The position numbers and the translations under genes were made by a program. Positions 1 through 64,000 of a stretch of 64,000 nt of DNA are shown here, in pieces. This DNA comes from Fimbriiglobus ruber (GTDB taxonomy: Bacteria; Planctomycetota; Planctomycetia; Gemmatales; Gemmataceae): NCBI RefSeq assembly GCF_002197845.1, contig NZ_NIDE01000004.1, positions 868,001 to 932,000 on the forward strand, read 5' to 3'. Under the pieces are notes generated by a model. It worked only from the letters and a program-made list of their open reading frames with translations, was not told where the DNA came from and made no database searches. Positions within the stretch are counted from its first letter, which is position 1. Each line of letters opens with the position of its first letter.

Positions 1-507
1 GGCGGGATGGTCGTGAGTAGCACCGCGGCGGCCGTTCTTTAGGCACCGGCCGATGACCGCCCGGAGTTTCGTTTCGTAATTTTTCGCATCGACCTGGGTC
101 AAGTCGTTGGTCCCGAACATCAGCACGACGGCTTCGGGGTTCAGGGCCTTCAGCCAGCGGTCAACGTTCTCGTCCGCCCAGGCGATCGTCTTGCCGCCTT
201 CGCTGCCAAACTCCGGCCCGCGCCATTTCCGCCAGCAATCCTCCTTCATGTGCCCGCGGACAACTTCCAGCGACTTGGCGGTCTCGGCGTCGAGCGTTTT
301 GGGGGCATACGGCCACGGCGCCCAGAACGCGAGCGATGTGGTAATCGAGTCGCCGAACAGGGCGAATGTGCCGGGCGTGCCGGTGAACTTGGCGTGGACT
401 TTTTTCATCGGTACGACCCACGCGGGGTCTGCACCGCGGGCCGGGACGGTCGCGGAAGTGAATGCGGCGATGAAGCACGCTAGCCGGAATGGAACGAGAC
501 GGGTCAT
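1..507 (-). CDS. SGNH/GDSL-family hydrolase, N-terminal part (runs off the window)
   Basis: Only the first 169 or so codons are present; the rest lies beyond the left edge. The protein opens with a signal peptide (basic MTRLVPFR, then a hydrophobic stretch to about residue 25), so it is exported. Block I of the SGNH family appears as LFGDSIT near residue 50, with the nucleophile serine in GDS, and block III as MFGTNDL near residue 130. These blocks form part of the serine esterase active site; the C-terminal DxxH block is missing because of the truncation. Family members are secreted lipases, acetyl-xylan esterases or sialate esterases; the substrate cannot be told. ATG at 505-507 is the first start in frame and precedes the signal peptide directly. 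Confidence 0.85.
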   Translation of the reverse strand, partial: MTRLVPFRLACFIAAFTSATVPARGADPAWVVPMKKVHAKFTGTPGTFALFGDSITTSLAFWAPWPYAPKTLDAETAKSLEVVRGHMKEDCWRKWRGPEFGSEGGKTIAWADENVDRWLKALNPEAVVLMFGTNDLTQVDAKNYETKLRAVIGRCLKNGRRGATHDHPA

Positions 508-563
508 CGGCACACCTTGCGAAAAATCATCACGGCCGGACGATGCTGGCTACTAGTATCAGT

Positions 564-826
564 CTATGCCGCCGGCCGCTGAACCTTGACCCGCCGCACT
601 TCGGGCATGGCGGCGAGGAGCATCACCATTCGGTCCAGTTCGCTTGCCGCGAGCAAGCGCACGTCGAGGATCAACCGCGACCGGTGGCGGCGGACGTTCA
701 GGTCGTAATCCTCGTCGGCCACGGTGACGCGGGCTTCGCCCAACCGGGTGATCACGGCTTGCCGCGCCGTGCCGTCATCCTTGAGCATGACGATGACTCG
801 CCTCGGGTACAAGTGTCCCGCCTCCC
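564..826 (-). pseudogene. C-terminal cytoplasmic domain of the MgtC protein, in a shifted frame
   Basis: Read one frame away from the membrane domain, the segment after the G run encodes about 85 residues, including VIVMLKDDGTARQAVITRL and ending KVQRPAA, with alternating strands and helices like the ACT-like tail of MgtC/SapB proteins. Adding a single G to the run at 824-827 would join the two parts into one protein of about 228 residues, the usual family length. Either the genome has a true frameshift or the sequence has lost a base in a homopolymer. It has no start codon of its own with a ribosome site. Confidence 0.65.
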
Positions 827-1252
827 CTTGAGCCGGCGCAACACAATCAGGGCGAACAGGGCCGTCCCGGTCGCGGCGACCGCCAACTCGTACATCCCAC
901 CGCCCGCGGCCAACCCGATGGCCGCGGCCAGCCACAAACTGGCCGCCGTGGTAATCCCTTGTATCCCGATCCCGGTCCTAAAAAGCACGCCGGCGCCGAG
1001 GAAGCCGACGCCGGAAACCACACTCGCGGCGATCCGGGACGTGTCCACGATCACCAAATCGTCCTTGCCATATGTCTGAAAGAAAACGAACTGGGTGGAA
1101 ACGAGCATGAACGTGGCCGAGGCCAAAGCGACGATCAGGTGCGTCCGCGTACCAGCCGGCCGACCGATCCACTGGCGCTCGAAGCCGATCGCGGCCCCGA
1201 GCCCGGCCGCGGCCCCCATCCGCAAGAACATATCCAAATGACTAATGACCAT
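752..1252 (-). CDS. MgtC/SapB-family membrane protein, membrane domain (frame breaks near its end)
   Basis: Inner-membrane protein of the MgtC/SapB family. The first 140 residues show the family signature: GAAIGFERQW in the first loop, THLIVALASA at the start of the second helix, and VVSGVGFLGAGVLFR, the glycine-rich core motif, followed by a further pair of hydrophobic helices ending at LRRLKG. After that, the frame reads an arginine- and serine-rich tail unlike any MgtC protein, while the expected C-terminal cytoplasmic domain continues in another frame (next entry). The break lies at a run of four G on the coding strand (824-827). MgtC homologues are linked to growth at low magnesium or to F-ATPase modulation; the role here is unknown. 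Confidence 0.8.
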   Translation of the reverse strand: MVISHLDMFLRMGAAAGLGAAIGFERQWIGRPAGTRTHLIVALASATFMLVSTQFVFFQTYGKDDLVIVDTSRIAASVVSGVGFLGAGVLFRTGIGIQGITTAASLWLAAAIGLAAGGGMYELAVAATGTALFALIVLRRLKGRRDTCTRGESSSCSRMTARRGKP

Positions 1253-1695
1253 CCAAGCTCCTCTTTGTGCCGCGCCGCGTTACGCACTTTAAGTACCAAA
1301 CTTGTCGAGAAGGAAAACCTGACGAAGTTAGAACCCGGCGCTCCGCAGGAACCCCTGACGGGGACAACGTTAGCGACGTAGGCCGACTAGCCGATCGGTT
1401 TGCGGGAATCTGTTCTTGGAAGGTTCCCATCGATCGGAGTGATTGGGGGCATGCTCACAAAGGAATTCGGAGAAGGGAGCCGACTTTGGAATCGGGAACG
1501 ATCCGTTCACCCGATTCAAGATGGATTTCACTGTAACTAACTCGGCTTGAATCGGTGTAGAGTAAGTATACACTCACATCGACTTTGAACCTCTTATAAG
1601 TTCGTGTGAGTCTCCGCATGGTTTTGGCCGTCAGTAACTTCGCTTTGGTGACGGGGATAAGGACGGCGGCGACTTTTGAATGGGACTGACACTCG
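1253..1695. other. Intergenic region between mgtC and tetR
   Basis: About 440 bases between divergent genes, clearly richer in A and T than the coding regions. It should hold the promoters of both. Apart from the imperfect palindrome at 1561-1578, no gene, RNA or repeat is recognisable. Confidence 0.6.
1561..1578. promoter_or_regulatory. Possible TetR operator upstream of tetR
   Basis: The 18 bases are AGTAAG-TATACA-CTCACA, an imperfect palindrome about 120 bases ahead of the tetR start. It matches 14 of 18 positions with the perfect palindrome at 2407-2424, just ahead of the efflux genes. A shared palindrome before a TetR-type gene and its adjacent transporter operon is the usual autoregulated arrangement; that the protein binds here is inferred. 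Confidence 0.4.
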
Positions 1696-2385
1696 GTGCG
1701 AACTCCACAAAAGTTGTCCGGCGAGGAGCGCAAAGCCGCCATCCTCAAAGCGGTCCGTCACCTGTTCGCCGCCAAGGGGTTCGCGGGCACGACGACCCGC
1801 GAACTCGCGGCCACAGCCGGCGTGTCCGAAGCCCTGTTGTACCGGCACTTTCCGACCAAGGAAGCCCTGTACGGAGCCATTCACGAATCGATCTGTAGTG
1901 AGCGGAAGTACGATAAGTTCGATCAGCTCGCGGCACTCGAACCGTCCACCGTCACGCTCGTATTACTTGTCCACTACATGGTTTCCATATTGGCTCGTGA
2001 TGCCGCCGATCCCGGGGAAGGGTCGATCCCCCACCGGCTCATTCTCCGGAGTCTCGCGGAGGATGGAGAATACGCCCGAATCCTGTCCCGGCGGCTCGCG
2101 GAGTTCTGGTCTCCGAAGGTCGTCGAATGTCTGAAGGCGGCCGCGGCGGTCGGAGACGCCATCGAAGAGCGCGTGCCGTTTGAATGCGGCAGCCAGTTCG
2201 CCTTTCACCTCGCCCGCATGGTGGTCGTCCAGTTTCTGCCCCCGACCCCCGTCGGCGGGTGCGGCCCCCTGAACCCCGAGTTGGTGAGCCGTGTCGTCTG
2301 GTTCGTACTACGAGGGATGGGCCTCAAAGAAGAGGTCATCCGCCGGTACTACCAGCCCGAAACACTGGCGGCGCTTGGTCTTTAA
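1696..2385 (+). CDS. TetR/AcrR-family transcriptional regulator
   Basis: A 229-residue protein of standard TetR length. Residues 10-55 form the N-terminal DNA-binding domain: AAILKAVRHLFAAKGFAGTT, then the helix-turn-helix with TTTRELAATAGVSEALLYRHF and the following PTKEALYGAI, which is the TetR hallmark. The rest is the helical ligand-binding and dimerisation domain, which varies too much to predict a ligand. The chosen start is GTG at 1696, since it begins just before the conserved domain and no ATG is in frame. It lies 52 bases upstream of, and in the same direction as, the RND efflux genes, so it most likely represses them and is relieved by a transported compound. Candidate operators sit on both sides of the gene. 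Confidence 0.9.
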   Translation: MRTPQKLSGEERKAAILKAVRHLFAAKGFAGTTTRELAATAGVSEALLYRHFPTKEALYGAIHESICSERKYDKFDQLAALEPSTVTLVLLVHYMVSILARDAADPGEGSIPHRLILRSLAEDGEYARILSRRLAEFWSPKVVECLKAAAAVGDAIEERVPFECGSQFAFHLARMVVVQFLPPTPVGGCGPLNPELVSRVVWFVLRGMGLKEEVIRRYYQPETLAALGL

Positions 2386-2406
2386 TTTTTGTCGATTTCT
2401 GGTGTA

Positions 2407-2424
2407 AGTAAGCAAACACTTACT
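2407..2424. promoter_or_regulatory. Perfect palindrome, probable TetR operator before the efflux genes
   Basis: The sequence is AGTAAG-CAAACA-CTTACT: two perfect six-base arms around a six-base spacer, ending 13 bases before the adaptor start codon. It resembles the site at 1561-1578. Its position would block transcription or translation start of the RND operon when bound. The assignment to the adjacent TetR protein is inferred from position and symmetry. Confidence 0.5.
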
Positions 2425-2437
2425 GGTATTCCGCGAT

Positions 2438-3805
2438 ATGGCACAATACTCATACTTCCTTACGTTTTGCCGGCGGCCGTCCGGGCGCGTCGCGACGTTC
2501 CTGGTTCTCGGAGCGGGCCTTTTCGCGCTCGGCTGCCAGCAACAAAAGCAGGCCCCGGCCGCGCCGCCGCCGCCGTTAGTCACCGTAACCAAGCCTTCGA
2601 CCGCCTCGGTCCAGGCTTATTACGAGTACAACGGGTATCTCGACGCGGTCGAATCCGTTGAGATTCGGGCCCGCGTGAAGGGCTACCTGTTGGCCGTGAA
2701 CTTCCACGAAGGGGACGAAGTCAAAGTCGGCGATTCGCTTTACACAATCGACCCACGAGAGTACGTCGCCGTGGTCGCCAAGTGCAAGGCGGACATCGCC
2801 AAGTCGACCGCGGACATGGCCAACGGCAGGGCCCAGATCCAGCTCGCCCAGGCCGACCTCGACCGCATGAATCGCCTGGCCGCGTCCGTTTCACAGAGCG
2901 AGCACGATAAGGCGGTCGCCACAGTTGCGGCCAACAAAGCTCAATATGATGTGGCGGTGGCGAACAAGGAGGCTGCGGAAGCCGCCCTGCAGACGGCCGA
3001 ACTCGACGAGAGTTACACGAAGATTCTCGCGCCGATCTCCGGCCGAATCAGCCGGACGCGGGTGACACGGGGGAACCTGGTCGGTCAAGGCGAGACGACT
3101 CTGCTCACCACGATTGTCAGCCTCGATCCCCTCTACGTCTATTACGACGCCCCCGAAAAAGATCTCGTCGAATACCACCTGTCGTTGAAAGACCAACCGA
3201 AGGACGGGGCCGTTGCGGCTTTGCCCGTCGCGGTCGGGGTGGCGACCGAAGAAGGGTTCCCGCACCTCGGCCGGATCGACTTCCGCGAGAACCGGGTCGA
3301 CACCGGGACGGGAACGGTCCGCATCCGCGGGCTGGTGCCGAATCCGCTGGTCGGGACCGGGAACAGCCGCGTTCTTTACCCCGGTCTCTTTACCCGGGTC
3401 CAGGTTCCGAACGGTTCCGCCGCGACCCGACTCGTCCTCCCCGAAGACGCCCTGATGACCGGACAGGAGGGAAGGTACGTCTTCGTGGTCGGCAAGGACA
3501 ACGTGATCCAGAAGCGCACGGTGACGGTCGGCGTGCAGGTCTGGCGGGCTCCGCCGCCGGGCACACCGGACGGGCCCAAGTGGACCCTGACGAACCCCAA
3601 CCCACCCGCGCCGAAGCCGGACGCGAAAATACCGCCGCCGTCGACGTCGATTCCGGTCCGTTCGGTGGTAGCCATTTTGAAGGGGCTCGAAGCCGGCGAC
3701 GTGGTGGTCGTGAACGGACTTCAGAAGGCCCGCCCGGGTGCCCCGGTCACGCCCGAGGAGTGGGACTTCAGCCCGCCCGCTCCCGCACCCCAGGCGAAGA
3801 AGTAA
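2438..3805 (+). CDS. RND efflux periplasmic adaptor (membrane fusion) lipoprotein
   Basis: A 455-residue adaptor of the AcrA/MexA type, linking an inner-membrane RND pump to an outer-membrane channel. The N-terminus has a hydrophobic segment ending LFALGC at residue 33, a plausible lipobox, so the protein is probably a lipoprotein anchored in the inner membrane. The barrel/lipoyl half-motif (VEIRARVKGYL, EGDEVKVGDSLYTID) comes at about 75-115, then a long alpha-helical hairpin (about 120-185), the second lipoyl half (ILAPISGRISRTRV), a beta-barrel and a membrane-proximal domain. The part after residue 380 carries a proline-rich insert (PNPPAPKPDAKIPPP), not usual in AcrA. It is co-directional with the permease 121 bases downstream and probably in its operon. 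Confidence 0.92.
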   Translation: MAQYSYFLTFCRRPSGRVATFLVLGAGLFALGCQQQKQAPAAPPPPLVTVTKPSTASVQAYYEYNGYLDAVESVEIRARVKGYLLAVNFHEGDEVKVGDSLYTIDPREYVAVVAKCKADIAKSTADMANGRAQIQLAQADLDRMNRLAASVSQSEHDKAVATVAANKAQYDVAVANKEAAEAALQTAELDESYTKILAPISGRISRTRVTRGNLVGQGETTLLTTIVSLDPLYVYYDAPEKDLVEYHLSLKDQPKDGAVAALPVAVGVATEEGFPHLGRIDFRENRVDTGTGTVRIRGLVPNPLVGTGNSRVLYPGLFTRVQVPNGSAATRLVLPEDALMTGQEGRYVFVVGKDNVIQKRTVTVGVQVWRAPPPGTPDGPKWTLTNPNPPAPKPDAKIPPPSTSIPVRSVVAILKGLEAGDVVVVNGLQKARPGAPVTPEEWDFSPPAPAPQAKK

Positions 3806-3926
3806 GCCCCCATTCGGTCGTAGTCTGAACGCCCGCCGCTGGACGCGGCGGGTGGGAAATCGCCCCACCCGTGCCCGCAGTCCGGCCCGGTCGTCGCCCG
3901 ACTTTCACTCACGCGGACCGAACATA

Positions 3927-6900
3927 ATGTCCAGGTTCTTTATCGACCGCCCGATCTTCGCGAACGTGATCGCCATCATGACGATCCTGTTCGGGTTCGT
4001 GGCCCTCGCCCGGTTGCCAGTCGAGCGGTACCCGGCGATCACGCCGCCCACGGTGGTCGTCACCACCACGTACCCGGGGGCGAACGCCAAGGTCGTGGCC
4101 GACACCGTGGCCGCCCCGATCGAGCAGCAGATCAACGGGGTGGAGAACATGATGTACATGTCCTCCACCAGTTCGTCGGACGGCAGCTACCAGCTCACCA
4201 TCACGTTCGAGATCGGCACCAACCTGGACGACGCCCAGGTACTCGTCCAGAACCGCCTGAGCGTGGCCGAGCCGACGCTGCCGGAGGAAGTCCGGCGGCA
4301 GGGCGTGACGGTCAAGAAGCAGTCGCCGAACATCCTGCTCTGCGTGTCGCTGACGTCGCGGTCCGGCACGTACGACGGGCTGTTCCTCTCGAACTACGCC
4401 ACGCTCCGCCTGCGGGACGAACTGAGCCGGTTGCCGGGCGTGGGCGAGGTCACGGTTCGGGGCATCGGGTCCTACGCGATGCGGATCTGGCTCGATCCGG
4501 ACAAGCTCGCCGCCCGCCAACTCACCACCCAGGATGTCAACGCCGCCCTCGCCCGGCAGAACGTCCAGGTGGCGGCCGGTCAGCTCGGGCAGCCGCCGAA
4601 CCCGAGCGGGCAGTCGTTCCAGTTGACCGTCCTCACCCTGGGCCGACTGACCGACCCCAGTGAGTTCGAGGGCGTCGTCATCAAGTCCGGGGCGAACGGG
4701 CAGATCGTTTACCTCCGGGACGTGGCCCGCGTGGAACTCGGGGCCCAGGCGTACGACTCGTTCACCGAGGTGAGCGAGACCGAGGCGGCCAACATCCTGA
4801 TCTTCCAGCTCCCGGGCTCGAACGCCCTCGACGTGGCCAACGCGATCCGCGCCCGGATGGAGGAGATCAAGCCGACCCTGCCGGAGGGGATGGAATACAT
4901 CATCCCGTTCGACACGACCAAGTTCGTGGAAGCGGCCATCAACAACGTCTACCGGACGCTGATCGAGGCCGGCGTCCTGGTGCTGATCGTGATCCTGGTG
5001 TTCCTGCAAAGTTGGCGGGCCCTGCTCGTGCCGGCTACGACGGTGCCGGTCACGATCATCGGGGCGTTCGCGTTCATGTACCTGTTCGGCTTCTCGGTCA
5101 ACCTGCTGACGCTGTTCGGGTTGGTGCTGGCGATCGGGATCGTGGTGGACGACGCCATCGTGATCGTCGAGAATGCGAGCCACCACATCGAGCGCGGACT
5201 GGCCCCGCGGGAAGCTACCATCCAGGCGATGAGGGAAGTGACCGGACCGGTCATCGCGATCACGTTCGTGTTAATGGCCGTGTTCATCCCGACGGCCCTC
5301 ATGGGCGGGATCACCGGACAGATGTACCGCCAGTTCGCGCTGACGATCGCGGCGACCGCCGTCATCAGCGCGGTCAACGCCCTGACGCTGAAGCCGGCCC
5401 AGTGCGCCGCGTACCTCCGGCCGAACGCCGGCCGGAACATGTTCACCCGCCTCTTCGACTTCTTCTACCGCCCGTTGGAAGCCGTGTACGCGTGGGTCAT
5501 CCGCCAGTTATTGAAGGCCTGGTGGCTGCTCATGTTCGCGTTCGTGGGAGTCGCCGTGTTCACCGGCTGGTGGTACGAACAGGTGCCCAAGGGGTTCCTG
5601 CCGACCGAGGACGAGGGGTACGCGCTGATCGCCGTCCAGCTCCCGGACAGCGCCTCGCTCGACCGGACCCGCGAGGTCGTGGCCAAGATGAACAAGGTGT
5701 TCAGCCGCTACCGGGAAAAGGGACTTGTTGAAAACTGGTTCGTTCTCGGCGGTATTTCCCTTCTAGACGGGACGAACGCGCCGAACGGTGCGACCGCGTT
5801 CCCGACCTGGACGGACTGGTCGAAACGAACAGACCCGAAAGCGTCTCAGCAGGCGCTGGTCCAAGACCTTCAGATGGAACTGGGCTCGATGCAGGAGGCG
5901 TTCATCCTCGTGATCGTGCCCCCGTCGATTCAGGGGCTCGGGTTCGCGGGCGGGTTCCAGATGCAGATCGAGGACCGCGAGGGCGTCGGGCTGGAAATCC
6001 TTCAGGAGCGGACCCAGGCGGTGATCGACGAGGCCCGCAAGCGGCCCGAGATCAACCCGATGCGGACGGCTACCAGCTTCCGGGCCGGGGTGCCGCAGAT
6101 CTTCCTGAACATCGACCGGGTGAAGGCCGAGAAGATGGGCGTCACGGTCAACGACATCTTCGCCGCCTTGCAGACGAACCTCGGGTCGGTGTACGTGAAC
6201 GACTTCAACAAGTTTGGCCGGACCTACCAGGTCCGCGTGCAGGCGGACGCCCGGTATCGGTCGGACCCTGGGTTGCTCCGCCGGCTGGAAGTTCGCAACC
6301 GCGAGGGCGGGCGGGTTCCGCTCGGGACACTGCTCTCGGTCGAAAGCCAAGTCGGCCCGCTGTCGGTCACGCGCTACAACCTGTACCCCACCGCGTCCAT
6401 CAACGGAGCGACGGCGGGCCCCCAGGTCAGCTCCGGGGACGCGCTCAAGGCGATGGAAGAAGTCGCGGGCAAGGTGCTGCCGCCGTCGATGGGGTACGAC
6501 TGGACGGCCATCGCGTACCAGGAAAAGAAGGTCAACGGGAGCGCCGTCTTCGGCTTCCCGCAGGCCGTGATCATCTTCACCATTGCCGTGTTCCTGGTTT
6601 ATCTGGTCCTGGCCGCGCAGTACGAGAGTTGGTTGTTGCCGCTGGCGGTAATCCTGGTCGTCCCGCTCGGGCTTCTGGGGGTCGTGGCCGGCGTCGTCTT
6701 CCGCGGGCTCGACAACAACATTTACACCCAGATCGGGGTCGTACTCATCATCGCGCTGGCCAGTAAGAACGCGATCCTGATCGTGGAGTTCGCCCGCGAG
6801 CTGCGGCTCGCGGGGCGGAGTATCCGCGAGGCGGCAATCGAGGCGAGCCGGATGCGGTTCCGGCCGATTCTGATGACCTCGATCGCGTTCATCCTAGGCG

Positions 6901-7217
6901 TGGTCCCGCTCGTGACCGCGACGGGGGCCGGGGCGTCCAGCCGGCAGGCGCTCGGGACGGCCGTGTTCGGCGGGATGATTACCTCGACCGTGTTGGCCGT
7001 GTTCTTCGTCCCGGCGTTTTACGTGGCGATCCAGGGGCTGATCGAACTCATCAACGGCCCGCCCAAGATCGTCCCCGGCGGCGGCCACGGGATCGGCGGT
7101 GACGAGCCGGCGGCCGTCGTCCTCACGACCGCCAACGGCCACGGCCACGGCACTACGGCCAACGGCCACCACCCGACCCCACACGGAGCGGCCGACGGCA
7201 CCGTTCCGGCGCACTGA
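3927..7217 (+). CDS. RND-family multidrug efflux permease (AcrB/HAE1 type)
   Basis: Inner-membrane proton-driven pump of 1096 residues, slightly longer than AcrB. ATG at 3927 is chosen because the following MSRFFIDRPIFANVIAI is the standard first helix of the family; the frame stays open upstream but without family sequence. Twelve membrane segments are expected in two halves with large periplasmic loops. The proton-relay residues are visible: the double aspartate in LAIGIVVDDAIVIVEN (helix 4) and the lysine in ASKNAILIVEFARELR (helix 10). The C-terminal tail after about residue 1050 is rich in histidine and glycine (NGHGHGTTANGHH), which is unusual and could bind metal. There is no TolC-type gene nearby, so the outer-membrane partner must be encoded elsewhere. 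Substrate unknown. Confidence 0.95.
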   Translation: MSRFFIDRPIFANVIAIMTILFGFVALARLPVERYPAITPPTVVVTTTYPGANAKVVADTVAAPIEQQINGVENMMYMSSTSSSDGSYQLTITFEIGTNLDDAQVLVQNRLSVAEPTLPEEVRRQGVTVKKQSPNILLCVSLTSRSGTYDGLFLSNYATLRLRDELSRLPGVGEVTVRGIGSYAMRIWLDPDKLAARQLTTQDVNAALARQNVQVAAGQLGQPPNPSGQSFQLTVLTLGRLTDPSEFEGVVIKSGANGQIVYLRDVARVELGAQAYDSFTEVSETEAANILIFQLPGSNALDVANAIRARMEEIKPTLPEGMEYIIPFDTTKFVEAAINNVYRTLIEAGVLVLIVILVFLQSWRALLVPATTVPVTIIGAFAFMYLFGFSVNLLTLFGLVLAIGIVVDDAIVIVENASHHIERGLAPREATIQAMREVTGPVIAITFVLMAVFIPTALMGGITGQMYRQFALTIAATAVISAVNALTLKPAQCAAYLRPNAGRNMFTRLFDFFYRPLEAVYAWVIRQLLKAWWLLMFAFVGVAVFTGWWYEQVPKGFLPTEDEGYALIAVQLPDSASLDRTREVVAKMNKVFSRYREKGLVENWFVLGGISLLDGTNAPNGATAFPTWTDWSKRTDPKASQQALVQDLQMELGSMQEAFILVIVPPSIQGLGFAGGFQMQIEDREGVGLEILQERTQAVIDEARKRPEINPMRTATSFRAGVPQIFLNIDRVKAEKMGVTVNDIFAALQTNLGSVYVNDFNKFGRTYQVRVQADARYRSDPGLLRRLEVRNREGGRVPLGTLLSVESQVGPLSVTRYNLYPTASINGATAGPQVSSGDALKAMEEVAGKVLPPSMGYDWTAIAYQEKKVNGSAVFGFPQAVIIFTIAVFLVYLVLAAQYESWLLPLAVILVVPLGLLGVVAGVVFRGLDNNIYTQIGVVLIIALASKNAILIVEFARELRLAGRSIREAAIEASRMRFRPILMTSIAFILGVVPLVTATGAGASSRQALGTAVFGGMITSTVLAVFFVPAFYVAIQGLIELINGPPKIVPGGGHGIGGDEPAAVVLTTANGHGHGTTANGHHPTPHGAADGTVPAH

Positions 7218-7224
7218 GCCGTTC

Positions 7225-7252
7225 CTCGGTTCGGATTTTGTTCCGAACCGAG
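7225..7252 (+). terminator. Hairpin after the RND permease gene
   Basis: A perfect 11-bp stem (CTCGGTTCGGA with TCCGAACCGAG) around a six-base loop starts eight bases after the permease stop codon. There is no T run behind it, so it could be a weak terminator or an mRNA 3'-end stabiliser that separates the pump genes from doxX. Confidence 0.45.
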
Positions 7253-7370
7253 ATGGGATTGCACCTGCCCTACCCGCTATAAGGAGTGCCTCATCGTTCT
7301 GGTTAACGAATTGTCCAAACGACCGCCCCACCGACTGGTGGGATTTGACGCGCAACACGAGAAAGCAGCC

Positions 7371-7850
7371 ATGACATTCACCAAAATTGTTCGACGCGAA
7401 TCGGAAACCTTTTCCCCCTCGAACGTCGCGCTCTGGGGCGCGAGCCTGATCATCGGACTGTCGTTCGCCCTACTGGGCGGGGCGAAATTTTTGCTCCCCT
7501 GGGCGGCCGATCAACTCGCGGTCCACGGCATCCCGACCTGGGTTCGGTTCCCGGTGGGAACGGCCGAAGTCGTCGGCGGCCTGATGTTTCTGGTGCCCGC
7601 CGTGCGACTGTCCGGTGCCGGTGTATTGGCGTCCGTGCTCGTCGGGGGGATCGCAACCCATGTCGCGCTGGAAGGCGTCGACGCCACCGTGGTCCCGTTC
7701 GTCGGCTTACTCGCCCTGATCGTCTTGATCAGTTGGGGGCTCCACCGGGCCGCCTGGTGGTCGCGGTATGCGACGGCCCTGGACCAGTTCACGGCCCGAG
7801 AGAACCTCAACGACGCCCGGGGCGTTTGGGCTCTGCCCGGTCAAGAATAA
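7371..7850 (+). CDS. DoxX-like small membrane protein
   Basis: A 159-residue protein with four hydrophobic segments (roughly residues 20-40, 60-80, 85-105 and 110-125), matching the four-helix DoxX/DoxD fold. The family pattern is seen in GLSFALLGGAKFL after helix 1 and TAEVVGGLMFLVPAV in helix 2. DoxX-type proteins are poorly understood; some take part in thiosulfate oxidation or in membrane redox complexes, and many are of unknown role. ATG at 7371 is preferred over an upstream in-frame start because the conserved part follows shortly. It lies 153 bases after the efflux permease in the same direction and may be co-regulated, though a hairpin lies between them. Confidence 0.75.
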   Translation: MTFTKIVRRESETFSPSNVALWGASLIIGLSFALLGGAKFLLPWAADQLAVHGIPTWVRFPVGTAEVVGGLMFLVPAVRLSGAGVLASVLVGGIATHVALEGVDATVVPFVGLLALIVLISWGLHRAAWWSRYATALDQFTARENLNDARGVWALPGQE

Positions 7851-7960
7851 GACGTTCTCAGCCAACACGAAGTACAAGCGATCAAAACGGAATAAATCAT
7901 CCGGATCCGATACAACGAGAGACCGTCGCTTGCCAAGCGAGAAAAAGGGGTGACTCTAGA

Positions 7961-8563
7961 TCAGTCGGTCGGTCTTTCTTGCTCGTTTGCCTCCAGTTCT
8001 TTTCGCTCGGCTTCAACAGCAATGCTCAAGGTTTCAAGGAACTCCGTAAGACGCTCGAACGCTTCCTTAGCATTCAGGTTGATGACGCTAGGATCTCGTG
8101 GCTCACGTTTGCCATGAGCGACCCAATTCCTGTAATCACGCACTTGTTTTACTTTGTCGCTTAGCTGCGGGGTAATCCGGCCTTGGTCCTGTAAGGGAGC
8201 CAATACTTGGTTTGCGAAACTGCCCTGTCGAATTCCTTCTAATACTTTTTCGGCCGCGTGTTCGAGGATTGGGTGACCGAGTCCACCGGTCATTGGCCTG
8301 ATAATCCCTTCGAGGTGGTCCCGGACTGCCGCCTCGAAAACGGAAAACAGCACTAGCACACCGAGGTCTTCAAGTGGCTTGATGGCGAGATTCGTTTCCT
8401 TCTCGATATCCTGTGCTTCTACCTCCTTAAAGTGTTCGTCCGACCAGATCGTAGCGTCCTTCAGTGAGTCGTCATTCCAGTGGCGGCTTCCCAATCGGCG
8501 CATTCGGACGAGGTTGGTTCTTGCCGAACTATACCAGTCCCACGCGTCCCTGAGAGTCTTCAT
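7961..8563 (-). CDS. HEPN-domain protein, possible RNase toxin
   Basis: A 200-residue, mostly alpha-helical protein. Residues 145-151 read RNWVAHG, the R-x4-H motif that in HEPN proteins forms the RNase active site or the nucleotide-binding surface; the preceding helix VKQVRDY and the motif placement near the last third fit the fold. An upstream helix (LVLFSVFEAAVRDHLEGI, 70-87) resembles the first HEPN helix of the RiboL-PSP/MAE-type families. Its ATG overlaps the stop of the upstream gene (ATGA, 8560-8563), so the two are translationally coupled. HEPN proteins are common in toxin-antitoxin and antiviral systems, but no canonical MNT antitoxin is adjacent. The pair is less GC-rich than its surroundings, suggesting acquisition. 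Function inferred. Confidence 0.65.
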   Translation of the reverse strand: MKTLRDAWDWYSSARTNLVRMRRLGSRHWNDDSLKDATIWSDEHFKEVEAQDIEKETNLAIKPLEDLGVLVLFSVFEAAVRDHLEGIIRPMTGGLGHPILEHAAEKVLEGIRQGSFANQVLAPLQDQGRITPQLSDKVKQVRDYRNWVAHGKREPRDPSVINLNAKEAFERLTEFLETLSIAVEAERKELEANEQERPTD

Positions 8564-9051
8564 TGGAAGTAACTCAATAGTGCGGCTTCAAAACGTTCGG
8601 ACGTGAGCGGTTGTAGCCCGTTGTTCGTCGTGGTGTCGTCTATGAACCACGTATCGGCGGCCTCCTGAGTGAAGCGGTAAAGAACAAAGCGACGACTCTC
8701 GTCGGTAATGTCTACTCGGCCGGTCGCTTGCTCCGGAGCGCCAGTTTGTTGAGGGGTGGCTCTCTTGATTGTTTTCCGGGCCTTTGGAATCAAGCCAACC
8801 CACTTTCCTAATGCCCGAAGATCCAGACGGGAAATCTGGTAACGGCCAAGACCTGGTTCAGTTACCCCGAACTGGCTGTACTCATGATGAATGATTCTAT
8901 CGGGGTCAGCGACAACTAACCAGTCACACAGCTGATTGAACAATTTATCCACCGCCGCCCGCCACTCTTCAATGACAAGCTTGTTTTTCTCGGCCTCGGC
9001 CGCGTACAGGGCACTTTTCTGCTTCAGTACGTCCCTGAGTGATGTACTCAT
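8560..9051 (-). CDS. Conserved-looking protein of unknown function, coupled to the HEPN gene
   Basis: A 163-residue protein that I cannot place in a named family. The first 50 residues are predicted helical and charged (LKQKSALYAAEAEKNKLVIE, coiled-coil-like), followed by a probable alpha/beta domain with DLRALGKWVGLIPKARKTIK and a C-terminal part (GRVDITDESRRFVLYRFTQE). No metal-binding cysteines, membrane segment or signal peptide is present, so it is cytoplasmic. Its ATG has a good ribosome site, GGAGG eight bases upstream. It is the first gene of a two-gene unit whose stop overlaps the HEPN start, so it could be the antitoxin, a sensor or an accessory to the HEPN protein. Base composition is like the HEPN gene and unlike the neighbours. 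Confidence 0.6.
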   Translation of the reverse strand: MSTSLRDVLKQKSALYAAEAEKNKLVIEEWRAAVDKLFNQLCDWLVVADPDRIIHHEYSQFGVTEPGLGRYQISRLDLRALGKWVGLIPKARKTIKRATPQQTGAPEQATGRVDITDESRRFVLYRFTQEAADTWFIDDTTTNNGLQPLTSERFEAALLSYFQ

Positions 9052-9054
9052 GCT

Positions 9055-9426
9055 CTAATCCTCCGTCTCAAGAGCGAAGTCACCCGCTCGCGAGTTGCTG
9101 GGCATTTTATCGGCAAGTGAAGCCCCAAAGAAGCGGGAGAGGTCGACAGGCGACCGTCGGGTGAGGCGTATTGATACATCTGACGGCCTCGTTGGCGACG
9201 GGCCGACCTGGAAGCCAAGCAAAGTTAGTCCTACCAAACCAAAACGGCCCACATTAATGAGCGGGCGTTTGCAAATGACGCCGCTTGAACAGCACCGATT
9301 TTATCGCCTGGTTACCGGAAGACACAGGCTTCCCCGTTACTCAGCGGCTCAAACCAGTGACGCCCATCGTATATTTGGACAACACAATCATCTGAAACAA
9401 CGAAACGATTTCGATCGACAAGACAC
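9055..9426. other. Intergenic region between the HEPN cassette and trpD
   Basis: About 370 bases with lower GC than the trpD side. It should hold the promoter of the HEPN cassette. A 65-codon minus-strand frame (9055-9252) ends three bases before the cassette but has no recognisable features. I see no repeats or RNA. Confidence 0.5.
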
Positions 9427-10470
9427 TCAACTTGGCGGCTCAGCCACCACCGCCCGCGTCAAATGCTCCAGAACCCGTCCCGCGGCACCTGATCGCACCG
9501 CTTCGTCGGCCCGTTCGACGCCGGCTCGGAGCGTTGGCACCGCGCCAGCGGCGAACAGCGCGGCGGCCGCGTTCGCCAGGATCATGCGGCGGGACGGGCC
9601 ATCTTTGTTCTCCAGCACCGACCGCACGATCGCCGCGCTCGCAGCTGGGCCGTCCGCGCGGATGTCGGCGAGGGCGACCGACGCCAGTCCGAAATCGGCC
9701 GGCGTCCATTCCTCGACCCGGAACTCGTCTCCCTCCACGACGCGCACCATCGTCGGGGTCGCCAGACTCACTTCGTCGAGGCCGTCGAACGCGCAGACCA
9801 GGATCGCCCGGTGCGTGCCGAGTCGTGCAACGGCGCCGGCCAGCGGATCGAGCAGGTCGGCTTTGCCGACGCCGAGGAGTTGGTAATCGGCCGAGGCCGG
9901 GTTCGCGAGCGGGCCGAGCAGATTGAATAAGGTGCGGACGCCGAGTTTCTTCCGCAGTTTGTTGACGTGGGCCATGCCGGGGTGGAATTGCGGGGCATAG
10001 CAGAACGCGAAGCCGTACCGCTCCAGGCACTTTTGCGCCCAGACCGGGCCGGCTTCGATGTTCACGCCGAGTTCACGCAGCACGTCTGCGCTGCCGGACC
10101 GACTCGACACGGCCCGGTTCCCGTGTTTGACCACCGGCACCCCGGCCGCGGCCGTGACGAGGGCCGCGGCCGTGCTGATGTTGAACGTCCCGGTCTCGTC
10201 CCCGCCGGTCCCACAGGTGTCGACGACCGGGCTGGATACGGGCACGAGCCGGATCATCTGCTCCCGCAAGGCGGTGGCCGCGGCCGCGATCTCGTCGGCC
10301 GATTCGCCCTTGATCCGCAGGGCGGTCAACAGGGCAGCGGCGAGCGATTCGTCCACGCGGCCCGAGAGGAGGTCGCGGAACGCCTCGGTCACCCGGCCCG
10401 GGTCCAGGTCCTTCCCGGCGAGGAGTTCGGCGAACAGGTCTGAGAACCAGGCCGGACGGGGGAGTTCCAC
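9427..10470 (-). CDS. trpD: Anthranilate phosphoribosyltransferase
   Basis: Transfers the phosphoribosyl group from PRPP to anthranilate, the second committed step of tryptophan synthesis. Key sequences are in the expected order: the PRPP-binding glycine loop DTCGTGGDETGTFNIST, then KHGNRAVSSRSGSADVLREL, then the anthranilate-site stretch HPGMAHVNKLRKKLGVRT and FNLLGPLANPA. I place the start at GTG (10468-10470), giving 347 residues, the family length, with GGAAAG five bases before it. The frame stays open for 60 further codons upstream, to 10650, but that extension has no family sequence and reaches towards the lexA promoter. It stands alone, with no other trp gene in the window, and is divergent from lexA. 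Confidence 0.92.
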   Translation of the reverse strand: MELPRPAWFSDLFAELLAGKDLDPGRVTEAFRDLLSGRVDESLAAALLTALRIKGESADEIAAAATALREQMIRLVPVSSPVVDTCGTGGDETGTFNISTAAALVTAAAGVPVVKHGNRAVSSRSGSADVLRELGVNIEAGPVWAQKCLERYGFAFCYAPQFHPGMAHVNKLRKKLGVRTLFNLLGPLANPASADYQLLGVGKADLLDPLAGAVARLGTHRAILVCAFDGLDEVSLATPTMVRVVEGDEFRVEEWTPADFGLASVALADIRADGPAASAAIVRSVLENKDGPSRRMILANAAAALFAAGAVPTLRAGVERADEAVRSGAAGRVLEHLTRAVVAEPPS

Positions 10471-10814
10471 GGAGCTTTCCCGTGTCAGGGTTTCGGTGCC
10501 CGGTTCCGGGGCACTCGGTTCTTGAAGAATACGGCAGGTCGGGCGAGCTACCCGCCGGACGCGCTCGGACAAATGAAAACATACCGAATCGCCCGGCGTT
10601 TCGGCAAATTCCCCCTTTGCAAACTGTACACCTGTCGAATATAGTTTCATACATCTCTGGACAAACGTGCCCTTCGGGTCGAAACCCGTCGGCAGCCGGA
10701 AAAGTTACGCTTTCCGGCGCGTTTGTAAGGGTGCTGCCCGCCCCGAATCCAGGCCCGAACATCAAACTGCCCGTCGCGCTGCCGCGCCAGGCGCCCGACT
10801 CGGAGCGATAGTCC

Positions 10815-11441
10815 ATGAACGAACTGGCACCACTCACCCCAAAGCAGCTGGAAATCTTCAACTTCATTCGGAAGTACATCGAAGAGCACGGCTACCCGCC
10901 GGCGATCCGGGACATCGGCCGGGCGTTCGACATCGTTTCGCCGAACGGCGTCATGTGTCACCTGCGGGCGCTCCAGAAGAAGGGCCACATCCACCGGGAC
11001 GAGAAGACGGACACGCAGGGCGGCAAGGCCCGGGCGATCACGATCCCGGGCGTCTCGGCCGGCGGGTTCAGCCTGCCGATGCTCGGTCTGGTAGCCGCCG
11101 GTAAAGCCCTCGAAGCGACCGAACAGAACGAGCGCCTCGACATGAAAGACCTGTTCGGTGGCGACAACCTCTACATGCTCAAGGTGCGCGGCACCTCGAT
11201 GATCGAGAGCCAGATCGCCGACGGCGACTACGTGGTGATCCGCAAGCAAGAGCAAGCCGACAACGGCGAGAAAGTCGTCGCGATGGTGGACAAGTCGATG
11301 ACCTTGAAGAAGTTTTACCGCAAGCGCGATCACATCCGCCTCGAACCCTGCAACAGCACGATGGACCCGATCGTCGTCGACCCGAGCAAAGAGAACGTGC
11401 AAATCCTCGGCGTGCTCGTCGGCGTGATCCGAAAGTGCTAA
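10815..11441 (+). CDS. lexA: LexA repressor, SOS regulator and self-cleaving protease
   Basis: A 208-residue LexA. Residues 1-65 are the winged helix (LTPKQLEIFNFIRKYIEEHG, then GYPPAIRDIGRAFDI). The hinge and latent protease follow: the self-cleavage bond is the Ala-Gly in LGLVAAGKALEA (about residue 96), the nucleophile serine is in VRGTSMIES, and the general-base lysine lies in MTLKKFYRK. In response to RecA filaments the protein cuts itself and releases SOS genes. The recognition helix differs from that of E. coli (SPNGVMCHLRALQKKG), so the operator need not be the CTGT-N8-ACAG box, and I found no convincing LexA box upstream. Single gene; a hairpin follows it. Confidence 0.95.
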   Translation: MNELAPLTPKQLEIFNFIRKYIEEHGYPPAIRDIGRAFDIVSPNGVMCHLRALQKKGHIHRDEKTDTQGGKARAITIPGVSAGGFSLPMLGLVAAGKALEATEQNERLDMKDLFGGDNLYMLKVRGTSMIESQIADGDYVVIRKQEQADNGEKVVAMVDKSMTLKKFYRKRDHIRLEPCNSTMDPIVVDPSKENVQILGVLVGVIRKC

Positions 11442-11470
11442 CCCGGTTGCTCTACTTCCGCCAACTTCCC

Positions 11471-11502
11471 CCGGCCGCGCGGCAACCATGTCGCGCGGCC
11501 GG
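11471..11502 (+). terminator. GC-rich hairpin after lexA
   Basis: A perfect 11-bp stem (CCGGCCGCGCG with CGCGCGGCCGG) with a ten-base loop starts 30 bases after the lexA stop. The following bases are only slightly T-rich, so a terminator is probable but not certain. Confidence 0.55.
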
Positions 11503-11937
11503 TTGCGTTATGGGGCTTTGGGTAAAGTTGGGCTCATAACTTCAGTCGAGTACTGGTGTGTAGAAGTCGAACGCATTCGCCGCATGCTGCCCGAATCCAT
11601 CGAACGGCCTGTGCCGTTTCTCCGAGTTTGACCGCTCTAGGAACAGTGATCTCCTCTCACTTCGCGTGTCTAGTTTTGTCTACTTAGGACCGCCTGAAGC
11701 ATCTGTACAGCGTATTTTTCACTTCAAAAAGTCTGTTTTCTGCCATTTTCCTGTTGCAAAGCATAGTGAACAGCCGTATATTAATCCTGTCGACACCAAT
11801 GAGGAGTTCAACGACGAGGTGAGTGGGTTCGGTCGCCTGTGGCAGGGATGTGGCAAGGAACCAAGGGCTGACCGCCATCGCCTCCTCGACAGAGTTGAAA
11901 GAGTTACCGGGAAGCAGGCACAGCGAAGGAGACCACC
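11503..11937. other. AT-richer intergenic region after lexA
   Basis: Beyond the hairpin, about 430 bases carry no supported gene. A plus-strand frame (11666-12001) exists but overlaps the start of the next gene and has no family features. The stretch 11690-11810 is markedly AT-rich and may hold the promoter for the gene at 11938. Confidence 0.45.
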
Positions 11938-12369
11938 ATGGAAAGCTGGCGCATGGTTTGGCGGGACGGGTTTGTGCCGGTTCTGTCTACCACAGGATTA
12001 ACCGCCCTGCGGGACGCCCTGCGAGCGGACGACTTCCGGCTCGTGCAGGGGGCGACCACCACCCCGCCGCCGCTCATGTGCGTGCAGGACTGGCCTGTCG
12101 AGGCCGCCTGTGCGCTCGGCTACTGCGGGTGGATGGGCGACGGACTCGACACCGTCGGCGGCGTCGAGGAGTTCTTCGCCAAGTGCTGCTTCGAGGCCGA
12201 CCAACGGCTCGGCGAACCGGCCGCCTGCCGCTGGTTCCTGAACTGGTTCGACGACACGCCGCGGGACGAGATGCGCCGCGACCTCCTCGCCGAAGTCGAA
12301 CTCGCGCTCGCCGAACGGGTGCCGGTCGACCTCCCGGTCTTGCTCGCGAATGCGATCACCGCCGCGTAA
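11938..12369 (+). CDS. Lineage-specific protein of unknown function
   Basis: A 143-residue soluble, acidic protein that I do not recognise. It starts at the ATG after the purine-rich GAAGGAGACCACC, which gives a good ribosome site (GGAG nine bases ahead). It contains tryptophan- and cysteine-rich stretches (CGWMGDGLDTVGG, AACRWFLNWFDDTPRDEM) but no regular metal-binding pattern, no membrane segment and no signal peptide. The next gene, 98 bases downstream in the same direction, is also a small cysteine-containing protein, so the two may be one transcript. Codon usage agrees with the host, which supports a real gene. No function proposed. Confidence 0.6.
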   Translation: MESWRMVWRDGFVPVLSTTGLTALRDALRADDFRLVQGATTTPPPLMCVQDWPVEAACALGYCGWMGDGLDTVGGVEEFFAKCCFEADQRLGEPAACRWFLNWFDDTPRDEMRRDLLAEVELALAERVPVDLPVLLANAITAA

Positions 12370-12467
12370 CGGGTTGCCGTTGATCGCCCGCCACCACCAG
12401 CGGGCCCAAGGAGTTTTGTCCGTCTGCTTCCTCCAGATCACCGAACCGGATTCGACTCGATTAGGAG

Positions 12468-12800
12468 ATGGTCATGATTCTGATCTGCAAACACTGCTGC
12501 CAGGCCAAGGTGAACCGCCCGCGGGGGCTGTGCTGGAGCTGCTACTATACCCCGGGCGTCAAGGAGATGTTCCCGAGTACGAGCAAGTACGCCCGCCGCG
12601 GCGTCGGCAACTTCACTGGAAACGCGCCAACGCCGCCGGAACCGACCACTGCCCCCCCGGGCACGCCCGAGAAGATGGCCGTCCTCGAGCTGCGGGTCAA
12701 CCTCAAGCAAGCCCTGTGGCACCCGCTCGACGCCCAGTACGACGGCGACCCCCGGCCGCTCGCCGCACTCTTGAAACAGCGCTCGGCCATGGCCTCGTAA
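12468..12800 (+). CDS. Small zinc-ribbon-like protein of unknown function
   Basis: A 110-residue protein with two cysteine pairs near the N-terminus, CKHC (residues 7-10) and CWSC (22-25), spaced like a zinc ribbon or zinc-finger knuckle. A basic, proline- and threonine-rich linker follows (PPEPTTAPPGTPE), then a short helical region (LELRVNLKQALWH). The start is the ATG at 12468 after GGAG, with a second ATG two codons on. It could bind nucleic acid or act as a small regulatory adaptor, but no family is recognisable to me. It lies downstream of another lineage-specific gene and is followed by a very strong terminator, so the two may form a small transcription unit. Confidence 0.6.
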   Translation: MVMILICKHCCQAKVNRPRGLCWSCYYTPGVKEMFPSTSKYARRGVGNFTGNAPTPPEPTTAPPGTPEKMAVLELRVNLKQALWHPLDAQYDGDPRPLAALLKQRSAMAS

Positions 12801-13261
12801 CGCCGTTACGCTCCGGCGAACCGCCGGACGCGGGTCGAATCGCAACACACCTTGACTTCTCACCTCGAATCGATCGACCTTCCGACGTTGGCCGTGTCCC
12901 GAAATAGTACCGATCCGCTTCCGGGCGGTGCGTGCCCGTGGCGGGGGAAAGGAAGCACCCCGCCACGGGTTTTTTGTCTCGTCGCGAACCTGGCGATTCG
13001 GACGGGCCTCCCAATTGTGCCGACGGCTGACTGATCATTCTCTTGTGGCCGACGCGCAATCGGGGCGGGCGCGAACCGTTTCAAGGTCGGTAACGCGGCT
13101 CCCGCCTCGTAAGAGGTGTGGACGCGCTCAAAATAACGGCCCTAAGCCCGCGCCCCCTTCGCGAACCCCTCATTTTCACCCCCCTCTCCGTCCGCACCAC
13201 AATTTGTGACGTAGATTCGAGAAGCTAACGAGCAGGATTGGCGCTCAAACGGAGGGGCAAG
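12801..13261. other. Intergenic region before csrA
   Basis: About 460 bases. It contains the strong terminator at 12935-12975 and then a stretch that should carry the csrA promoter and leader. The csrA ribosome site is an A/G-rich run with GGAGG. No RNA gene or open frame with features is visible. Confidence 0.55.
12935..12975 (+). terminator. Strong intrinsic terminator
   Basis: A perfect 12-bp stem (CCCGTGGCGGGG with CCCCGCCACGGG) with an 11-base loop is followed directly by six T. This is the textbook Rho-independent form and ends the two-gene unit 11938-12800, isolating csrA. Confidence 0.9.
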
Positions 13262-13462
13262 ATGTTAGTTCTCAGTCGCAAACTCGGCGAAAAAATCTAC
13301 ATCGGCGAGAACATTTGCATCACCGTGGTCGACATCGACCGCGGCAAAATTCGGCTGGGAATCGAAGCGCCTCGCGACGTTCCGATTTACCGCCAGGAAC
13401 TTCTCCCGCTCGCCGCCGCACAACGGGCCGAAGCTCAAACGAAGCTGCCGTCCGCGTCGTGA
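13262..13462 (+). CDS. csrA: Carbon storage regulator CsrA, RNA-binding translational regulator
   Basis: A 66-residue CsrA/RsmA protein. It starts MLVLSRKLGEKIYIG, the near-invariant N-terminus, followed by ITVVDIDRGKIRLGIEAP and the VPIYRQEL helix; the RNA-binding residues of strands 1 and 5 are conserved. The dimer binds GGA motifs in mRNA leaders and controls translation and stability. The start is ATG 13262, with GGAGG ten bases upstream (ACGGAGGGGCAAG); an upstream in-frame start exists but would add eight residues ahead of the invariant N-terminus. The C-terminal tail is short. No flagellar genes or fliW are adjacent, so this is a solitary csrA whose targets cannot be told from the window. 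Confidence 0.95.
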   Translation: MLVLSRKLGEKIYIGENICITVVDIDRGKIRLGIEAPRDVPIYRQELLPLAAAQRAEAQTKLPSAS

Positions 13463-13751
13463 TGATGGGGGCGGTCGTGCCGGTTGTTACGGACGTGTGG
13501 TCGTTGCGCACGGGTTATTAGGTAAGCTGCGCGCGTCGGCCGACCGATTGGGGCTGCGAACAGAGCTGTTGACCGACACCTCTTCCCGGACTGGCATCAC
13601 CAGATAAGCACCCTGGGCCTTCGTGTCGTCGAAGGTCCGAATCTCCTTCGATCTGCGCACTTCGACCGTCCTTCCCGCGCATCGCGTTCTATCTTTCCCA
13701 GGATCGCACGGCCACGCACTTCGCGCCGCTCGATCGCCGGGAGGATGTCCG

Positions 13752-14042
13752 ATGGCACCGGTCGCGACGATTCTTCAGTGGAAAGCGGACGGACGGGCCG
13801 AGGGGATCGCCGAGGGCATGGCCCTCGGGATGGTGGAGGCCCGCCGGTCGGACGTCATCCGAGTCATCCGCCTCCGGTTCCCGGAGGCACCGTCCGACGT
13901 CATGTCCACCGTCCGCGGCATGAGCGACCTCGACCAACTCGGCCGCTGGCTCGAATCGGCCGTCGTCGCCCAGTCGCTCGACATGTTCCGCGTCATGGCC
14001 AACTCTGCCGACAGCCGGGCCGCCCAGTCGGGCCGCCGGTAG
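13752..14042 (+). CDS. C-terminal remnant of an Rpn/DUF4351-type protein
   Basis: A 96-residue protein. The opening MAPVATILQWKADGRAEGIA leads into a helical segment with EGMALGMVEARR, then VIRVIRLRFPEAPSDVMS and DLDQLGRWLESAVVAQS. This matches the C-terminal tail seen on Rpn-family (YhgA-like) PD-(D/E)XK nucleases and their DUF4351-like extensions, which are abundant in Gemmataceae. The nuclease domain itself is absent, so it is either a degraded copy or a stand-alone small protein; a GGAGG seven bases ahead of the ATG suggests that it is translated. It lies alone between csrA and the asparaginase gene. Confidence 0.55.
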   Translation: MAPVATILQWKADGRAEGIAEGMALGMVEARRSDVIRVIRLRFPEAPSDVMSTVRGMSDLDQLGRWLESAVVAQSLDMFRVMANSADSRAAQSGRR

Positions 14043-14159
14043 ACTTCCTGATTTGCACTCCCGTAAGGGCGGCCGCCGCGTCACAATGGGCGAACGTCGC
14101 CGGGCTTCCGCCCGCGCACCCCATTTGGACGTCTGGTCAGCCCCACAGGGAGTGTTGTC

Positions 14160-15101
14160 GTGCCCGAACCCGTCGTCATTGCCACCTGGCCGTTCGGCAA
14201 ACTCGCCGCCGAGACCGCCCTGAAACAACTCGCCGGCGGGGCCGCCGCGCTCGACGCCGTCCTCGCGGGGGCGCAGGCGGTCGAGAACGACCCGACCGTC
14301 CGCTCGGTCGGCTTCGGCAGTCTGCCCGACCGGATCGGCCGCCTCACCCTGGACTCCTCGGTGATGGACGGCCGGACCCTCGCGTGCGGCGCGGTGGCCG
14401 GGCTGGAGCACATCCGGAATGCGTCGGCGGTCGCCCGCCGGGTGATGGAGAAGACGCCGCACGTTTTGCTCGTCGGCGAGGGGGCGAAGTGGTTCGCGCT
14501 CCAGCAGGGGTTTACGCTGGAGATGCCGTACACGGTGGAGGGGATTCGCGAGTGGTTCGAGAAGCACCCGGACCGCCGGAAGAAGGCGGCCGACCCCGCG
14601 GTGCCGCCGCCCGCCCCGGCCGGGCCGGAGGACTTCCAGGTGATCGACGAATCGAACCACGACACGGTGACGGTGCTGGCCCGCGACAAGGACGGCCACC
14701 TGGGCGGCGTCTGCACGACGTCCGGGTTGTCGCACAAGTTGCCGGGCCGGGTGGGCGATTCGCCGCTGATCGGGGCGGGGTTGTACGTCGACGACCTGGC
14801 GGGGGCCGCCGGCGCGACGGGGGTGGGTGAGGAGATCATCCGGATCGGCGGGAGTGGGTTCGTGGTGGAGCAGATGCGGGCGGGGAAGTCGGCTCAGGAG
14901 GCGGTCGAGCTGGCGTGTCGCCGGGTGAACGCGGCGGCCGTCCGCCGGGGCGTCCACCCGGCGAACGTCGCCTTCCTGGCGCTCGACCCGAAGGGTCAGG
15001 TCGCCGCCGCGGCCACGGCCCGGACGAACTTCCAGTACGCCGTCGGCCGGGCGGGGAAGGTGGAACTACTCAAGGCGAAGGAGATCGGGGCGGAGATGTG
15101 A
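14160..15101 (+). CDS. N4-(beta-N-acetylglucosaminyl)-L-asparaginase family, Ntn hydrolase
   Basis: A 313-residue aspartylglucosaminidase/isoaspartyl peptidase-family protein. The precursor is expected to cut itself before the threonine of DESNHDTVTVLARD (about residue 174), whose side chain then becomes the catalytic nucleophile; GVCTTSG and GDSPLIGAGLYVDD further on form the substrate pocket, as known for the family. It may hydrolyse the asparagine-sugar link of glycopeptides or isoaspartyl peptides. There is no signal peptide, so it is cytoplasmic. GTG 14160 is the start because the family sequence begins within a few residues. The alpha chain has an unusual proline-rich stretch (PAVPPPAPAGPED) just before the cleavage site. 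It faces the GspK-like gene, with a strong hairpin between. Confidence 0.85.
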   Translation: MPEPVVIATWPFGKLAAETALKQLAGGAAALDAVLAGAQAVENDPTVRSVGFGSLPDRIGRLTLDSSVMDGRTLACGAVAGLEHIRNASAVARRVMEKTPHVLLVGEGAKWFALQQGFTLEMPYTVEGIREWFEKHPDRRKKAADPAVPPPAPAGPEDFQVIDESNHDTVTVLARDKDGHLGGVCTTSGLSHKLPGRVGDSPLIGAGLYVDDLAGAAGATGVGEEIIRIGGSGFVVEQMRAGKSAQEAVELACRRVNAAAVRRGVHPANVAFLALDPKGQVAAAATARTNFQYAVGRAGKVELLKAKEIGAEM

Positions 15102-15230
15102 GGGCGGGCGGGGGGCGACGGAGGACTTTTTGCGAAACGAAGCCAATTTCAGTAGCGAACAATTAACTTCCATCGGCAAACGGCGTCGGTTGTTCGATCG
15201 CGGGAAAGCAAGATACGAATTAAAATGCGG

Positions 15231-15265
15231 GTGGCCGGGGTGGGGAAAGTCCCCACCCCGGCCAC
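15231..15265. terminator. Bidirectional hairpin between convergent genes
   Basis: A perfect 15-bp stem (GTGGCCGGGGTGGGG with its complement) has a five-base loop. On the minus strand it is followed by CCGCATTTTAATTC, T-rich enough to end transcription of the 18-kb secretion locus. It also lies downstream of the asparaginase gene. Confidence 0.75.
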
Positions 15266-15285
15266 GCGATAGTCCGACATTTTGC

Positions 15286-18200
15286 TTACTGAGGTGGCGG
15301 CGACCACAATTGAATGAAGACTGGTATCAAGGGCTGCCACTTAGCCGGCATATTGTTATTACCACCACTACCACTACTCGCGACGATGTTGAAGTTCGAA
15401 TACTGCTGCGGACCGGGATTTCCGATCAACACATTGCTAATCACTGACCCTGCCGGGTGGTTCATACACGGAGAATTTGCCGGGCTAAGAGTCAGCGAAA
15501 CCTGTCCCGCCACCCCCGAGGGGGTGGCAGATGCGACCGTGAACAATTCGCCATCACCTTGATTTAATGTGCGATCACCGAACCCGATTCGTACCTGAGA
15601 ACCGGTCGTTAAAGACTGGGGAGATCCATTGACCATCGCGGCCAATGACCCACTGGCACCGACGGCAGTACAGGTGAATTGTGTCGACGTAGAATTAATA
15701 TCTTGCGTGAGAGTGCTAAAGCACGGTGTTGTCGTCGCTTGCAGGAATGTTGCTGCTGGCGTGAACGTTGCTGTCGGCGTCGACGGGTCGATCGCCAGGT
15801 TGGATCGGTCGAGAACCGCTATGTATTTCTTCCGTAAATCTCCGACGCCCTTATTGAACAATTCTTTGCCGAGAACCACGGGCGTGGCCGGCGTGCCACC
15901 GGCCCGAACTTCAAAGAAGCCGACGGTCATAACCACCAGGAAGGTATCACTGGTCGTGGTCGTGTTGTTCCAAACTTTCTTGAGCGGATCGGTCAGCGCC
16001 CAAGCGTGAGTGGTGTCGGTAACACCGGAAGTTGGTGTGTTCGGTGGCAGAGTCCATACCTTGTTACTCGCAAAGGCCGTCGCCAGCGTCGTCGACGTAG
16101 CGGGTGCTGACGCGGCGGTCAGGGGATTATCGTTCGCACTGGTTCCGGTTGTAGTCATGACCGGACTACGCGTGAGAAAGAAATTGGTCGGGAAATTAGC
16201 CACATCGTTCGTCGTGAAATAATTGGCCAGCGTCGTGTCGCCCGGAGCACGAGCATCGAGAAGAGCGTTGACTACGTTCTTATGCCAGGCGGTGTTGACG
16301 TTGAGCTTACCGTGCTCTCTCGCTCCCACCGGGACGCCCAGACTCGGGTTGTGTACGGCGAGGAAATCCAGTGTTGGCAGCAAGGCACCGGGGTTCAGGG
16401 TCGTCAACCCGCTTGCCAACGTAATGCCGTTTGTCATCCCCGTGCCGAGCATCAGCTGCTCGATCGTGTGGCGATTAAAACTACCGGCTACCGGTTCGAA
16501 CTGCGAAGTCAGTAGATGAGGGGCGACCGCGGACACGTGTGCGAGTTCGATCGGGCTCATGAGCTGCCGATCGAGGTGTGTGAGCCAATTCAGCTGTGCG
16601 TTGAGGTTGTCGTTGGCGAGGAAGAACGTCGATTTGGGCGAAGTGGGAGTGCCGGCCGGTACCTGGGTACTTTGTGCGGCGAAAAGGTTGGCGGTGAACA
16701 GGTGCGGCCGCCCGAACGACGTTTCGTTCGTGATCGCGTATGACGCCGCTCCCGTTGGTTGAGCGGGAGGAGTCCGTTTGTTATTGGTCGTGCTGCTGAA
16801 ATACACGTTGTCGAACGGCGTGATGTTCTCCGCCCGATCGACCGTCACGTAAGGGTTGATCGGGTTCGTCGCGACGAAATTCGGCTCGAACGGGTCGTTC
16901 GGGGCTATGTACGGATTCGCCAGTCGGCGTAAGTAAACCGCGGCCGGCTTGAGCAGGTTGTTCGCGGTCAACTTCGTTTGATCCTGGCTTCCCGTGTCGT
17001 ATTCCAGGGCCGACGTGTTGGAGCCGTTATAGCTCGTTTGCGATTTGATTCGCACCGTTGCTGCGGGCGTACCGGCACTGTTATTGGTCGTCTGGCCAGG
17101 GTAATTGATCGCCGGCCCGAGGACGAAATACCCGTTTAGATTTTTCGCAGAGACTCCGTTGTTTCCGGGGGAGTACTGCGAAACGACGTATTGGTACGTG
17201 TTTGTCATCGCCGTCGAAGGCGTCACGGGTTGAACCGGGTAATAGGTCGTATCAGTGATGGCATTGGTCGTCGTGATCGACCCATCGGGTTGAAAATCGG
17301 TCGTGTCGAAATCATAGCGGTCCATGAGCAGTTGCACCGTCATGTCGGTCGTTGCAGACGGATATTTCGGCGACCCTGTGACGTTAGCAGCGTCGTTAAT
17401 GCCCGTGGTGAAGTTGTTATTAACGGGTACCGTGATCGCAATTTGATAAGGCGAGTACGCCGTCGCCGCCGTCATGCCGAAAACACCCGTCGGATAACTG
17501 AGCCGGGTCAGGCCGTTTTCCGACAAGGACGGGTCGTTTTGCATCGGGTTGACAAGTTCCACCCAGAAGCGGCGCTGGAAGTTCTTGGTGGAAGGTTGCG
17601 CGGGATTCGAGGGCTTCGTCATCGGGCCGCTGACGTTCTTCGCCGGATCGTAGTCGGTCATGTGATTCCCGACTTCGGCGTACACTTCGTTCAACACCAG
17701 GCGGGGAATCTCCGTTCCGACTACGACGTAGCTCCCGAGGTTTCCGGAAGGAAGTGAGCCCGGCGGGAGACCGTTCGCCTGGAGCAAATCGCCCGGATTA
17801 GTCATCGTCGGGTTGAACGTAAAGATCGTCGCCACGTCGTCGATGTCAATGTAATCCACCATGTTGACCGCAACCTGAGCGAGCTGCCGGAGCGCGGGCA
17901 GAGTCGCCTGGGTACTGAACCGCAGGTAGCCGTAATCGCCCTGGCTCGGGACGTCGCTGTACACTACGTTGGTACCGTCGATTAACCCAACCAAAGCCGC
18001 GAGGCGGACGAAAATGTCGCGGGCGAAGTGCTGGCGGGCGGTTTGCGCCGTTTGCCAGTTGCCGACGTTGTCCGGCCCGAGCATGTTGCTGATACTCGAG
18101 CGGTAGTCGGGCAGGGCGCGATTCATGTCGATCGGCCCAAGGCGGGCTCCGTTTGCATTTTTGCTTACGGTTTGGTTCTTGGTGAGCGCAATTTCAGGCC

Positions 18201-20001
18201 GAATGAGGCTCGTGCTGTGCGTCGTCACGAGCATTCGCGCGATCGCGGCGGGGTCGTTCACCGTTTGGGTCGCCGGGTTCATCACGCTCGACGGCGTCCC
18301 GCTTTGCGGGAGATTAATAGGATTGCTGACCTTTTGATTGGCGATGTAATTCTGGGATATCAACTGAGTCGGCAGCAATTTCGCAACATCTGCGCTCTGG
18401 TATTGATAATATCGAGTAGGTGTCGTCACATTGTTGTATAGCACATCGATCAATTGAGTCACATCGTTCGGATCGAACCGGCGGCCCGTCGACGAGGATG
18501 TAGTCGTTCCAAACGCATCGGGTGAGAACTGGGCGGGGTGATTGCTCAGTTCCGTCGACTGGGTGGAAACATTGTTGAAATACCTGTTCGCCGAGAATGT
18601 CGGGAACGGCGAAGTGCTGGTACCGATCGGGTTGACAAGATCGTTCCCCACCGAGCTGTACGAATCGGCGTCGGCCCGCGAATAGAAGGGGGGAACATTT
18701 CCGCCGTTGAAACTCTGGATAATGTTAAACGCTTGCGAATACGAGTCTTTAGGGACAGTTGTAGTTGGAATGTTTGGCGGAGTTGGCGGGGTTGTCGGGG
18801 CTGGCGGAGGGCCGTACCGGCCGCTCACGCTTGTCGTGTTACCGCTACTAGCCACGAAAGTATTGCTCCCCTGAAGAAGGGGGAGATGGACTGTTGAACC
18901 AGTATTGCCCGGGTCCAAAACTTGATTCGGATTGATTTCGTAGACGCTCAGGCCCGTAGACGAAACGCTGGTGTTACCGGTCCCTCGCAAGTTCCCGACC
19001 GCGGACAGGTTGATCCGACCGTTGAGATCGAGAATCGTGACTGCGACCAGCGCCGTGTACTGTTTGTTATTCCAGGTGCTGACCGGGCCGGCCGGGTACA
19101 TCCAGATGGCGTCGTTGCGCATCTGACCGGTTTTGCCCAAAAGATTTTGCACGTCTCCCGTGTATGTTCCGTCGGCGTTCATAGTCGGGTACGGAAAATC
19201 GGTCACCGGGCCCCGACCGTCGCCCGAATCGTATACGTGGTCCTGTGGCCGGGGACGAAGGATCATCAATTGTCCGGAAGTACTCGACCAGTTCGGGTTG
19301 GTCGATTCCAGGCCGGTATTACCCGAGCCGGTCGTTTTGAACGAACCGTACGTCCGGTAGAACGAGGGCTGGAGAACCGTCCCCGTATTCGGATCGACTA
19401 CCGCGAGGAACATGTCCTTGGTCGAGTCGGAGTTTGCGGCGTAACCGGCGTTACCGCCGTTACCGCCTGGGTAAGTGTAAGGGAGAGCCATCGATTGAAA
19501 TGTTCCACTCGGCGAGGAGCCGATTGATGTTCTTACGGTTGACCATTCTCGATCGACGATGTAACTTTTTGATTGGTTCCAGGAGAAGTTCACGATGTTC
19601 GAACGGGCTACACTGTTCCCGTTAACGGTCACCGACCCAGAAAACGGACCCGTGCCAGAAAAGGGACTGAGATTCTGACTTTGTACCATGGTCTGATCGT
19701 AGCCGAACTTGTTCTGGGCCAAAGACCACCCCATGAACGCACTCTGGGCGTCCTGGTTGCTGTTGCCATTAATCGGGAATAGCAGTTGGAAAAGAACCCG
19801 GGTGGCGGTATCCGTCGGGTCGGGCGGTTGAACGTCGGGCGGCTGGTTGACCGACTCGCGGTACGTGCGTGCCGCACTAGCCGCGCTTTCGGCGTACAAC
19901 ACGAACGTCAGGCCGATGACCGCAAACAGGGTCAACAGTGTGAGTACGACAAGCAGGATCGCGCCCCGCCGGCGTCGTTGAGGAGTACGAGATCGAAACA
20001 T
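15286..20001 (-). CDS. Giant GspK/PilX-like minor pseudopilin
   Basis: A 1571-residue protein, about five times as long as ordinary GspK. The N-terminus has an arginine block (PQRRRRG) followed by AILLVVLTLLTLFAVIGLTF, a prepilin-type segment with the cleavage glycine but with no glutamate at position +5. That lack is characteristic of GspK, the tip protein of a type II secretion pseudopilus. The remainder is a long extracytoplasmic region rich in T, S, N and P, with no cysteine pattern or repeat I can name. The start at 20001 has GGAGG seven bases ahead; a few more upstream codons are in frame. It is the last gene of the pseudopilin series. The assignment rests on the N-terminus and position. 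Confidence 0.7.
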   Translation of the reverse strand: MFRSRTPQRRRRGAILLVVLTLLTLFAVIGLTFVLYAESAASAARTYRESVNQPPDVQPPDPTDTATRVLFQLLFPINGNSNQDAQSAFMGWSLAQNKFGYDQTMVQSQNLSPFSGTGPFSGSVTVNGNSVARSNIVNFSWNQSKSYIVDREWSTVRTSIGSSPSGTFQSMALPYTYPGGNGGNAGYAANSDSTKDMFLAVVDPNTGTVLQPSFYRTYGSFKTTGSGNTGLESTNPNWSSTSGQLMILRPRPQDHVYDSGDGRGPVTDFPYPTMNADGTYTGDVQNLLGKTGQMRNDAIWMYPAGPVSTWNNKQYTALVAVTILDLNGRINLSAVGNLRGTGNTSVSSTGLSVYEINPNQVLDPGNTGSTVHLPLLQGSNTFVASSGNTTSVSGRYGPPPAPTTPPTPPNIPTTTVPKDSYSQAFNIIQSFNGGNVPPFYSRADADSYSSVGNDLVNPIGTSTSPFPTFSANRYFNNVSTQSTELSNHPAQFSPDAFGTTTSSSTGRRFDPNDVTQLIDVLYNNVTTPTRYYQYQSADVAKLLPTQLISQNYIANQKVSNPINLPQSGTPSSVMNPATQTVNDPAAIARMLVTTHSTSLIRPEIALTKNQTVSKNANGARLGPIDMNRALPDYRSSISNMLGPDNVGNWQTAQTARQHFARDIFVRLAALVGLIDGTNVVYSDVPSQGDYGYLRFSTQATLPALRQLAQVAVNMVDYIDIDDVATIFTFNPTMTNPGDLLQANGLPPGSLPSGNLGSYVVVGTEIPRLVLNEVYAEVGNHMTDYDPAKNVSGPMTKPSNPAQPSTKNFQRRFWVELVNPMQNDPSLSENGLTRLSYPTGVFGMTAATAYSPYQIAITVPVNNNFTTGINDAANVTGSPKYPSATTDMTVQLLMDRYDFDTTDFQPDGSITTTNAITDTTYYPVQPVTPSTAMTNTYQYVVSQYSPGNNGVSAKNLNGYFVLGPAINYPGQTTNNSAGTPAATVRIKSQTSYNGSNTSALEYDTGSQDQTKLTANNLLKPAAVYLRRLANPYIAPNDPFEPNFVATNPINPYVTVDRAENITPFDNVYFSSTTNNKRTPPAQPTGAASYAITNETSFGRPHLFTANLFAAQSTQVPAGTPTSPKSTFFLANDNLNAQLNWLTHLDRQLMSPIELAHVSAVAPHLLTSQFEPVAGSFNRHTIEQLMLGTGMTNGITLASGLTTLNPGALLPTLDFLAVHNPSLGVPVGAREHGKLNVNTAWHKNVVNALLDARAPGDTTLANYFTTNDVANFPTNFFLTRSPVMTTTGTSANDNPLTAASAPATSTTLATAFASNKVWTLPPNTPTSGVTDTTHAWALTDPLKKVWNNTTTTSDTFLVVMTVGFFEVRAGGTPATPVVLGKELFNKGVGDLRKKYIAVLDRSNLAIDPSTPTATFTPAATFLQATTTPCFSTLTQDINSTSTQFTCTAVGASGSLAAMVNGSPQSLTTGSQVRIGFGDRTLNQGDGELFTVASATPSGVAGQVSLTLSPANSPCMNHPAGSVISNVLIGNPGPQQYSNFNIVASSGSGGNNNMPAKWQPLIPVFIQLWSPPPQ

Positions 20002-20128
20002 GTTACCGCCTCCGGAGGCACGCACTGTTAGCCGTTCGTTGATATGGCGATCGAAGCTAACAGTGCGAGATGTACGGGTCTAGTTGCCACGGACCCCGTT
20101 CTCGAACCGAACGGGACCGGAATCGTTG

Positions 20129-21598
20129 TTACAAATCTTGAGTAACGGTCATCTGCCGGGTGACTTTGTTCTTCGGGTCGTAGACACGGATCTTAATCTG
20201 AACCGCGCGAAGACGCGTTTGGACCAAAGGAGTCGGTGAATTACCAATACCGCTGCCCCACGTGTCGTAAACTAATTTGAGTCCGGTCAGGGGATTAGGT
20301 GTCGGGGGCGGATTCGGAGGCGAAGGCGGAGGGGGATTGATGTCGGCAAAGACATACGAGCCGGGTACGGAAGTCGTTTGCACAGTTGCAGGGCTAGTAG
20401 TACCCGGGTCCATCACGCCTTGTACCTGAAAAGAAACAACATTGCTCAACAGAATGTCGTCGCCGCTGAATGCCCCCTGAGTGTTCAGCATCGGGCTCAA
20501 GAAGTCCGTCTGCTGGGTGACCAAATGGCTCGGATCTTCCGCCGCGGAACGCGCCGCAGCCGCGCCTCCGAACCGATTTCTGGGATCGACCACGTCAATA
20601 GGGGAATTGAGATTCGGGAAGACGGTGGGGGGCGAACCCGGAAGGGTGGAATTGTTCGGCGCCCCCAAGGGGGCTGTACTCAAGCCGGGTAATTGATTCG
20701 GCAGCGTCGCGATCTTATTATTTTTCCCAATGTTGCTGCTAATCAACAATCGTTCACGTCGATAGAGAGTGAAGGTCGAAAAACTAATCCCACTAGAGTT
20801 CGCATTAGTAGTACCTGTGGGAACAGTGCCAAGGAAGTAGTTAACTTCGGCCCAATTACTGGCGAATGTTTTGGTGTATGATACGTTTGTTTGTGCAAAC
20901 GGTGCGGGGGGTAAATTTGGGGCCGCGGGTGGCTGCGTCGCGAAAGACTTTTGGACGAAATCGATGCGGTTACTCGAACCCAGTGCGTTGAAATTCTGGA
21001 TACTGTTATTCTGCGGTGGCGCAAGCGTGTTCGGCAACGGCGACGAGGTGGGAGTTACCTCCAACTGAGGCGAATTAAACGGCGAAGGCAGAGGGATTGC
21101 CGTAACCGTCGTTGCTGGAACCGGAGCCGGGGGGACATGGCTCATGGGGGTTGTGAATATTGTCCACGGGCTCGCACCGGTTAACTTGACCGTCATTCCG
21201 AGTATGTGGTCAGTGGCGCGGGATGACGGGGTGCCGTCCGAGTCGGCTCCTTCGGTGAAATAATTTGCACCGGCGGCATTCGGCACGGAGTTTTGAACGA
21301 ATCGGAAATACCCTTTTCCGGGCACGGTCGAAGTCCCAACGGTGAAGTCACTGAGAAGCAATGGATTGCCACCGCTATCTTCAAGATGTTGGGACATTAA
21401 ATCTCGCCGCAAGACGACTTCAGCGGCTCGCAACTGTTGCGACAGACTGGCCACCGATTTCAATTGACTCAGGGTATCCATCCCGACCTGGAACGCCGTC
21501 GCCATGATGGCCATGATCACGACCGTCAGCGTGGCAGCGACGAGAAGTTCGACCAGCGTGAAAGCTGCGCGAAGTTGTGAACTGTGCTTGATTCGCAT
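20129..21598 (-). CDS. Prepilin-type protein, GspJ-like minor pseudopilin
   Basis: A 489-residue protein. The type IV prepilin signal is RAAFTLVELLVAATLTVVIM near residue 10, with alanine rather than glycine at -1 and with glutamate at +5. The following helix (LSQLKSVASLSQQLRAAEVV) and RRDLMSQHLED are like GspJ, one of the minor pseudopilins that start pseudopilus assembly. The protein is more than twice the usual GspJ length (about 200 residues), with long proline-, threonine- and asparagine-rich stretches (PPPPSPPNPPPTPNP) in the globular part. It lies in the fixed pseudopilin order between the GspI-like and GspK-like genes. Confidence 0.75.
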   Translation of the reverse strand: MRIKHSSQLRAAFTLVELLVAATLTVVIMAIMATAFQVGMDTLSQLKSVASLSQQLRAAEVVLRRDLMSQHLEDSGGNPLLLSDFTVGTSTVPGKGYFRFVQNSVPNAAGANYFTEGADSDGTPSSRATDHILGMTVKLTGASPWTIFTTPMSHVPPAPVPATTVTAIPLPSPFNSPQLEVTPTSSPLPNTLAPPQNNSIQNFNALGSSNRIDFVQKSFATQPPAAPNLPPAPFAQTNVSYTKTFASNWAEVNYFLGTVPTGTTNANSSGISFSTFTLYRRERLLISSNIGKNNKIATLPNQLPGLSTAPLGAPNNSTLPGSPPTVFPNLNSPIDVVDPRNRFGGAAAARSAAEDPSHLVTQQTDFLSPMLNTQGAFSGDDILLSNVVSFQVQGVMDPGTTSPATVQTTSVPGSYVFADINPPPPSPPNPPPTPNPLTGLKLVYDTWGSGIGNSPTPLVQTRLRAVQIKIRVYDPKNKVTRQMTVTQDL

Positions 21599-21702
21599 GT
21601 CCCGCCTCCGACAATCACTTTGAGAATAAGCAAGGTAATTGCGACTAAATCACCACGCCCGATTTCACGAACACGAAAGCGATTCCGTTACAAGGTTCGT
21701 GC

Positions 21703-23115
21703 TTACTCACCGAGCCAGGGGTGGACGTTTGCTTGTAACGTCTTGCGTTCGAACACTTCAATTAGACCGTTGAAAAAATATAATTGGGCGGTATAAGTTC
21801 CTGCCATAGCGGGCACTGGCGCCGTCGTCTGCTTGATCGGTTGGTCCAGGTCGAGCGAATAGTTGACGAGTGTTACCCCGCCGACGACCGTGGTGGCACC
21901 TTCCGTAACGCCGGTAATTCGGTAAAAATTTGCATTCCGAATCGGGTTGGTGGGAGTGGTCACCGGATCGATGGTGCCGTCCATTAACCAACCACCCCGC
22001 CGCACCAAAGGCGACTGACTGGGACCGGGTAGAGGCAGAGTCACCGAAATCGACCGAGAACCGATCGCGACTGATCCCTGGACCATCACTTCATCGCTCG
22101 TGCCCAGACCGGGCGAGCCGGCTACAAAGGGTACCCGGCCGTCGAACATGAGAATTTTGAGCGTCGCAACGGATTTGGTCGATGCGAGCGGGCGCTGGAG
22201 GACGGCGGCCCAGTTATATTTTCCTTGTCGCTCCAATATCGAAGACGTAGCACTTGTCACGGTGGCGATCGGAGCCCCGTTTGTGTCGAACGTCCAGTCA
22301 TCAAGGAGAGAACTTGTCTGGAGCCGCGAGCTATTGGAGTTCGGCGCGGAAATGCTTAACGCCAGATCCCTTCTCGGGAAATAATAATTAGGCACAGGCG
22401 TGAGCGGGAAGAAGCTGCCGAACGCGGTCCAGAAGCGATCGTTTGTTCCCACCCGCGGCTGACTGCCGAGGATGTCGATCAAAACTGGGTAACTGGGCTC
22501 GTTCGTGGTCACCGACCCGGCCGGCGGCCAAAATACCGGGCTGGCACCCGCTACGAGGGCGTTGCTCGATGGCGGATAAATCGGGTTGTCCATCGCGTCG
22601 AGGTTCGGGTCGCGATACCCGAAACTGACGTTCGGTGTGCTAGTGTATCCGCTCCCTTGGCTTGTCATTGCCACCGACAATATTGAACCGATGACCTGGG
22701 TCGGGCTGACATATACAGGGCTGACAGTCGCCACGGCCGTGGCCCCCGACCCGCCACCACCCGTGATGAAAACATTCGGCGGAGAAGCTATCGAATAACC
22801 CGAACCGGCGACACTGACATTGATCGCTGTGACTCTTCCGGCAGACATCGTAGCCGTGGCTGTGGCGTCCGTTAATGTCGTATTGTTGTTGCTGACATTG
22901 ATGCGGTTTCGCCAATAATCTCTCATAAACTTGTCTGCTTGCGTGGCAACCTGACCTGTCCGGTCGTCTCGCAACGCTTGACCAATTTGCATCGCACCGA
23001 GCGGGAAAAGCGTCAGGAGCGCGACCATCCCCAGCGCCATCACGAACATGGCCACCAAGACTTCGACCAAGGTCACGCCCCGACGCCGGCGTTTGCGATT
23101 AAGCAACATAAACAA
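21703..23115 (-). CDS. Prepilin-type protein, GspI/PilV-like minor pseudopilin
   Basis: A 470-residue protein with the prepilin signal RRRRGVTLVEVLVAMFVMAL (cleavage after the glycine; glutamate at +5). It is followed by GMVALLTLFPLGAMQIGQAL, the long hydrophobic helix of GspI and PilV proteins. The globular part carries a glycine/serine/threonine-rich block (SGYSIASPPNVFITGGGGSG, then a similar SQGSGYTSTPNVSFG). The repeat of this pattern suggests internal duplication. It is far longer than ordinary GspI (about 125 residues). GspI-type subunits sit near the pseudopilus tip. Next to the GspJ- and GspH-like genes, 27 bases from the latter, so the genes are co-transcribed. Confidence 0.75.
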   Translation of the reverse strand: MFMLLNRKRRRRGVTLVEVLVAMFVMALGMVALLTLFPLGAMQIGQALRDDRTGQVATQADKFMRDYWRNRINVSNNNTTLTDATATATMSAGRVTAINVSVAGSGYSIASPPNVFITGGGGSGATAVATVSPVYVSPTQVIGSILSVAMTSQGSGYTSTPNVSFGYRDPNLDAMDNPIYPPSSNALVAGASPVFWPPAGSVTTNEPSYPVLIDILGSQPRVGTNDRFWTAFGSFFPLTPVPNYYFPRRDLALSISAPNSNSSRLQTSSLLDDWTFDTNGAPIATVTSATSSILERQGKYNWAAVLQRPLASTKSVATLKILMFDGRVPFVAGSPGLGTSDEVMVQGSVAIGSRSISVTLPLPGPSQSPLVRRGGWLMDGTIDPVTTPTNPIRNANFYRITGVTEGATTVVGGVTLVNYSLDLDQPIKQTTAPVPAMAGTYTAQLYFFNGLIEVFERKTLQANVHPWLGE

Positions 23116-23142
23116 CTCCCACTTTGGTCCGGTTTGGCGGCC

Positions 23143-24210
23143 TCAGAATCCGGCGTTGATACCATCTTTTGCAAAGGACCACGGGTCGTAATTTGCCGGT
23201 GCGGTGTTGCCCGGAGCAGTGACGGGCTGCGTGGCGATCGCGCCGGTCCGCGTGTAAATTGCGATCAAGGATTGTTGACCGGCATTGTTAAAGCTGGTGT
23301 TGTCGCTTCCCCCAAATGTTCGCGGACTGGCCCCGCCGGTCAACGACGGGTCATGAACCCACAAACAGATCAGACTCGTACTGCACCCCAGCACCTGGCC
23401 GGCCGGAATGAAACAGATGTCGAACGAAGCCGCTGTTGGCGGTGGACTTAACGCGTTGATGTGCAGACTGGTCTGTGGAACACCGGTGGTATTCGGTTGC
23501 ACGTTAATCGCGGCTCCGGACGGCATCAGCTGAACGGGCTCTCCCAGGATGGGCTGGGCGGCCAACTGGAACGCGAAGTTATCGGTGACGTAGGTTGCAG
23601 TCGGCGGGGCGGCGGTCGGGCTCCCTGCCGATCCGAGGTCGGGGTAAGAGGACAGCAAGATGCGGATGGCTGTCACCGAACTGCCGCCAAAGTTAATGTT
23701 TTGAGACGACATGCCAATAATCTGGAAGTAAGAACCGAAGTCGGGGAGATTCAAGTATTCACTACCTTGCCCTGTAAAGTTTTGTGCCTGAAGATTTGCC
23801 AGATCCGCCGTACTTCCAACGAAGTAAACATCTCGCGATGATATTGTCGTGCCACTTGTTTGATAGACAAATACTAAGTGAGGCCCGGCGGGGTTCGCGG
23901 TCGGGTTCGGCGTCCATTGATCCGGGTATTCGATGTACTGGTACTCGGTGACCAGAGTCGGGTTCGCGGCGTTGAAGAGAAAGCGTACTCCACGGGGCGC
24001 GCCGTCTCTCAGGGCCCTTTGCTTCGAGATCAAAAGGGCGGTGGAAACGCGGTCCGCGGCACCGATGATTTTCTGGGATTCGAACGCGCCCGAATTCATC
24101 GCCGCGACCGTCAGCCCGGCCAGAGCGATCATGATCGCCACGGCGACGAGCAGTTCGATCAGCGTGAACCCCGCACGACCCGTCGTGCGGTGGATGCTGG
24201 AAGGAGACAT
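23143..24210 (-). CDS. Prepilin-type protein, GspH-like minor pseudopilin
   Basis: A 355-residue protein starting with the class III prepilin signal GRAGFTLIELLVAVAIMIAL, cleaved after glycine, with glutamate at +5. The next helix continues with STALLISKQRALRDGAPRGV, which resembles GspH (a bulge after the ISxA-RAL pattern). GspH joins the pseudopilus tip complex with I, J and K. The gene overlaps or abuts its neighbours (2 bases to the preceding gene), so it belongs to the single operon. Length is about twice the usual, with a C-terminal proline- and glycine-rich end. Confidence 0.75.
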   Translation of the reverse strand: MSPSSIHRTTGRAGFTLIELLVAVAIMIALAGLTVAAMNSGAFESQKIIGAADRVSTALLISKQRALRDGAPRGVRFLFNAANPTLVTEYQYIEYPDQWTPNPTANPAGPHLVFVYQTSGTTISSRDVYFVGSTADLANLQAQNFTGQGSEYLNLPDFGSYFQIIGMSSQNINFGGSSVTAIRILLSSYPDLGSAGSPTAAPPTATYVTDNFAFQLAAQPILGEPVQLMPSGAAINVQPNTTGVPQTSLHINALSPPPTAASFDICFIPAGQVLGCSTSLICLWVHDPSLTGGASPRTFGGSDNTSFNNAGQQSLIAIYTRTGAIATQPVTAPGNTAPANYDPWSFAKDGINAGF

Positions 24211-24212
24211 TG

Positions 24213-25268
24213 TTAGAAATCCCCCCGTGCGCCTTGGCGGCGGAGCCGGAAGCTGACGATGTTGTCACCGCCGAAGAAACCCAAAGTTCCGTTGTCGTTC
24301 CACGTACGATCCATCCCGGCGGAAACGAGGGTCGGTACCCAGTTCACCGATCCGGGATAGACCGGAGGCACTTCCCCGGGTGTATTTCGCGGAGCCCACG
24401 GCATGTTGCCGGTAATGCTGGAAGGAGTGGTGAGGAAAATGTGATACCCCGCCACGGAACTCCAGAAAATCGTGCCGTTACTGAGCGTATTCCCCGCCGT
24501 GGTGGTGTTCGCCCATGTCCCGGGTAACCGACCCAGCGGGTCGAGAGGATCGTTGCTGAGAATTTTCCCCCCGAGAGCAGTTGTGTAGGGCGAGAAATTC
24601 AGTTCGGGAGCGTAAGACATCCGGAAAAAGCCTATCGGGGTTCCGAATGAATCGACGAAAACCCGCGCCGTGGCTCCCGTGACGGGGTCCGTATAATCAC
24701 GGGCCTGGTTTGTGGTCCCGTCGCTGTCGGCCGCATTCCCTCGGTTCCCGGTCGCGGAGATCGCAACATAGAAACAAGCGGCAGATTGAAACGCCAGTGC
24801 CGACTCAAGCTGACCCGGCGCAAGGGGGGCAGTTGCGAGGGTCGTCAACTTGGTCGCGTTGCTGGCCGGCAACTGCGCGAAGACCGTTCGCGGAGGTAGG
24901 AACGCCCCGTTCACGAAAACGGGGGTAGTGGCCTCATCGAACGTCGTCGGGAATTCATTGGTCAGCAACATGTATGTCCAAATCGACCTCGCTCGATCGA
25001 GATCGTTGGCAGCAAACGTCATGATGAGGGGTGGAATTTTTCCCTTGTTCATGTCATTGCGGGCCTGATCGATGATGGCCTTCCATCTCATATCCATCAG
25101 GCTGTGCAACTTGTTCAGGGTTGCGTTCGTTGCCTGCGTCTGTTGGGCATTACGAACGCGGAAGAACGCGCCCGCTGAGAGGGCCGCGAGAGCCGCGATC
25201 AGGGAGATCACGACCAACAGTTCGATCAGCGTAAACCCGCCGCGGCGGGCGTGTCGGACAACCTGCAT
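24213..25268 (-). CDS. Prepilin-type pseudopilin (second GspG/GspH-like)
   Basis: A 351-residue protein with the prepilin signal RRGGFTLIELLVVISLIAAL, cleaved at glycine, glutamate at +5. It starts at ATG 25268, with GGAGG six bases ahead; the frame stays open upstream for 64 codons without family sequence. The N-terminal helix continues SAGAFFRVRNAQQTQATNAT, then a globular domain whose fold I cannot name. It lies between the GspG-like and GspH-like genes, so the locus carries one pseudopilin more than the usual G, H, I, J, K set. Which of the two is the major subunit cannot be decided by sequence alone. Confidence 0.7.
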   Translation of the reverse strand: MQVVRHARRGGFTLIELLVVISLIAALAALSAGAFFRVRNAQQTQATNATLNKLHSLMDMRWKAIIDQARNDMNKGKIPPLIMTFAANDLDRARSIWTYMLLTNEFPTTFDEATTPVFVNGAFLPPRTVFAQLPASNATKLTTLATAPLAPGQLESALAFQSAACFYVAISATGNRGNAADSDGTTNQARDYTDPVTGATARVFVDSFGTPIGFFRMSYAPELNFSPYTTALGGKILSNDPLDPLGRLPGTWANTTTAGNTLSNGTIFWSSVAGYHIFLTTPSSITGNMPWAPRNTPGEVPPVYPGSVNWVPTLVSAGMDRTWNDNGTLGFFGGDNIVSFRLRRQGARGDF

Positions 25269-25281
25269 GTCAGCCCTCCGG

Positions 25282-26250
25282 TTAGTTACCACTTGCCCCG
25301 AGTTGGAATCCGCTGTTGAAATTCCCCAGGTCGTCTTCACCTGCGGTACCGGCCGTATAAGGCGCAGACCCGGGAATCCAAGCCCCGCCCGGGCCGAATC
25401 CTTTCGCTCCAGTCGAAGTGTTGGTCCCGTTCGCGCCAGCCGAAATGATTTGAATCCCATTCGGGTTTACGGGTTTAGTCGGCGTCGAGTAAGGCACGAC
25501 AGTCGTCCCGTTCCACGTGCCGGGGCCGAACGGACTCGGTAGCGGGAACTGGAGAGTAGGCAGGTAACTATTGCCAGTGGAGGCGAAATACGCGTAAGGG
25601 CTTCCCCAAGGATCATCTGCCCAAACCATGGTGTTGGTAGCATTATTTGTCGTCAGACGATTCGGTTGGAAATCGTAATACGGACCTTTTCGAGTGGTGC
25701 CACTTGGTGGATACGGACCGGCGGGATCGAATCCCGTTAAATTCGGGCCGCCGAGGAAAAAAACCAGACACTGATTGCCGTCTAACGTACCCCCGCCTGC
25801 GGCAAACGGCGCGAGCGTTTGGGTTATCGAGTTATAAGACATGAATTGAATGCCGACCGCCGTGTTTGGTTGCGCGAATGTTTGACCGGGAAAAGTTTGC
25901 AAGGCATTCGACGCCGTGAGCGTTTGTGTACCGACCTGGACCTGCCACCGAGGAAAATACTTCAACAATAGCATGTACCCGGCGTCTTCTTGTGAGGTAA
26001 CACCCGGTGGAACCTTATGCGGAATGGTGATATTGCTCGGCGGATAGTTCCCAAAATCATTCTTGAAGGCGGTCGCACTGGTCGCGAGCTGATTAATCTC
26101 GCTGACCGCCGCCGCGCGCTTCGCGACGATGCGGACGCGCTGGACGGCGGCCGTCGTCAGGGCGGACAGGATCGCGATGATCGCGATCACCACCAGCAAC
26201 TCGATCAGCGTAAACCCCGGTCGCGGGGTCGGCCTCGGGTACAGACGCAT
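25282..26250 (-). CDS. gspG: GspG-like major pseudopilin
   Basis: A 322-residue protein with the prepilin signal TPRPGFTLIELLVVIAIIAI, cleaved at glycine and with glutamate at +5. It is followed by a GspG-like helix and the segment ATAFKNDFGNYPPSN, which corresponds to the GspG F-xx-D-xG-x-YP motif. GspG is the major subunit whose polymer pushes folded exoproteins through the outer membrane. It is twice the usual GspG length. It is the first pseudopilin gene after gspF and lies 77 bases from it. The other pseudopilin genes follow at short spacings on the same strand. Confidence 0.78.
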   Translation of the reverse strand: MRLYPRPTPRPGFTLIELLVVIAIIAILSALTTAAVQRVRIVAKRAAAVSEINQLATSATAFKNDFGNYPPSNITIPHKVPPGVTSQEDAGYMLLLKYFPRWQVQVGTQTLTASNALQTFPGQTFAQPNTAVGIQFMSYNSITQTLAPFAAGGGTLDGNQCLVFFLGGPNLTGFDPAGPYPPSGTTRKGPYYDFQPNRLTTNNATNTMVWADDPWGSPYAYFASTGNSYLPTLQFPLPSPFGPGTWNGTTVVPYSTPTKPVNPNGIQIISAGANGTNTSTGAKGFGPGGAWIPGSAPYTAGTAGEDDLGNFNSGFQLGASGN

Positions 26251-26327
26251 GACTCTTCTCCTATCCCGTAAGACGACGGGTGCCGGACGCCCGCACGGTC
26301 GGTCCGTGCGGGGCCGGGGACCGGGTG

Positions 26328-27566
26328 TTATTTACTCAGACCTTCGAGCAACTTGATCATCGGGAGGAACAGCGAGATCACGATCCCGCCGATCGCACCC
26401 CCCAGGAACACGATCATGATCGGCTCCAACAAACTGATCAGCGACTTGACCAGGTTGTCCACTTCCTCGTCGTAGAAGTCGGCCACCTTGTAAAGCATGG
26501 TGTCCAGGTCGCCGGTCTCCTCGCCGACCTCGACCATGTTCACCACCATGTCGTCCACGAGGCGGGCCTCCCGGAGCGGGTCGGCGATCGTGTTCCCCTC
26601 GCGGATGGACTCTAGAACGCGTATGAACATCCGCTCGAAAACCGCGTTGTTTGCGGTGTCCTTCACGATGCTCAACGCCTCCAGGATGGGCACGCCGGAG
26701 GCGATCAGGGTGCCGAGGGTCCGCATCGTCCGGGCCACGATCGTTTTCTCGACCAGGCCGCCGACGATCGGGATCCAGAGCGTGATCCGGTCGAGCGCGT
26801 AGTTCCCCGCTCGCGTCAGGCGGATCAGCTTCAGCAGGAGGTAGATCCCGAGCGGGAAGAGCGGGATGAAGTACCAGTACGCGGCCGTCCAGTTCGAGAT
26901 GCCGATGAGCGTCTTGGTGGCGGTCGGGAGCTGGAGGCCGAACTCGTCGAAGATCTTCTTAAACTTCGGGATGATCATGACCATGATGAAGGTCAAGATC
27001 GACACCGCGACGAAGATGACCACCAACGGGTAAATCATCGCCCCGATGATCTTGGCCTTCAAGCTGGCCGCCTTCTCCTTGAACTCGGCCAGGCGCTGGA
27101 GAATGATTTCCAGGGCCCCGCCGGCCTCCCCGGCCCGGACCATGTTGACGTACAGGCGGTCGAACGTCTTGGGGTGCTTGCCCAGGGCCTCGGACAGCGT
27201 CATGCCGGACTCGACGTCGTCGACCACATCGATGAGCGAGTTCTTGAGGGCGCTCGGCTTCATCTGCTTTTCGAGGATGCGCAGGCTGCGGAGGACCGGC
27301 AGGCCGGCGTCCTGGAGGGTCGAGAACTGCCGCGTGAAGATGGTCAGCTTCTTCTGCGACACGCCGCCCATGACGAACGTCTTGCGGGACTTCCCGGTCT
27401 TCTTCTTCTTCTTCGCGGCGGCCTTGCCCTGGACGGCGGTGAGCTTGGTGACGAAGTAGCCCATCGCCTTGATCTTCTGGGAGGCTTCTTCCTCGTTCCC
27501 CGCGTCGACCGAGTCCTTGACCTCGGCCCCCGAGGTGTCCAGCGCTTCAAATTTAAACGTCGGCAT
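26328..27566 (-). CDS. gspF: Type II secretion / type IV pilus inner-membrane protein GspF (PilC)
   Basis: A 412-residue polytopic protein of the GspF/PilC family, the inner-membrane platform that the ATPases turn. Two related halves are seen: each has a cytoplasmic T2SSF domain (LTIFTRQFSTLQDAGLPVLR with VRAGEAGGALEIILQRLAEF; and TMRTLGTLIASGVPILEAL with VGEETGDLDTMLYKVADFY) followed by a hydrophobic segment. Three membrane helices are expected. Length is standard. The cytoplasmic N-terminus has a lysine-rich linker (KAAAKKKKKTGKSRKT). It sits between gspE and gspG, as in many loci. Confidence 0.92.
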   Translation of the reverse strand: MPTFKFEALDTSGAEVKDSVDAGNEEEASQKIKAMGYFVTKLTAVQGKAAAKKKKKTGKSRKTFVMGGVSQKKLTIFTRQFSTLQDAGLPVLRSLRILEKQMKPSALKNSLIDVVDDVESGMTLSEALGKHPKTFDRLYVNMVRAGEAGGALEIILQRLAEFKEKAASLKAKIIGAMIYPLVVIFVAVSILTFIMVMIIPKFKKIFDEFGLQLPTATKTLIGISNWTAAYWYFIPLFPLGIYLLLKLIRLTRAGNYALDRITLWIPIVGGLVEKTIVARTMRTLGTLIASGVPILEALSIVKDTANNAVFERMFIRVLESIREGNTIADPLREARLVDDMVVNMVEVGEETGDLDTMLYKVADFYDEEVDNLVKSLISLLEPIMIVFLGGAIGGIVISLFLPMIKLLEGLSK

Positions 27567-27584
27567 CGCTAACCCCCGGAGATA

Positions 27585-27639
27585 GTCATCAAGTCGTCAA
27601 GTCTTCAGGTCATCAAGTCTAAGTTCTAAGTTCTAAGTC
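27585..27639. repeat. Short tandem repeats between gspF and gspE
   Basis: Four consecutive eight-base units (GTCATCAA, GTCGTCAA, GTCTTCAG, GTCATCAA; 27585-27616) are followed by GTCTAA and two GTTCTAA units. They lie between two genes of an operon and have no hairpin. Similar seven-base units occur at 34070-34090. Confidence 0.7.
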
Positions 27640-27683
27640 GGCAGACCGGAGTGGGCGACCCACCGACTGAGCGGACAAGGTTT

Positions 27684-29878
27684 TTACGCTTCGTCGAGGA
27701 CGGTTTCGCGGACGACTTCGTCCAGCGTGGTGACGCCGTTGTAGAGGGCCAGCAAGCCGCAGTCGCGGAGGCTCGGGACGCCCTGGTTGCGGAGGTAGAC
27801 CCGGAGCTGGTCGGTCGACGCTCCCCGGCTGATCATGTCGCGGAGGTCGTCGTTGATGATCATGAGTTCGTACAGGCCGGTCCGGCCCTTGAAGCCGTTG
27901 TTGTTGCACTTGTCGCAGCCTTCGCCGAAGAAGAACTTCCTGCCCTTCACCTCGTCCATCGTCAGGTTCAGTTCCATGACCTGGTCGCGGGTCGGCTCGT
28001 AGGGCGTCTTGCAGTGGACGCAGACGCGGCGGACGAGCCGCTGGGCCTGGATCGCCTCGACGGTGGCCGTGATGAGGAACGGCTCGACGCCCATGTCCCG
28101 CAAGCGGGTGATCGACGACGGGGCGTCGTTCGTGTGCAGCGTACTGAACACGAGGTGCCCGGTGAGCGACGCCTGGATGGCGATCTGGGCGGTCTCCAGG
28201 TCCCGCATTTCGCCGACGAGGACGATGTCCGGGTCTTGGCGGAGGATGGCCCGAAGGGCGTTGGCGAACGTCATGTCGATTTCGGAATTGATCGGGCACT
28301 GGATGAGCCCGTCGATTTCGTACTCGACCGGGTCTTCGGTCGTGATGATCTTGGTCTCGATATCGTTCAGTTCGCTGAGCGCGCTGTACAGGGTCGTCGT
28401 CTTGCCGGACCCCGTCGGGCCGGTCACGAGGGCGATGCCGTTGGGCTTGTGGATGACCTGGCGGAACTGGGCCAGCAGGTGCGGCGGCATGCCGACGCGG
28501 TCGAGGCTCAGGCCGACGCTGCCGCTGTCCAGCACCCGGATGACGACGCTCTCGCCGAACATGGTCGGGAGGACGCTGACCCGCATGTCGATGCGGTTGC
28601 CGCCGAGGTTCAGTTCGATCCGGCCGTCCTGGGGCACCCGCCGCTCGGCGATGTCCAGGTTCGACATGACCTTGATACGGGACGAGATGGCGTTCGCGAG
28701 GTGGCGGGGCGGCGGCACCATCTCGAGGAGCACGCCGTCGCACTTGTACCGCATCTTGTATTCTTCTTCGAACGGCTCGAAGTGAATGTCGGACGCCTTG
28801 TCGCGAATCGCCATCAACAGCACCATGTTGATGAGCTTGCGGACGGGGGCCGAGTTGGCCATTTCCTCCAGGTCGTCCAGGTCGATGCTGGTTTCCCGCT
28901 TGCCCGCCTTGGCCCCAAGTTCGCTGTCGGCCTCGAGCGCCGCGATGATGCTGGTGATCGACTCCTCGGGCGCCCCGTCGGCCCCGCCGGCCCCGCCATA
29001 CGCCTTCTGCATGAAGGCGTCCAGCGCCTTCTGGGGCGACAGGACGGCGGACACCTGGCGGACGCCGAGGAAGTTGCGGATGTCGTCGAGGGCCTGCAGG
29101 TTGTTCGGGTCGGCCATCGCCACGGTCAGGGTGTCGCTCTCGAAGGACACGGGCACGAGCTTGTACAGCTCGGCCATGTTCTTGGGTACGATCTTGATCG
29201 CCTCGGGCTGGGGCACCAGGTCTTCCAGCGTGGCGACCTTCATCCCGTGCGCTTCGGCCCGGGCCGTGAGGAGCTGCTCGTCGGTGACGAGGCCGCGCTG
29301 AATCGCGATGTCTTCGAGCTTGGTCTCCCCGGTCCGCATGTCCTCGTACATCGAGTCGAGCTGGGCGTCGTCGACGAAGCCGAGGTCAACGAGCTTTTGG
29401 CCGAGGAGCCGGCTGTTCGAGTCGACGTGTTGAAGCCGATTTTTCGTCGACGCGGGCTTTCTGGCGGGCGGTTCGGCCGGGGGCTTCGTCCCGGTCGGGG
29501 CTGGGGGCTTGGTGCCACCAGCGGCCGGGGCACCGGGTTTCGGCGCACCAGGTTTCTGTGCGCCGGGTTGACCAGGAACGGCTGGTTTGGCGCCGGGTTG
29601 GCCGGGTACGCCGGGTTTGGGCGCGCCCGGTTGAGGTTGACCGGGGACGCCGGGCTTCTGTGCGCCGGGCTGACCCGGTGCTGCGGGCCTGACGCCGGGT
29701 TGGCCGGGGACGCCGGGCTTCGCACCAGGAGTCGGTTGGCCAGGGACGCCGGGCTTCACGCCGGCGGCCGGTTGACCGGGCGCGGGGGCTTGGGCGCGCC
29801 GGGGACCGTAGGCTTGGGGGCGCCGGGTTGGGGTTGGCCGGCCGGCTTCTTCGGGTCGTTGGTCGGGGGGATCGCCAT
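27684..29878 (-). CDS. gspE: GspE/PilB-type secretion ATPase with collagen-like N-terminus (probable one-base frameshift)
   Basis: Hexameric ATPase that powers pseudopilus or pilus assembly. After an N-terminal extension of about 130 residues of P-G-x-P-G-Q repeats comes an MshEN/GspE-N domain (LGQKLVDLGFVDDAQLDSMY), then the motor with Walker A GPTGSGKTTTLYSAL, the Asp box ITTEDPVEYE, the His box ILRQDPDIVLVGEMRDLET and two Zn cysteine pairs (CVHC, CDKC). The motor frame remains open to 30026, but the upstream part is not protein-like. A better start is ATG 29878 in another frame (MAIPPTNDPKKPAGQPQPG), which joins the motor frame if one C is added to the G run at 29784-29788. So the stretch given is not a multiple of three. 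It is one of two such ATPases here. Confidence 0.85.
29473..29790 (-). repeat. Collagen-like coding repeats at the N-terminus of gspE
   Basis: Imperfect units of about 24-40 bases encode variants of PGVPGQPGAKPGVPGQP. They include several copies of GVPGQPG, GAKPG and GAQKPG. Repeats of this sort easily change copy number, so the length of the extension may differ between strains. Confidence 0.75.
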
Positions 29879-30034
29879 CGTTCTGTCCGCTCGGTGTCTT
29901 GAGGATTGAAAGCGGCTCGACCGGGAAGCTCGGGGTGTTCGTCCCTGTTGCCGGGAACCGCAGGTCCGTCGTCCGAAGTACCAGAAATGGAATCAATCCC
30001 GCCCGGTCGCCCGAGCGGGACGCCATTAACTTAC

Positions 30035-31189
30035 TTATTTCTTGCCGCGACGAGGCTTTTCGTCCTCCTCGTCGTCATCGTCCTCGTCATCATCGTCCTC
30101 GTATTCGTCGTCGTCGTCGCCGTCGTCCAGCATCCCACGTTCGGCTTGCGAGATCTTGGCTGCCAGTTCGGCCGGTTTCGAAGACTTGAGGAGGACTTCT
30201 TCCTTGTCGCAGAGGTCGTCTTTCCACATCCGGAACAGCGACTCGTCGAGGAGAAACATGCCGTCTTTGCGGCCGGTCTGGATCGACGAGTCGATCCGGT
30301 ACACCTTGTTTTCCCGGATCAGGTTCTGGATGGCTGGCGTGACGACCATCATTTCGTAGGCCGCGATCACGCCTTCCGGCTTCTTGGGCAACAATGCTTG
30401 TGACAACACACCCATCAGCGCGGTCGACAGCTGCGTGCGGATCTGGTCCTGTTGGTCCTTGGGAAACACGTCGATGATCCGGTTAACCGTGGACGCGGCA
30501 CCGGACGTGTGGAGCGTTCCGAACACGACGTGGCCCGTTTCGGCGGCCTCGATCGCCGCGTGGATCGTTTCCAAGTCCCGCATTTCGCCGACCAGGATCA
30601 CGTCCGGGTCCATCCGCAACGCCCGCCGGATACCTTCTTTGAAGTCCGGGACGTCGACGCCGATCTCCCGCTGGTTGACCGTACACTTCTTGTGCTTGTG
30701 GTAATACTCGATCGGGTCTTCCAGCGTGATGATGTGGCGGTCGTAGTTGTCGTTGATGAAGTTAATCATCGACGACAGACTGGTCGTTTTGCCGGACCCG
30801 GTCGGCCCGGTCACGAGCAAAAGTCCCCGCGGGCGAACGATCAGCGAGCGGATGGCCTCGGGCATCCGCAGTTGCTCGAACGTCAAAAACTGGCTCGGGA
30901 TTCGGCGGAGGACCATGCCGATCGTGCCGCGCTGCTTGAACACGGCCACCCGGAACCGGTACCCGTCGACGTACTCGATCGCGAAGTCCGCCCCCCCCTT
31001 TTGCTGCAGTTCCTGCTGGCAGCGGTCGGGCGTGATCGACTTCATGAGCGAAGCGGTGTCGTCGCTGTCGAGGACTTTGGCTTCCAGCTTGCGCATCCGC
31101 CCGTGGTGCCGCACCACCGGGGGTTGGCCGACACTGATGTGTAAGTCGCTGGCCTTCAGTTGAATCACTGTGGACAGCAACTTCTCCAT
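30035..31189 (-). CDS. pilT: PilT-type retraction ATPase with acidic tail
   Basis: A 384-residue PilT. It starts MEKLLSTVIQLKASDLHISVG, the N-terminal PAS-like domain, with the ASDLHI signature; Walker A is GPTGSGKTTSLSSM, the Asp box ITLEDPIEYY, the His box ALRMDPDVILVGEMRDLET, and the AIRNLI motif appears as AIQNLIREN. PilT normally depolymerises pili and drives twitching. ATG 31189 is preferred to the TTG at 31258, as it begins the family sequence, though without a clear ribosome site. The C-terminus carries a run of aspartate and glutamate with a final basic RRGKK (about 35 residues, 30035-30140) not found in typical PilT. It lies between the two GspE-like genes. Confidence 0.92.
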   Translation of the reverse strand: MEKLLSTVIQLKASDLHISVGQPPVVRHHGRMRKLEAKVLDSDDTASLMKSITPDRCQQELQQKGGADFAIEYVDGYRFRVAVFKQRGTIGMVLRRIPSQFLTFEQLRMPEAIRSLIVRPRGLLLVTGPTGSGKTTSLSSMINFINDNYDRHIITLEDPIEYYHKHKKCTVNQREIGVDVPDFKEGIRRALRMDPDVILVGEMRDLETIHAAIEAAETGHVVFGTLHTSGAASTVNRIIDVFPKDQQDQIRTQLSTALMGVLSQALLPKKPEGVIAAYEMMVVTPAIQNLIRENKVYRIDSSIQTGRKDGMFLLDESLFRMWKDDLCDKEEVLLKSSKPAELAAKISQAERGMLDDGDDDDEYEDDDDEDDDDEEDEKPRRGKK

Positions 31190-31191
31190 TG

Positions 31192-31629
31192 CGACAGTTG
31201 CCACAGTCGGAACCTCGGCTGGGGCGCGCGGACGAATCGATCGGGACGGGTGCAACAACGTTTCAAACGTCTCGTCGGGTGGGGGAGGTGAAACCTTCCC
31301 GACCCGGTTACGACATTATGCCGGTCGACTACCCGCGCGCCAAAACTTCGGGAACGAAACAAACAGAACGCAAAAAATCCGATACGACCTGTCGAGTGTC
31401 TTGCTTTTTCGGCAGGGGCTATCACAGCAAAAATCTGATTGAAACAACGATCGAATCGACCTATCGGAAGCCGGCCTCAATCGGCGGCTCCAAAAGACGG
31501 AACACCCTCCTTACAATAAGGGAAGCCAACTTCGCCTTTTCAAAAATGCCGTGACGCGAGCGATTCTCATTCGCTCGCGAATACGTATGGCTTGCCTGAG
31601 TTGGCAGCAATCTTCCGTTTGACCACTTT
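31192..31629. other. Gap between the first ATPase gene and pilT
   Basis: About 440 bases, low in GC around 31360-31560, between the end of the first ATPase gene and the pilT start. It probably includes a promoter for pilT and the downstream genes. It also holds the 23 possible upstream codons of pilT. No RNA gene or other frame is supported. Confidence 0.5.
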
Positions 31630-33348
31630 TTAGACTTCAATCTCCGTATTCTCGGCGTGGCAGGTCGAGAGCACTTCTTCGAGCGTGGTATTTCCCTTAA
31701 GTGCTTTGACTACACCATCTTCCAGAAGTGTTCTCATACCCCCGGAGCGGGCCTTTCGGCGGAGTTCTTGGGTCGGTGCCTGGGCAAAAGTCAACTCCCG
31801 AATGGCGGCCGTCATCTTCATCAATTCAAACACGGCGATGCGGCCGCGATACCCACCCTGACGGCAGTGGGCACAGCCCCGGCCCTTCATCCAGTTCGCC
31901 TTGGCCATTTGCTCGGGCGTGACCGCGGCGGCCCGGATTTCGGCTGCGGAGGGGGTGAACGGCTCCCGGCACTTGGGGCAGTTCACGCGGACCAATCGCT
32001 GGCCCATGATCGCGATGACCGAAGACGCGATGAGGAACGGTTGGACGCCGATGTCAACGAGTCGCGTTACAGCACTGGGCGCGTCGTTCGTGTGCAACGT
32101 CGAAAAAACCAAGTGTCCGGTCAGAGAGGCTTGCACGGCAATCTCGGCCGTCTCTTTATCGCGAATTTCTCCTACGAGGATGATGTTAGGAGCCTGGCGG
32201 AGCATGGCCCGAATGATCCGGGCGAAATTGAGCCCGATCTTGTGTTTGACTTCGACCTGATTGATCCCAGGCAGGTAATATTCGACGGGGTCTTCGGCCG
32301 TGATGATTTTCCGGTCCGGGCGGTTGAGTTCGTTCAGCGAGGCGTAAAGGGTTGTCGTCTTCCCTGAACCCGTCGGCCCGGTCACGAGGAAAATGCCGTT
32401 GGGCCTTTTAATGATCTGCTGGTACTTGACGTAGTCTTCTTCGCCGAAGCCCATGTCACGGATGTTGAGCTGGATGTTCCCCCGGTCCAAGATCCGCATG
32501 ACGGCGGATTGCCCGTGGACCGTCGGCAGCATGCTCACACGCAAGTCGAAGTGTTTGCCGCCGACCGTCATCTTGATCCGGCCGTCCTGGGGTCGGCGCT
32601 TTTCACTGATGTCGATGGACCCCATGATCTTAATACGCGACAGGAGTGCCGACAGGAGCCGGCGGGGTACCTGATCGCGCTCGACGAGAACACCGTCGAT
32701 CCGGTAGCGAACGCGGACGCGGTCGAGGAACGGCTCGATGTGAATGTCCGACGCCCGAAGGTTCACGGCCTCAGAGATGATCAGGTTGACGAGCTTGACG
32801 ACCGGGGCGTCGCTGTCGTCCGCGGACGCAAGGGCCGACGAGCTTTCGATTTGCGTGAATTCGATGGCCGTGTCGGTGAATTCGACCAGCATTGAGTCGA
32901 CGGACTCGGTTTCGCTCTGGCCGTAGTTCCGGTTGATTGCTTCCTGGATTTGTTCGTGAATCGCGAGGACGGGTTGCACGTCTTTATTAAGGATGAACTG
33001 GAGCTTCTGCAGGGCCTCGTAGTTACTCGGGTCGGCGGTGATCAGCTTGAGAACGTTGCCGTCCATCGAGAGCGGCAGCACGAGGTTTTCCCGGGCGACC
33101 GATTCGGGGACGAGTTCGATGATCGCCTTGGGAATTTCGACGGAGGTGAGATCGATGAACTGGACGCCGTGGAACTCCGCCATCGCCTCGATGATCTCGG
33201 TCGGGGTGGCGTAGTTGTGCTTGGCGAGCGCGTCCTGGAGCTTGATCCCCTGGGAAGTTGAGAACTCTTGTGCCTCATTCAATTGTTCAGGGCTCAGAAT
33301 CTTCTTTTTGATCAGAAGGTCAGTGTAATCGCCGCGCAATTTGGCCAT
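31630..33348 (-). CDS. GspE/PilB-type assembly ATPase
   Basis: A 572-residue hexameric ATPase of the GspE/PilB family. The N-terminal MshEN-like domain (DYTDLLIKKKILSPEQLNEA) and a second lobe are followed by the motor: GPTGSGKTTTLYASL, ITAEDPVEYYLPGI, ALRMAP-like AMLRQAPNIILVGEIRDKET, THLVFSTLHTNDAPSAVTRL, and two cysteine pairs (CPKC, CAHC) for zinc. ATG 33348 is chosen since GGAGCG lies six bases ahead. Length is normal, with no N-terminal repeats. It is the first gene of the secretion locus, and the second such ATPase (27684-29878) is more divergent, suggesting that the two act with different platforms, or that one is PilB and the other GspE. Confidence 0.92.
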   Translation of the reverse strand: MAKLRGDYTDLLIKKKILSPEQLNEAQEFSTSQGIKLQDALAKHNYATPTEIIEAMAEFHGVQFIDLTSVEIPKAIIELVPESVARENLVLPLSMDGNVLKLITADPSNYEALQKLQFILNKDVQPVLAIHEQIQEAINRNYGQSETESVDSMLVEFTDTAIEFTQIESSSALASADDSDAPVVKLVNLIISEAVNLRASDIHIEPFLDRVRVRYRIDGVLVERDQVPRRLLSALLSRIKIMGSIDISEKRRPQDGRIKMTVGGKHFDLRVSMLPTVHGQSAVMRILDRGNIQLNIRDMGFGEEDYVKYQQIIKRPNGIFLVTGPTGSGKTTTLYASLNELNRPDRKIITAEDPVEYYLPGINQVEVKHKIGLNFARIIRAMLRQAPNIILVGEIRDKETAEIAVQASLTGHLVFSTLHTNDAPSAVTRLVDIGVQPFLIASSVIAIMGQRLVRVNCPKCREPFTPSAAEIRAAAVTPEQMAKANWMKGRGCAHCRQGGYRGRIAVFELMKMTAAIRELTFAQAPTQELRRKARSGGMRTLLEDGVVKALKGNTTLEEVLSTCHAENTEIEV

Positions 33349-33697
33349 TGAAACGCTCCTGGGATCGAATAGGGTCAAAGAGACAAATGCTTGATTCTCT
33401 TTTGAAACAACGCGCCGGGCAAGACGGGAGTTAACGGGCGCGCCGATCGCGGCATGGGGATGAACACAGCCTATCCGCGGATGGGGTCAGAAATAGCCCC
33501 CATCTTGTCGCCGTGTTGCCAGGGACCGCAAATCAATTTTACTCGTTTTCTCCGAAATCAAAACTCGACCTGTGACGTGGTGCGACTTGAACGGCCGACG
33601 GGCGCCCGCGCGGCAGTCACGGACGGTGGTGCATTCCCCCCAATAACGTGTAACGCAGTGAGCCGTGCGGGCGTTGGCGGCAATTATGGGCAGCTGG
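33349..33697. other. Intergenic region before the secretion locus
   Basis: About 350 bases between the ATPase start and the orphan antitoxin gene, both on the minus strand. The promoter of the secretion locus should be here. A toxin gene would be expected downstream of the antitoxin, in this interval, but no suitable minus-strand frame is present. Confidence 0.5.
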
Positions 33698-33988
33698 TCA
33701 GGTTACTAATTCGCGAATGGTGCAAATGCTTGAAGTGGTAGAGTCGGGTCCATCGAAGACACTCGACTCCGTGAGCAGTTTGCGGAGGGGCGAGACCATT
33801 TTGGGCGGAGTATCCAGGGCGGCACAGAACTCATCCCAGCGGTCTGCTGCCAAGCGGACGTGGGCGTCGTCGCTCGACTCGGATTGCCCCGCAATAGTAA
33901 TCGTCACCTTCTGCTTGTCTTCGAGATCCAGTGGCCTTAGAGGCCGGAGTATCCCGTTCTCGTAGACGGCCTCGACATGCGTGATCAT
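33698..33988 (-). CDS. Orphan antitoxin-like protein (AF2212-type domain with a DUF1778-like tail)
   Basis: A 96-residue protein. The N-terminal half, THVEAVYENGILRPLRPLDL then EDKQKVTITI, is the AF2212/DUF104 fold of VapB-type antitoxins. The second half, ADRWDEFCAALDTPPKM and SPLRKLLTESSVFDG, matches the C-terminal toxin-binding part seen in DUF1778 (TacA-like) antitoxins. The start at 33988 has GGAGG seven bases upstream. Its usual partner, a PIN-domain or similar toxin, should follow immediately on the minus strand but is absent, so this is a solitary antitoxin, left over or acting elsewhere. The final 15 residues (DSTTSSICTIRELVT) look non-family and may be read-through past a decayed stop. 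Confidence 0.65.
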   Translation of the reverse strand: MITHVEAVYENGILRPLRPLDLEDKQKVTITIAGQSESSDDAHVRLAADRWDEFCAALDTPPKMVSPLRKLLTESSVFDGPDSTTSSICTIRELVT

Positions 33989-34069
33989 TCGCGCCTCCAC
34001 GTCCGATTCGTTGCCCGCGATCATTGTACCAAGGATTGATTCGATTTCCTCAGCACAGAATTTGCCTTG

Positions 34070-34090
34070 GTCACAAGTCACAAGTCACAA
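34070..34090. repeat. Three seven-base tandem repeats
   Basis: Three consecutive copies of GTCACAA lie between the antitoxin and ridA genes. The unit resembles the repeats at 27585-27639 in size and position between co-directional genes. Confidence 0.7.
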
Positions 34091-34108
34091 GGTAAACGTT
34101 GTTTCCCT

Positions 34109-34498
34109 TCACGCGTCCGGAATGATCGCGTCGGCTTCGATCTCGACCAGCATTTCCGGGTCGATGAGCTTACTCACTTCGACCATCGCGGTCGCCGGGC
34201 GGACGGCGCCGAACACTTCGCCGTGGGCTTTGCCGACCTTTTCCCAGTCCGCGATGTTCGTTAGGTAGATGCGGGTGCGGACAACGTGTTCGGGTTTCGC
34301 GCCCGTCTTTTCGAGCGCGGAGACGATCGTTTTCAGCGTCTGAACGGCCTGGGCATAAGGGTCGCCCTTGCCAACGAGCCCCTCGGGAGTGGCGGCGGTA
34401 CAGCCGGACACGAACACGAACGGGCCGACCTTCACCGCCCGGGAATAGCCGATAATCGGCTCCCACTTCCCGCCCGTGCTGATGTTCTCGCGCTTCAT
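34109..34498 (-). CDS. RidA (YjgF/YER057c/UK114) family enamine/imine deaminase
   Basis: A 129-residue protein with typical RidA length and pattern: [18 protein letters not shown] near residue 18, [20 protein letters not shown], and [18 protein letters not shown] with the arginine that binds the carboxylate of the enamine. RidA-type enzymes hydrolyse reactive 2-aminoacrylate made by PLP enzymes; the C-terminal [20 protein letters not shown] contains the usual glutamate. The second ATG of the ATG-ATG pair is used, with GAGGAACTG just ahead. It is 67 bases downstream of, and in the same direction as, the HAD phosphatase gene, so the two likely share a promoter. Confidence 0.92.
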
Positions 34499-34565
34499 CA
34501 CAGTTCCTCAATGGCCCGTCCGTTTGCGGGACGGGAACGGATGCAATTCCTTATTTGAATAGCAG

Positions 34566-35213
34566 TTACGCAACAGCCGGCAACAAGTCGAGCAAGTCCT
34601 TGAACCCCCGGAGGATGCGGTCCGGTCCCGCGTCGGCGACGGATTCCTTGCCCGTCGCGCCGCCCGGGACGATCCAGGTCGTAACCCCGGCCGCCTTCCC
34701 GACATGAACGTCGATCGCCATGTCGCCCACATAAATCGCGTCGCCCGGCGAAACCTCTAGCCGGCGAAGGGCCTCTAACAACATGGCAGGGTCCGGCTTG
34801 GGCCGGCCAACATCTTCGGGGCCGAGGACGGCCGCGAACAGCGGCCCGAGGCCGAGAGCCGTAACGAGGTGTTTCGTGAACTCCACCCGCTTGTTACTGC
34901 ACACCGCGAGTTTGAAGCCGCGGCGGGCGAGAACGGCGAGTGTGTCCGCGACGCCGGGCAGGAGTTTGGTCCCGGCCACCATCACGGTTTCGTGGTGTTC
35001 GCGGTATATCGCGACCGCCTCCTCCACGGGGGCGATCGGAACGAGGTTTTCCATGAGGTTCGGCAGTCCCAGGCCCACGTATTCGCGGACCACCGACTCG
35101 GGCACCACGGGCAAACCGTACGCAGCCCGGACGTGGTTCGTGCTGGCGGCGATGGCGGTGAAGCTGTCGGCCAGGGTTCCGTCGAAATCGAACAGGGCGG
35201 CGCGGGTCGGCAT
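34566..35213 (-). CDS. HAD-superfamily phosphatase, phosphoglycolate phosphatase-like
   Basis: A 215-residue hydrolase of the HAD superfamily, subclass IA. Motif I is LFDFDGTLADSF (nucleophile and acid aspartates at residues 9 and 11), motif II CSNKRVEF, motif III GRPKPDPAMLLEAL and motif IV YVGDMAIDVHVGKAAG with its magnesium aspartates. The helical cap lies at about residues 15-80. The family includes phosphoglycolate phosphatase (gph) and pyrophosphatase PpaX; the sequence does not decide between them. Divergent from the ECF sigma gene, from which it is separated by 106 bases, and followed by ridA on the same strand. Confidence 0.88.
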   Translation of the reverse strand: MPTRAALFDFDGTLADSFTAIAASTNHVRAAYGLPVVPESVVREYVGLGLPNLMENLVPIAPVEEAVAIYREHHETVMVAGTKLLPGVADTLAVLARRGFKLAVCSNKRVEFTKHLVTALGLGPLFAAVLGPEDVGRPKPDPAMLLEALRRLEVSPGDAIYVGDMAIDVHVGKAAGVTTWIVPGGATGKESVADAGPDRILRGFKDLLDLLPAVA

Positions 35214-35319
35214 GAGTCGGCCTCGTCTACACCGGGGGGCGCGGGCGAAAAGGGGTTACACCTTGCCGCCACCTGGGATATGGTATGAAAGCAGCCCTCC
35301 GGTCGAGGCCCCGCAGCCT

Positions 35320-35952
35320 ATGTCCGCCGTCCCGAACCCGCCCCCCACTCCCGACCCGGCGCCACCCCCGGACCGGGCGGCCCCGCCGCCCACGCCGGAG
35401 TACGTGTTCCGCGAATTCGCGCCGCGGATCTACAACATCGCCCGGCGGGTACTTGGAAACGACGCGGACGCCGAAGACGTGACCCAGGACGTCCTACTCC
35501 AGGTCGTGCGAAAGCTGCACACGTTCCGCGGCGACGCGTCCTTGCCGACGTGGCTGCACAAAGTCACCGTGAACTCGGCCCTCGCGCACCGGGAACGGCG
35601 GGCGAACCGGAACCGCCGCGAGACGGCGACCGGCGACGAACAGCTTCTCGATTCCGCCGGACTCGGCGAACACGCGCCGCCCGGGGTGACCCTGCCCCGC
35701 CCGCACGTCGACGCGGCCCCGGACGACATCGCCCTGGCGGTCGAGCAGCGGGCGCTCATCGACAAAGCCATCGCCCGTCTTCCGGAGGGAACCCGGGAGT
35801 TGTATGTCCTCGCCGACGTGGAGGGGCTGCCGAACGGCGAAATCGCGGACATCCTGGGCATGTCGGTCTCGGCCGTCAAGAGTCGGTTGCACCGGGCCCG
35901 GCTACGCATGCGCGAGCTGCTCGCGCCTCACTTCGAGGGGGCCACCCCATGA
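35320..35952 (+). CDS. ECF-family RNA polymerase sigma factor
   Basis: A 210-residue sigma-70 factor of the extracytoplasmic type. Region 2 is YVFREFAPRIYNIARRVLGN with DAEDVTQDVLLQVVRKLHTF; region 4 is LPEGTRELYVLADVEGLPNG with EIADILGMSVSAVKSRLHRA as its helix-turn-helix. Regions 1.1 and 3 are absent, as in ECF factors. The N-terminus has a proline-rich leader (PPPTPDPAPPPD). The gene's TGA overlaps the ATG of the zinc-type anti-sigma gene downstream (ATGA), so the factor and its inhibitor are co-translated. That arrangement implies control by membrane or envelope stress or by redox signals. The regulon is not in the window. Confidence 0.93.
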   Translation: MSAVPNPPPTPDPAPPPDRAAPPPTPEYVFREFAPRIYNIARRVLGNDADAEDVTQDVLLQVVRKLHTFRGDASLPTWLHKVTVNSALAHRERRANRNRRETATGDEQLLDSAGLGEHAPPGVTLPRPHVDAAPDDIALAVEQRALIDKAIARLPEGTRELYVLADVEGLPNGEIADILGMSVSAVKSRLHRARLRMRELLAPHFEGATP

Positions 35953-36203
35953 ACCTGTCGTGCCAGGACGTGACCGATTTGTTGGCGGAAATCTTCGACC
36001 GGTCGTTGCCCGTCGAGGTGCAGACTTTCGTCGAGCGACACGTCCACACCTGCCCGGATTGCGGGCACCGGGTCGACACGTACCGCGCCACCGTCGTGAT
36101 CAGCCGCTCGTTGCCGAAGTGCGATCGCCTCGTCCCGCTCCCGCCCGCGTTCGAGGAGCGGTTGCGGACACTACTGCGGCACGCCGAATCGAGACAGTGC
36201 TGA
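35949..36203 (+). CDS. Zinc-finger anti-sigma factor (zf-HC2/ZAS)
   Basis: An 84-residue small protein with the ZAS motif HVHTCPDC (H-x3-C-x2-C) near residue 36, preceded by helical segment CQDVTDLLAEIFDRSLP and followed by helices without a membrane segment. It is thus a soluble anti-sigma factor of the short type, which binds region 2 and 4 of its cognate ECF sigma and lets it go when zinc or redox status changes. The ATG overlaps the sigma stop by four bases. Family members are often membrane-anchored, but no such helix is present here. About 435 bases follow before the next gene. Confidence 0.85.
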   Translation: MNLSCQDVTDLLAEIFDRSLPVEVQTFVERHVHTCPDCGHRVDTYRATVVISRSLPKCDRLVPLPPAFEERLRTLLRHAESRQC

Positions 36204-36638
36204 TTCCCGACCCCGATCGCGACGACGGCGGAGCGACGGCCGGCGCCGTTGCTCTGGCCGCCGAGTGGGCTTGTGTCTCACAGTCGAATATAACTTGGAA
36301 CCTCATGAACACGTCCACTGCCTGTGCGATCATACGACGGTGCCCCTCTTTTGCATTTCACTTAATTCCTTGTGTTGCAACGCTCTCAGCAAATCGAAAC
36401 CGAATGGTTTCCAGGTAGATTATTTGAAGTCGTGGAGCCGACGGAACGTCGTCCGCCAAAGGGACGATCACCCTAGACGGGAAGCCACTGCGGAGTACGA
36501 CACCGCGGGCTCTTTCTGTTTGACTCGTTCCGTTTTGTGCCGCCGTTTGGGGGCCCGGGCTGCTCGAATACGCTATAAATGAACCGGAAATGGTTTCTGC
36601 AACCTGACAGCCTTATTCCTCTTCACCCACCTCCACTG
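36204..36638. other. Intergenic region after the anti-sigma gene
   Basis: About 435 bases, richer in A and T near 36300-36480. No supported gene. The 36579 ATG in frame with the next gene lies in this interval; I do not use it, as the peptide it would add has no family features. Confidence 0.45.
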
Positions 36639-37517
36639 ATGCCCCATCTCTTCCTCGCCGCGGGACACAACGGCACCCGGCTGACGTCGCCGGACGGTAA
36701 AGCCTGGTCGCCCCCCATGATCGGGAAAGAGGGTGAGACGTACCGCGCGGCCGCGGCCGGGAACGGGCGGTTCGTCGCTATTGGGAGCTACGGCAGCGGA
36801 AACATCTTCGCCACGACGGCCGACGGCCAGACTTGGAAGACGTCATTTCAAGACGGCAAGTACTCGCGATACCTCCGCGGCATCGGGTTCGGCAACGGGA
36901 TCTTCCTCGGCGTCGGCGGCGACCCCGGATCGGTCGGGAGCGGGAGCCCGTTCGTGTACACGAGCCCGGACGGCGAGAAGTGGGACGGGCCGCACGACGC
37001 CCCGGGCAAGTTCATCATCCGCCGGGTCGCGTTCGGCAACCGGCGGTTCGTCGGGGTCGGCGACCGCGGCCGGCGGGCGACCTCCCCGGACGGCCGCAAG
37101 TGGACCGACGCGCCGGACGCCAAGGCGATTGACACCCTGGTCGACGTCGCGTTCGGCAACGGGACGTTCGTCGGCGTCGGGTTGCACGGCCTGCGAATCC
37201 GGACGGCCGACGGGCTGAAATGGACCGACCGCCAGACCGGCGAAGAGGGCGAACACCTCAACGCGGTCGTCTGGGCCGGCGACCGCTTCGTCGCGGTCGG
37301 TGCCGGGGTGACAGCCGTCTCCCGCGACGGCCTGAAGTGGGAGCGCATCCCGAACACGAACGCCCCGCTCACCGTCGCACATGGCAACGGCGTATTCGTC
37401 GGCCCGCGGTGGAAGGGTAAGCTCGTGCGGTCGACCGATGGCATCAAGTGGGACGAGACCCACGCCATCGAACACCACATCGAAGCGGTCACGTACGGCG
37501 AAGTGGCCGCCTCCTGA
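36639..37517 (+). CDS. Beta-propeller repeat protein (BNR/Ycf48-like)
   Basis: A 292-residue protein built of repeats of 40-50 residues, each with the pattern T/TSxDG-x-x-W (for example LTSPDGKAWSPP, YTSPDGEKWDGP, ATSPDGRKWTDAPD, IRTADGLKWTDR, VSRDGLKWERIP). Each is preceded by a strand such as GNGRFVAIG or GNGTFVGVG. This is the pattern of sialidase-like Asp-box and photosystem II assembly factor Ycf48 propellers; six to seven blades fit the length. No signal peptide is seen with the start chosen (ATG 36639); the earlier ATG at 36579 would add 20 residues. Such proteins bind ligands or act as scaffolds; the role is unknown. Confidence 0.7.
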   Translation: MPHLFLAAGHNGTRLTSPDGKAWSPPMIGKEGETYRAAAAGNGRFVAIGSYGSGNIFATTADGQTWKTSFQDGKYSRYLRGIGFGNGIFLGVGGDPGSVGSGSPFVYTSPDGEKWDGPHDAPGKFIIRRVAFGNRRFVGVGDRGRRATSPDGRKWTDAPDAKAIDTLVDVAFGNGTFVGVGLHGLRIRTADGLKWTDRQTGEEGEHLNAVVWAGDRFVAVGAGVTAVSRDGLKWERIPNTNAPLTVAHGNGVFVGPRWKGKLVRSTDGIKWDETHAIEHHIEAVTYGEVAAS

Positions 37518-37782
37518 GCAAACATGACCGGATGTAGTGTGTGCAGAATGTGAAAAAACAAGGGTGAGGACCCCCGCCCCCGTCCGCCCAGTTAGCCTGC
37601 TTTCCTGATTCCCGAATGGTCAAACAAAAAGCAGCGGAATAATCCGCAGAATCCAAAAATTAAAACCCCTTGCAATCGGCTTTGAGGGGACTAATAATCG
37701 GTTCTCCCCAGCCCGAGTGGGGTAACGATCGCGGGTGTGGGCCCGCGGACGAGACGCAAGTTTCCACGAGGAGTTCCACGAG

Positions 37783-38340
37783 ATGATCCGCAAGCTGTTC
37801 GCGACCACCGCCGCCATCGCCTTGGTCGCCGGGTTTGCCGGCGCCGCCGAACTGAAGTCCGGTCCGCAGCCGGGCGAGAAGGTTCCTGGCCCGTTCGTCC
37901 CGCTGAACATCAACGGCGGCAGCGCCGGCGAAAAGCACTGCCTCTACTGCGAAAACGGCACCAACCCGGTCGTCATGATCTTCGCCCGGACGCCCGAGTG
38001 CCCCGGCACCCAGAAGCTCATCAAGGCCGTCGACGAAACGACCGCCAAGAACAGCAGCTGCAAGATGGGCAGCTTCGTGGTGTTCCTGTCAGACGAAGAA
38101 AAGCTCGACGCCAAGCTGAAGGAAATGGCCGAGAAAGAAAAGCTCAAGAAGTTGGTTCTCTCGATCGACAGCCCGTCCGGCCCGCAAAAGTACAACGTCA
38201 ACAAAGACGCCGACCTCACCGTCGTCCTCTACACGGACCGCGAAGTGAAGGTCAGCCACGCCTTCAAGAAGGGCGAAATCAAGGACGCCGACATCGAAGC
38301 GATCCTGAAGGACGTCTCCAAGATCCTGCCGACCAAGTAA
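37783..38340 (+). CDS. Secreted thioredoxin-like fold protein
   Basis: A 185-residue protein with a signal peptide (MIRKLFATTAAIALVAGFAG, cut near AGAAE). The mature part has the pattern of a thioredoxin-like or redoxin domain: PGPFVPLNINGGSAGEKHCL, then PVVMIFARTPECPGTQKLIK, FVVFLSDEEK, and VLYTDREVKVSHAFKKGEI. The pair CLYC (residues about 52-55) has the right C-x-x-C spacing, although it is not the usual active-site position. Similar secreted proteins are frequent in planctomycetes, with unknown function. It ends at a strong, large-loop terminator and stands alone. Confidence 0.7.
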   Translation: MIRKLFATTAAIALVAGFAGAAELKSGPQPGEKVPGPFVPLNINGGSAGEKHCLYCENGTNPVVMIFARTPECPGTQKLIKAVDETTAKNSSCKMGSFVVFLSDEEKLDAKLKEMAEKEKLKKLVLSIDSPSGPQKYNVNKDADLTVVLYTDREVKVSHAFKKGEIKDADIEAILKDVSKILPTK

Positions 38341-38376
38341 CTCGCCCGGCCGGGACTGATTAACCGGCCGCGAGAG

Positions 38377-38444
38377 CGAAACCGCCCCGTTTCTTTTGCC
38401 ACAACCCTTGGGTGGCTTAGAGACGGGGCGGTTTCGTTTTTTTT
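38377..38444 (+). terminator. Intrinsic terminator with long loop
   Basis: A perfect 14-bp stem (CGAAACCGCCCCGT with ACGGGGCGGTTTCG) encloses a 32-base loop, and eight T follow. It ends the thioredoxin-like gene. The next 275 bases up to the DUF1552 gene carry no visible feature except a probable promoter. Confidence 0.85.
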
Positions 38445-38719
38445 CCGTTAGCTCCGAGTGGAGTGGGCTGGGGCGAGTTCACGCGGTACTCTGGGAAAAG
38501 CGTGTGGGGCAGGACTCGAAATGGACCTTCGAGTGCGTTCTCTTTTTGTCTCTCTTCCCGACTTCTCCCCCTTGCACCACCCCGACCACACAGAATATTC
38601 TAACAATCACTCATGATTTCTCAGAGCTGAGGTCGCTCATAAAAAGTTGACTCTTCCCGCGGAACGTGAGAAGATTTTTCTAATCCCACCGCTTGGTTCC
38701 CTTCCCTCCTGACGCCACC

Positions 38720-39976
38720 ATGCCTTCATCCTTCTCTCCCGCCCCTCGGCCGTTATCGCGTCGTACCTTCCTCCGTGGAGCAGGGGTTGCGGTCGCCTTA
38801 CCGTTGCTCGATTCCATGCGGCCAGCTCTCGCTGCTGGGAAACCAGACCTTCCCCGGCGGATGGTCTGCATCGAGACCAATATGGGCATTCTGCCCCAGT
38901 TCTTCTTCCCCGAGAAAGCGGGCCTGGATTACAAACTCACCCCGTACCTGGAACGGATGGCCGCCTTCCGCGACCACTTCACCGTGTTTTCGGGGGTCAG
39001 CCTCCCGGGGGTGACCGGCGGGCACTCGGCCGAGAAATGCTTCCTCACCGGCACCCCGCACCCCGAGCGGGGCGGATTCCGCAACTGGGTGTCGCTCGAC
39101 CAGTACGCGGCCGAGCAGATTGGCAGTCGCACTCGCTATCCGTCACTCGTCCTCGGCGTCGGCAACGAAGGGCAGACCCTGAGCTACACCCGCAGTGGGG
39201 CTCCCATTCCGATCGAGCGGAGCGCGCGGAAGTTGTTCGAGAAGCTGTTCGTTCAGGGCAAGCCCGACGAAGTGGTGAACGCCGTCAACGCCCTGCGGCA
39301 AGGCCGCAGCACCCTCGACTTCGTCGGCGACCAATCGAAGCGACTTGCGAAGTCGTTGCCACCGGCCGACCGCCAGCGGCTCGATCAGTACCTCACCAGC
39401 GTCCGCGACCTGGAACAACGTCTTCACAGCGCGGAAGAGTGGGAGCAGAAGCCGAAACCGAAGGTGACGGCCGCCCCGCCCGAAGATATCAAGGACGGCC
39501 GCGAGTTCGCACGCCAGTCGCGGACCATGTTCGACGTGATCCAACTGGCCCTGGCGACCGATTCATCCCGGCTCGTGTCGGTGTTCGTGGACGCCACGGC
39601 GATTCACAACATCACCCACCACGGCAACCGGCCGGAGGTTCTCGCCGAGTTACGCGCGAAAGAAGAAGGGCAGTTCGACGCGCTGGCCGCGTTCCTCAAA
39701 ACCCTGTCGTCAGTCAAGGAAGAAGGAGACACGCTCCTCGATCGGACGATGGTGCTTTACGGCACCTGTATGGGCAGCGCCAACTCGCACGCAAACAACA
39801 ACCTGCCGGTCCTCCTCGCTGGCGGGGGTTTCCGACACGGCCAGCACCTGGCATTCGACACGCAAAACAACTACCCGCTCACGAACCTCTACGTGTCCAT
39901 GTTGCAGCGATTGGGGATCGAAACCCGCGAGTTTTCGACCGGCCGTGGAACGATGCGCGGGATGGAAGTCGTCTAA
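38720..39976 (+). CDS. DUF1552 protein with Tat signal
   Basis: A 418-residue member of the DUF1552 family, largely restricted to planctomycetes, verrucomicrobia and a few others. It begins with a twin-arginine signal (LSRRTFLRGAGVAVALPLL), so it is exported folded, presumably with a bound metal or cofactor. The core shows the family features GVTGGHSAEKCFLTG, ERSARKLFEKLFVQGK, and near the end DRTMVLYGTCMGSANSHANN, in line with the alkaline phosphatase-type fold proposed for these. The start is ATG 38720. It is co-directional with the DUF1592-type protein 61 bases downstream, its usual genomic partner. Confidence 0.9.
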   Translation: MPSSFSPAPRPLSRRTFLRGAGVAVALPLLDSMRPALAAGKPDLPRRMVCIETNMGILPQFFFPEKAGLDYKLTPYLERMAAFRDHFTVFSGVSLPGVTGGHSAEKCFLTGTPHPERGGFRNWVSLDQYAAEQIGSRTRYPSLVLGVGNEGQTLSYTRSGAPIPIERSARKLFEKLFVQGKPDEVVNAVNALRQGRSTLDFVGDQSKRLAKSLPPADRQRLDQYLTSVRDLEQRLHSAEEWEQKPKPKVTAAPPEDIKDGREFARQSRTMFDVIQLALATDSSRLVSVFVDATAIHNITHHGNRPEVLAELRAKEEGQFDALAAFLKTLSSVKEEGDTLLDRTMVLYGTCMGSANSHANNNLPVLLAGGGFRHGQHLAFDTQNNYPLTNLYVSMLQRLGIETREFSTGRGTMRGMEVV

Positions 39977-40037
39977 CACCCCGCGGGTCGAAGTCCCGGC
40001 TCGCTTACGCATCTCTCCTCGTTCGCATACCGCCGCC

Positions 40038-42650
40038 ATGAAGCTGCTCTCCCGCATCGCCGCCGTATGCCTGATCGCCTTCGTAATTCCTGTCTCCGGG
40101 CGGGCTGGGCCACCGGACAAGTTCTTCGAGGCGCATTGCCACGGGTGTCACGACGCGGCCAACAAACAAGGCAGCCTCGACCTGACGGCTCTGAAATTTG
40201 ACCCAGCCGACGCAGACAACCTGGCCCGCTGGGTGACGGTCCACGACCGCATCGCGGCCGGGGAAATGCCGCCGAAGCGGAAGCCCCGCCCGCCCGCGGA
40301 TGATGCCACCGCCGTCACGAAATGGCTACACGATGAGTTGGTCGGAGCGGAGCGCAAGGCAGCCGCCCGGGACGGTCGGACGCGCCTTCGCCGACTCACT
40401 CGCGTCGAGTACGAAAACACCATCCGCGACCTGTTCGACCTCCCCGGCCTGTTGCTCCAGAGCGACCTCCCGGCCGATGGCTCAGTCAACGGCTTCGACC
40501 GAAACGCGGACGCCCTCGAACTGTCGCACGTCACGCTGGCCAAGTACCTCGAAGCGGCCGACCGCGCCCTCGATATGGCCATCGCCACCCGACCGCGGCC
40601 GCCGGCGCCGATCAAACAGCGGATCTCCCTTGCGAACCCGCACGGGTTCGTCGCCCACGTCCTCCTCCACGGCGACGGGGTACTCCTCAAAAACAAGAAG
40701 CCGGACCCGGATTTCCCGCCTGCCGGTGCCCACGAACACCTCGACCAGGGAGCCCACGAGCGGATGGGCTCGTTCCACAACGGGGCGACCGTCGGCTTGT
40801 TCCGGCCCGAGGACGAGTCGTTCAGCCCGTACTTCAACGAGTTCGTTGCCATCTACCCCGGCCGCTACCGGCTGGCGACTTCCCTCTGGAGCTTCGCGTG
40901 GGATAAGGGCGAGGTGAAACCGTCGCGGGGAACCGAGGCTGCCCGGCTTTCGATCGTGCAACTCGTCGGCGACGGCCGCGGCGGTGGCCACCCGAGTACC
41001 GTTCTGGGCTACTTCGACGCCCCATCGCTGAACGAACAGAAGCACGAGGTCGTCACGTGGCTGAACCCGCGGGAGACGATCGGGTTCAACGCCGCTTCGC
41101 TGGCGGCCGCCCACACCCGCGGGCCGAAGCGGGCGCTGGGGTTCACCGGCCCCGGAATCGCGTGCGACTACCTGGACGTGGAAGGGCCGCTGCACAACAC
41201 CTGGCCACCGACCGGCCACAAGCGATTGTTCGGCGACCTGCCCATCCGGGAGTTCAAGCCAGCCGAGCATCCCGGCGTCCACGCTCCGAAGCGCATGCCG
41301 GATCGTCAGCAGCTCATGGGCAAGAACAAGCCCGACCCGGTGGACGGCATCTGGACCGCGACCAGTGATCAACCACTGGTCGATGCCGACAAGTTGCTGG
41401 CCTCATTCCTACCGCGAGCGTTCCGCCGCCCGGTGGCGGACGAGGTTCGCAAGGAATACATCGCCCTGGTCGACAATCGGCTGAAAGCCGGCGACGCATT
41501 CGAGACGGCTATGCGCTGGGCATACCGGGCGGCTCTTTGCTCCCCGGACTTCCTCTACCACATCGAGCCGGCCGGCGAGTTGGACGATTATGCCATTGCT
41601 TGTCGGTTGTCGTACTTCCTCTGGAACTCGATGCCCGACGACAAACTTGTGGAATTGGCTTCGTTTGGTAAATTGCGTCTTCCGGGCGTCCTGCGGGCGG
41701 AAATCGGCCGCTTACTGGCTGATCCCCGGTCTCAACGATTCATCGAAGACTTCCTCGGTCAATGGCTTAAACTTCGCCAGATCGCGGCCAACGATCCGGA
41801 CCGCAAGCTTTACCCGGAGTTTAGTCTGTATTTACAGGATTCGATGTTGGCCGAGTCACGCGCGTACTTCCGCGACCTGCTCGACAGCAATCGACCCGCT
41901 GATTACCTGGTGAAGTCCGATTACGCCATGCTCAACGGCCGACTTGCGGTCCATTACGGCGTACCCGGGGTGAGCGGTTCGCAGGTCCGCCGGATACAAT
42001 TGCCGCCGGGTACGGCGCGGGGTGCGTTCCTTACGCAAGCTGCGGTCCTCAAAGTAACGGCCAACGGCACGACCACTTCGCCGGTCCCGCGGGGGGCGTT
42101 CGTACTCGACAGGCTACTCGGCCGCCCACCTGCTCCGCCGCCACCGAATATCCCAGCCGTCGAGCCAGATGTCCGGGGGGCGACCACCATCCGCGAGCAG
42201 TTGGCCAAACACCGGGCCGACGCGACGTGTGCTTCATGTCACGCGAAGATCGATCCGCCCGGATTCGCGCTGGAAGAGTTCGACGTGATCGGCGGCCATC
42301 GCGCCCGCTACCGCTCGCTTGAGAAAGGTGACCCGGCCCCGCGGGGCAACATCGACCCGTTCATCGGCATCGGGTTCAAGCTCGGCCCGAAGGTCGATTC
42401 GAGCGGGACGTTGCCGGACGGGCGGAACTTCACCGGATTCGCTGAGTTCCAGGGCTTGCTCGCGGCCGACCGGGACCAGTTGTCGACCAATCTCGCCCGC
42501 CAACTCGCGGTCTACTCGACCGGCCGCGGGGTGTCGTTCGCCGACCGGGACGATCTCGCGGCCATCGTCGCCGCCACCAACCGGGGCGGTGGCGGCATTC
42601 GTACCCTGCTCGACGAAGTGATCGCGAGCCGGCTATTCCGCACTCGCTGA
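40038..42650 (+). CDS. DUF1592/DUF1588-type cytochrome-like secreted protein
   Basis: An 870-residue protein typical of planctomycetes, containing in order a c-type heme site (CHGCH, residues 34-38, PSCyt-like), DUF1587 (DGRTRLRRLTRVEYENTIRD), DUF1592 (SYFLWNSMPDDKLVELAS), DUF1588 (GAFLTQAAVLKVTANGTTTS and a second heme-like CASCH) and DUF1585 near the C-terminus. A signal peptide precedes the heme site. It pairs with the DUF1552 protein upstream, the standard arrangement. The CxxCH motifs suggest binding of two hemes and a role in periplasmic electron transfer, perhaps in polymer breakdown; that is inference. The ATG at 40038 starts the signal peptide. Confidence 0.93.
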   Translation: MKLLSRIAAVCLIAFVIPVSGRAGPPDKFFEAHCHGCHDAANKQGSLDLTALKFDPADADNLARWVTVHDRIAAGEMPPKRKPRPPADDATAVTKWLHDELVGAERKAAARDGRTRLRRLTRVEYENTIRDLFDLPGLLLQSDLPADGSVNGFDRNADALELSHVTLAKYLEAADRALDMAIATRPRPPAPIKQRISLANPHGFVAHVLLHGDGVLLKNKKPDPDFPPAGAHEHLDQGAHERMGSFHNGATVGLFRPEDESFSPYFNEFVAIYPGRYRLATSLWSFAWDKGEVKPSRGTEAARLSIVQLVGDGRGGGHPSTVLGYFDAPSLNEQKHEVVTWLNPRETIGFNAASLAAAHTRGPKRALGFTGPGIACDYLDVEGPLHNTWPPTGHKRLFGDLPIREFKPAEHPGVHAPKRMPDRQQLMGKNKPDPVDGIWTATSDQPLVDADKLLASFLPRAFRRPVADEVRKEYIALVDNRLKAGDAFETAMRWAYRAALCSPDFLYHIEPAGELDDYAIACRLSYFLWNSMPDDKLVELASFGKLRLPGVLRAEIGRLLADPRSQRFIEDFLGQWLKLRQIAANDPDRKLYPEFSLYLQDSMLAESRAYFRDLLDSNRPADYLVKSDYAMLNGRLAVHYGVPGVSGSQVRRIQLPPGTARGAFLTQAAVLKVTANGTTTSPVPRGAFVLDRLLGRPPAPPPPNIPAVEPDVRGATTIREQLAKHRADATCASCHAKIDPPGFALEEFDVIGGHRARYRSLEKGDPAPRGNIDPFIGIGFKLGPKVDSSGTLPDGRNFTGFAEFQGLLAADRDQLSTNLARQLAVYSTGRGVSFADRDDLAAIVAATNRGGGGIRTLLDEVIASRLFRTR

Positions 42651-43178
42651 GCTTACCCATGAGATTGCCTGGTTTCATTCCCGTGCTGGCGGTCGGGCTG
42701 TGCCTCTTTGCTGTGGCGTGTACCTACGCAGCTGACGACAAGCCCGAGCAGGTTACGTACAAGCTCATCGGGCTATTCTCGAAGGACCGTGAAGACGATC
42801 TCCGCACGGCGTTTCGAGAATTGCCTGAGTTGACGCTGGTTTCTGTCAATTTTGATGAGGGCGAGATCACAGTCTCGCTCGTGCCGGGCAAAGTGTTCCC
42901 GTGGGCAAAGCCCAAGGACTTGGTCGAGCGGATTGATCAGAAACTACGGTCGGTGACGCATAGCACCTTCGGCGTGAAGCCGAGGCGAACCGTTCCGGCC
43001 GACAAGCTCCAGGCTGTCACGATCCCGGCCGAAGGACTCGATTGCAAGGGCTGCTGCTTGGCAGCTTACGAAGCCATCGCCACGATTGATGGCGTGGAAC
43101 AGGCGACGGCCAGTTTCAAAGACGGCCGCGTGACCGCCCGGATCGACCCGACGAAGACCGACCGGGCCAAGTTATACT

Positions 43179-43745
43179 TTACGCGTCCAGGAGTGACACA
43201 TTGTCCCACGTCTGGAATTTGTGGGTCATCAGGGTCGCCAGTTTCTCTCGGTGTTTCGTCGGCAGATCCGCCAAGCAATGGTCGATGGCCTCCTGGAACT
43301 TCTTGAAGTCCTGATGGTGGCGGCTGTTCAACGCCTCCTTCTTCACGAACTTCCAGAGTCGCTCGATCAAGTTCAGGTTCGGCGAATACGACGGCAGGAA
43401 CAACAACTCGATCCCGAGTGCCTTGGCCGTGTGCTCCACCAGCGCGCACCGCTGGTAGCGGGCGTTGTCGAGTACCAGCGTGATCGGCAATGACCCACCG
43501 AGGGCCGCGATCTTGCGGAGCAACGCACACACCGAGGTGGCCGTGATGTACGTCGTGTTGATTTCTGTCACCAGCTCGTGCGTGACCGCGTTCAGCGCAC
43601 CCAGCACGTTGTACCTCTGCCGTCCCGACGCGGCCCGGACATGTAACCGGACGAAGCACCACACCCACCCCAGGAACGACGCCAAGACGAAGTGCGACGC
43701 GTCCACGAAGTACACCGTCCGCTTACCGTCGCGGGCTTCCGCCAA
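43179..43745 (-). CDS. IS630-family transposase, DDE catalytic part (ORF B)
   Basis: Catalytic half of the transposase, 188 residues from the first usable TTG. The DDE triad is visible: TVYFVDASHF (first D), ITLVLDNARYQRC (second D) and FLPSYSPNLNLIERLWKFVK (E). The stop codon TAA lies inside the left inverted repeat. ORF B overlaps the end of ORF A by 23 bases in another frame, and a T6A4 run (43765-43774 in the reverse sense) lies just ahead of the overlap. It is expected to be made as an ORF A-B fusion by slippage. Confidence 0.9.
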   Translation of the reverse strand: MAEARDGKRTVYFVDASHFVLASFLGWVWCFVRLHVRAASGRQRYNVLGALNAVTHELVTEINTTYITATSVCALLRKIAALGGSLPITLVLDNARYQRCALVEHTAKALGIELLFLPSYSPNLNLIERLWKFVKKEALNSRHHQDFKKFQEAIDHCLADLPTKHREKLATLMTHKFQTWDNVSLLDA

Positions 43746-44247
43746 CTTCGGTTCCAGTTCCGTCTTTTAAAAAATCCGCCTGCGTGCGGGCGTGTTCGTC
43801 GACCGTTTTCTTGGGCGGCACCGGGATGGGTGCCACCTTCAGGCATTTCATCCCCAGATCCTCTTTCAAGAACTGGCGCACCCGCGACGCCTTGCGTCGG
43901 ACGCCCGTCAGGTCCTCGATCCGCCGCGCCGCCTCGTGGGCCGTGTGCGGCGGGTGCCGGCGAAACGCGTCTTCGATCGTCCCGTGATGCGGTGTCAGCG
44001 CACTGGGTTGGCCCTTCCAGCCGAACGATCGGACCCCATCCAGACCCTTCGCCGCATAGATCCGCAGGGTCCGCTGCACCGTGGAGCGCGACACGTTGGC
44101 CAACTCCGCGATCCGACTGTGCGTCACGTTCCGGGTCTTGAGCCAGAGAATCTCCATCCGCTCTTGGACACGCGGGTCCGGGTGCCGATAGCGCGCGTCC
44201 GCGATCGCTTGGACCACGGGTTCGGGAAACGAATATTGGGGACGCAT
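43723..44247 (-). CDS. IS630-family transposase, DNA-binding part (ORF A)
   Basis: A 174-residue N-terminal part with two helix-turn-helix units typical of IS630: SRIAELANVSRSTVQRTLRI and the following winged region (EAARRIEDLTGVRRKASRV). It binds the terminal repeats. Translation alone would end at GGSPRR; slippage by one base near the T6A4 run would extend it into ORF B, which lies in the +1 frame. ATG at 44247 is used. Confidence 0.88.
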   Translation of the reverse strand: MRPQYSFPEPVVQAIADARYRHPDPRVQERMEILWLKTRNVTHSRIAELANVSRSTVQRTLRIYAAKGLDGVRSFGWKGQPSALTPHHGTIEDAFRRHPPHTAHEAARRIEDLTGVRRKASRVRQFLKEDLGMKCLKVAPIPVPPKKTVDEHARTQADFLKDGTGTEVGGSPRR

Positions 44248-44576
44248 CCTTGCCCTCCCGCAGACGGATCGGTGAAGGATCTATCCTCCGCTATCCAGGC
44301 CTGGTTGCTCAAGGCCGACTTGTGTCACTTCAGGCGAGTCCGAGAATAATTGAAGCGCTCCGCAAGAAGGGTGTGACGGTCGGGGGAAAATGACGGTTCA
44401 TGAGACGGCAGAAGTAGAAGGGCGTAACCATCCCGCCGCAATCGCCCCTGCACCAGCGCTCGGCGCGGGTCTCCGACCCCGTCGTTCGGCTCGACCGAAG
44501 GTCTCCGCTCTTGACGCGCGCCGCGGTCGCGGCACGCCTTCAGCATGTAAAACTGCTTCCACACCAGTGAAGGAGG

Positions 44577-45293
44577 TTACTTCACGGTCAACAGCTTGTC
44601 TTCCTTCGGGAACGTTTCGAGTACCAGCCCCTTGAAGTGGATTTCCTGGTTCTGATTGTTGGAGTGCAATTGCAGACCGATCGGAGCGGCTTGGATCGTC
44701 TCCGGCTTCGGATCCCGCCAGTCGACGACGGCCGAGCCGTTGACCGCCACGCGGACGCGGTTGCCCTGGGCCAGAATTTCGATGTCGTTCCAGTCGTGCT
44801 GCTTGCCGACCTTCTTCGCCGGGCCGCCATCGACGGGGAGCCCGTTGCGACCGAACAGGTCGTACATGCCGTAGCCGGACGGGAACATGACGAGGTGACC
44901 GGCGTAGGTGTGCGCCGTGCGGTCCTTCTCCGGGTCTTTGCTGACTTCTGGCTTCACCTTGCCCCAGAAGGCCACGCCCGAATGCATCTCCGACTCCACG
45001 AGTTTGCTCGCGAACGTCAGCCGGAAATCGGTGTACTTGTCCTTGGTCAGGAGGTAAGTGCTGAACTTGATGGGCGTGGTGTTCTTCGCGACGATCACGC
45101 CGTCCTTCACGCTCCAGAGGTCTTCGTAACCGACCCATCCGGCGAGCGTCTTGCCGTCGAACAGATGGATCGTTTCCGACTTGCCTTCGAGCGGTTTCAC
45201 GACAGGCGTTTCCGCCTTCAACGGCGGTTTGGATTGGGCGGCGGCGACGCCGCAGACGCCAACGAGGACGAGGAGCGAGGCGGTGATACGCAT
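44577..45293 (-). CDS. Secreted DUF1080 protein (3-keto-disaccharide hydrolase family)
   Basis: A 238-residue exported protein with a signal peptide (MRITASLLVLVGVCGVAAAQ). The mature domain has the DUF1080 jelly-roll features LFDGKTLAGWVGYEDLWSVKDG, FRLTFASKLVESEMHSGVAF and ILAQGNRVRVAVNGSAVVDW, with the concanavalin-like fold. Some members act on 3-keto-glycosides, and many planctomycete copies have no known substrate. The ATG at 45293 begins the signal peptide; the frame is open further upstream, without features. It faces the interrupted HMA gene and stands alone. Confidence 0.9.
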   Translation of the reverse strand: MRITASLLVLVGVCGVAAAQSKPPLKAETPVVKPLEGKSETIHLFDGKTLAGWVGYEDLWSVKDGVIVAKNTTPIKFSTYLLTKDKYTDFRLTFASKLVESEMHSGVAFWGKVKPEVSKDPEKDRTAHTYAGHLVMFPSGYGMYDLFGRNGLPVDGGPAKKVGKQHDWNDIEILAQGNRVRVAVNGSAVVDWRDPKPETIQAAPIGLQLHSNNQNQEIHFKGLVLETFPKEDKLLTVK

Positions 45294-45585
45294 AAGTGGA
45301 TCCGGTGGAAAAGGAGAGGGTTCGTCGAGGAAGGATTGACATCTTACCAAAGCGCGATACCGGGTCCATCGTTTTCTGAGCCGGTAGCGGCCCGCGGTTC
45401 GTCCGCCCGGGTTTGGGCCGCGGATCAAACTGAGGCGGGGCGAATTCATCCCGGCGACCACTCCCGTTGACCGGAAATTGGGACGACCACCTTCTGTCGA
45501 ACCCTATTAGAAATGACCAGTGACTTTTTACGCCACGAGTACCCTGCGCCACACTGACTAGCGCCACACGCAATGACCACGATTA

Positions 45586-46923
45586 TCACTTTACCGGCTT
45601 CGTGTATTCGCCTCGCATAAATCCACTCTCGGCCGGCGCCGCGTACCGGATATCCAGGTCTGGCGTTTCCAGCCGCTTCGACCCCTGGGCTCGTGACTCC
45701 AGGGCGTAATCGAGGATGCCGCCGGTGAGTTGCGTTCGCTCGATCGGGCAGTGAGGTTTGCCGGTCGCCAGGAACTTTTCGACGTGCGTGGTGAGGGCTT
45801 CGAGGAACGCGGCTCCGGGAGGCGGCGGGAGGTAAAACAGAGTCGAGACGGGCTTTGTTTGTCCGGCGATTCGGCCGGCGAACGCTTCGTCGGCTGTGTG
45901 TCCGTCGAGTTGGAGGACAGTCGCCCGGAAGCCGTCCCGATATTCGACGTGGAACGCGATCGGGCCGGGGACGAAGTGGCCCCACGCCGTCGGCCGCCGG
46001 AACCGCCGGCAGTTCGAGCGTACATCGCCCGCGTTCCTCGACGGGCTGCGACCGAGGGCGTGGTCGAGCAGTTCCCACGACCAGATCCCGTCGTCGGCTG
46101 CCTTCCAAACGGCGTCCCCTTGCAGGCACGTAACCGCTTTCACGCCTTGTTCCGAGGGTTTTCCGTCGCCGCCTCCGAACCGCCGCTCGACCATCGATTG
46201 CAGGGCTTCGAGCGCGTGGATGCCGTAAATTTCGAGTTCGCCGTGCGACGACAGCAAGGCGTCGGTCAGCTTCACCCCGAGCGGCAATTCGAGTTCCGGC
46301 CGCCGCCATGTCACCGGCAGGCTCGACCCGGCCATGAGCGGGAAGCCGAGTTTCTTCGAGGTCGCGACCATGTCGGCCGCTTTCGTCCGGTCGTAGCTGA
46401 GGTGTTTGTCGCAGAAGACTGGGACCGAACGCCCGGACTTCTCGAACACGGCCACGATCTGCCGAAAGAACTCGTTTCGCGGATAGAGCTTCTGACCCTT
46501 GTCGTTGTAAGGGTAGTCGCCGTGTTCGCAGATCAGGAGGACGCCGTCGACCGCGAGCCGGCCGGTGCCGAGCGTGAGGGCGTCTTCGATCGTGGGCGAG
46601 ACGCGGAAGCCGTGTTCCGTGGCCAGATCGCGGCTCAGGTCGCTCGCCTTCACCTGATCGACGTAGGCACTGGCGACGCCGAACTCCGGGAAGTGGTGGT
46701 CGTCGCCGACCATGTAGCCGTCGAGGAATCGGCCGGCGATGTGGTACGTGTGCGAAAGATACCACCAGACCGACGAGACGACGGCCACCTTCTTCGCGGC
46801 CGGCTTCGACCGCTTCGGCGGGCGAGAGCGGGGGTCGGTGGCGGCGGCGGCCGTGAGTTGTCGGCCAGCGGTTGTGGCAAGTGCAGCGGAAGCCAGAAAA
46901 GCGCGGCGGGTGTGTCGGGTCAT
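45586..46923 (-). CDS. Exported protein of unknown function with Tat-type signal
   Basis: A 445-residue protein. The signal TRHTRRAFLASAALATTAG has paired arginines and a short hydrophobic stretch, so Tat export is probable. The mature protein has VAVVSSVWWYLSHTYHIAGR, DGVLLICEHGDYPYNDKGQK and SGRSVPVFCDKHLSYDRTKA, with His/Asp/Cys-rich loops that suggest a metalloenzyme, but I do not recognise the family. ATG 46923 is the start; the frame remains open upstream as far as 47190 but there crosses the long inverted repeat. It is transcribed alone. Confidence 0.65.
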   Translation of the reverse strand: MTRHTRRAFLASAALATTAGRQLTAAAATDPRSRPPKRSKPAAKKVAVVSSVWWYLSHTYHIAGRFLDGYMVGDDHHFPEFGVASAYVDQVKASDLSRDLATEHGFRVSPTIEDALTLGTGRLAVDGVLLICEHGDYPYNDKGQKLYPRNEFFRQIVAVFEKSGRSVPVFCDKHLSYDRTKAADMVATSKKLGFPLMAGSSLPVTWRRPELELPLGVKLTDALLSSHGELEIYGIHALEALQSMVERRFGGGDGKPSEQGVKAVTCLQGDAVWKAADDGIWSWELLDHALGRSPSRNAGDVRSNCRRFRRPTAWGHFVPGPIAFHVEYRDGFRATVLQLDGHTADEAFAGRIAGQTKPVSTLFYLPPPPGAAFLEALTTHVEKFLATGKPHCPIERTQLTGGILDYALESRAQGSKRLETPDLDIRYAAPAESGFMRGEYTKPVK

Positions 46924-47030
46924 GGTCGTGGTGGGTGGGGTCGGGATGTCTGAGGAGGGACACCGAATGTACCCGAGCCGCACCCACATGCTCAACGAAC
47001 AAACCCGATTTCGGTTTTTTGTGTGGTGAT

Positions 47031-47318
47031 GTCTTGGGGCTCTGCCCCAAACCCCGCCGGAGGGGTTGGACCCCTCCGGACCTCCCCACTTGCTCCCGGT
47101 CAGTGAGTCGATCTCAAAGCCGATCGACTCACTGACCGCTCGCGGGACCGTTTTGGAACCGAGCGAAGAGTCGATGTCTTCCCGCCGCAATCAATCCAGG
47201 CCCCTGCGAGCGACCCGCGGAATGATCCGCTCTGGGATCATTCCGCGGGTCGGGAGCAAGTGGGGAGGTCCGGAGGGGTTCAACCCCTCCGGCGGGGTTT
47301 GGGGCAGAGCCCCAAGAC
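47031..47318. repeat. Large nested inverted-repeat element
   Basis: Two 68-base arms (47031-47098 and 47251-47318) are complementary except for one base (47069). Between them lie two further perfect hairpins: 17-bp arms with an eight-base loop (47097-47138, CGGTCAGTGAGTCGATC) and 18-bp arms with a six-base loop (47211-47252, CGACCCGCGGAATGATCC). Each long arm also folds alone (TTGGGGC/GCCCCAA and CCGGAGGGG/CCCCTCCGG). The whole looks like two REP-like units in inverted order with a structured centre. No protein is supported in it. Confidence 0.85.
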
Positions 47319-47357
47319 GGCCTCCCACCAGGACGCCCCGGAATCCCCGGGAATGCT

Positions 47358-47404
47358 AAAGCGTCGTGGGCCGCCGGGAATAACCCGGCGGCCCACGACG
47401 CTTT
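47358..47404 (-). terminator. Terminator hairpin of the DUF1501 gene
   Basis: A perfect 21-bp stem (starting AAAGCGTCGTGGGCC) with a five-base AATAA loop begins 25 bases after the DUF1501 stop on the minus strand. Stem ends in a T triplet on the minus strand. It is distinct from the large repeat nearby. Confidence 0.8.
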
Positions 47405-47428
47405 ATGACTCAAGACTCGCAGCCGGCT

Positions 47429-48709
47429 TTAGCCGACGAGAGCCTTGATCGCGTTGACCTTGTCGCCCGCGATCGCGGTCGGGCGGCCGAGGTTGTCGCG
47501 AATCTGGGTGGCCGGGTCGAGGCCGAGGCCGGCGTACAGGGTGGCGTAGAGGTCGCCGATCTTGACCGGGTTGTCCTTGACTTCGGTGCCGTCCGAGTTG
47601 GTCGTCCCGTAGGCGATCCCGCCCTTGATCGTGCCGCCGCCGACTACCACCGACCAGGCGCGGGGGAAGTGGTCCCGGCCGCCGTTCTGGTTGATCCGCG
47701 GGGTCCGGCCGAACTCACCCATCCACACGATCACGGTGTCCTTGAGCCGGCCCGATTGGGCGAGGTCTTCGGTCAGCGAAGCCATGCCCTTGTCCAGGTT
47801 CGGCAGCGCCCGGGTGGCCAGGGCGTTGAAGATCCCGTTGTGCATGTCCCAGCCGCCGAGGGAGACCTCGACGCAGGCGACGCCCTGCTCGACCAGCTTG
47901 CGAGCCAGGAGGCAGCCGCGGCCGAAGCCGTCGTTGCCGTACCGTTGCAGGTCGGCGGTGTCCTTGGCGCTGTTGAACTGGAAGACTTCCTTGCGGCTGG
48001 AGGTCACCAGTTGCAGGGCCTTGCCGTACACGTCTTTGTGGGCCTGGGCGGCGTCCGCGGAGACGTTGGTCTTGAACCCACCTTCGAGCGTGTCGAACAG
48101 CACCTTGCGGCGTTCCATCCGGCTCGCGACGTCTTGCGGCGGCTGGACGTTTTCCGGCGGCTGGCCGGGGTTCTGAACGACGAACGAGGCGTACTTCATC
48201 CCGAGGAAGCCGGGGCCGGTCCGCCCACCGCCGACCGAGATGAACGAGGGCAGGTCCATGTTCTTCATCGCTTCAACGTCTTGAGCGTACTGGTAGCTCA
48301 GGACGGAGCCGATGTGCGGGAACTCGGACAGCGGGTTCGGCACCCGGCCGGTGTTCATCAGGAACGTGCCCCGCGCGTGGTCGCCTTCGGAGGTGGTCAG
48401 CGAACGGACGATCGACAGGTTCTTGAACTGCTTGGCGACCTTCGGCAGGTGCTCGGTGATTTGCACGCCGCTGGCGGCCGTGCTGACCGGCTTGTGTTCG
48501 CCGCCGTTCGGGCTACCCGGCTTCATGTCCCACAGGTCGATCGTGGTCGGGCCGCCACCCATCCACAGGATGATGAGGCTCTTGTTCTTCTTCTTGAGTT
48601 CGGCGGCTTGGGCGTGGATGCCGGACAGGAACGTCAGCCCCGGACCGGCCACCGCGGCGGCCCCGGCGACGTGCTTCATGAAGTGCCGGCGGTCGGTGAT
48701 CCCGAACAT
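47429..48709 (-). CDS. DUF1501 protein with Tat-like signal
   Basis: A 426-residue planctomycete-type DUF1501 protein. The signal has RRHFMKHVAGAAAVAGPGL, so export by Tat is probable. Key family segments are LIILWMGGGPTTIDLWDMK, then GDHARGTFLMNTGRVPNPLS and VIVWMGEFGRTPRINQNGGR with DHFPRAWSVVVGG. These match the alkaline phosphatase/sulfatase-like fold proposed for the family, with metal ligands in the WMGGGP and DH segments. In most planctomycetes such genes pair with a DUF1549/DUF1553 cytochrome-like gene; none is here, so this copy is orphan. Divergent from the MoxR gene. Confidence 0.9.
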   Translation of the reverse strand: MFGITDRRHFMKHVAGAAAVAGPGLTFLSGIHAQAAELKKKNKSLIILWMGGGPTTIDLWDMKPGSPNGGEHKPVSTAASGVQITEHLPKVAKQFKNLSIVRSLTTSEGDHARGTFLMNTGRVPNPLSEFPHIGSVLSYQYAQDVEAMKNMDLPSFISVGGGRTGPGFLGMKYASFVVQNPGQPPENVQPPQDVASRMERRKVLFDTLEGGFKTNVSADAAQAHKDVYGKALQLVTSSRKEVFQFNSAKDTADLQRYGNDGFGRGCLLARKLVEQGVACVEVSLGGWDMHNGIFNALATRALPNLDKGMASLTEDLAQSGRLKDTVIVWMGEFGRTPRINQNGGRDHFPRAWSVVVGGGTIKGGIAYGTTNSDGTEVKDNPVKIGDLYATLYAGLGLDPATQIRDNLGRPTAIAGDKVNAIKALVG

Positions 48710-48975
48710 GAGCGACCTCTCGTAACGCCGGCCTGGCCGGCAAAGGGTGTGAAAGCAATACCAGTGATCGAGGCGTCGGGACCGGCGAATGTCACCGTGG
48801 CCGACGGGATTGGCATTCTACTTCATCTGACGTTCCCCCTGCCAGCGAGTTCCCTAATCACGTTCAAAAACTCGACCGGCGGTCCCTTTCCGACTGATTG
48901 TTCGGCGAGAACTCGGCAGTAGAATGCGAGAAATCGATGCGGCGTTTCCCGCTCCCGTCCCAAGGCCAGTCCTCA

Positions 48976-49989
48976 ATGCCGCCAACCGCCGCACCTTCCG
49001 ACGCCCAAATCGTCCGTGAATTGCAGGCGGTTTACGGGCGATACGCGGAGCAAACCGGCAAAGTCATTGTAGGGCACAAGTTACTTGTTGAACATCTCTT
49101 TGCGTCGATTCTGTGCCGCGGGCACTGCCTGTTGACCGGCGTGCCCGGGGTCGCCAAAATGAGTTGTGTTTCATCCGTGGCGCAAATCTTGCAGTTATCG
49201 TATCGCAGAATTACTTTTACTCCGGATCTTTCCTCAGCTGACATCATCGGCTCGGAATCGCCTCAAGAAGACCCGGAAACTGGCCGTCCGCGTTCGGTTT
49301 TCTCTCCGGGACCGGTTTTCGCTAACCTGCTCATGGTCGAGGAAATCGATCAAGCGCCTCCGAAAACGCGGATCGCCCTGCTCGATGCAATGCAAACCGG
49401 CAGTGTGACCGTGGGCGGTCAGACGTATCGTCTTCCCGAGCCGTTCCACGTCGTCGCGACACTCAACCCGAACAATCCTAACGACGCCTATCCTTTCACA
49501 AACGCGCAGCTTGACCAGTTTCTCTTCCACCTCCGTTTGAATTACCCCTCGCGGGCGGATGAGATTCAGATCATGAAGGCGTCCGGCAGCACCCGGGCCG
49601 AGTTGACCCACGTGGCCGACGCCCGACAGATCGCCGCGTTTCAGCAAGTGGTCCGGCGGATGCTCGTCGGCGATCACGTGTTCGCGTACGTGGCGGATTT
49701 GGTGCGGGCGAGTCGGCCGAAAGAAGCGGGCGCGGCCAAATGGGTCAACGATTGGGTAAACTGGGGCGCGGGACCGCGGGCGAGCCAGTCCCTGATCCTG
49801 TCGGCCAAAACCTGGGCCGCGATGGCCGGCCGCGTCCACGTCACCACCGACGATATCCGCGCGTCAGTCCTCTCGGTACTGCGACACCGGATCAAGCCCA
49901 CCCCCCGCGCCGAGGCCGACGGGCTCACGCCGGACGCGATCATCAAGAAGCTGATCGACAGCGTCCCAGTTCCAACGAAACGGGCATGA
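48976..49989 (+). CDS. MoxR-type AAA ATPase with altered P-loop
   Basis: A 337-residue MoxR-family ATPase, a likely chaperone for assembly or activation of other proteins. It has FEHVIVGH-like KVIVGHKLLVEHLF, the P-loop GVPGVAKMSC (55-64), FTPDLSSADIIGSE, the Walker B-like LLMVEEIDQAPPKT and sensor 1 VVATLNPNN. Two canonical positions differ: the P-loop threonine after lysine is methionine, and the first Walker B aspartate is glutamate. Usual partners (DUF58, VWA) are absent. ATG 48976 begins the family sequence; an earlier ATG at 48937 is possible. The gene ends at a perfect inverted repeat. Confidence 0.85.
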   Translation: MPPTAAPSDAQIVRELQAVYGRYAEQTGKVIVGHKLLVEHLFASILCRGHCLLTGVPGVAKMSCVSSVAQILQLSYRRITFTPDLSSADIIGSESPQEDPETGRPRSVFSPGPVFANLLMVEEIDQAPPKTRIALLDAMQTGSVTVGGQTYRLPEPFHVVATLNPNNPNDAYPFTNAQLDQFLFHLRLNYPSRADEIQIMKASGSTRAELTHVADARQIAAFQQVVRRMLVGDHVFAYVADLVRASRPKEAGAAKWVNDWVNWGAGPRASQSLILSAKTWAAMAGRVHVTTDDIRASVLSVLRHRIKPTPRAEADGLTPDAIIKKLIDSVPVPTKRA

Positions 49990-50108
49990 TTTTTTCGCCG
50001 CAGATGCACGCAGATGAACGCGGATCAGAACAGAGATAGGAAAACAACACTCTGGTCTGATCTCTGTTCTGATCCGCGTTCATCTGCGTGCATCTGCGGC
50101 GAAAAAAT
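49989..50108. terminator. Perfect 49-bp inverted repeat between convergent genes
   Basis: The arms (49989-50037 and 50060-50108) are exact complements, with a 22-base loop. The left arm begins on the last base of the moxR stop codon, and the right arm ends one base before the stop of the PQQ gene. Each arm begins with six T or ends with six A in the correct sense, so the structure would end transcription from both sides. The arms contain CGCAGATG repeats (CGCAGATGCACGCAGATGAA). Confidence 0.85.
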
Positions 50109-50109
50109 C

Positions 50110-51501
50110 TTACTTCGCCAAGTCGACGCGGATGAGCTTTTCGTCGTTCCGGGCGAAGACGGATTTGTCCGCGAAGGCCGGGTTCGTCCAGACCACGGGG
50201 CGGCCGGCGAGTTTGTTCGTGGGCTTCAGGATTTGGGCGCGATCGATCTCCTCGTACCCCTGCGGGGTGAGCTTGGCGATGATGAGTACGCCCTGCTCGT
50301 TGAAGAGGATGGTGCGGTCGCCGAACTCGGTCAGGAAGGCGTTCGACCACCGTTCCTGCCACGGATTCGCCTCGGACGGCGTCTCTTGCTCACTGACTCG
50401 CTCCGGCGTGAGCGGCCCGCGGGTCGCCTTCATCGACATCCAGATCCGTTCGCCGGTGGCGACCTTCAAGCAGCGCAGTTCGCCGTAGCTGCAGACGCCG
50501 TAAACGTAGCCGTCCTTGATGATCGGCGTCGGCATGATCGCGCTGAGGTCGGTCGTCTGGTTCGGCTTCTCGCCCTTCGCCTTGCTCTTCCACACGATCG
50601 AGGCGGAATCGGCCGAGACCTTGAGGAGCAGTGAGCCGTTGTAAAACGTGGTCAGGAACAACTCGTCGGTGCCCACCTGCCGCGGGGTCGGGGCGTTGAG
50701 GGCGAACTTGACCTCGAACGGCACGTCCCACAACTTCTTGCCGGTCTCCGGATCGAGAGCGATGACGGCCTTCGGGTGCCACACAATGAGTTGCCGCTTG
50801 CCACCGAACGTGTAAATGACCGGCTGATCGTAGCCGAAGTCGCCGGACTCGAAACTGAGCGCCCGCCACTTCTCCGCACCGGTTTTCTTGTCCAGGGCCA
50901 TCACCAATCGGCCCTCGCTGCCGCCGACGATGCAAATGAGCTTGTCGCCGTCGACCAGCGGGTGGGAGGAGAAGCCCCAGAGAGGGACTTTCGCGCCGAA
51001 GTCTTTGATGAAGTTCTTGGACCAGACGACTTTGCCATCGGCCGCGTTCAGGCAGAACAGGTCGCCCATCGCCCCGAGCGTGTAGAGCCGGTCGCCGTCC
51101 ACGCTCGGCGTGCAGCGCGGGCCGGCCGAATAACTGATGCGGTACGAAGTGGGGTAACTGTGAACCCACTTCTGCGAGCCGGTCTCCTCGTCGAAGCACA
51201 GAACCCGCTCGGCCCCGGCAACGGCGGTACTCTGGTCGAAGGCGTTTTTGGGCGTCGCCGCGCCAGCGTCGAGGATGCGGTCCGTGAGGTAGACGCTTCC
51301 GTTCGCGACGGCCGGGCCGGAGTACCCTTGCCCGACTTTGGCCTCCCACCGGACCTTCGGCCCGCCGGCCGGAAACTTGTCAAGGATGCCGGTTTCCTTC
51401 CACGTGCCGTCCCGATCCCGCCCGAGCCACTGGGGCCAGTCGTCGGCGCGAGTCGTCGGTGCCAGGAACAAGAGTGACAGGGCCACGATTCGTAAACGCA
51501 T
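50110..51501 (-). CDS. Secreted PQQ-like beta-propeller protein
   Basis: A 463-residue exported protein with a signal peptide (MRLRIVALSLLFLAPTTRAD). It contains PQQ/WD-type blades with the W-x-x tryptophan-docking pattern: DDWPQWLGRDRDGTW, LCFDEETGSQKWVHS, CLNAADGKVVWSKNF, ALDKKTGAEKWRAL, ALDPETGKKLWDVP and CLKVATGERIWMS. Planctomycetes have many such PQQ-like-repeat proteins without dehydrogenase cysteine rings; a role in carbohydrate or scaffold binding is likely, but none can be assigned. It faces moxR, and the two are separated only by the long inverted repeat. Confidence 0.9.
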   Translation of the reverse strand: MRLRIVALSLLFLAPTTRADDWPQWLGRDRDGTWKETGILDKFPAGGPKVRWEAKVGQGYSGPAVANGSVYLTDRILDAGAATPKNAFDQSTAVAGAERVLCFDEETGSQKWVHSYPTSYRISYSAGPRCTPSVDGDRLYTLGAMGDLFCLNAADGKVVWSKNFIKDFGAKVPLWGFSSHPLVDGDKLICIVGGSEGRLVMALDKKTGAEKWRALSFESGDFGYDQPVIYTFGGKRQLIVWHPKAVIALDPETGKKLWDVPFEVKFALNAPTPRQVGTDELFLTTFYNGSLLLKVSADSASIVWKSKAKGEKPNQTTDLSAIMPTPIIKDGYVYGVCSYGELRCLKVATGERIWMSMKATRGPLTPERVSEQETPSEANPWQERWSNAFLTEFGDRTILFNEQGVLIIAKLTPQGYEEIDRAQILKPTNKLAGRPVVWTNPAFADKSVFARNDEKLIRVDLAK

Positions 51502-51719
51502 GGTCGTCCTTACCTCAGTTTGTGGGCGAAGTCATGGCCCGGCACAAGACGCCTACCGTACCACAACAGGCACCAGAAACCGGACGAGATTTCCGGCCCC
51601 GTTTGTCCCGTTGCTGCCGGTACGGGATACTCTTACAGTGATAACTTGCGGGGTCCGCGAGTTGTACCCGCGTTTGACCAGAACCTTACAAGCCGGCCCC
51701 TGTCCGACCACGGTGACGC

Positions 51720-53165
51720 ATGTTCGAAGGGATTACCCGCGGGCTGAGTGACGCGCTGAAGAAGCTTCGGGGCCGCGGGCGGTTGACCGCCGACAACATC
51801 CGCGAAGGTCTCCGCGAGGTCCGCCGGGCGTTACTCGAAGCCGACGTTAACTTTACCGTCGTCAACGACTTCATCGGCAAGGTCGAAACTAAGGCGGTCG
51901 GGCAGGACGTACTCGCGCGGATCGACCCGTCCGAACAGATCATCAAGATCGTTTACGACGAACTCGTCGCCCTGATGGGTCCGGTCGACCACAAGATCCC
52001 GCAGCGGGGAGACCGGCCGGTCGTTCTGATGTTGTGCGGCCTCCAGGGGTCCGGGAAAACGACCACGTCCGCCAAGCTCGCGGTCACGCTCAAGGCGGCC
52101 GGGCGGAAGCCGATGCTCGTCGCGGCTGACTTACAGCGACCCGGGGCCGTCGAGCAGCTGCAAACGCTCGGCACCCAGATCGGCGTCCCCGTCTATTCCG
52201 AGCGGACGAACCCGGTCGAGACCTGCAAGAACGGGGTGGCCGAGGCGAAGAAGACGCTCTGCGACGTGGTCATCCTCGACACCGCCGGCCGGTTGCAGAT
52301 TGACGACGCCCTGATGAACGAGCTGAAGCAGATCGACCGGCTGGTCAAACCAGATCAGGTGCTGCTCGTCGTGGATGCGATGATCGGGCAGGAGGCGGCC
52401 AACGTCGCCAAGGCATTCAACGACGCCCTTGAGTTGAACGGCTGCATCCTCACGAAGCTCGACGGCGACGCCCGCGGCGGGGCAGCCCTCTCGATCAAAG
52501 GTGTCACGGGCGTTCAGATCAAGTTCATCGGGACAGGCGAGAAGGTCGACAAACTGGACGAGTTCGTGCCCGAGCGGATGGCCGGCCGGATCATGGGCCA
52601 GGGCGACCTGATGGGCATCGTCGGGAAGATCGCCGAGATTCAGAAGGACATCTCCCAGGAAGAAATCCAGAAACAACAAGAGAAAATTGAAAAGGGCACG
52701 TTCACCCTCGACGACTTCCGCAAGCAGTTCGAGCAGATCGCCAAGATGGGGATGAAGGATCTCATCGGGGCAATGCCAGGCATGTCCGAAATGATCCCCG
52801 CCGGGGAAGACCCGGAAGTGGCACTCAAGCGTGTCCAGGGCATGATCGACTCGATGACCAAGAAAGAGCGCAAAGACCCGGACATCATCGACAACAGCCG
52901 GCGGCGGCGGATCGCGGCCGGGTCGGGGGTGGAACCGGCCGAAATCAAACAGTTCGTCCACCAGTTCGATCAAGTCCGCGCGATCATGAAACAGATGGCC
53001 AGCATGTCGATGTGGCAGCGGCTGAAGATGGTGAGTGGTCTTGGCAAGATGGGCGCGTTCATGCCCGGCGGGATGCAGGGCATCAAAACCAAGGGCGACA
53101 CCGGGAAGCGCAAAACTGCCAAGGATCGCGCGGAAGAGCGAAAGAAGAAGAAGAAACGCAAGTAA
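51720..53165 (+). CDS. ffh: Signal recognition particle protein Ffh
   Basis: The 481-residue GTPase of the signal recognition particle, which binds signal peptides and SRP RNA and targets ribosomes to the membrane. The N domain (GLSDALKKLRGRGRLTADNI) is followed by the G domain with GLQGSGKTTTSAKLA (G1), DTAGRLQIDD (G3) and TKLDGDARGG (G4), and by the M domain (GDLMGIVGKIAEIQKDISQE, ... SRRRRIAAGSG) with its RNA- and signal-binding methionine-rich helices (MGMKDLIGAMPGMSEMI). The C-terminus is lysine-rich. Standard length; ATG 51720. Confidence 0.97.
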   Translation: MFEGITRGLSDALKKLRGRGRLTADNIREGLREVRRALLEADVNFTVVNDFIGKVETKAVGQDVLARIDPSEQIIKIVYDELVALMGPVDHKIPQRGDRPVVLMLCGLQGSGKTTTSAKLAVTLKAAGRKPMLVAADLQRPGAVEQLQTLGTQIGVPVYSERTNPVETCKNGVAEAKKTLCDVVILDTAGRLQIDDALMNELKQIDRLVKPDQVLLVVDAMIGQEAANVAKAFNDALELNGCILTKLDGDARGGAALSIKGVTGVQIKFIGTGEKVDKLDEFVPERMAGRIMGQGDLMGIVGKIAEIQKDISQEEIQKQQEKIEKGTFTLDDFRKQFEQIAKMGMKDLIGAMPGMSEMIPAGEDPEVALKRVQGMIDSMTKKERKDPDIIDNSRRRRIAAGSGVEPAEIKQFVHQFDQVRAIMKQMASMSMWQRLKMVSGLGKMGAFMPGGMQGIKTKGDTGKRKTAKDRAEERKKKKKRK

Positions 53166-53321
53166 GGCGTTCGGCCTGGGGCGCGGGTCACGTCAGAGAA
53201 GACAGATCGTGCGCCTCACGACGTAGACACGCGGGACTGCGGCGAAGCCATTCGTACCGCAGCCACAGAGACAAGCAACTTCTTCTACCGACCAGATTTA
53301 CTTCCAGCCTCGCCCGGTGAC

Positions 53322-54073
53322 TTACGTCGCGACCCGGAGCTGGACTGTGCCGATTTGAATGACATCCCCCGCCTTGATAACACACTTCTGGCCCGGGTGT
53401 ACGCGGGTCCGGTTAACGAACGTCCCGTTCAGGCTATTAAGATCTTCGAGGACCATCTCGTTGTTGCGAAACGTGATGACCGCGTGCCGGCGGGAAACCC
53501 AGATCTGCTCGATCGCTTCTTGCCCCTCGAGATCAATGTCGACCGGGCGATCAACGCTCCGCCCGATGTAGTTCTCGCCTTCCAAAATCGGATAGGGCCG
53601 GGCCGTCAGTCGTTCGCCGCGGACGACGACTAACTTCGGTTGGAGCGGGGGCGGAACCAGTGGGGGAGTAATCGGGCCACCGAGAGCCTGATTCGGCGTC
53701 CGCAAAAGATCGTCGCGTGACGGCTTCGTGACGGTCACCGGTTCCGCGGCGATGCGGTCGGGCATTGTTCGGGCCGAATCGATCAGATTGTCCTTCTCGG
53801 ACCGGGAAAGAACGCGAGTGAGAGCCGAAGCCTCACTCGGGATCGGGACGGCCAAATCGTCGACCGAATCCGAAACGATCGGCTCGATCATCGGCGCCGG
53901 CAGCACGGCGGACGGGGGAGGCGTTTCTAAATTGTTGGCGAGATATGCGGCATTCACGGCTTCACCAACGTCCGCAAAGGCATCGTCCACGTTCGCCGCC
54001 GGCAATCGTTTCCCGCAACGAAGGCAGGTGTCCCCTGGGCACTGGGGAACGAACAGATCGGGCACACGATCAT
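53322..54073 (-). CDS. FHA-domain protein with N-terminal zinc ribbon (probable one-base frameshift)
   Basis: A forkhead-associated protein that binds phosphothreonine. The C-terminal FHA domain (about residues 160-250) has NYIGRSVDR, VSRRHAVIT and LNSLNGTFVN, the conserved Gly-Arg, Ser-Arg-x-His and Asn-Gly-Thr residues. The N-terminus is best read from ATG 54073, where MIVCPICSFPSAQG gives the first C-x2-C; the second pair (TCLRCGKRLP) is in the frame of the FHA domain. One C more in the run at 54032-54035 would fuse them into a proper zinc ribbon, so the given span is not a multiple of three. In the motor frame alone, a GTG at 54083 would be needed. Confidence 0.8.
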
Positions 54074-54083
54074 GGTGGTACAC

Positions 54084-54391
54084 CCACGTGAGGCAGTATC
54101 GCGCCGGGCATAATCTTCCGCGCGGCGTATACCATCACGAAACTAATATAGTTCGTGTTCGACCCCCTGCGGGAAGATACACCAAAGATTTGCCGCGCGA
54201 TGGGATCGTTGTCTGTCTGGGGAGCCGACATCAGCTGGGCGCACCCCAATCAATTCACAACCGGGATTGCCGATGTGCTCGTGGGATGTCGTGAACGGCA
54301 CGGCTGACGGCGATCGTCTCCCCTGTCCGCGCCGCAGTGCCACTCGTACAAGGGGTAATGGAAACCTTCTCCTTGGGAATGGAACTCGCAC
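54084..54391. other. Intergenic region between the FHA and aldo/keto reductase genes
   Basis: About 310 bases between divergent genes, with lower GC between 54120 and 54270. It should hold both promoters. I see no RNA, repeat or supported small gene. Confidence 0.5.
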
Positions 54392-55321
54392 ATGACAACG
54401 CCTGCTTCCGGGCTCTCCACCCGCCCGCTCGGTAAAACCGGAGTGAATGTATCCATTCTGTGTTTCGGCGGGTGGCACATCGGTCAGCCGGCCGTGGGGG
54501 ATGCGGAGGCCGTCCGCATCATGCAAACGGCCGTGGACGAAGGGCTGACGTTCTTCGACAACGCCTGGGATTACAACGACGGCCGCAGTGAAGAACTCAT
54601 GGGCACTGCACTGGCGACCGGCGGCCGGCGCGAAAAAGTGTTCCTGATGACCAAGAATTGCGGCCGGGACGCGGCCACGACCCGCCAGCACCTCGAAGAC
54701 AGCCTCCGGCGACTCAAGACCGACGTGATCGACCTATGGCAGTTCCACGAAATCAATTACGACAACGACCCCGAATGGATCGTCGAGCGCGGGGCGCTCG
54801 CGGAAGCGTTGAAGGCCCAGAAGGAAGGAAAAGTTCGGTTCCTCGGGTTCACCGGACACAAGGCGCCGCACATTTTTCAGAAAATGATTCCGGTCCACAC
54901 CTGGGCCACCTGCCAGCTCCCGATCAACGTCTGCGATCCGTTCTACCGGAGCAGCATCAAGGAAGTGCTACCCGAACTTCATCGCCGCGGAATCGCGCCG
55001 ATCGGGATGAAAAGCCTGGGCGGGGGAAACATTGATTCGGGCGGTGCGATCGTGGCCGGCGGGGTGGCGACTGTGGACGAATGTATCCGGTTCTCGCTGT
55101 CGCAGGAAATCGCCTCCTTGGTGGTCGGGATCGACTCGATGAAAGTGCTGGAGCAGGATCTCGCCATCGCCCGGGCGTTCCAGCCGATGTCGGCCGAGGA
55201 GACGTCGACACTTCTGGCCCGAATCAAACCCGTGGCGGGAGACGGCCGCTTCGAGCACTCGAAGTCGACGCAAAACTACGACGGCCCGTACCACCGGCAG
55301 CAGCACGGGTTCGCGGCTTGA
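54392..55321 (+). CDS. Aldo/keto reductase
   Basis: A 309-residue NAD(P)H-dependent oxidoreductase with the TIM-barrel aldo/keto reductase pattern. The catalytic tetrad is visible as Asp and Tyr in FFDNAWDYNDG, Lys in FLMTKNCG and His in LWQFHEINYDND. The N-terminal motif RPLGKTGVNVSILCFGGWH is typical. The C-terminal half has SLGGGNIDSGGAIVAGGVAT and VVGIDSMKVLEQDLA, as in the family branch related to 4Fe-4S-containing or general aldehyde reductases, but no ferredoxin-type cysteines occur. Substrate unknown. ATG 54392 begins the family sequence. Confidence 0.92.
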   Translation: MTTPASGLSTRPLGKTGVNVSILCFGGWHIGQPAVGDAEAVRIMQTAVDEGLTFFDNAWDYNDGRSEELMGTALATGGRREKVFLMTKNCGRDAATTRQHLEDSLRRLKTDVIDLWQFHEINYDNDPEWIVERGALAEALKAQKEGKVRFLGFTGHKAPHIFQKMIPVHTWATCQLPINVCDPFYRSSIKEVLPELHRRGIAPIGMKSLGGGNIDSGGAIVAGGVATVDECIRFSLSQEIASLVVGIDSMKVLEQDLAIARAFQPMSAEETSTLLARIKPVAGDGRFEHSKSTQNYDGPYHRQQHGFAA

Positions 55322-55567
55322 TAATTACGATCGGATTTTGCAGAAGTGGCTCCAGATGCCGGGTCGCTTGGCGTAGGCGCTGGCCTCATTTTACGCGCCG
55401 CCAAGCGTCTTGTGACAACCGAGTAATAATTGTGAAGATCGATCTGGCGGGCGAGAATTTGATTTTGGCTGTTGTCCGCGGAGGGATCGGGCGCCTAAAA
55501 CTGTATGTGCCCGTGGGAGGCGGACTCCGGCCGGGTGGCAATACCTATCTCGTAAGGAAATGAACTC

Positions 55568-56056
55568 ATGTCACTGATTCGGGCGCTGGTGTTGGGGGTC
55601 GGCCTGACCGTGGTTTCTGTGGCCGCGGCCGACGACAAGAAGGAAACCAAGTTCGACGCCGCGAAGATCGTCGGCACCTGGAAAGTCACCGAAGGAAAGA
55701 AGGCCGGCGAAAAGGCCAGCGACGACGCGGGGAAGGGCAGCGTCATCATCGCGAAGGACACAATCACCCTCAAGAGCGACATGGGCACGTTCGTGATCAG
55801 CTACAAGCTCGACGCGGGCAAGTCGCCGGTGGAAGTCGACATGGAAATTCAGGAACCCGAAGGGTTCAAGGGGACCAAGGCCAAGGGCATCATCGCCCAC
55901 GAGGACGGGGGCGTCAAACTCTGTTACCACCCGATGGGCGGCGACCGGCCCAAAGCGTTCGATTCGACCAAGGACAACGGCAACTATCTGTTCCTGATGA
56001 AGAAGGGCGAAGAGAAGAAGGAAGAAAAGAAAGAAGAGAAGAAGGAAGAAAAGTAA
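55568..56056 (+). CDS. Secreted TIGR03067-family protein with Lys/Glu-rich tail
   Basis: A 162-residue exported protein (signal MSLIRALVLGVGLTVVSVAA). The TIGR03067 pattern, common in planctomycetes, is seen in IVGTWKVTEGKKAG, IIAKDTITLKSDMGT and EVDMEIQEPEGFKGT with GIIAHEDGGVKLCYHPMGG. It is probably a small beta-barrel that binds an unknown ligand. The C-terminus is a run of KKEEKKEEKKEEK repeats (about 56003-56053), unlike the family core; repeats of this kind can vary in copy number. ATG 55568 has GGAA ahead. A strong terminator follows. Confidence 0.82.
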   Translation: MSLIRALVLGVGLTVVSVAAADDKKETKFDAAKIVGTWKVTEGKKAGEKASDDAGKGSVIIAKDTITLKSDMGTFVISYKLDAGKSPVEVDMEIQEPEGFKGTKAKGIIAHEDGGVKLCYHPMGGDRPKAFDSTKDNGNYLFLMKKGEEKKEEKKEEKKEEK

Positions 56057-56076
56057 GCGATCGGTCTCCGTTGACA

Positions 56077-56105
56077 GCCCGCCGGTTGACCGGCGGGCCA
56101 TTTTT
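56077..56105 (+). terminator. Intrinsic terminator of the TIGR03067 gene
   Basis: A perfect nine-base stem (GCCCGCCGG with CCGGCGGGC) with a four-base TTGA loop is followed by CA and five T. A good Rho-independent terminator. Confidence 0.88.
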
Positions 56106-56353
56106 GTTGTCGTGGTTGTCCAACACGTCGTTTGCTCGCTACCAAATCGGCCGGTGAGAGTGGTAGCGGAAGTCGTCTGGGGCCGCATGTCGGAGGCCCG
56201 AATTCTCGAACCGCTCACACTACTGTGGGTCCTATTCGTCTGCTTGTCATACACTTCGTTTTAATGGGTCGCCGCGCCGAAGCGATTGCCCGCCGCTTTC
56301 AGCGTGGGAACATTCATCCGAGACGACCGCCGCGGGCCAATGGGGGTAATTCG

Positions 56354-56767
56354 ATGCCGGCCGGCAATATCGCGATGATCAATCGTTGGTTTGAAGAAAT
56401 CTGGAACCAGCGTCGCCCCGAAACGATCCACGAACTGATGTGCCCGGACGCCGTCGGCTCAGCCGACGGGGAAAAGATTTGTGGGCCCGACGAATTCAAG
56501 GCGAAGATGTACGACCCATTTACCAGTGCATTTCCGGATGTCCGGGTCGTAGTCGAAGGCATCCTCGGCTACGTCGATCACGTCGTCGTCCGATGGACAT
56601 CGACCGGAACCCACACGGGCCACGGCGTGGGCATCCAACCGTCTGGGCAGAAGGTGGCGTTCCGTGGGATGACGTGGATCCAAATCCGCAACGGTCAGCT
56701 CGGTGACGCGTGGCAGGTTTCGAACATCCCGGAAGTGATTCGCGGGCTGGCGGGCTCGCCCGCGTGA
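56354..56767 (+). CDS. NTF2-like/SnoaL-type protein
   Basis: A 137-residue alpha+beta-barrel protein of the NTF2-like superfamily (SnoaL/ester cyclase branch). The pattern MINRWFEEIWNQRRPETIHELM starts the helix pair, followed by strands such as VVVEGILGYVDHVVVRWTST and KVAFRGMTWIQIRNGQL. Members act as small cyclases, isomerases or ligand-binding proteins, and the substrate cannot be inferred. ATG 56354 lies eight bases after a GGGGG run. It is 20 bases upstream of the nucleoside deoxyribosyltransferase gene and probably in the same transcript. Confidence 0.75.
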   Translation: MPAGNIAMINRWFEEIWNQRRPETIHELMCPDAVGSADGEKICGPDEFKAKMYDPFTSAFPDVRVVVEGILGYVDHVVVRWTSTGTHTGHGVGIQPSGQKVAFRGMTWIQIRNGQLGDAWQVSNIPEVIRGLAGSPA

Positions 56768-56787
56768 TCGCACCTGGGAGCAGTGCA

Positions 56788-57411
56788 ATGACCGACGCCA
56801 TGCAAACCGTCCACGCGGGCCAGCTACCGCGCATCTACCTGGCCGGCCCCGACGTGTTTCTGCCCGACCCGATTGCGGCCGGCGAGCAGAAGAAAGCGAT
56901 CTGCCGGCAACACGGGCTGGAAGGCGTGTTCCCGTTCGACGCGGAAGTCGATGCCGGTGGGCGCCCGCGTTCGGAAACGGGGCTCTTGATCAGCGCGGCC
57001 AACGAATCGCTCATCCGCGGCTGTGTGGCTGTGATCGCAAACATGACCCCGTTCCGCGGCCCCAGCGCGGATGTCGGCACGGCTTACGAGATGGGGTTCG
57101 CCCGCGGGTTGGGGCTGATCGTGTTCGCGTACACCAACGACCCGACGGCCTTTCTACCGCGTACGGAACGGTATTTGGGTGTACACGCGAAGCGGGACGA
57201 AAACGGCCGCCTGCGCGATGCGAACGACATGGAAGTCGAAGATTGGGGTCTGGCGGACAACCTGATGCTCGAAGGCGGCATCCACGCAAGCGGCGGCATG
57301 TTCGCCGCGACGGGCTCGCCGGACGCGGAATTGTTCACCGATCTCCGCGGGTTTGAAAACTGCGTCCGGCGGGCGAGCGAGGTCTTGAAGCGCAAAGACG
57401 GATCGGCATAG
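56788..57411 (+). CDS. Nucleoside 2-deoxyribosyltransferase
   Basis: A 207-residue member of the nucleoside deoxyribosyltransferase family, which exchanges bases on 2'-deoxyribosides or, in some members, hydrolyses nucleotides. The N-terminal RIYLAGPDVFLPDP is the substrate-binding strand, and SADVGTAYEMGFARGLGLIV contains the usual glutamate nucleophile. Start at ATG 56788, GGGAG ahead; 20 bases after the NTF2-like gene. It faces the polA-coaE-rho group, across a hairpin at 57447-57474. Confidence 0.88.
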   Translation: MTDAMQTVHAGQLPRIYLAGPDVFLPDPIAAGEQKKAICRQHGLEGVFPFDAEVDAGGRPRSETGLLISAANESLIRGCVAVIANMTPFRGPSADVGTAYEMGFARGLGLIVFAYTNDPTAFLPRTERYLGVHAKRDENGRLRDANDMEVEDWGLADNLMLEGGIHASGGMFAATGSPDAELFTDLRGFENCVRRASEVLKRKDGSA

Positions 57412-57446
57412 CGACAAAGTCCAGACGGGAGGCAGCCTTAAAAGCC

Positions 57447-57474
57447 GACGCCCCGGGAACCATCCCGGGACGTC
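57447..57474. terminator. Hairpin between convergent genes
   Basis: GACGCCCCGGG pairs with CCCGGGACGTC (one mismatch) across a six-base loop. On the minus strand it is followed shortly by TTTT, as a terminator for rho; on the plus strand by TTGCATTTCC, ending the deoxyribosyltransferase gene. Confidence 0.7.
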
Positions 57475-57498
57475 TTGCATTTCCGGCTCACGCGCGGC

Positions 57499-59526
57499 TT
57501 AATTCATTGTCGCGCTGGCGAGAAACTCGGTGTTCGTCTTGTGCTTGCCGAGTTGCTTGAGCATCAATTCCATCGCCTGCACCGGGTGCATGTCGGACAC
57601 GACCTTGTGCAAGATGTCGACCAGGCGAAGTTCCTCCTCGGATCGGAGGAGGTCTTCCTTGCGGGTCCCGCTCGCGTTTACGTCGATGGCCGGGTAGATG
57701 CGGCGGTCCACCAGCCGGCGGTCGAGGTGGACTTCCATGTTCCCGGTCCCCTTGAATTCCTCGAAGATCACGTCGTCCATCTTGGAGCCGGTGTCGATCA
57801 GGGCGGTCGCCAGGATCGTCAGCGAGCCGCCCTCTTCGATGTTCCGGGCGGCCCCGAAGAACCGCTTCGGCTTCTGCAGCGCGTTCGCGTCCAACCCCCC
57901 GGACAGGATCTTCCCGGAGGTCGGGATCTCGGTGTTGTAGGCGCGGGCGAGGCGGGTGATCGAGTCGAGCAGAATGACCACGTCTGTCCCGTACTCGACC
58001 AACCGCTTGGCCTTGTCGATCACCATCTCGGCCACCTGGACGTGCCGGGCCGTCGGCTCGTCGAAGGTCGAACTCACGACCTCGACCTTCGGCCCCTTCA
58101 CGGTCCGGATCATGTCCGTGACTTCTTCCGGCCGCTCGTCGATGAGCAGCACGATCACGTAACACTCCGGATGGTTCCGGATGATCGAGTTCGCCATCTT
58201 TTGGAGCAGGACCGTTTTCCCGGTCCGGGGTGGCGCGACGATCAGCCCGCGCTGGCCCTTCCCGATCGGGGTGATTAGGTCCATTACCCGCATGTTCAAC
58301 TCGTCCGGGTCGGCTTCGAGCTTGAGCCGCTCGTTCGGGTGGAGCGGCGTCAGGTCGTCGAACACGGCCTTCTGGGTCAGCAGCTCCGGATCCTGGTAGT
58401 TGATCGCCTCGACCCGCAGGAGGGCGAAGTACCGCTCGTTTTCTTTCGGCGGCCGGATCTGCCCGGCGACGACGGACCCGGTGCGGAGGCCGAACCGCCG
58501 GATCTGGCTGGGTGAGATGTAAATGTCGTCCGGGCACGGGAGGTAGTTGTAGTCCGGGCTACGGAGGAACCCGAACCCGTCCGGCAGGACTTCGAGCGTT
58601 CCTTCGCCGAACATCAGCCCGTTTTGCTTCACCCGCTCTTTCAAGATCCGAAAAATCAGGTCTTGCTTCTTCAGGCCGGCCCATTCTTCCCGCACGATGT
58701 TGTCTTCCCGCGCGGCCTTCTGGAGCTGCGCGAGAGTCATCTGCTGGAGTTGGGTGATGTACGTGCTGCCCCGCTTGATCTCCTCGTACCGGGAATTCGT
58801 CTCGGCATCAAACCCGTACTCGTTCGGGTCGACCGGACCGCCAGTGGGACTGGGGCGCGGCACCGCAGGACGGTCGAGCGACGCGTCACCCGGACCGCGG
58901 TCACCCATTTCTTCCGGCGGACGCCGGTAGATGATGGGGCGCGGCGGGGACGGGGGCGTGGCGGCGCCGGTCGCGGGGCCGTCCGGGGACACCGGGCGGC
59001 GCGGTGGGAGCGTGATGATCCGGCGGGCCGGAGGAGCCGGCGGGGGGGGCGGCACCGGCGCGGGTTCGGGCTCCGGCGCGGGTGCCGCAGCCACGGGTTC
59101 GGGATCGGGGTGCAATTCTTCGATGACGCCGGCCCCGAAGACGTCTTCGTCCACAACTTTCGGCTCGATCCGCCGGTTGGCCGTCCGCGGGCTCGGGTTC
59201 TTCGGCTTCTCGACCACGACCGGTTCTTCCACCGGTTCAGACGGGGGCTCGACGGCCACCGGTTCGGGCGGCGCCGGTTCCGCGACCGCGACGGGCGATT
59301 CGGGCACAGGCGCTTCGGCGGCAGGCGGTTCGGCAACGGACGGCTCGGAGGCGGCGGCCGCGGGCGGGGTGACCGGTTCGACCGCGACAGGTTCGGACGA
59401 CGTGAGAACTTCGGTCTCGGCTACAACCGGGGGAGCAGTCGCGGCCGCCGCCGCGGTGGCGGCGCGGGACTTCCGGACACCGGTACGGCGGGGCGTTTTC
59501 GATTCAGACTTGGTAGTATCGGCCAC
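57499..59526 (-). CDS. rho: Transcription termination factor Rho with long N-terminal extension
   Basis: A 675-residue Rho, about 250 residues longer than E. coli Rho. The core has the cold-shock-like RNA-binding domain ([20 protein letters not shown]), the ATPase P-loop [16 protein letters not shown], the ERPEEVTDM motif and [19 protein letters not shown]. The extension before the N-terminal helix bundle is rich in A, P, V, E with repeated SEPVAVEPV and PEPVA-like units and an [12 protein letters not shown] tract. I use GTG 59526 as the start, with AGAGGG eight bases ahead; a further upstream start at 59595 would add 23 residues. It lies 56 bases from coaE on the same strand and closes the polA-coaE-rho unit. 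Confidence 0.95.
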
Positions 59527-59582
59527 GAGCAAACCCTCTACGATCCTTCGAACGTGAATTCCAGTCCCGGCGGTTAACGCGG

Positions 59583-60191
59583 TCACAAATCCCACAGAGT
59601 CAGCAGACGGTCGACTTGTTCCTGAAGGCCGTCCCGCGTCCCGTCGTTAATAACAACGGCATCGGCTGTCGCGCGTTTCTCGGCCGCGGGCAGTTGCGCG
59701 GCCTCCCGCGCGGTTACTTCGTCTTCCCCCCACCCGTTCCGCTCGGCCAACCGGGCCAGGCGAACCGGGCGCGCGGCGTCGACGTACACGATCCGATCAC
59801 AAGCGCCATTCCACCCGGCCTCCAGCATGACCGCGGCGTCGAGGACGACGAACCGCGCGGCCGGATCGGCCCGGGCGGTTTCAACGGCCTCGACCGCCAT
59901 ACGGCGAATGTGAGGGAAAACGACCCCTTCCAATACCCGGCGCTCGGCAGGGCTGTTAAACACGATCGCGGCGACGGCCCGCCGGTTCGCGGTCCCGTCC
60001 GGTTTTATGACCTCAGTTCCCCACCGCGTGACCAACTCGTTCTTAACATCCGGTCGTTCTAGCACCGCGTGCCCGAGCCGGTCGGCGTCGACCACCGCCC
60101 CGCCCCTGCGGGCGAAGGCCGCCGCGGCGGCCGACTTGCCCGCCCCGATCGCGCCCACGATCCCGATCACGAGTTTGTGCGGAGTCGTCAT
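59583..60191 (-). CDS. coaE: Dephospho-CoA kinase
   Basis: A 202-residue P-loop kinase that phosphorylates dephospho-CoA, the last step of coenzyme A synthesis. The P-loop is [20 protein letters not shown], followed by [13 protein letters not shown], the family motif that binds the substrate, and [13 protein letters not shown] and [17 protein letters not shown] 60191 is chosen; a GTG at 60215 would add eight residues. It is 42 bases after polA and 56 bases before rho, so the three genes probably form one operon. The polA-coaE pairing is common in bacteria. Confidence 0.95.
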
Positions 60192-60233
60192 GGGGTGTTC
60201 GCGCCCGTTCGCCACCCGACCCGGGTCGTCACG

Positions 60234-63200
60234 TCAGACGTCCTCCACGTCGAGCCAGTTCTTGCCGGCCGCCACGTCGACCTTGAGCGGCACCCGCAAT
60301 TGCATGGCACCGGTCATTTCCGCCCGGACCAGGTCGGCGACCGGGCGGACGTGTTCGGGGTCCACTTCGAAGACGAGTTCGTCGTGAACGCTCAACAGCA
60401 TCTTCGCCCGCCAGTATTCGTTCTTGAGTCGGCGGTGGACATTTAGCATGGCTTGTTTCATGAGGTCCGCGGCCGACCCCTGAATTTCCATGTTGATCGC
60501 CTCCCGCTCGGCCCCAGTGCGGTTCTGGTAGCTCGACCCCTCCTGAAGCGCGGCGGGGTCGAACCGCCGGCGCCGGCCGAGGATCGTGCCGACGTACCCG
60601 GTCGCCCGCGCGTTGGCGAGCAGGTTGTCCTGGTACGCCAACACCTTGGGATACCGGGCGAAGTAATCGTCGATGAACTTCTCGCCGGCCCGCCGCGGCA
60701 GCCCCAGGCGGACGGCCAGGCCGTGGGCCGACATGCCGTAAATCACGCCGAAGTTGACCGTCTTGGCCACGCGCCGCTGGTCGGACGTGACCGCCTCCTC
60801 GGGTACCTTGAAGATCTCGGCCGCCACCCGGGAGTGAATGTCCCTGTCCTCGGCGAACGCGGCCCGGAGGCCGGCGTCCTCGGAAAAATGGGCGAGCAGT
60901 CGCAGCTCGATCTGCGAGTAATCCGCGGTCAGGATCATCCACCCGGGCGGGGCGATGAACGCCTGGCGGATTTGCCGGCCCTGCTCCGTTCGGGCTGGGA
61001 TGTTTTGCAGGTTCGGGTCGGACGAGCTTAGCCGCCCGGTCGCGGCCACCGTCTGGTTAAACGACGTGTGGACGCGGCCGGTTTTCGGATTCACGAGTAC
61101 GGGCAAGGCGTCGACGTAGGTCCCTTTGAGTTTGGCCACCTGGCGGTGTTCGATGATTTTCTTCGGGATTTCGTGGCCCAACGCGGCGAGCCGTTCGAGC
61201 GATTCCTGGTCCGTGCTGGGTTCGTTCGTCGTCCCGGTCCGCTTCTGGACGGGTAACTTCATTTCGTCGAACAAGATCTCGCGGAGCTGTTTCGGCGACC
61301 CGAGGTTGAACTTCCGCCCGGCGAGCTGTTGCACTTCGCCCTCGGTGCGCGCGAGTTGGATCTCCATGTCGCGGCCGAGTTGATTTAATACCGGCAGATC
61401 GAGGAGAACACCGTTAAACTCCAGTTCTGCCAGCACCTCAATGAGCGGGAGTTCCAGATCGTCGTAGAGGCGACGGAGTCCTTCGTGATCGAGTTCGGGT
61501 TCGAGCAAGGCGGCGAGCCGGACGGCCACGTCGGCGTCTTCGCCCGCGTACTGGCAAACTCTCTCAACCGGCACCTGATCCATCGTGATCTGTTTCTTGC
61601 CCTTGCCGATCAGCTCGGTGATCGAGATGTTTTCGTGCCCGAGGTAGCGGCGGGCGAGTTCATCAAGATTGTGGGTTCGCTCCCCGGAGTGAAGCAAATA
61701 GTGGGCCACCATCGGGTCGCCGGCGACGCCCGCCAGCGTGATGTCGTGAGTCCGAAGAACGAGCCGTTCGTATTTGATGTTCTGGTTGACTTTCTTGACG
61801 GCCGGGTCTTCAAAAATCGACTTCAGAGCGCCCAGAGTGGTTTGGGGGTCGAGAACCCGCGACCCGTCCGGTCCACGCAGGGGCAGGTAATAGGCTTCTC
61901 CGGCCGTCCAACTTACGGCAATTCCGACGATCTCCGCACGCAGGGGATCTAGAGCCGTCGTCTCCAGGTCGAACGTGAATCGCTCGTTGTCACGCAACTT
62001 CTTCAGGAAAGTGTCGAAGGCTGCGGGGGTGTCGACTAGCTGATAACTCGCAATCCAGTCGGCGGCCGGGAGGTTCGCGCCGAACTCGAAGTCCGCGCCG
62101 GCGACAGGTTCAGCCGGAATGTTTGACCCCGTCGAGATCGGCGAAGCATCACCGCCCGACTCCGCACCGTCGCCCGAATTGATGAGATCGAAGAGTGTCG
62201 GCTGGCCGGGCCGCGGCACCTTGGGCGCGCGACCACCCTTCGGGCCTTTTCCCGCCTTCGGACCCGGCGTTGACAGGTCGGATGTGCTGACGGCAGTCGG
62301 CACCGTCGCATCCGTGGGTGCCGGGGGCACGGGACCGTTCAAGCCGGCGATCGCGAGTATCGCCTCGTTCTGTTTCTTGCCGCTGGCGGCGAGTGTCGAG
62401 CGAACTTTGTTCGCGAACCCGCGGAACCCGAACTCCTGGAACAGCTCGAGTAGTCGCGGGCCGTCCCAGTCGCGGCGCTTCCAGCCGTTCCAGTCGAACA
62501 CGAGTGGTACGCGGGGGTCCAGTTGCACCAGTTTTCGGCTGAGTGCCAGCGACCCGTCGGCGATCGCCGTTTTCAGCGCCTCCCGTAATTTCGGCCCGCC
62601 GACCTCGTCGGCGTGCGCGATCAAGTTCTCGAGCGTTCCGTATTTCTCCAGCCACTTGGCCGCCGTCTTGGGCCCCCACCCCGACACACCCGGGACGTTG
62701 TCGACCGAATCTCCCACGAGCGCCTGAAAGTCGACAACTTGCGCGGGTGCGACACCCCAATCCGCTTTCAAACCCGCGGCGTCGAGTTCCGCGCCTTTGC
62801 GGAGATTCAGGATTTTCACGCGATCGGACAAGAGCTGGCGACAGTCCTTATCGCTCGTGCAAAGGTTCACCGTATACCCGCGCGCGGCGCCCTCGGACGC
62901 GAGTGTGGCCATGACGTCGTCCGCTTCGAACCCCGCCACGCTCAGGAACGGGATGCGCATCGCCTCCATGACCTGATGAATCAGCGGTTCCTGCACGAGC
63001 AGGTCGGGCGGCGGGGGCGGGCGGTGGGCCTTGTATTCCTTGTAAAGATCTTCCCGGAAGGTCGGCTCCTTGCGGTCGAGCGCGGCGATCAGGTACTCGG
63101 CCCCGTGGTCGTACAGGTTCATCAGGGCGCGGGTGACGCCGAACACCGCGTTCGTCGGCCGCCCGTCCGCGGCGGACATGGCGGGGATGCCGTGGAACAT

Positions 63201-63287
63201 CTGGAAAATCAGCCCGTGGGCGTCGAGTACGTACAACGTACTCGCGCCCGTGGCGGGACCGATCGGGGGCAGCGGGTCGGAATCCAC
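60234..63287 (-). CDS. polA: DNA polymerase I
   Basis: A 1017-residue DNA polymerase I with all three domains. The 5'-3' nuclease has LYVLDAHGLIFQMFHG, AGFEADDVMATLA, TSDKDCRQLL and VGDSVDNVPGVSGWGPKTAA. A linker of about 90 residues rich in G, P and K follows and contains GQPTLFDLI, like the QxxLF sliding-clamp motif. The 3'-5' exonuclease keeps the catalytic FTFDLETTALDP, and the polymerase has TADYSQIELRLLAHF, KTVNFGVIYGMSAHGL and LSVHDELVFEV. The start at GTG 63287 is not certain; the frame remains open to 63422. First gene of polA-coaE-rho. Confidence 0.95.
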   Translation of the reverse strand: MDSDPLPPIGPATGASTLYVLDAHGLIFQMFHGIPAMSAADGRPTNAVFGVTRALMNLYDHGAEYLIAALDRKEPTFREDLYKEYKAHRPPPPPDLLVQEPLIHQVMEAMRIPFLSVAGFEADDVMATLASEGAARGYTVNLCTSDKDCRQLLSDRVKILNLRKGAELDAAGLKADWGVAPAQVVDFQALVGDSVDNVPGVSGWGPKTAAKWLEKYGTLENLIAHADEVGGPKLREALKTAIADGSLALSRKLVQLDPRVPLVFDWNGWKRRDWDGPRLLELFQEFGFRGFANKVRSTLAASGKKQNEAILAIAGLNGPVPPAPTDATVPTAVSTSDLSTPGPKAGKGPKGGRAPKVPRPGQPTLFDLINSGDGAESGGDASPISTGSNIPAEPVAGADFEFGANLPAADWIASYQLVDTPAAFDTFLKKLRDNERFTFDLETTALDPLRAEIVGIAVSWTAGEAYYLPLRGPDGSRVLDPQTTLGALKSIFEDPAVKKVNQNIKYERLVLRTHDITLAGVAGDPMVAHYLLHSGERTHNLDELARRYLGHENISITELIGKGKKQITMDQVPVERVCQYAGEDADVAVRLAALLEPELDHEGLRRLYDDLELPLIEVLAELEFNGVLLDLPVLNQLGRDMEIQLARTEGEVQQLAGRKFNLGSPKQLREILFDEMKLPVQKRTGTTNEPSTDQESLERLAALGHEIPKKIIEHRQVAKLKGTYVDALPVLVNPKTGRVHTSFNQTVAATGRLSSSDPNLQNIPARTEQGRQIRQAFIAPPGWMILTADYSQIELRLLAHFSEDAGLRAAFAEDRDIHSRVAAEIFKVPEEAVTSDQRRVAKTVNFGVIYGMSAHGLAVRLGLPRRAGEKFIDDYFARYPKVLAYQDNLLANARATGYVGTILGRRRRFDPAALQEGSSYQNRTGAEREAINMEIQGSAADLMKQAMLNVHRRLKNEYWRAKMLLSVHDELVFEVDPEHVRPVADLVRAEMTGAMQLRVPLKVDVAAGKNWLDVEDV

Positions 63288-63422
63288 GCGGTCGAACCGT
63301 GAGGGGTGGGGTAAATCAACGAAGGTGTTTCCGCCGGTCGGGCGACAGCAAACGGTGACCGCGGTCGAACCCCGTCGGGTGATTATCTGTGCGGTGCCTC
63401 GCCGCTTACGAACCAAATACAC

Positions 63423-64000
63423 TGCCGACGGCTGACCGGAGGGTGGGTTACACGACCAGTGGTCGCACGTCCGAAACCGACTTCAGGGTGAGGTTATCAG
63501 TCGGATCGGACGGGTCGGGTCAGGCAGCAGCTAGATAATGGATGTTTTAAAGTCTATGCGCCCCGTCGGCTGTGGTCAAGTGGCGTAGGGATCAAACTCC
63601 GATACCGGCCCGCTCGTGGTTTCCCGCTTCGTGCGCATGTCGAGCGAGGGCCACAACTTTCGCCCGACGTGAGCGAAGGGCCCTAGCCCGAACACCAGCA
63701 GCTTTTCCCAACGATTCGAGGCGGATTCTCTCGAACGATACCGCAATCCTCCAGAAACGTTGGTCGCGGGCAACCGAACCCCACTTTCACTTCGTTTCCC
63801 AAGCAGCCGAATTTGAAATCGCGCCTTTCACCTCATTTGCCATAACGAGTAGACGCTTCTCGCCGGGAAATCTGCCAGATTCCGTGAACATGAGACCGAC
63901 TTTTGGGCACGCAAGAACTCCATCGTATCGAGCGAACCGTTCGCGGGTGCGCTCGATGCCATCCTTTCGTCGTTCCTCGATCCTCATCAATTCGCCCGTG
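63423..64000. other. Right-end region, no certain gene
   Basis: About 580 bases to the window end, lower in GC than polA. Two minus-strand frames (63576-63773, 65 codons; and 63787-63990, 67 codons, which may continue beyond the edge) have no recognisable features. The polA promoter should lie at the left of this interval. Confidence 0.4.

Follow-up and report, generated by a model that had tools for sequence, protein, structure and literature searches.

A family of nested palindromes in Fimbriiglobus ruber, probably non-autonomous mobile DNA related to CGTC-tagged REP doublets

The window analysed here, a stretch of 64,000 nt from the planctomycete Fimbriiglobus ruber (contig NZ_NIDE01000004.1, positions 868,001 to 932,000), contains between two minus-strand genes a nested palindrome of 288 bp, which raises the question of whether such a structure is a mobile element, a chromosomal site acting in place or a structured RNA. 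One neighbour is a DUF1501 gene (47429–48709), whose end faces the palindrome and which has a perfect 22-bp hairpin just downstream (47357–47405). The other, without a Pfam match, has its start at 46923, as read from the sequence. The coordinates and geometry given in the initial annotation hold: the outer arms differ by a single mismatch, the two perfect inner hairpins (X and Y) are confirmed by the pairing of their stems, and either outer arm can alternatively fold as two smaller hairpins (Table 1). The two halves of the palindrome represent inverted repeats of 116 nt with 82% identity. Folding as single-stranded DNA yields a predicted energy of −152.7 kcal/mol, compared with a mean of −58.4 kcal/mol for shuffled sequences (z = −23.3; 0 of 200 shuffles as good). 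In the predicted fold, the long outer stem closes a multiloop, which holds the two inner hairpins and a weaker central stem.

Table 1. Parts of the nested palindrome and its flanks, in window coordinates
Feature	Positions	Strand	Basis
Whole nested palindrome (two inverted half-units and core)	47031–47318		Fold and arm match; family of 34 pairs
Inner part of end A	47010–47030		Comparison with A consensus, 86% identity
Left outer arm, 68 nt	47031–47098	+	One mismatch against right arm (98.5% identity over 68 nt)
Left arm hairpin 1, TTGGGGC/GCCCCAA, preceded by tag TGTC, followed by CCCC tail	47034–47050	+	Columns conserved in 69 half-units
Left arm hairpin 2, CCGGAGGGG...CCCCTCCGG, followed by mirror tail CCTCCC (47081–47086)	47057–47079	+	Half-unit alignment
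Inner hairpin X, perfect 17-bp stem (47097–47113 with 47122–47138), 8-nt loop	47097–47138	+	Pairing; covariation over copies
Core, weaker central stem (CTCGC/GCGAG at edges), length differs among copies	47139–47210		Fold
Inner hairpin Y, perfect 18-bp stem (47211–47228 with 47235–47252), 6-nt loop	47211–47252	-	Pairing; covariation over copies
Right outer arm, 68 nt	47251–47318	-	Arm-to-arm match
Right arm hairpin 2, mirror tail at 47263–47268	47270–47292	-	Half-unit alignment
Right arm hairpin 1, preceded by tag CGTC (on minus strand)	47299–47315	-	Conserved columns; tag count
Inner part of end B, variant B'	47319–47348		Comparison with B' consensus, 90% identity

The window contains this single copy of the element, and no tRNA or tmRNA was found in it. 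Within the 12.36-Mb host genome, a covariance model built on 46 half-units detects 71 half-units of about 115 bp with at least 84 bits, the next match reaching 47.8 bits. With the exception of three solos, the half-units (68/71) are arranged in 34 inverted pairs, and the arms point outward in all 34. Distinct pairs number 33, since one pair, located at a contig end, duplicates another down to its flanks; this copy (L015, flanks as in L014) was omitted from the arm, stem, orientation, gene-start and tag counts given below. Palindrome length ranges from 284 to 927 bp due to differences in core length. No unpaired partner half was found within about 18–20 kb on each side of the three solos, and the idea that the solos bound an autonomous element whose interior is long was rejected on this ground.

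Applied with strict filters to 94 further genomes from the family, the covariance model returned one weak match (E 0.013) and nothing else, a DNA search of 391 other genomes of the phylum, in which two candidates were scored per genome, did not yield any half-unit, and a search of 78 relatives with the whole unit gave one match of 30 bp. Patterns of 31 and 29 arm bases retrieved 0 stretches from genome contigs and viral contigs, respectively, blastn comparison of the whole unit with plasmids and phages gave no match, and a literature search did not reveal a published description of this element. The condition that the initial annotation set for its own refutation, arms confined to this site with inner hairpins not conserved, does not hold within the host genome, where 71 half-units exist and the inner hairpin stays paired despite its varying sequence; in relatives the element is absent rather than conserved.

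A survey of nine gene pairs in relatives resolved two sites among the matches listed, both of which are empty. In G001, G002 and G030 the genes flanking L022 are neighbours with no element between them, and in G026 the two genes at L018 are likewise neighbours, with about 57 bases between the stop of one and the start of the other, as read.

Most copies carry two further segments, end A (about 46–68 bp) on one side and end B (about 61–75 bp) on the other. While the interval 47031–47318 is correctly delimited as a palindrome, its extent as a unit falls short, since A and B are part of the repeated element in most copies. Throughout the genome, A and B are confined to palindromes, with three exceptions: two matches to B, both weak, and an A located next to a 29-bp piece of arm. 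The B terminus is constant and the A terminus variable. The ten bases just outside B recur at the outer end of A, forming a target duplication of about 10 bp, which is complete in five of 14 testable copies and matches at 9/10 positions in a sixth. The other eight are without clear duplication; five of them reach 8/10, a value also reached by the flanks of other copies, which served as the null and attain at most 9. No duplication was detected near the ends of the copies lacking A and B (L030–L033), or at the copy in the window, where only the inner parts of both ends are recognisable.

The dispersed family, the duplications in a subset of copies and the empty sites in relatives support the earlier suggestion of a possible non-autonomous mobile element. 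The palindrome is probably a mobile DNA element of this kind, a giant compound relative of CGTC-tagged REP doublets and REPINs, which is moved in trans. With prokaryotic MITEs, as described in PMC10969869, it shares short length, lack of autonomy, intergenic location, direct repeats of the target and a strong fold. The target duplication is clear in 6/14 testable copies. In contrast to that description, the element is G+C-rich and has its inverted repeats inside, and its termini A and B do not mirror each other, including in copies with duplications. It further departs from MITEs in that the host genome yielded neither an autonomous element nor a transposase bearing these ends. A search for the B end with up to three mismatches returned 22 matches, of which the 10 outside elements all have three mismatches, against 7 matches for the control. 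A B end common to an insertion sequence was rejected accordingly.

Which enzyme could act in trans? REPINs, in the REP-RAYT system described in PMC3116915, likewise spread as inverted doublets of palindromic units, for which hairpin and clover folds were proposed there, the latter for transposition and recognition by RAYT. Movement of the present element as folded single-stranded DNA by an IS200-like or RAYT tyrosine transposase would fit its inverted REP-like doublet and clover fold, and three Y1 transposases (Y1_Tnp) are encoded in the host genome. However, the REP-associated tyrosine transposase that the initial annotation recommended looking for did not emerge: against the RAYT model, with a cut-off of 80, the three score 20.9, no match and 19.5, two of them pass the IS200/IS605 cut-off, and neither arms nor ends were found in the 15–16 kb around each. 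Moreover, IS200-type transposition is not known to leave a target duplication, whereas a duplication of about 10 bp is seen here. A REPIN of the RAYT type is thus highly unlikely. Lack of a linked RAYT, target duplication and much greater length separate the element from REPINs as presented in PMC3116915, as does the combination of similar arms with dissimilar inner stems.

The design of the half-unit is nearest to CGTC-tagged REP doublets and REPINs. From the outside inwards, a tag is followed by hairpin 1 (tail CCCC) and hairpin 2 (tail CCTCCC), and a linker then leads to the inner hairpin 3, which is flanked by GCTCCCG and CGCTCGC. These flanks, the tails and an ATCC...GGAT loop are constant over the copies. 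The tags at 66 half-unit starts include CGTC (27), AGTC (14), TGTC (6) and GGTC (4), and hairpin 1 begins with TT/AA in nearly all cases, with a stem of 7 bp and a 3-nt loop or a stem of 6 bp and a 5-nt loop. CGTC-like tag, AT-first hairpin and doublets with the tags outside agree with the initial description of two inverted REP-like units around a structured core. According to PMC3733652, CGTC-tagged REPs possess a terminal unpaired CGTC, TGTC or CCTC tag and a stem of 8–9 bp with AT pairs at the first two positions and a loop of 4–5, and the same source describes tags-outside doublets, frequent heterodimers and no dedicated transposase gene found; the last three features resemble the situation here, the tag and the AT-first stem do so in part. 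Compared with the 20–40 bp of these REPs, however, the half-unit is about 115 bp long and has three hairpins, a CGTC tag is present in just 27/66 half-units, the first stem is shorter, the tail reads CCCC instead of CCA, and ends A and B with a target duplication are added. The list of CGTC repeats in PMC3733652 names five phyla, with Planctomycetes/PVC not among them.

Both tails mirror the 3' strand of their hairpins (CCCTCC-GGA-CCTCCC and CCCC-AAA-CCCC), and their conservation over 69 half-units amounts to 0.937 and 0.994. Judged from the sequence, the layout of arm hairpins and tails is that of an intrastrand triplex. A purine/pyrimidine-tract hairpin followed by a mirror third strand is also the hallmark of the triplex motif TM/BoxC (PMC4666352), which is likewise G/C-rich, intergenic and sometimes present as inverted pairs, but differs in sequence, and here two such units stand in tandem in each arm of a larger element. 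Even for TM, stable triplex in cells is described in PMC4666352 as not found.

Evidence on the fold comes from variation among the copies. In the 46 half-units, 16 of 35 pairs have changed on both sides, 12 of these 16 in hairpin 3. Double-sided changes affect 209 cells, compared with a mean of 58 in shuffles (0/500 reach 209), and the signal is abolished by sliding the pairing partners; the number of further pair types (32 versus 34.6 in shuffles) is not in excess. Hairpin 3 exists as 45 distinct stems among 68 half-units. Nevertheless, with the shortened left hairpin of L033 omitted, no more than 14 of 1214 cells are non-Watson-Crick, among them seven A·C and no G·T in half-unit orientation. 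Because the reading of right halves follows the opposite strand, A·C could there correspond to G·U in a transcript, which limits wobble-like cells to at most 7/1214 (0.6%). The stems thus change by whole Watson-Crick pairs, almost without wobble, which is evidence for pairing of the inner hairpins being kept in DNA, not RNA, and disfavours the structured RNA considered in the initial annotation. The protein-binding site that was named there as well may still apply.

A known RNA family was ruled out, since all six Rfam matches up to E 1 remain below the gathering score. Retroposition of a structured RNA copied by reverse transcriptase, comparable to a bacterial SINE-like element, could account for a constant B terminus next to a variable A terminus, and the host genome has 16 RVT_1 matches, 15 of them over the cut-off. 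Yet selected RNA stems are unlike such a near-absence of wobble pairs, and no retroelement end with B was found in the host genome, which renders this origin very unlikely. Five of the reverse transcriptase matches, on G000 contigs 6, 9, 17, 18 and 20 (L315–L319) and in part near contig ends, have equal scores, which suggests a multi-copy retroelement breaking the assembly.

The outer arms behave differently from the inner stems. At ten variable outer-arm columns, the two arms of one copy agree in 26–33 of 33 copies, where 9.9–24.5 are expected. This excess ends past hairpin 2, save for a column at the edge of the core (26/33, p 0.001) and a linker column (p 0.05). Inner stems of the same copy, in turn, differ at 6.22 of 18 sites compared with 4.83 in shuffles (0/5000 as high; L033 omitted), and an identical pair of inner stems within a copy occurs in 0/32 cases, with 0.65 expected. 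Similar arms combined with dissimilar inner stems is the pattern expected of a DNA cloverleaf and suggests that the DNA of the element may fold in this way. The main caveat is that arm agreement and stem dissimilarity could both stem from one founder with two unlike halves.

Mutation may also be considered as the sole cause, with template switching of the replication machinery in hairpins perfecting the palindromes and copying one arm onto the other, in which case no selection on the fold would be needed. The agreement of arms within a copy is what such events would produce, as is the scarcity of mismatched intermediates (14/1214), and two exceptional copies, L010 with B-like flanks on both sides and L019 with a palindrome extended outwards, fit palindrome-extending events. 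However, neither the constant ATCC...GGAT loop, GCTCCCG, CGCTCGC and tails nor the target duplications would be explained, and the hairpins must still form in the cell, so that mutation as the only force appears quite unlikely. A more specific version of the mobile-element reading holds that selection keeps the arms alike and the stems unlike, such that the cloverleaf prevails over one long hairpin, and that movement follows a non-RAYT route with duplication of about 10 bp; this proposal is tentative.

The interiors are present in both orientations. Of 24 copies that could be assigned, 14 have X next to end A and 10 have Y there, and 5 of 27 X/Y copies show a core inverted with respect to its hairpins. 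Most simply, they would flip by recombination between the inverted arms.

The position of the element relative to genes is also biased. According to gene calls from a home-made caller (the gene to the right of L026 called by hand), end A points towards the start of a gene in 26 of 27 copies, including L010; among the 19 copies whose sides are unlike, this holds for 18, with L005 as the exception. The 36 loci with genes on both sides comprise 24 tandem, 10 divergent and 2 convergent arrangements; published REPs are described in PMC3733652 as lying mainly between tandem or convergent genes. The gene-start bias could result from target choice or from selection. In the latter case, the palindrome might be a cis-acting chromosomal element, for instance an insulator, supercoil sink or protein-binding site, which is selected upstream of promoters and owes only its origin to mobility. 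Besides the bias itself, this would accord with arms that are 90–100% identical to the consensus in the 34 pairs while A and B range down to chance level, and with the lack of strongly decayed half-units scoring from 48 to 84 bits. However, relatives lack the element even where the flanking genes are kept, the downstream genes are diverse and by eye without common function, and recent spread could explain the low decay. The claim of maintenance in place is further weakened because L001 and L024 retain recognisable inner ends once variant B' is used. A role in place is possible from the low arm decay, which recent spread would mimic, but a cis-acting element as the main explanation seems unlikely.

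For the favoured mobile element, the following course may be envisaged. Two REP-like half-units, head to head with the tags outside, would form a DNA cloverleaf, in which one outer arm pairs with the other and each of the two unlike inner stems folds on itself. The fold, adopted as single-stranded DNA or as a cruciform, would preserve the pairing and could serve as the recognition signal for a host protein or for the enzyme that moves the element. This enzyme, provided in trans, would make a staggered cut of about 10 bp, and copies bearing A and B would be placed between one gene and the promoter of the next.

The preference for heterodimers in REP doublets 'has no obvious explanation' in the words of PMC3733652; the contrast of similar arms and dissimilar stems suggests a testable reason for unlike partners. 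Natural variation over 68 half-units amounts to a mutational scan of a DNA fold, which separates arm-to-arm pairs from pairs within hairpins and points to Watson-Crick pairing in DNA. The family thereby allows study of DNA cloverleaf recognition, interior flipping and insertion next to promoters.

Several copies show peculiarities. L030 (1193–2118) and L033 (about 1013–1939) contain interiors of about 690 bp with candidate reading frames, the one in L033 appearing A+T-rich. The two candidate frames in these copies of about 925 bp gave no Pfam match, the L030 interior had no plasmid match, and both interiors are possibly captured genes. In L024, a tandem array with a unit of about 45 bp, composed of part of end A and arm hairpin 1, is located to the left of the palindrome, and within the core of L031 lies a further inverted repeat of unrelated sequence (GTGGGGGCACGTTTCCAACGTGCCC with its complement).

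Across phyla, the initial 23 arm bases are found in at least 118 stretches, and a 22-base version in 22 viral stretches. Elsewhere the 23-base start is mostly single, with an inverted partner at most 1.5 kb downstream in 4 of 120 cases and upstream in 0 of 120. It recurs in Clostridia, Synergistaceae, Acetobacteraceae, Rhodobacteraceae, Desulfovibrio, Streptomyces and others (L155–L272), where a further hairpin bearing a separate C tail often comes next, and represents a cross-phylum repeat worth a survey. Elsewhere in the window, two overlapping minus-strand frames at 43179–44247 encode DDE_3 and HTH_23 domains, which we take to resemble an IS630-type transposase in two frames.
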